Position numbers and translations under genes: made by a program. A DNA stretch of 12,834 nt, from NCBI GenBank assembly GCA_001803565.1, contig MHDQ01000288.1, forward strand, positions 1-12,834. The letters are read 5' to 3'. Positions 1 to 12,834 of the stretch are shown here, one piece after another. Within the stretch, counting starts at the first letter, position 1. Every line of letters starts with the position of its first letter. Under the pieces are notes generated by a model, which was given only the letters and a program-made list of their open reading frames with translations, made no database searches and was not told the origin of the DNA. The stretch comes from Nitrospinae bacterium RIFCSPLOWO2_12_FULL_45_22 (lineage in GTDB: Bacteria; 2-12-FULL-45-22).

Positions 1-45
1 AGTGTATGCCAGAGGTGATGAAGGGATAGGGAAGATAAGGGAGAT

Positions 46-177
46 AGGGTTCAGGAAAAGACTTTAAATTTTGTATAGTTATCGCTAGTTGTAAATAGCG
101 CGAAGGTTTAATAGCCCGTAGAGGTATTTGGGGAAGAGCCTCCTGACAACTAATCCCTGACCCCGGTGAACTGTTAC
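46..177. repeat. Split copy of the GTGAACxGTTAC palindromic element
   Basis: Bases 46-64 (AGGGTTCAGGAAAAGACTT) and 142-177 (from CCTGACAAC to the terminal GTGAACTGTTAC) match adjacent parts of the element at 9492-9572 with a few differences. In this copy they are separated by about 77 bases (65-141), which contain a small hairpin, CGCTA/TAGCG. The left terminal GTAACAGTTCAC seen in the other copy is missing, so this copy is truncated on the left as well as interrupted. Confidence 0.6.
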
Positions 178-193
178 ATGATGCCAACATTTT

Positions 194-222
194 TTCAGAA
201 ATTGAAACCAATGTGGTATAAT
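194..222 (+). promoter_or_regulatory. Extended -10 promoter for the SDR gene
   Basis: TATAAT at 217-222 is preceded by TG one base upstream (TGGTATAAT), which is an extended -10. The best -35 at 17-bp spacing is TTCAGA (194-199), which is weak, as expected for an extended -10 promoter. Transcription would start near 229 and give a leader of about 125 bases. Confidence 0.6.
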
Positions 223-355
223 ACGCTCCTAAGCTAAGAAAGGTGAGCCTTTTTGGCAGAGTAAGGCTCTGCTGCTACAATTAATAATAGATTTCTGAGA
301 GAAAATAGCCACACCCAAGTCAATTTGATTGAAGGCTAAGGGAAAGGGGTAAAGG

Positions 356-1468
356 ATGAAGGCATTGGTTATCGGCGGGACAGGACCTACAGGACCATAT
401 CTAGTCGAGGGATTAATTAAAAGGGGATATGATGTAACTATTTTCCATCGCGGTACTCATGAGATAGATCTACCTGAAGGGGTAGGGCATATCCACGGTG
501 ACCCGCATTTCCTGGAGACAATAGGAGAAGCTTTAGGCGAGCGGCAATTTGATCTGGTAATAGCTACCTATGGGCGGTTACGTTATATAGCTGAATTCAT
601 GAGATTCCGTACCCAAAGGTTTATTGGCATTGGTGGGGTAGGCTTATATAAAGGATATATGGATCCCAACCATAACCCCCCTGGGGGGCTGAAAATTCCG
701 ACCTCTGAGGATGACCCCCTGGTTACTGACCCTGAGCTTATGCATTTTTCTTATCTGATGTATGTAAGCGAACAAGCAGTTATGCAAGCTCATAATGAAG
801 GTTGCTACAATGCCACCATATTTCGTTATCCGGCGGTCTATGGGCCAAGGCAAATAATACCTATAGAATGGAGTATTATTAGACGAATTATAGATGGTCG
901 AAAACATATCATTATTCCAGATGGGGGCTTAACTATTGATACTAGAGGATATGCAGAGAATATGGCTCATGCAGTCCTGCTGGCTGTAGATAAGCCTGAG
1001 AAGGCCTCGGGCCAGATATATAATAGCGGTGATGAAGAGCTCTTTAGCCTTTATGAATGGATAATGCTGATTACCGAGATAATGGGCCATGAATGGGAGA
1101 TAGTAAATATGCCCAGGGAAATTGCCTTGCCCTGCCAACATTTCCTGGGTCTTAGCTGCTCAACTCTGCATAAGGTCTTTGATATTACCAAAATAAAGAA
1201 AGAGCTTGGATACAAAGACCTGGTCCCTCCCAAGGAGGCATTAAGACAAACGGTAACGTGGTATTTAGAGAACAAGCCTGAGCCCGGAGGAGAGATAGAA
1301 AAAAGACTCAGGGACCCATTCGCTTATCAGGCTGAAGACCAGATTATTAAGGCATATAGAGAAGCCACCGACCGAATTTTACAGATCCCTTATCGGGTTG
1401 AGAATCCATATCATCCTTATGCCCATCCTAAAGAATCAAAGAGGGCAAGGGACCATCGTGAGAGATAA
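356..1468 (+). CDS. Atypical NAD(P)-binding SDR / epimerase-like protein
   Basis: This 370-residue protein belongs to the NAD-dependent epimerase/dehydratase (SDR) superfamily. The N-terminal Rossmann glycine motif is GGTGPTG (residues 7-13), and the first strand-helix-strand ends in FHRG, as in the chloroplast CSP41-like atypical SDRs. A YGPRQ segment and a C-terminal substrate lobe follow (YxExMAxA, then GQIYNSGD). The catalytic YxxxK is not intact: at the expected place is YVSEQ, with Tyr136 and Gln140, and the preceding Ser region reads GIGGVGLY. It therefore probably binds a dinucleotide but may not do standard SDR chemistry. The start is ATG 356, behind a purine-rich AAGGGAAAGGGG at 338-349. 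It converges on tupC with a 12-base gap and no visible terminator hairpin. Substrate is unknown; an ordinary sugar epimerase is the alternative, made less likely by the missing lysine. Confidence 0.85.
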   Translation: MKALVIGGTGPTGPYLVEGLIKRGYDVTIFHRGTHEIDLPEGVGHIHGDPHFLETIGEALGERQFDLVIATYGRLRYIAEFMRFRTQRFIGIGGVGLYKGYMDPNHNPPGGLKIPTSEDDPLVTDPELMHFSYLMYVSEQAVMQAHNEGCYNATIFRYPAVYGPRQIIPIEWSIIRRIIDGRKHIIIPDGGLTIDTRGYAENMAHAVLLAVDKPEKASGQIYNSGDEELFSLYEWIMLITEIMGHEWEIVNMPREIALPCQHFLGLSCSTLHKVFDITKIKKELGYKDLVPPKEALRQTVTWYLENKPEPGGEIEKRLRDPFAYQAEDQIIKAYREATDRILQIPYRVENPYHPYAHPKESKRARDHRER

Positions 1469-1480
1469 TTAATAAAGGAA

Positions 1481-2569
1481 TTATTTCCTGATTACATGGA
1501 TGGCAGTGGCCTTGAAGGAGGCTACGACTTCTCGCCCGATATCTAGATGGAGGATTCCCAGGGATTTTTTAGTAATATAAGCAACCAGGGGGAAGCCACA
1601 GTCCAGGGTAACCTTACAGTAGGGGCCTATAAAGCCTATCTGGATAACCCTTCCTGGGAAGGTATTCCTGGCACTGGATGGCAAGGAGGCAAGGCCGCTT
1701 CCCAATAGCGTTACCTCTTCTGGCCGGATGCACAAGAATACCTCATCTCCTACCTGGGCTTCCCCTGCTACCTCAATCTTCTTCCCCTGTACATCTACCA
1801 AAAAGGTCTCATGATTAAAGACCATGACCCGCCCAGGGAGGATGCTCTCTATGCCAATGAAATTAGCCACCACTTCGTCTGCCGGATAGTTTATGACCCG
1901 TTCGGGTGAGCCTATCTGGATGATCCTCCCCTGGTGCATGACCCCTATCCTATGGGCTAGTTGTAGGGCCTCTGAACGGTCATGAGTCACAAAGACAGTG
2001 GTAATTTTAGTCTCGTGAACGATCCTCTCCATATCCCGGATAAGCCTCTCGCGGGTAGGTGGGTCCAGGCTAGCAAAGGGCTCATCCATAAATAGGATAT
2101 TGGGATTCAGGACCAGGGCCCGGGTGAGAGTCACTCGTTGGGCCTCCCCGCCAGAAAGGGTTCGGGCAGCCCTTTTTGCCAGGTGGGCAATACCAAATTG
2201 ATCCAGCCAGGTGAATACCCTCTGTTTCAGCTCACGCCCCCTGATCCCCCTTACTCTCAGGCCAGAGGCTACATTCTCATAGACACTGGTATCAAAAAGC
2301 AGGGGTTCTTGGAAGACTACGGCAAATCGCCTCCTGAGGTTTATCAGACCCTTCCCATAACTTATGGATTTTCCCTCAAATTTGATCTCCCCAGCAGAAG
2401 GGGTATAGAGCAGGGCCAGGGTAAGCAGAAGGGTAGTCTTGCCAGCACCGTTGGGGCCAACAAGGGCCAGGACCTCTTTATCCTCTACCCGTAAGTGCGG
2501 TATATCCAGGATCAAGGAATTGTCCCGTCTAACTTCGAGAGCTTTAGCCTCTAAAATGGGCTCGGCCAT
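1481..2569 (-). CDS. tupC: Tungstate ABC transporter ATP-binding protein (TupC type)
   Basis: Cytoplasmic ATPase of a tungstate/oxyanion importer, 362 residues. ABC motifs appear in order: Walker A GPNGAGKTT (38-46), Q-loop FQE (Gln87), signature LSGGE (138-142), Walker B ILFMDEP (158-164), D-loop SLD, and switch His196 in VTHD. A C-terminal extension of about 120 residues after the ATPase core looks like a TOBE-type domain, as in ModC/WtpC, which can bind oxyanion and feed back on transport. The start codon lies inside the end of tupB (26-base overlap), so translation is probably coupled; the local ribosome site (AAAGAGAAG) is weak. The assignment to tungstate rather than molybdate or sulfate rests on the neighbouring TupA-type binding protein. 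This is the last gene of the leftward cluster. Confidence 0.9.
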   Translation of the reverse strand: MAEPILEAKALEVRRDNSLILDIPHLRVEDKEVLALVGPNGAGKTTLLLTLALLYTPSAGEIKFEGKSISYGKGLINLRRRFAVVFQEPLLFDTSVYENVASGLRVRGIRGRELKQRVFTWLDQFGIAHLAKRAARTLSGGEAQRVTLTRALVLNPNILFMDEPFASLDPPTRERLIRDMERIVHETKITTVFVTHDRSEALQLAHRIGVMHQGRIIQIGSPERVINYPADEVVANFIGIESILPGRVMVFNHETFLVDVQGKKIEVAGEAQVGDEVFLCIRPEEVTLLGSGLASLPSSARNTFPGRVIQIGFIGPYCKVTLDCGFPLVAYITKKSLGILHLDIGREVVASFKATAIHVIRK

Positions 2570-3263
2570 AAAATGCTTCTCTTTGCTGGATAATGGTTAA
2601 GGTGAAATTTATGCTATAGGCCAAGAGGAGCAGGAGGAGACCCAGGGCAATAGCGGTGTCAAAATTACCCTTACTCGTCTCCATCACTGTGGCGGTGGTA
2701 AGGACCCTGGTATGTCCTAATATATTACCACCCACCATAATCGAGGCGCCTATTTCAGATATTACCCCGCCAAACCCAGCCATCATTGCGGCTAAAAGGG
2801 GTAATCGGGCCTCTCGCAAGAGAAACCATCCCATCTGGAGTCTGCTTGCTCCCAGGGCCTTGATCTGTAAGAGGAGTTTGGGGTCCAGTTGCTGTATGGC
2901 AGCCAGAGAAAGCCCGGTTATAATAGGGGCGGCTATAATGGTCTGGGCAATAACCATAGCTGATGGGGTATAGAGAAGGTGAAGAACTGCCAGGGGCCCA
3001 CCCCGCCAGAGCATGATAGTCACAAAAAGGCCCACTACCACCGGTGGTAAACCCATGCTGGTGTTTACCAGGCTTATGATTATACCCCGGCCGGGGAAGC
3101 GGGAAAGGGCCAAAACAGTCCCCAGCGGTATACCCAGCGCCAGGCTGATAAAGGTTGCCAAGCCGGAGACCTTCAAAGAGAGCAGGGTTATTCTCATTAC
3201 CTCGTTGTCCATATGTATTAGTAGCCAAAAGGCCTTTTTTATCCCTTCCAGGATCAGGTCCAT
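2544..3263 (-). CDS. tupB: Tungstate ABC transporter permease (TupB type)
   Basis: Integral inner-membrane permease of 239 residues, the usual size for TupB, with about five to six hydrophobic segments. The cytoplasmic EAA coupling loop is visible as ALGASRLQMGWFLLREARLP. The following AGFGGVISEIGASIMVGGNI segment is typical of the TupB/WtpB oxyanion permeases. ATG 3263 is chosen because GGAGG lies at 3276-3280, although the spacing of 12 bases is long. The gene follows tupA by 23 bases and overlaps tupC by 26 bases, so the three form one transcript. It would work as a homodimer with two TupC subunits, receiving tungstate from TupA. Confidence 0.92.
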   Translation of the reverse strand: MDLILEGIKKAFWLLIHMDNEVMRITLLSLKVSGLATFISLALGIPLGTVLALSRFPGRGIIISLVNTSMGLPPVVVGLFVTIMLWRGGPLAVLHLLYTPSAMVIAQTIIAAPIITGLSLAAIQQLDPKLLLQIKALGASRLQMGWFLLREARLPLLAAMMAGFGGVISEIGASIMVGGNILGHTRVLTTATVMETSKGNFDTAIALGLLLLLLAYSINFTLTIIQQREAFYGRAHFRG

Positions 3264-3286
3264 GTCTTCTGAATTCCTCCTTTTTA

Positions 3287-4138
3287 CTATTTGCCCAGAG
3301 CCTCCTCCCTCTTCCCGGCATCGGGAAAAAATAGGGGCTGGCCAAATTTATCCTTCCCAAAACCCTCTATAATCCTCTGAGCCTCTTTAGATACCATAAA
3401 TGCCCTAAAACTCTTTGCTCCATCACTATTGACCTTAGGCCATCTGGCAGGATTGACCTCTATTACATGATATATGTTCAGGAGGCTCTTATCCCCTTGT
3501 AGGAGGATGCTGAGGTAGAGGTTCTTTTTCAGGGCCAGGTAGGTTGCCCTATCTGTTAGGCAATACCCCCCTTTTTCTGAGGCTACAGCAAGGGTCTGGC
3601 CCATACCCAGGCCGGTCTGCTGATACCATTTTTCTGTTGAAGGATCAATACCAGCCAGTTTCCATAGAGACTTTTCTTTGGCATGGGTCCCAGAGTTATC
3701 TCCCCGGGAGAGAAATAATGCCTTTGCCTCTGATATGTGCTTAAAGGCCATCGGAGCGGATTTTAACCCCTTTATCCTGGCCGGATCTTTTGCCGGACCC
3801 ACAATGATAAAGTCATTGTGCATAACCAGTCTGCGGTTGATACCAAGACCCTGGGCTAAAAATTTCTCCTCTGCCTCAGGGGAATGCACCAGAAGCACAT
3901 CGGCTTCACCCCTCTCTCCCATGGCCATGGCCTGGCCTGAACCTACGGCAATGGTCTTTACCACATAGCCTGCCTCCTTCTCAAAGACCGGGATCAGGAC
4001 ATCTAGCAGGCCAGAATCCTGGGTACTGGTGGTGGTAGCCAGGATGATATCCTTTACCTTCTCTGCACTTAAAACCGGCCCAGATAATATTATGGATAAT
4101 ACTAATGCTATAAAAACCAGGATCTTTTTCTTCATCAT
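3287..4138 (-). CDS. tupA: Tungstate-binding periplasmic protein (TupA type)
   Basis: Substrate-binding protein of 282-283 residues. An N-terminal signal peptide (KKK, then a hydrophobic stretch, ending near GPVLSA) directs it to the periplasm. Family hallmarks are TTTSTQDSG (35-43), which begins the ligand-binding cleft, ADVLLVHSPEAE, NDFIIVGP and SRGDNSGTH (144-152). These are characteristic of TupA-like proteins rather than molybdate ModA. There are two consecutive ATG codons. The first (4138) lies only two bases after GGGAGG, while the second (4135) has five-base spacing, so the second Met is the likelier start. The gene is 15 bases downstream of the porin. Tungstate is the expected ligand by family; molybdate cannot be excluded from sequence alone. 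Confidence 0.92.
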   Translation of the reverse strand: MMKKKILVFIALVLSIILSGPVLSAEKVKDIILATTTSTQDSGLLDVLIPVFEKEAGYVVKTIAVGSGQAMAMGERGEADVLLVHSPEAEEKFLAQGLGINRRLVMHNDFIIVGPAKDPARIKGLKSAPMAFKHISEAKALFLSRGDNSGTHAKEKSLWKLAGIDPSTEKWYQQTGLGMGQTLAVASEKGGYCLTDRATYLALKKNLYLSILLQGDKSLLNIYHVIEVNPARWPKVNSDGAKSFRAFMVSKEAQRIIEGFGKDKFGQPLFFPDAGKREEALGK

Positions 4139-4153
4139 ACCCTCCCTTAAAAA

Positions 4154-5491
4154 TTAAAAATCTACCTGGAATCTGCTAAGGATAAGGTCTTCCTGGTCAT
4201 CACCTTTTAGATCGGAGAGGTTATCATCAAATTCATTCCGGACATAATTGAGGCTGACCCGGAACATATTGTGGGGATACCAGTTGGCACCCAGCGTGAA
4301 GGAATTTACCCTATCCGTACCCGTAGCAAACCCTTGCTTAAATATCCCCTGGTCTACGTCTAGGGATTCATACCTGGCGGCCAGTTCTAATGCCCCCCAG
4401 CCACCCCTGGCAGGGTTAAAGTTATGTTTGGGTTTGACCCGGCCAAATACCCCCTCTTTCAGGTTCTCTTTCTCACCGGTAAGAAACCAGCTCACACTGC
4501 CATACCAACCAGCTACATCCAGGTCATGTCGCTTGCCAGAAAACTCCAGATCAGCCCACTGGGTCCTCATCCATTCCCCTTTCAGGGATAATGGGCCCAG
4601 TAACCAGGCCAGTTCTGCGCCGGAACGTAACCGACGGCTGTCATTCCTGACCCCTTTTGTCCAGGTAACAATACCGGTTTCTGAGCCAGGTACTACCAGA
4701 TTCCCCGGGGTACCTTCCTGGTTCCCCCAGGTAAAGGCGCCACCAAGCTGGAGCCCTTTCAGAAACGGCATCCCACTCTTTATAAAGGGGCGGAGATAGA
4801 CCCTGCTAGCAACATCTTTATCATCATTCTCGTCCCTCTTTTTGTTCCGTCCATTGCCATTAAAAATCCCTACCCCATAACCCAGCATGCCATTAAATAG
4901 GTTGGCATGGAGCATTGCCCCAATATCGCGTCCCGGGGCAATATTGTTAGCGATGATGGAGCGTTCCACAAAATCTACGAACCTGAACGACGTGAGTTGC
5001 TCTAGACTAAATGGCTCTTTGTATTGTCCTAGCATTATCCTGGCAAAGGGCAGATGGGTAAGGTTGATATAACCATCAGTCAGGTTGGCATCTTTACCCT
5101 CCCCGAAATCTATCTCTGCCTTGAACTCAGTGTTTTTGAATAGCGTACCCGCTGCATTGATCCTGGCCCGTTTAATAGCAAAAGAGCTATCTTCTCGACC
5201 ATTGTTATCCAGGCCCAGATAGTCCATGTGGGCCCTGCCACCGATAGTCATCTTAAAGGCATTATCCGGGGTAGCAACATGAAAACCATCCTTATAATAA
5301 GCTTTAAGGGCCCCGCTCTTCTTTTCTTTCTCTTTAACCCGTGCCAGGAGTTGATCTACTTCGGTCTGGGTAAGGATACCTTTGTCCTTCAGCAACATAA
5401 TCAATTCTTCATCCGCACCATAACTAGCCATAGGATAAATACAGACAGAAATAAGTAAATAAGCCAATACCCTGCCAATTTTCTTCTTCAT
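4154..5491 (-). CDS. Porin_O_P-family outer-membrane porin
   Basis: Outer-membrane beta-barrel protein of 445 residues. It has a signal peptide (MKKK, hydrophobic core, end near ASYGA). A short periplasmic helical segment follows, with the pattern LxxLLKDKGILTQTEVDQLL and a Lys/Glu-rich stretch, likely a coiled coil for trimerisation. The rest alternates polar and hydrophobic residues as in 16-strand barrels of the OprP/OprO phosphate-porin family, and the C-terminal residue is Phe (QVDF), the usual assembly signal. GGAGGTGGT at 5495-5503 sets the start. It lies between the regulator and tupA and is nearly contiguous with tupA, so it is probably part of the tungstate regulon, letting an oxyanion cross the outer membrane. 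The family assignment is firm; the tungstate role is inferred from context. Confidence 0.85.
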   Translation of the reverse strand: MKKKIGRVLAYLLISVCIYPMASYGADEELIMLLKDKGILTQTEVDQLLARVKEKEKKSGALKAYYKDGFHVATPDNAFKMTIGGRAHMDYLGLDNNGREDSSFAIKRARINAAGTLFKNTEFKAEIDFGEGKDANLTDGYINLTHLPFARIMLGQYKEPFSLEQLTSFRFVDFVERSIIANNIAPGRDIGAMLHANLFNGMLGYGVGIFNGNGRNKKRDENDDKDVASRVYLRPFIKSGMPFLKGLQLGGAFTWGNQEGTPGNLVVPGSETGIVTWTKGVRNDSRRLRSGAELAWLLGPLSLKGEWMRTQWADLEFSGKRHDLDVAGWYGSVSWFLTGEKENLKEGVFGRVKPKHNFNPARGGWGALELAARYESLDVDQGIFKQGFATGTDRVNSFTLGANWYPHNMFRVSLNYVRNEFDDNLSDLKGDDQEDLILSRFQVDF

Positions 5492-5502
5492 TTACCACCT
5501 CC

Positions 5503-5562
5503 ATTGGTTTTGCTCTGTTCAGATTCATTCTTCCCAAACATTCCAGTTTATCGAAAACCAAT
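5503..5562 (-). repeat. Inverted repeat in the porin leader
   Basis: ATTGGTTTT (5503-5511) and AAAACCAAT (5554-5562) are perfect 9-bp inverted copies about 42 bases apart. In the transcript the second arm ends directly beside the porin's GGAGGTGG ribosome site. The structure could influence translation or processing between regulator and porin, but the long loop makes this uncertain. Confidence 0.4.
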
Positions 5563-5606
5563 ATCCTTTTATCTCACCCCCTCTCCCAAATTATGGGGTG
5601 CAAGCT

Positions 5607-6506
5607 TTATCCCCTCTGGATTATTGTGCCGGAATCAGTAGTATCATAACCGCCTAATTCCTGTACCCTTTCCCGGAAATCCTTAGAGCCCAGCAGTGCC
5701 AGCAGGGATTGTATTTGGGGGGCAAAAAAATACTCTTCCGGGATCAGCAAGTCAAAGCGCTCTTTAGTAAGGGGAATAAAATCTAAACCTAGATAGCGAG
5801 CTACCGATAATACCCCTAAACCTGCATCGGCCTTACCCCGTAAGATTTCAATCCCCACTTCTAAATGGGTAGCTACTTCTTTCTGATATCCCACTACTTT
5901 GGCAGGCCCGATCTTCGAATCCTGCAAAAGGCTATCCAACAGCAGCCGGGTGCCAGAGCCCCCCTGGCGGTTGATGAACCTGGCTTTTTTGCGAACCGCA
6001 TCCAGCAGGCCTCGAATTTTTAAGGGATTGCCCGGGCTGACCATAAGCCCCTGGTCCCGGTATACCAGGTTTACTAACACGAGTTTCTCCCCCTTAAGAT
6101 AGGGGAGGTTATACTGGCCGGTTCTGGAGTCCAGCAGGTGTATGGCAGACAGATGGGCCCTGCCCTCTTTCAGGGCTTGTAACCCAGCCATACTACCAAC
6201 ATTACCGGAGACAATAATACTTTCGGGGAAACGCTGTCTCAATCTAGTCAGCAGGTAGTCCAGGCTTAAGTCATTACTGCCGAGGACAATCATATGATCG
6301 CTCAGAGAAGCAGGGGAAGGGGTAAGGGTCAGGTTCTCTTTGGCCTTGGTCTCTATCCATTCGTCAATAAGCCTCTTAGGGAAAAGCCACTTACCCGTTA
6401 TCCGGGTCGCTGGTATCCTTCCTTTCTTAATGAGATGATAGACCTGTTTCTCATTAATATTCAGGTAGTTTGCTACCTCTTTGGTATCCAACAAATCTTT
6501 GGTCAT
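5607..6506 (-). CDS. HTH regulator with a PBP-like oxyanion-sensing domain
   Basis: This 299-residue protein is predicted to be a one-component regulator. Residues 4-55 form an excisionase/MerR-like helix-turn-helix of the HTH_17 type (TKEVANYLNINEKQVYHLIKKGRIP, continuing to GKWLFPKRLIDEWI; only key parts cited). Residues 70-290 match the periplasmic molybdate-binding-like domain family (COG1910 type), with GNVGSMAGLQAL, HLLD and NRQGGSGTR (179-187). There is no signal peptide, so the domain senses ligand in the cytoplasm. It is the first gene of the leftward tungstate cluster, 115 bases ahead of the porin, and probably controls its own promoter and the transport genes. AAGGAG abuts ATG 6506 with no spacing; no better start is visible upstream, and a TTG at residue 5 or 6 is possible. 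Repressor or activator cannot be told from sequence. Confidence 0.85.
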   Translation of the reverse strand: MTKDLLDTKEVANYLNINEKQVYHLIKKGRIPATRITGKWLFPKRLIDEWIETKAKENLTLTPSPASLSDHMIVLGSNDLSLDYLLTRLRQRFPESIIVSGNVGSMAGLQALKEGRAHLSAIHLLDSRTGQYNLPYLKGEKLVLVNLVYRDQGLMVSPGNPLKIRGLLDAVRKKARFINRQGGSGTRLLLDSLLQDSKIGPAKVVGYQKEVATHLEVGIEILRGKADAGLGVLSVARYLGLDFIPLTKERFDLLIPEEYFFAPQIQSLLALLGSKDFRERVQELGGYDTTDSGTIIQRG

Positions 6507-6577
6507 CTCCTTGCCAGAAAGATGGGAGAATCTTCCAGGCCCTCCCCTGTCTATAGTTCAATAAAAGGTCAAAAAAT

Positions 6578-6606
6578 ATTCTACCGAAAAAAAAGATATA
6601 TGTAAA
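6578..6606 (-). promoter_or_regulatory. Leftward sigma70-like promoter of the tungstate cluster
   Basis: Read on the minus strand, TTTACA (6601-6606) and TAGAAT (6578-6583) are separated by exactly 17 bases. The start point would be near 6571, giving a leader of about 65 bases before the regulator ATG at 6506. Phased repeats lie directly upstream. Confidence 0.65.
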
Positions 6607-6650
6607 GAAAAAAAATAACAAAAATAGACAAAAAATAACTTTTTATAACT
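6607..6650 (-). repeat. Four 10-bp-phased GTTAT-like repeats upstream of the -35
   Basis: On the plus strand, ATAAC-type units end at 6619, 6629 (variant ATAGAC), 6639 and 6649, exactly ten bases apart and separated by A or T runs. On the minus strand this is GTTAT repeated once per helical turn, ending just before the TTTACA -35 box. The position fits an UP element, an intrinsic bend, or side-by-side sites for a regulator. Confidence 0.55.
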
Positions 6651-6664
6651 TATGGCCCCATAAA

Positions 6665-6785
6665 AAAGGTAACCGTTCACCCATTTATTCCATCGTATTG
6701 TCATTCTGAGCGATAGCGAAGAATCTTTTTCTTTTAAGACCCCTCGCTCTGCTCAGGGTGACAGATCCAGTGAACGGTTACCTTT
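6665..6785. repeat. Nested palindromic element with 16-bp perfect inverted ends
   Basis: AAAGGTAACCGTTCAC (6665-6680) and GTGAACGGTTACCTTT (6770-6785) are perfect inverted copies enclosing 89 bases. Inside is a second, imperfect inverted pair: TGTCATTCTGAGC...AGCGAAGA near 6700-6722 against CTCGCTCTGCTCAGGGTGACA near 6743-6763. The inner unit resembles a dispersed repeat I recall from many environmental bacterial genomes. The outer ends match the element at 9492-9572. There is no coding capacity, so it is non-autonomous if mobile. Confidence 0.75.
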
Positions 6786-6950
6786 AGTTTACTATCTCCT
6801 TATATTAGATCTTTTCTTCATTCGTGCCATTAGTCTATTCGTGTAATTCGTGTCCCCTTTTTCAACCCACTACAAATTATTTCTGGCCTTCTCGAAAGGA
6901 TGCGGAATGTAAGATAAATGATTATTCCAGAACACAGAGAGATTAAATCT

Positions 6951-6980
6951 TTGACATTGTTTAGAAATTTATATTATAAT
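6951..6980 (+). promoter_or_regulatory. Consensus sigma70 promoter of the RRM gene
   Basis: TTGACA (6951-6956) and TATAAT (6975-6980) are both perfect consensus hexamers, 18 bases apart. Transcription would start near 6987, leaving a leader of about 150 bases before the RRM start codon. This is among the strongest promoters in the window. Confidence 0.8.
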
Positions 6981-7068
6981 TAATTCCAAGATAATCCTGG
7001 CATCAGGGTTATTAAATCAAGGGATAGCTTAAAGTCTTATTAGATTGTTTTTGTTGGTTTTCCATTAA

Positions 7069-7110
7069 CCCTCAAGGACCTTCTATAAAGTCTTTGAGGG
7101 TTTTTTATTT
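7069..7110 (+). terminator. Terminator-like hairpin in the RRM gene leader
   Basis: CCCTCAAGGAC (7069-7079) pairs with GTCTTTGAGGG (7090-7100) over 11 base pairs with one G-U wobble and a 10-base loop. TTTTTTATTTT follows directly. It has all the marks of an intrinsic terminator, yet lies between the consensus promoter and the RRM ribosome site. It may be an attenuator, or a leader structure with temperature-dependent read-through. Confidence 0.7.
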
Positions 7111-7136
7111 TCAGACCTTTTAAGGGAGGTAAGCAG

Positions 7137-7496
7137 ATGGCAAAGACGTTGTATGTAGGGAATGTTTCTCCCCAAGCAAGTGAGAATGATTTATTAGAAC
7201 TCTTCCAACAAGCTGGTCCAGTAGACTCTATCCGGGTACTAAAAGATCCCCATTCTGGTATATCAAGGGGGTTTGGTTTTGTGGAGATGGCTAACCAGGA
7301 AGATGCCCAAAGGGCAATTAGCATGTTCAACAATCATCGTTTAAAAGATAAAGAACTGATCGTCAATGAGGCCCGGCCTAGGCGTCCTGTTGACCGACCC
7401 GGTCGCAGCAGCGGTGGTGGTGGCCGGAGGGATTATTTTTCTGGGGGTGCCGGTCGCAGCAGCGGTGGTGGTGGTGGTGGCCGGAAGAGATACTAA
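7137..7496 (+). CDS. RRM-domain RNA-binding protein with Gly/Arg-rich tail
   Basis: Small single-RRM protein of 119 residues, like the cyanobacterial Rbp and other bacterial glycine-rich RNA-binding proteins. RNP2 is LYVGNV (residues 4-9) and RNP1 is RGFGFVEM (about 44-51), both retaining the aromatic residues that stack on RNA. The RRM ends near residue 80 (VNEARPRR). A low-complexity tail follows, made of two GRSSGGGG units, a DYF insert and a basic end (GGRKRY). Such proteins are often cold-induced and act as RNA chaperones in the cytoplasm. AAGGGAGGT at 7122-7130 supports ATG 7137. The gene has its own promoter and leader hairpin, and rpsU follows by 155 bases on the same strand, so co-transcription is possible. 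Confidence 0.92.
   Translation: MAKTLYVGNVSPQASENDLLELFQQAGPVDSIRVLKDPHSGISRGFGFVEMANQEDAQRAISMFNNHRLKDKELIVNEARPRRPVDRPGRSSGGGGRRDYFSGGAGRSSGGGGGGRKRY
7401..7485 (+). repeat. Direct DNA repeat encoding the Gly-rich tail
   Basis: GGTCGCAGCAGCGGTGGTGG begins at 7401 and again at 7452, and each copy ends in GGCCGGA. The second copy carries two extra GGT triplets. This is the sort of tract that lengthens and shortens by slippage without shifting frame. Confidence 0.75.
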
Positions 7497-7651
7497 TAAA
7501 CTACGGTTAATTGTAAATATCCCTCGGCCGGCAAGACTTTTACCTTCCCGGTTGACCATGAGAAATGCTGCGGAGAGCTACTCCCGAAGAATTGGCTGAA
7601 GGGTTTATTAGATAAAATAGGATATTGTGTGATATAGATAAGGGAGGAATA

Positions 7652-7828
7652 ATGGGTAACCCATTAGAAGTCAAGGTATATGATGATCTGGAGAGGGCTT
7701 TAAGAAATCTTAAAAAGAAGGTTATCCAGGAAGGGGTCTTTAAGGAACTGAAAAAAAGGCGCTTCCACGAGAAACCCAGTGTAAAGCGAAAGAGGAAGAA
7801 GTTAGAGGCTTCCAGGAAACGGCCTTAG
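7652..7828 (+). CDS. rpsU: Small ribosomal subunit protein bS21
   Basis: A 58-residue, strongly basic protein matching bS21. It has an N-terminal EVKVYDDLERALRNLKKKV and a central KKRRFHEKPSVKRKRK, with a basic C-terminus. It sits on the 30S subunit near the anti-Shine-Dalgarno end of 16S rRNA and helps initiation. The open frame extends upstream to a TTG at 7625, but AGGGAGG at 7641-7647 places initiation at ATG 7652, which gives the normal family length. It follows the RRM gene, and that pairing suggests adjustment of translation to stress or cold. No clear promoter of its own was found; a poor candidate is TTGGCT (7592) with TAAAAT (7613) at 15-base spacing. Confidence 0.93.
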   Translation: MGNPLEVKVYDDLERALRNLKKKVIQEGVFKELKKRRFHEKPSVKRKRKKLEASRKRP

Positions 7829-8070
7829 TAAGAAATAGATCATGATAGCTCTTGAACTATACCTTTTCTAGAAAGTACTCACCCAACTACCAACCTCTTA
7901 AACTCTTGTCGCAGAGAACGCAGAGAAAAATGACCTTTTTTACCTCTGCGGACTCTGCGTCTGTTGCGGTTAATTTCCACTTTTTCTGCACCTAAAAACC
8001 ATCTCATATCCTGCCTCTATCCTTGCTAAAGGATAAAATTTTGGGACATGTCCAAATATATCCCGAATGG
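7829..8070. other. Gene-free stretch between rpsU and the nikR promoter
   Basis: No coding region is supported. It contains one strong inverted repeat of the CGCAGAG type (listed separately). A 10-base perfect palindrome, GGACATGTCC, lies at 8044-8053, 18 bases ahead of the nikR -35 box. No convincing rpsU terminator is visible. Confidence 0.5.
7910..7959. repeat. CGCAGAG-type inverted repeat
   Basis: CGCAGAGAACGCAGAG (7910-7925) pairs with CTCTGCGGACTCTGCG (7944-7959) at 14 of 16 positions across an 18-base loop. Each arm is itself a tandem of CGCAGAG units. Similar short repeats are, as I recall, scattered through many environmental bacterial genomes. It could fold into a stable hairpin downstream of rpsU and serve as a barrier to decay or a weak terminator, though no T-run follows. 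Confidence 0.6.
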
Positions 8071-8100
8071 TTGACAGAGGGGTTGATTTAGTGGTACAAT
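8071..8100 (+). promoter_or_regulatory. Promoter of nikR and probably the nickel cluster
   Basis: TTGACA (8071-8076) and TACAAT (8095-8100) are separated by 18 bases. The start point would be near 8107, about 37 bases ahead of the nikR ATG. The -10 is overlapped by the candidate NikR operator. Confidence 0.75.
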
Positions 8101-8117
8101 TTATTTTTTGGTAACAC
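8091..8117. promoter_or_regulatory. Candidate NikR operator
   Basis: GTGGTAC (8091-8097) and GTAACAC (8111-8117) form an inverted pair matching at six of seven positions with a 13-base spacer. This is the layout I recall for deltaproteobacterial NikR sites, GTGTTAC-N13/14-GTAACAC. It covers the -10 hexamer and the start point, so bound NikR would block transcription. Confidence 0.65.
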
Positions 8118-8143
8118 CTAAGGGGGACAATAGGGAGAGAATA

Positions 8144-8563
8144 ATGGGGGGATTAGTCAGGTTTGGTGTTTCTATAGACTCAAAGCTACTGACCCTTTTT
8201 GATAAATTAATCGCCGAAAAGGGCTATACTAACCGCTCCGAAGCTATCCGGGATTTGATCCGAGACCTCCTGGTGGAGACTCGGTGGGAGAAAGGGGATG
8301 AAGAGGCTATTGGGATTATCAGTATTGTCTATAGTCACGAGGTAAGGGAGTTGATGGAAAAATTGGCGGATTTGCAGCACCAGAACTATGCCGCCATCGT
8401 CTCTACCTTACATCTCCACCTGGACCAGCATAACTGTCTGGAAGTCCTTATTGTAAAAGGGAAGAACCAAGAGATAAGAAAAATTTCTGATGGCCTCATT
8501 GCTACTAAAGGGGTAAGGCATGGTCGGCTGACCCTTGCTAGCACCGGTAAGGATCTGTACTGA
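8144..8563 (+). CDS. nikR: Nickel-responsive regulator NikR
   Basis: Ribbon-helix-helix repressor of 139 residues. The N-terminal RHH domain starts VRFGVSIDSKLLTLFD, with the TNRSEAIRDLIRDLL helix. The C-terminal ACT-like domain carries the full high-affinity Ni site: His79, His90, His92 and Cys98 (in LHLHLDQHNCLEV), each shifted by exactly three from E. coli His76, His87, His89 and Cys95. The open frame runs up to a TTG at 8108, but AGGGAG at 8132-8137 with six-base spacing supports ATG 8144 and the usual family length. It is first in a cluster with an ECF metal transporter and has a matching operator on its own promoter. It should therefore repress both itself and, if co-transcribed, the transporter when Ni is plentiful. 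Confidence 0.95.
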   Translation: MGGLVRFGVSIDSKLLTLFDKLIAEKGYTNRSEAIRDLIRDLLVETRWEKGDEEAIGIISIVYSHEVRELMEKLADLQHQNYAAIVSTLHLHLDQHNCLEVLIVKGKNQEIRKISDGLIATKGVRHGRLTLASTGKDLY

Positions 8564-8594
8564 ATAAATAATAGAGAATTTGTGATTACCTGGC

Positions 8595-8610
8595 CACGAA
8601 GGGACACGAA
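8595..8610. repeat. CACGAA tandem repeat
   Basis: CACGAA occurs at 8595-8600 and 8605-8610, ten bases apart. It is the reverse complement of the TTCGTG units at 6821-6852, so the same short dispersed repeat type appears twice in the window in opposite orientation. Confidence 0.4.
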
Positions 8611-8721
8611 AGGGGCACTAAAAAGAAACTCAGCCTCTTTGGTAATTGAACAGTCACAAAAAATTTTCTCTTTTTAGTAACACAATTTTCCCTTTTTGCC
8701 CTGCTACTATCTGTTATTTTT

Positions 8722-9495
8722 ATGGGAAAAGTATTATTAACCGCTGATTATCCTTACCCAGAGAAATTGGGCTGCCTGGCCAGACTGAGACCCCGGAGCC
8801 AGATAGTGGGCCTGTTAGGTTATGTCATCTCCGTAGTCTCGGTTCCTACCGCAGATTTTTTTGGGCTGAGCAGGCATTTTCTATTGCTCTGCATCATTAT
8901 TGCGCTAGCCCGGGTATCTATCCCTTTTCTTTTAAAGAGGTGCCTGGTCTTATTCCCTTTTGTCTTTCTGGTAGCGGCCTTCATCCCTTTTCTCAAGGAA
9001 GGAAGGGTATTGGTGGAGTTCGACCTCCCAGTTATCAAGCTGGGGCTGACTGAAGAAGGCCTCTTGCTCTTCCTTACGGTTTCTTTTAAGGCCCTTTTGT
9101 CCTTTTTGGCCCTGACGACCCTGATGGCTATCTGCCCTTTTCCCCAACTCCTCAAGGCATTGGAGAGGCTGAAGATACCCCGGATATTGCTTGTGATGCT
9201 CTCGATACTCTACCGCTATCTCCTGATCCTCCTGGAAGAGGGGCAGAGGATAATGCTGGCCCGCGATATCCGATATTTTGGTGGCCACTACAAAGAACAG
9301 CCCCGCATATTGGGAAATATGCTTGGCAGTATATTTATAAGGACTTATGAGCGGGCCGAGCGGGTCTATGGCGCTATGCTAGTACGGGGTTACCAGGGGC
9401 GGGTAGTGATTTTAGAAGAAAACAAGGCCACCTATAGAGATTTTATCTTTTTGCTGATCATTCTAACTACCCTTATATGCATCCAGCTATGGTAA
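8722..9495 (+). CDS. cbiQ: ECF nickel/cobalt transporter T component (CbiQ/NikQ)
   Basis: Transmembrane coupling subunit of a group I energy-coupling-factor importer, 257 residues with about five hydrophobic segments between residues 28 and 160 plus one at the C-terminus. The cytoplasmic helices that contact the ATPases carry the two expected short motifs: LARDIRYFG (ARD where ARG is common) and AMLVRGYQG. No clear ribosome site precedes ATG 8722; the 158-base gap from nikR leaves room for a separate promoter, but none is obvious. The last codons are altered by a palindromic element: the stop TAA at 9493-9495 lies inside the element's first bases. Without it the gene would end CTA TGA, overlapping cbiO. 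Nickel is favoured over cobalt because nikR is adjacent. Confidence 0.92.
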   Translation: MGKVLLTADYPYPEKLGCLARLRPRSQIVGLLGYVISVVSVPTADFFGLSRHFLLLCIIIALARVSIPFLLKRCLVLFPFVFLVAAFIPFLKEGRVLVEFDLPVIKLGLTEEGLLLFLTVSFKALLSFLALTTLMAICPFPQLLKALERLKIPRILLVMLSILYRYLLILLEEGQRIMLARDIRYFGGHYKEQPRILGNMLGSIFIRTYERAERVYGAMLVRGYQGRVVILEENKATYRDFIFLLIILTTLICIQLW

Positions 9496-9572
9496 CAGTT
9501 CACGGAGTTCAGGTAACAGGGTTCAGGAAAAGACTTCCCGACAACTGATCCCTGAACCCAGTGAACTATTAC
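9492..9572. mobile_element. Palindromic miniature element at the cbiQ/cbiO junction
   Basis: The ends GTAACAGTTCAC (9492-9503) and GTGAACTATTAC (9561-9572) are inverted copies matching at 11 of 12 positions. An inner pair, GGGTTCAGG (about 9520) and CCCTGAACCC (9550-9559), makes the whole 81-base unit able to fold. It is flanked by 13-base direct copies of GCATCCAGCTATG at 9479-9491 and 9576-9588. This is consistent with a target duplication, with three extra bases (TAG) on the right. It encodes nothing, so any movement would need a transposase supplied elsewhere. Confidence 0.7.
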
Positions 9573-9585
9573 TAGGCATCCAGCT

Positions 9586-10401
9586 ATGATAGGTGTGAAA
9601 CCGGCTATAAAGGTCACTAACTTGAGGTATTCGTATCCAGATAAGACATTGGGCCTGAATGGTATAACCTTCGAGATAACAGAGAAAGAGCTTGTTTGCT
9701 TCATTGGTACCAATGGATCGGGTAAGACCACTTTACTGCTGAATCTAATGGGTATATTGGTAGGCGAAGGCGAGATAGAGATATTGGGGAGTCGGCTGCA
9801 AAAGAAGAACCAGCGCGAGATCTGGCGCCAAATGGGATTCTTATTCCAGAACCCGGACGATCAACTGTTTTCCCTTACGGTTCAGGATGATGTGACCTTT
9901 GGCCCTTTGAATATGGGCTGGCCCCGAGAAAGGGTTTTACAAGCCTCAGCAAAGGCCCTGAGTCAGGTAGGGCTGGATGGTTTTCAAGGGCGATCTCCCC
10001 ATCGGCTCAGCTTCGGAGAGAAGAAAAGGGTAGGATTAGCTTCTATCCTGGCTATGGAGCCCAGGATTCTTCTGCTTGACGAACCTACAGCCGGTTTAGA
10101 CCCCCGCAGCTCTACAGAATTCATTGATCTCCTGGATGATCTTCATCACCAGGGTAAGACTATCCTGGTGGCCACTCATGACCTACACCTGGTCTATGAA
10201 ATAGCCCAGCGGGTTATGGTTTTGGGGGAGAATAAAACGATAGTAGCCGAGGGTGACCCTCGAAAACTGCTGCGAGACTCTGAGCTTCTCCTAAAAAATA
10301 ATCTGATCCATCAGCACCGCCACGGGCATCGCCGCACAACCCATATCCATCACCACTACCACCTGGGACATGAGCATCATTTAGAAGAGAGAACAGAGTA
10401 A
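9586..10401 (+). CDS. cbiO: ECF nickel/cobalt transporter ATPase (CbiO/NikO) with His-rich tail
   Basis: Cytoplasmic ATPase of 271 residues driving metal import. Motifs: Walker A GTNGSGKTT (41-49), Q-loop FQNPDDQLF, which is diagnostic of ECF ATPases, signature LSFGEKKR, Walker B RILLLDEP, D-loop GLD and switch ATHDL. After the ATPase core, residues 241-265 contain 12 histidines in runs such as HQHRHGH and HIHHHYH, which should bind Ni or similar metals. ATG 9586 lies inside the right-hand 13-base duplicate flanking the palindromic element. No good ribosome site precedes it, in keeping with an ancestral ATGA overlap with cbiQ and translational coupling that the insertion has since stretched by about 90 bases. 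Its stop overlaps the cbiM start by one base (TAATG). Confidence 0.94.
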   Translation: MIGVKPAIKVTNLRYSYPDKTLGLNGITFEITEKELVCFIGTNGSGKTTLLLNLMGILVGEGEIEILGSRLQKKNQREIWRQMGFLFQNPDDQLFSLTVQDDVTFGPLNMGWPRERVLQASAKALSQVGLDGFQGRSPHRLSFGEKKRVGLASILAMEPRILLLDEPTAGLDPRSSTEFIDLLDDLHHQGKTILVATHDLHLVYEIAQRVMVLGENKTIVAEGDPRKLLRDSELLLKNNLIHQHRHGHRRTTHIHHHYHLGHEHHLEERTE

Positions 10402-11033
10402 TGCATATACCAGATGGTTTTTTGGATACTAAGACCTGGGTATCCCTCTATCTGGTCTCGGCAGGGGCAATAGGCATTTCCGTTAACCGGGCTAACCGTC
10501 AGATGGAAGATAAAAGGATACCGCTCATGGGGGTGATGGCAGCCTTTGTCTTTGTGGCGCAGATGCTGAACTTCCCGGTCGCTGGTGGCACCAGTGGTCA
10601 TTTTGTTGGGGCTGCGTTTATTGCTATCCTATTGGGTCCTTGGGCTGCCCTCCTGGTTATAACCAGTATACTCCTGGTACAATGTTTACTATTTCAAGAT
10701 GGGGGCCTTACGGCTCTAGGAGCCAATATTTTCAATATGGGGATAGTGGGTGGCTTTATTGGTTTTTATAGCTATCTAGGGATTAGTTATCTCTTCCCAA
10801 AGAAAGGTTTGTTGGCAGCCGCATTTCTGGCAGGGTTTTTGTCTGTCCTGACCTCAGCTACGGCCTGTGCCTTGGAGCTGGCCTTTTCCGGGACGGTTCC
10901 TCTAATGCCTGGGTTAATAGCTATTAGTTTTGTCCATACCCCCATTGGTCTGGGAGAAGGTTTGATCAATATAGGGGCTATCCTATTCCTCCAGAAGACT
11001 AGGCCAGACTTACTAGAGCTAGATCGCATGTAG
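10401..11033 (+). CDS. cbiM: ECF nickel/cobalt transporter S component (CbiM/NikM)
   Basis: Substrate-binding membrane subunit of 210 residues with about seven hydrophobic segments. The N-terminus MHIPDGFLD is the family signature: Met1 and His2 fold back into the membrane and, with His67 (in GGTSGHFVGA), make the metal site known from NikM structures. All three are in place. Other hallmarks are the QDGGLTALGANIFNMG segment and the FVHTPIGLGEGL loop. The true start is certain because Met1 itself is a ligand. It is translationally coupled to cbiO. Specificity for Ni rather than Co is inferred from nikR and the PDGLE-type partner. Confidence 0.95.
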   Translation: MHIPDGFLDTKTWVSLYLVSAGAIGISVNRANRQMEDKRIPLMGVMAAFVFVAQMLNFPVAGGTSGHFVGAAFIAILLGPWAALLVITSILLVQCLLFQDGGLTALGANIFNMGIVGGFIGFYSYLGISYLFPKKGLLAAAFLAGFLSVLTSATACALELAFSGTVPLMPGLIAISFVHTPIGLGEGLINIGAILFLQKTRPDLLELDRM

Positions 11034-11064
11034 ATGTGACACTAAATAGGAGGAGGAAAGGCCA

Positions 11065-11343
11065 TTGCCTAACAAGGCATCCTGGCCGTTTTGGCTGCTC
11101 ATAGGTATTCTTATTCTGCTGACACCCTTTGCCTCTGAGCTCCCGGATGGCCTGGAAAGGGTAGCACATGACCTGGGTTTTATGAAGCAGGATAAAACCG
11201 GGGCTATTATCAGCAGCCCCCTGGCCGACTATAGCATCTCCGGCCTGGCTAAGAATAAGCTATCTACTGCGCTCGCCTGCGTAGTCGGAGTGGTATTGGT
11301 TTTTCTTATTAGTTGTAGCATTGCAAAATGGCGATCTTTGTAA
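11065..11343 (+). CDS. nikN: PDGLE-domain small subunit of the nickel ECF transporter (NikN/CbiN type)
   Basis: Small membrane protein of 92 residues with two hydrophobic segments (about 7-22 and 67-85) around a periplasmic loop. The loop begins with the signature SELPDGLERVAHDLGF, typical of NikN/CbiN-like accessory subunits that promote metal loading of NikM/CbiM. It starts at TTG 11065, supported by GGAGGAGG at 11049-11056 with eight-base spacing; no ATG is suitably placed. It is the last gene of the nickel cluster, 31 bases after cbiM. In some species this domain is fused to NikM; here it is separate. Confidence 0.9.
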   Translation: MPNKASWPFWLLIGILILLTPFASELPDGLERVAHDLGFMKQDKTGAIISSPLADYSISGLAKNKLSTALACVVGVVLVFLISCSIAKWRSL

Positions 11344-11414
11344 ATGACTTTTTATCTATTAAGGTTAGAGCGGGGGTATGCTCATTACTAAAGTAAGGAG
11401 TAATAATATTTAGT

Positions 11415-11443
11415 TTGACTTCCGAAAAGGACATTTATATAAT
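11415..11443 (+). promoter_or_regulatory. Near-consensus promoter of the radical SAM gene
   Basis: TTGACT (11415-11420) and TATAAT (11438-11443) are 17 bases apart. Transcription would start near 11450, inside the palindrome that follows, giving a leader of about 105 bases. The 11344-11414 stretch shows only a weak hairpin (ATTACT/AGTAAT, 11384-11404) without a T-run. Confidence 0.75.
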
Positions 11444-11459
11444 ATGAACTATAGTTCAT
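11444..11459. promoter_or_regulatory. Perfect 16-bp palindrome, likely operator
   Basis: ATGAACTATAGTTCAT is perfectly self-complementary and abuts the -10 box, covering the predicted start point. Size and position fit the operator of a dimeric repressor of the TetR, MarR or GntR kind. No such regulator gene is in the window. Confidence 0.65.
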
Positions 11460-11555
11460 TTTTTAATTGCTTGATAGGCCGATGGAGATACCGAAGGCGA
11501 GAGAAAAGTTTGCTTCCGAGTAATTTGTAGAATGAAGAATTAGGGAGGAGAATTT

Positions 11556-12834
11556 ATGACCAAGGTATTGTTCACTACCCCATGCCAGCCATTTCCTGTC
11601 CAGTTTAACAACGTCTCTCTTACTGACCAGGCATCTCAGCGATTTACTCAGCAGCAGGATATCTTTACTATGAGTGGTCACGTGCATTGTTATGGAATGC
11701 ACCTGATTGCCCAGAATATCTCAGCTCCTTCAATATATCTAGAATACCCTACCTGGGACTATTTTGAGAAAGAAGTCCGGAAGGGATACGACTTTGTAGG
11801 GATAGGGTTCTTCCAGACGTGTACCGATATCGTGCTAGATATGTGTAAGATGATCCGCAAGTTATCTCCCCAGAGTAAGATCGTCCTGGGCCATTATGGC
11901 GCCCTGGCCTTTAATGCGTACTATCCAGAGGATTTTAAGAAGGAGCATTGTGACTATATCTGTATTGGTGAAGGGGTATACTTTTTCCGTCAGCTCTTAG
12001 GGGAGCCGGTAGATGCCCCGATCAGCCAGCGCTTCTTCCCTCGCTGTGGAGATGGCTTCCCCTGGCTCGATAAGCACGCCAAGGGTAATACCACCTTTAT
12101 TATTGCGGGCTTAGGCTGCCCATCTGGATGTGATTTCTGCGCTACTACGGAAATGCATGCCAATCAGCGGGTACAGCTCTTTACTCCCGATAAGATATTT
12201 GAAACCATGAAGAATATCTTTCGGACCCAGCCAGATACGCTATGCGTGATAGTTTATGATGAAGACTGGCTCAAGTATCCCGAGGAGGTACGAGAGGTAG
12301 GCCGGCTGATCCAGGAAGATACCGAATTTGGGCTGAGGAAACTCAACTGGCTAGGCTTGAGCAGCATTGAATCCTTGAGCCAGTATGATTTTGATGAGCT
12401 TCCGCTGACTGGTTTTAAAAACACCTTTATTGGCATAGAATCCAAGTTTGCTCCCCAGGAGGGCTACCAGAAGCGAACAGCAACCCTAGGCGCCAAAGAG
12501 ACTATCCATACCCTGCAGGATCGAGGTATAGCTACTACCGGTGGGCTGATGCTGGGGTTTGATTTCCATGACCGGGTAAATATCCAGGAAGATATTAACT
12601 ACTATGTCGCCTGTGGGTTGACTACCCACCAGATCAGTCAGGTAGTGCCCTTCCCCGGTACCCCTCTATGGTACCGGCTAAAAGAAGAGGGCAGGGTATT
12701 TGATGTTCCCTGGATCGAGGTAGGGTTTTATGGTGGTGGGGGTTATAAGTATAAGAATTTTGAGAACCATGAGCTCCAGGCCCTGATCTTAGAAGGCTAT
12801 CGGCGTTTTTATGAGACCTGGGGGCCATCAGCAA
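11556..12834 (+). CDS. Radical SAM protein with B12-binding-like N-terminus (runs off the right edge)
   Basis: The frame is open from ATG 11556 to the window end, 426 codons without a stop, so the gene is truncated by the edge. AGGGAGGAG at 11542-11550 sets the start. Residues 1-160 look like the Rossmann-type cobalamin-binding domain common in this superfamily: VGIGFFQT, then VLGHYGALAF in place of the usual GGxHAT-like segment, then CIGEG. The DxHxxG cobalt-ligand motif is not seen. The radical SAM cluster motif is GCPSGCDFC, with Cys188, Cys192 and Cys195 (CxxxCxxC), followed by FIGIES, GGLMLGFDF and VPFPGTPLW, all typical of B12-binding radical SAM enzymes. It has its own promoter and palindromic operator, so it is regulated apart from the nickel genes. 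Substrate is unknown. Confidence 0.9.
   Translation, partial: MTKVLFTTPCQPFPVQFNNVSLTDQASQRFTQQQDIFTMSGHVHCYGMHLIAQNISAPSIYLEYPTWDYFEKEVRKGYDFVGIGFFQTCTDIVLDMCKMIRKLSPQSKIVLGHYGALAFNAYYPEDFKKEHCDYICIGEGVYFFRQLLGEPVDAPISQRFFPRCGDGFPWLDKHAKGNTTFIIAGLGCPSGCDFCATTEMHANQRVQLFTPDKIFETMKNIFRTQPDTLCVIVYDEDWLKYPEEVREVGRLIQEDTEFGLRKLNWLGLSSIESLSQYDFDELPLTGFKNTFIGIESKFAPQEGYQKRTATLGAKETIHTLQDRGIATTGGLMLGFDFHDRVNIQEDINYYVACGLTTHQISQVVPFPGTPLWYRLKEEGRVFDVPWIEVGFYGGGGYKYKNFENHELQALILEGYRRFYETWGPSA

Follow-up and report, generated by a model that had tools for sequence, protein, structure and literature searches.

The cbiQ-cbiO junction and the 81-nt element

The window, i.e., the whole stretch of 12,834 nucleotides of contig MHDQ01000288.1 analyzed here, harbors a NikR-cbiQ-cbiO-cbiM cluster that includes nickel/cobalt transporter genes. 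The gene cbiQ (8722–9495, forward strand), encoding the membrane subunit of an ECF-type metal transporter (Pfam CbiQ, E 1e-31), terminates with TAA at positions 9493–9495, and cbiO (9586–10401, forward strand), encoding an ABC ATPase (ABC_tran, E 4e-27), starts with ATG at 9586–9588, leaving a spacer of 90 nt between stop and start. Direct reading of the sequence revealed an imperfect palindrome of 81 nt (GTAACAGTTCAC...GTGAACTATTAC; 9492–9572, forward strand), which is located between two exact copies of the 13-nt direct repeat GCATCCAGCTATG (9479–9491 and 9576–9588). These are the perfect 13-base flanking copies claimed in a preliminary description of this DNA. RNA folding predicted a near-continuous stem for 9479–9588 (-40.1 kcal/mol, z = -4.7 compared to shuffled sequences). 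No terminator-like or promoter-like sites were found in the junction segment, and its search against Rfam matched no family. Being short, gene-less, and bounded by 12-nt inverted ends with one mismatch, the element corresponds to a MITE in length, coding capacity, and terminal inverted repeats.

The direct repeats extend further than initially proposed. The left duplicate TATGCATCCAGCTATG (9476–9491, forward strand), comprising the last cbiQ codons and a relict cbiO ATG (9489–9491), and the right duplicate TAGGCATCCAGCTATG (9573–9588, forward strand), containing the present cbiO ATG, are each 16 nt long, identical at 15 of 16 positions, and both directly adjoin the element ends; the probability of such a match occurring by chance at that fixed position is approximately 1e-8. 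Since the 16-nt repeat abuts the element on both sides, the 'extra TAG' postulated in the preliminary description does not exist as a separate feature, but corresponds to the three bases with which the right duplicate begins.

Joining the flanks with one duplicate kept yields ...CAGCTATGATAGG (...ATC CAG CTA TGA TAG G), in which cbiQ stops at TGA and the cbiO ATG overlaps this stop codon, i.e., the ATGA junction that had been predicted for removal of the unit. The empty site ...GCATCCAGCTATGATAGGTGTG is a reconstruction, because a near relative featuring this junction is absent: two of the genomes covered by the analysis belong to this phylum, and a CbiQ search in the other one gave no match. 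The reconstructed junction agrees with that of distant homologues, since an overlap of exactly 4 nt was found at 16 out of 27 distant CbiQ loci that are followed by an ABC gene (14 ATGA and 2 GTGA), making this the commonest cbiQ-cbiO junction. Within the stop-start overlap, the element would have split the cbiQ stop codon TGA after its G. As the element begins with G-TAA, cbiQ now reads ...CTA TGG TAA, thereby gaining one Trp (256 to 257 amino acids in CbiQ) and using the element's own TAA as its stop. The 13 bases upstream of the cbiO ATG in the right duplicate match those of the left duplicate except for one, and at most one of them has changed relative to the original sequence. Both the substitute stop codon from the element end and the duplicated cbiO start were thus correctly recognized in the preliminary description. 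The arrangement supports an insertion at the ATGA overlap, and both genes are still readable, a coincidence of sequence that depends on the G-TAA of the element and on the cbiO ATG within the right duplicate.

Inspection of reading frames further identified the relict cbiO start as the beginning of a putative leader (9489–9548, forward strand), which runs from ATG through 19 codons into the element before reaching TGA. Translation of this frame, if it occurs, could lead ribosomes into the hairpin and closer to the cbiO start now in use. The hairpin in the mRNA and the 90-nt gap may weaken translational coupling between cbiQ and cbiO, or the relict frame may partly preserve it.

The element family and its target duplications

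The metagenome-assembled genome (MAG) from which the window originates (3.67 Mb, 321 contigs, 85% complete) was searched for the element, resulting in 77 alignment pieces and representing dozens of copies. The terminal 12-mer GTAACNGTTCAC (at most one mismatch) was matched 132 + 118 times (approximately 250), compared to 12 + 15 matches (27) for a reversed control pattern, and a pattern combining both ends at a distance of 112–142 nt retrieved 13 full-length copies, but none for the control. The family has no coding capacity, ranges in size between 48 and 228 nt, and is dispersed, its copies adjoining many different genes. Members of the subfamily to which the window copy belongs are mostly 134–183 nt long, and one copy of 228 nt holds an insert.

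The window copy is a compact, internally deleted form. Its left 45 nt and right 36 nt align with full-length copies at 86–91% identity across both arms, and the middle of the longer copies is missing at a clean internal gap. At the break points, full copies carry near-repeats, GAAAAGACTT on the left and GAAAAGCTT on the right, suggesting that the middle was lost by deletion between short direct repeats; the 81-nt form would derive from a copy of approximately 144–159 nt. One other compact copy of similar form was found in the same genome (C72).

Ends were paired for 35 copies from the own genome and for 13 copies from MAGs that bear the names of other bacterial groups. Of these, 19 out of the 35 and 10 out of the 13 copies, respectively, are flanked by direct repeats with a length of exactly 8 nt (at most one mismatch), whereas mispaired flanks gave 0.0000 (own genome) and 0.019 (other MAGs). 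Flank agreement peaks sharply at n = 8 and in no other register, and the family therefore moves by transposition with 8-nt target duplication. Own-genome copies lacking the 8-nt match are presumably old or rearranged. Duplications flanking other genome copies, to which the preliminary description had looked for confirmation, are thus present, their length being 8 nt as against 16 nt at the cbiQ-cbiO junction.

The 16-nt duplication makes the window copy an outlier within this family: it is the single 16-nt exception, at twice the family's length, and in the 8-nt register, the bases abutting its two ends agree at just four of eight positions, so that an 8-bp direct repeat is lacking here. On insertion, the target would have been duplicated over 16 nt, as against 8 nt for the other family members. 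A composite history, in which one or more 8-nt insertions were followed by recombination or slippage doubling the flank, is conceivable, though rather unlikely; it would account for a length of exactly 2 x 8 nt and for the occurrence of the 16-nt duplication in none of the 47 other copies examined, but requires a number of additional steps. One insertion event with a stagger of 16 nt would be the simpler explanation, even if unique here, and somewhat more weight is given to this wide-stagger insertion than to a multi-step history. The double-length footprint is the one anomaly of the locus.

The element was found in none of the 20 sampled relatives that were searched. A MAG named Deltaproteobacteria CG_4_8_14_3_um_filter_43_13 (PFIF01) contributed three loci (L040, L042, and L048). 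The copy at L040 is 79–88% identical to copies of the window's genome, which share a mean identity of 86% among themselves, although the identity of the CbiQ proteins is as low as 31%. This likeness reflects either horizontal spread or a binning error.

Two further elements reside in the window. A second, longer family copy (46–177, reverse strand) is located upstream of an epimerase gene; it retains an intact right end (166–177), but has lost its left terminus. The element at 6669–6781 (forward strand) differs in its core, which is of the TCATTCTGAGCG...GCGAAGAATCT type, and is bounded by the perfect termini GTAACCGTTCAC/GTGAACGGTTAC; its inverted repeat extends to AAAGGTAACC...GGTTACCTTT, and an 8-nt duplication is absent. 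Elsewhere in the genome, the 12-nt end GTAACCGTTCAC was likewise observed joined to unrelated cores (types 'GCCACCAAGAC', 'CACAGAGAACGCAGAG', and 'TCATTCTGAG'), some with 8-nt duplications (loci L207, L216, L206, L212, L213, L218, L063, and L076); judged from these sequences, many different passengers appear to have been dispersed by a single set of ends. Separately from these elements, the window contains an exact 25-nt direct repeat with a spacing of 51 (7399–7474), which codes for the Gly-Arg-rich tail of a small RNA-binding protein with an RRM.

IS66-like ends and candidate mobilization

IS66 elements have been described as featuring inverted repeats of 20–30 bp starting with GTAAGCG and 8-bp direct repeats (PMC11946415). 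The family resembles them in its GTAAC ends, in the 8-nt duplications found for the family as a whole, and in sharing its 12-nt end with a resident IS66 gene. Compared to the published consensus, GTAACNGTTCAC has GTAA in common, but the following bases differ. The family also departs from IS66 insertion sequences in its missing coding capacity, its size of 48–228 nt, a terminal identity confined to 12–15 nt, and the 16-nt duplication in the window.

One IS66 transposase gene above the Pfam cut-off (PF03050, zf-IS66) was detected in the genome, and the exact 12-nt end GTAACCGTTCAC of the element family is located 133 bp upstream of its start. This gene (locus L072, 484–2172, on G000:C275) runs into an NNNN scaffold gap, and since it is cut by this assembly gap, its right end and its own target duplication are hidden. 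A candidate complete IS66 element on the same contig, with matching ends 2036 bp apart, was rejected: its reading frame crosses the gap into an unrelated protein, and its supposed right end is part of a different short element. The frame beyond the gap consists of unrelated sequence that looks like an HD-GYP fragment, and the scaffold join at the repeat is likely a mis-scaffold. A search of 20 stretches for larger elements bounded by the unpaired GTAACCGTTCAC ends gave no convincing pair of transposon size whose 8-nt duplications matched, and these ends were not found at the IS66 genes of other MAGs carrying the element.

The element is very probably a non-autonomous, IS66-type MITE that was moved in trans, inserted at the ATGA overlap, and internally shortened. 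Its 12-nt ends would be recognized in trans by an IS66-family transposase. This mobilization is our best inference rather than proven, because the right end of the resident IS66 copy is lost in the scaffold gap. That a transposase of another DDE family, likewise producing 8-nt duplications at GTAAC ends, moved the element is improbable. The resident IS66 copy is indeed single and incomplete, five of the seven other MAGs with the element (including G021 and G023) have no IS66 match, and the likeness to the IS66 end is limited to 12–15 nt; however, the exact GTAACCGTTCAC upstream of the resident gene argues against such an origin, as does the combination of GTAA and 8-nt repeats, which is the IS66 signature given in PMC11946415.

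Palindromic, intergenic sequences in many copies, in a genome that matches PF01797 (Y1_Tnp) five times, could also point to a REP/REPIN-type palindrome dispersed by a RAYT (Y1) transposase. Transposition by Y1 HUH enzymes is not known to generate target duplications or to involve terminal inverted repeats with fixed ends. A RAYT/REP origin is rejected as extremely unlikely, because exact 8-nt target duplications are present in many copies. Similarly, there is hardly any probability that the stable stem between the cistrons is a conserved, non-mobile RNA hairpin that regulates the cbi operon, given that copies adjoin many other genes, that Rfam matches and terminator-like sites are absent, and that most distant cbiQ-cbiO junctions have no such spacer.

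The Correia/NEMIS and ERIC elements differ from the window element in their ends and target duplications. They resemble it as short palindromes that are co-transcribed with neighboring genes as stable hairpins, and effects involving RNase III or RNase E have been documented for them (both according to the review PMC10969869). The Chunjie MITE of Geobacter uraniireducens (Chen et al. 2008, as summarized in PMC10969869) is comparable in its many copies, size variants, and partial copies, but measures 178–235 nt; the comparison follows the review's description and no relatedness is claimed. For MITEAba12, the parent insertion sequence was assigned by shared ends and duplication length in spite of missing internal similarity, the same kind of reasoning as applied here, and this element also contains stop codons; unlike the window element, it is related to ISAba12 and generates 9-bp duplications (PMC6382973). 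IS66 is not mentioned in the MITE review PMC10969869, and no description of an IS66-related MITE was found in the titles, abstracts, and passages covered of the open-access literature on IS66 and MITEs, which is weak evidence of absence.

Position of the copies relative to genes

Five copies, namely the one in the window and those at L122, L126, L150, and L154, provide the stop codon of a long reading frame through their terminal TAA, the corresponding proteins being shorter by at most 19 codons or longer by one. Furthermore, among 17 own-genome copies situated between co-directional genes, 10 are located inside the 3' end of the upstream gene or no more than 8 nt away from it, compared to approximately 4 of 17 expected under uniform positioning in the spacer, a rough and generous estimate for a small, hand-read sample of predicted ORFs. 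This clustering fits selection sparing promoters and ribosome-binding sites, and target choice is not required. The copy at L149 (C155:3397–3459) was considered as a second ATGA-overlap insertion and rejected, since its upstream gene ends with TAG and the ATG of the duplicate is out of the downstream frame; no second insertion of this kind was found among the own-genome copies.

It is doubtful that these copies represent a widespread, undescribed IS66-type MITE group tuned to operon junctions, whose G-TAA ends and target duplication would allow entry into gene 3' ends and stop-start overlaps with neither gene being killed, and whose machinery would occasionally make 16-nt duplications. For a MITE that enters an operon and leaves it unbroken, Chunjie is a precedent (PMC10969869). 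The process itself is familiar, and the window copy is a clear example of it with an oddly long footprint. The locus provides a base-level example of how a small transposon can insert into a 4-nt overlap of operon genes while the reading frames of both are preserved. It also documents MITEs with IS66-like ends that reach high copy numbers in a phylum hardly sampled so far and that occur in MAGs bearing the names of other groups as well.
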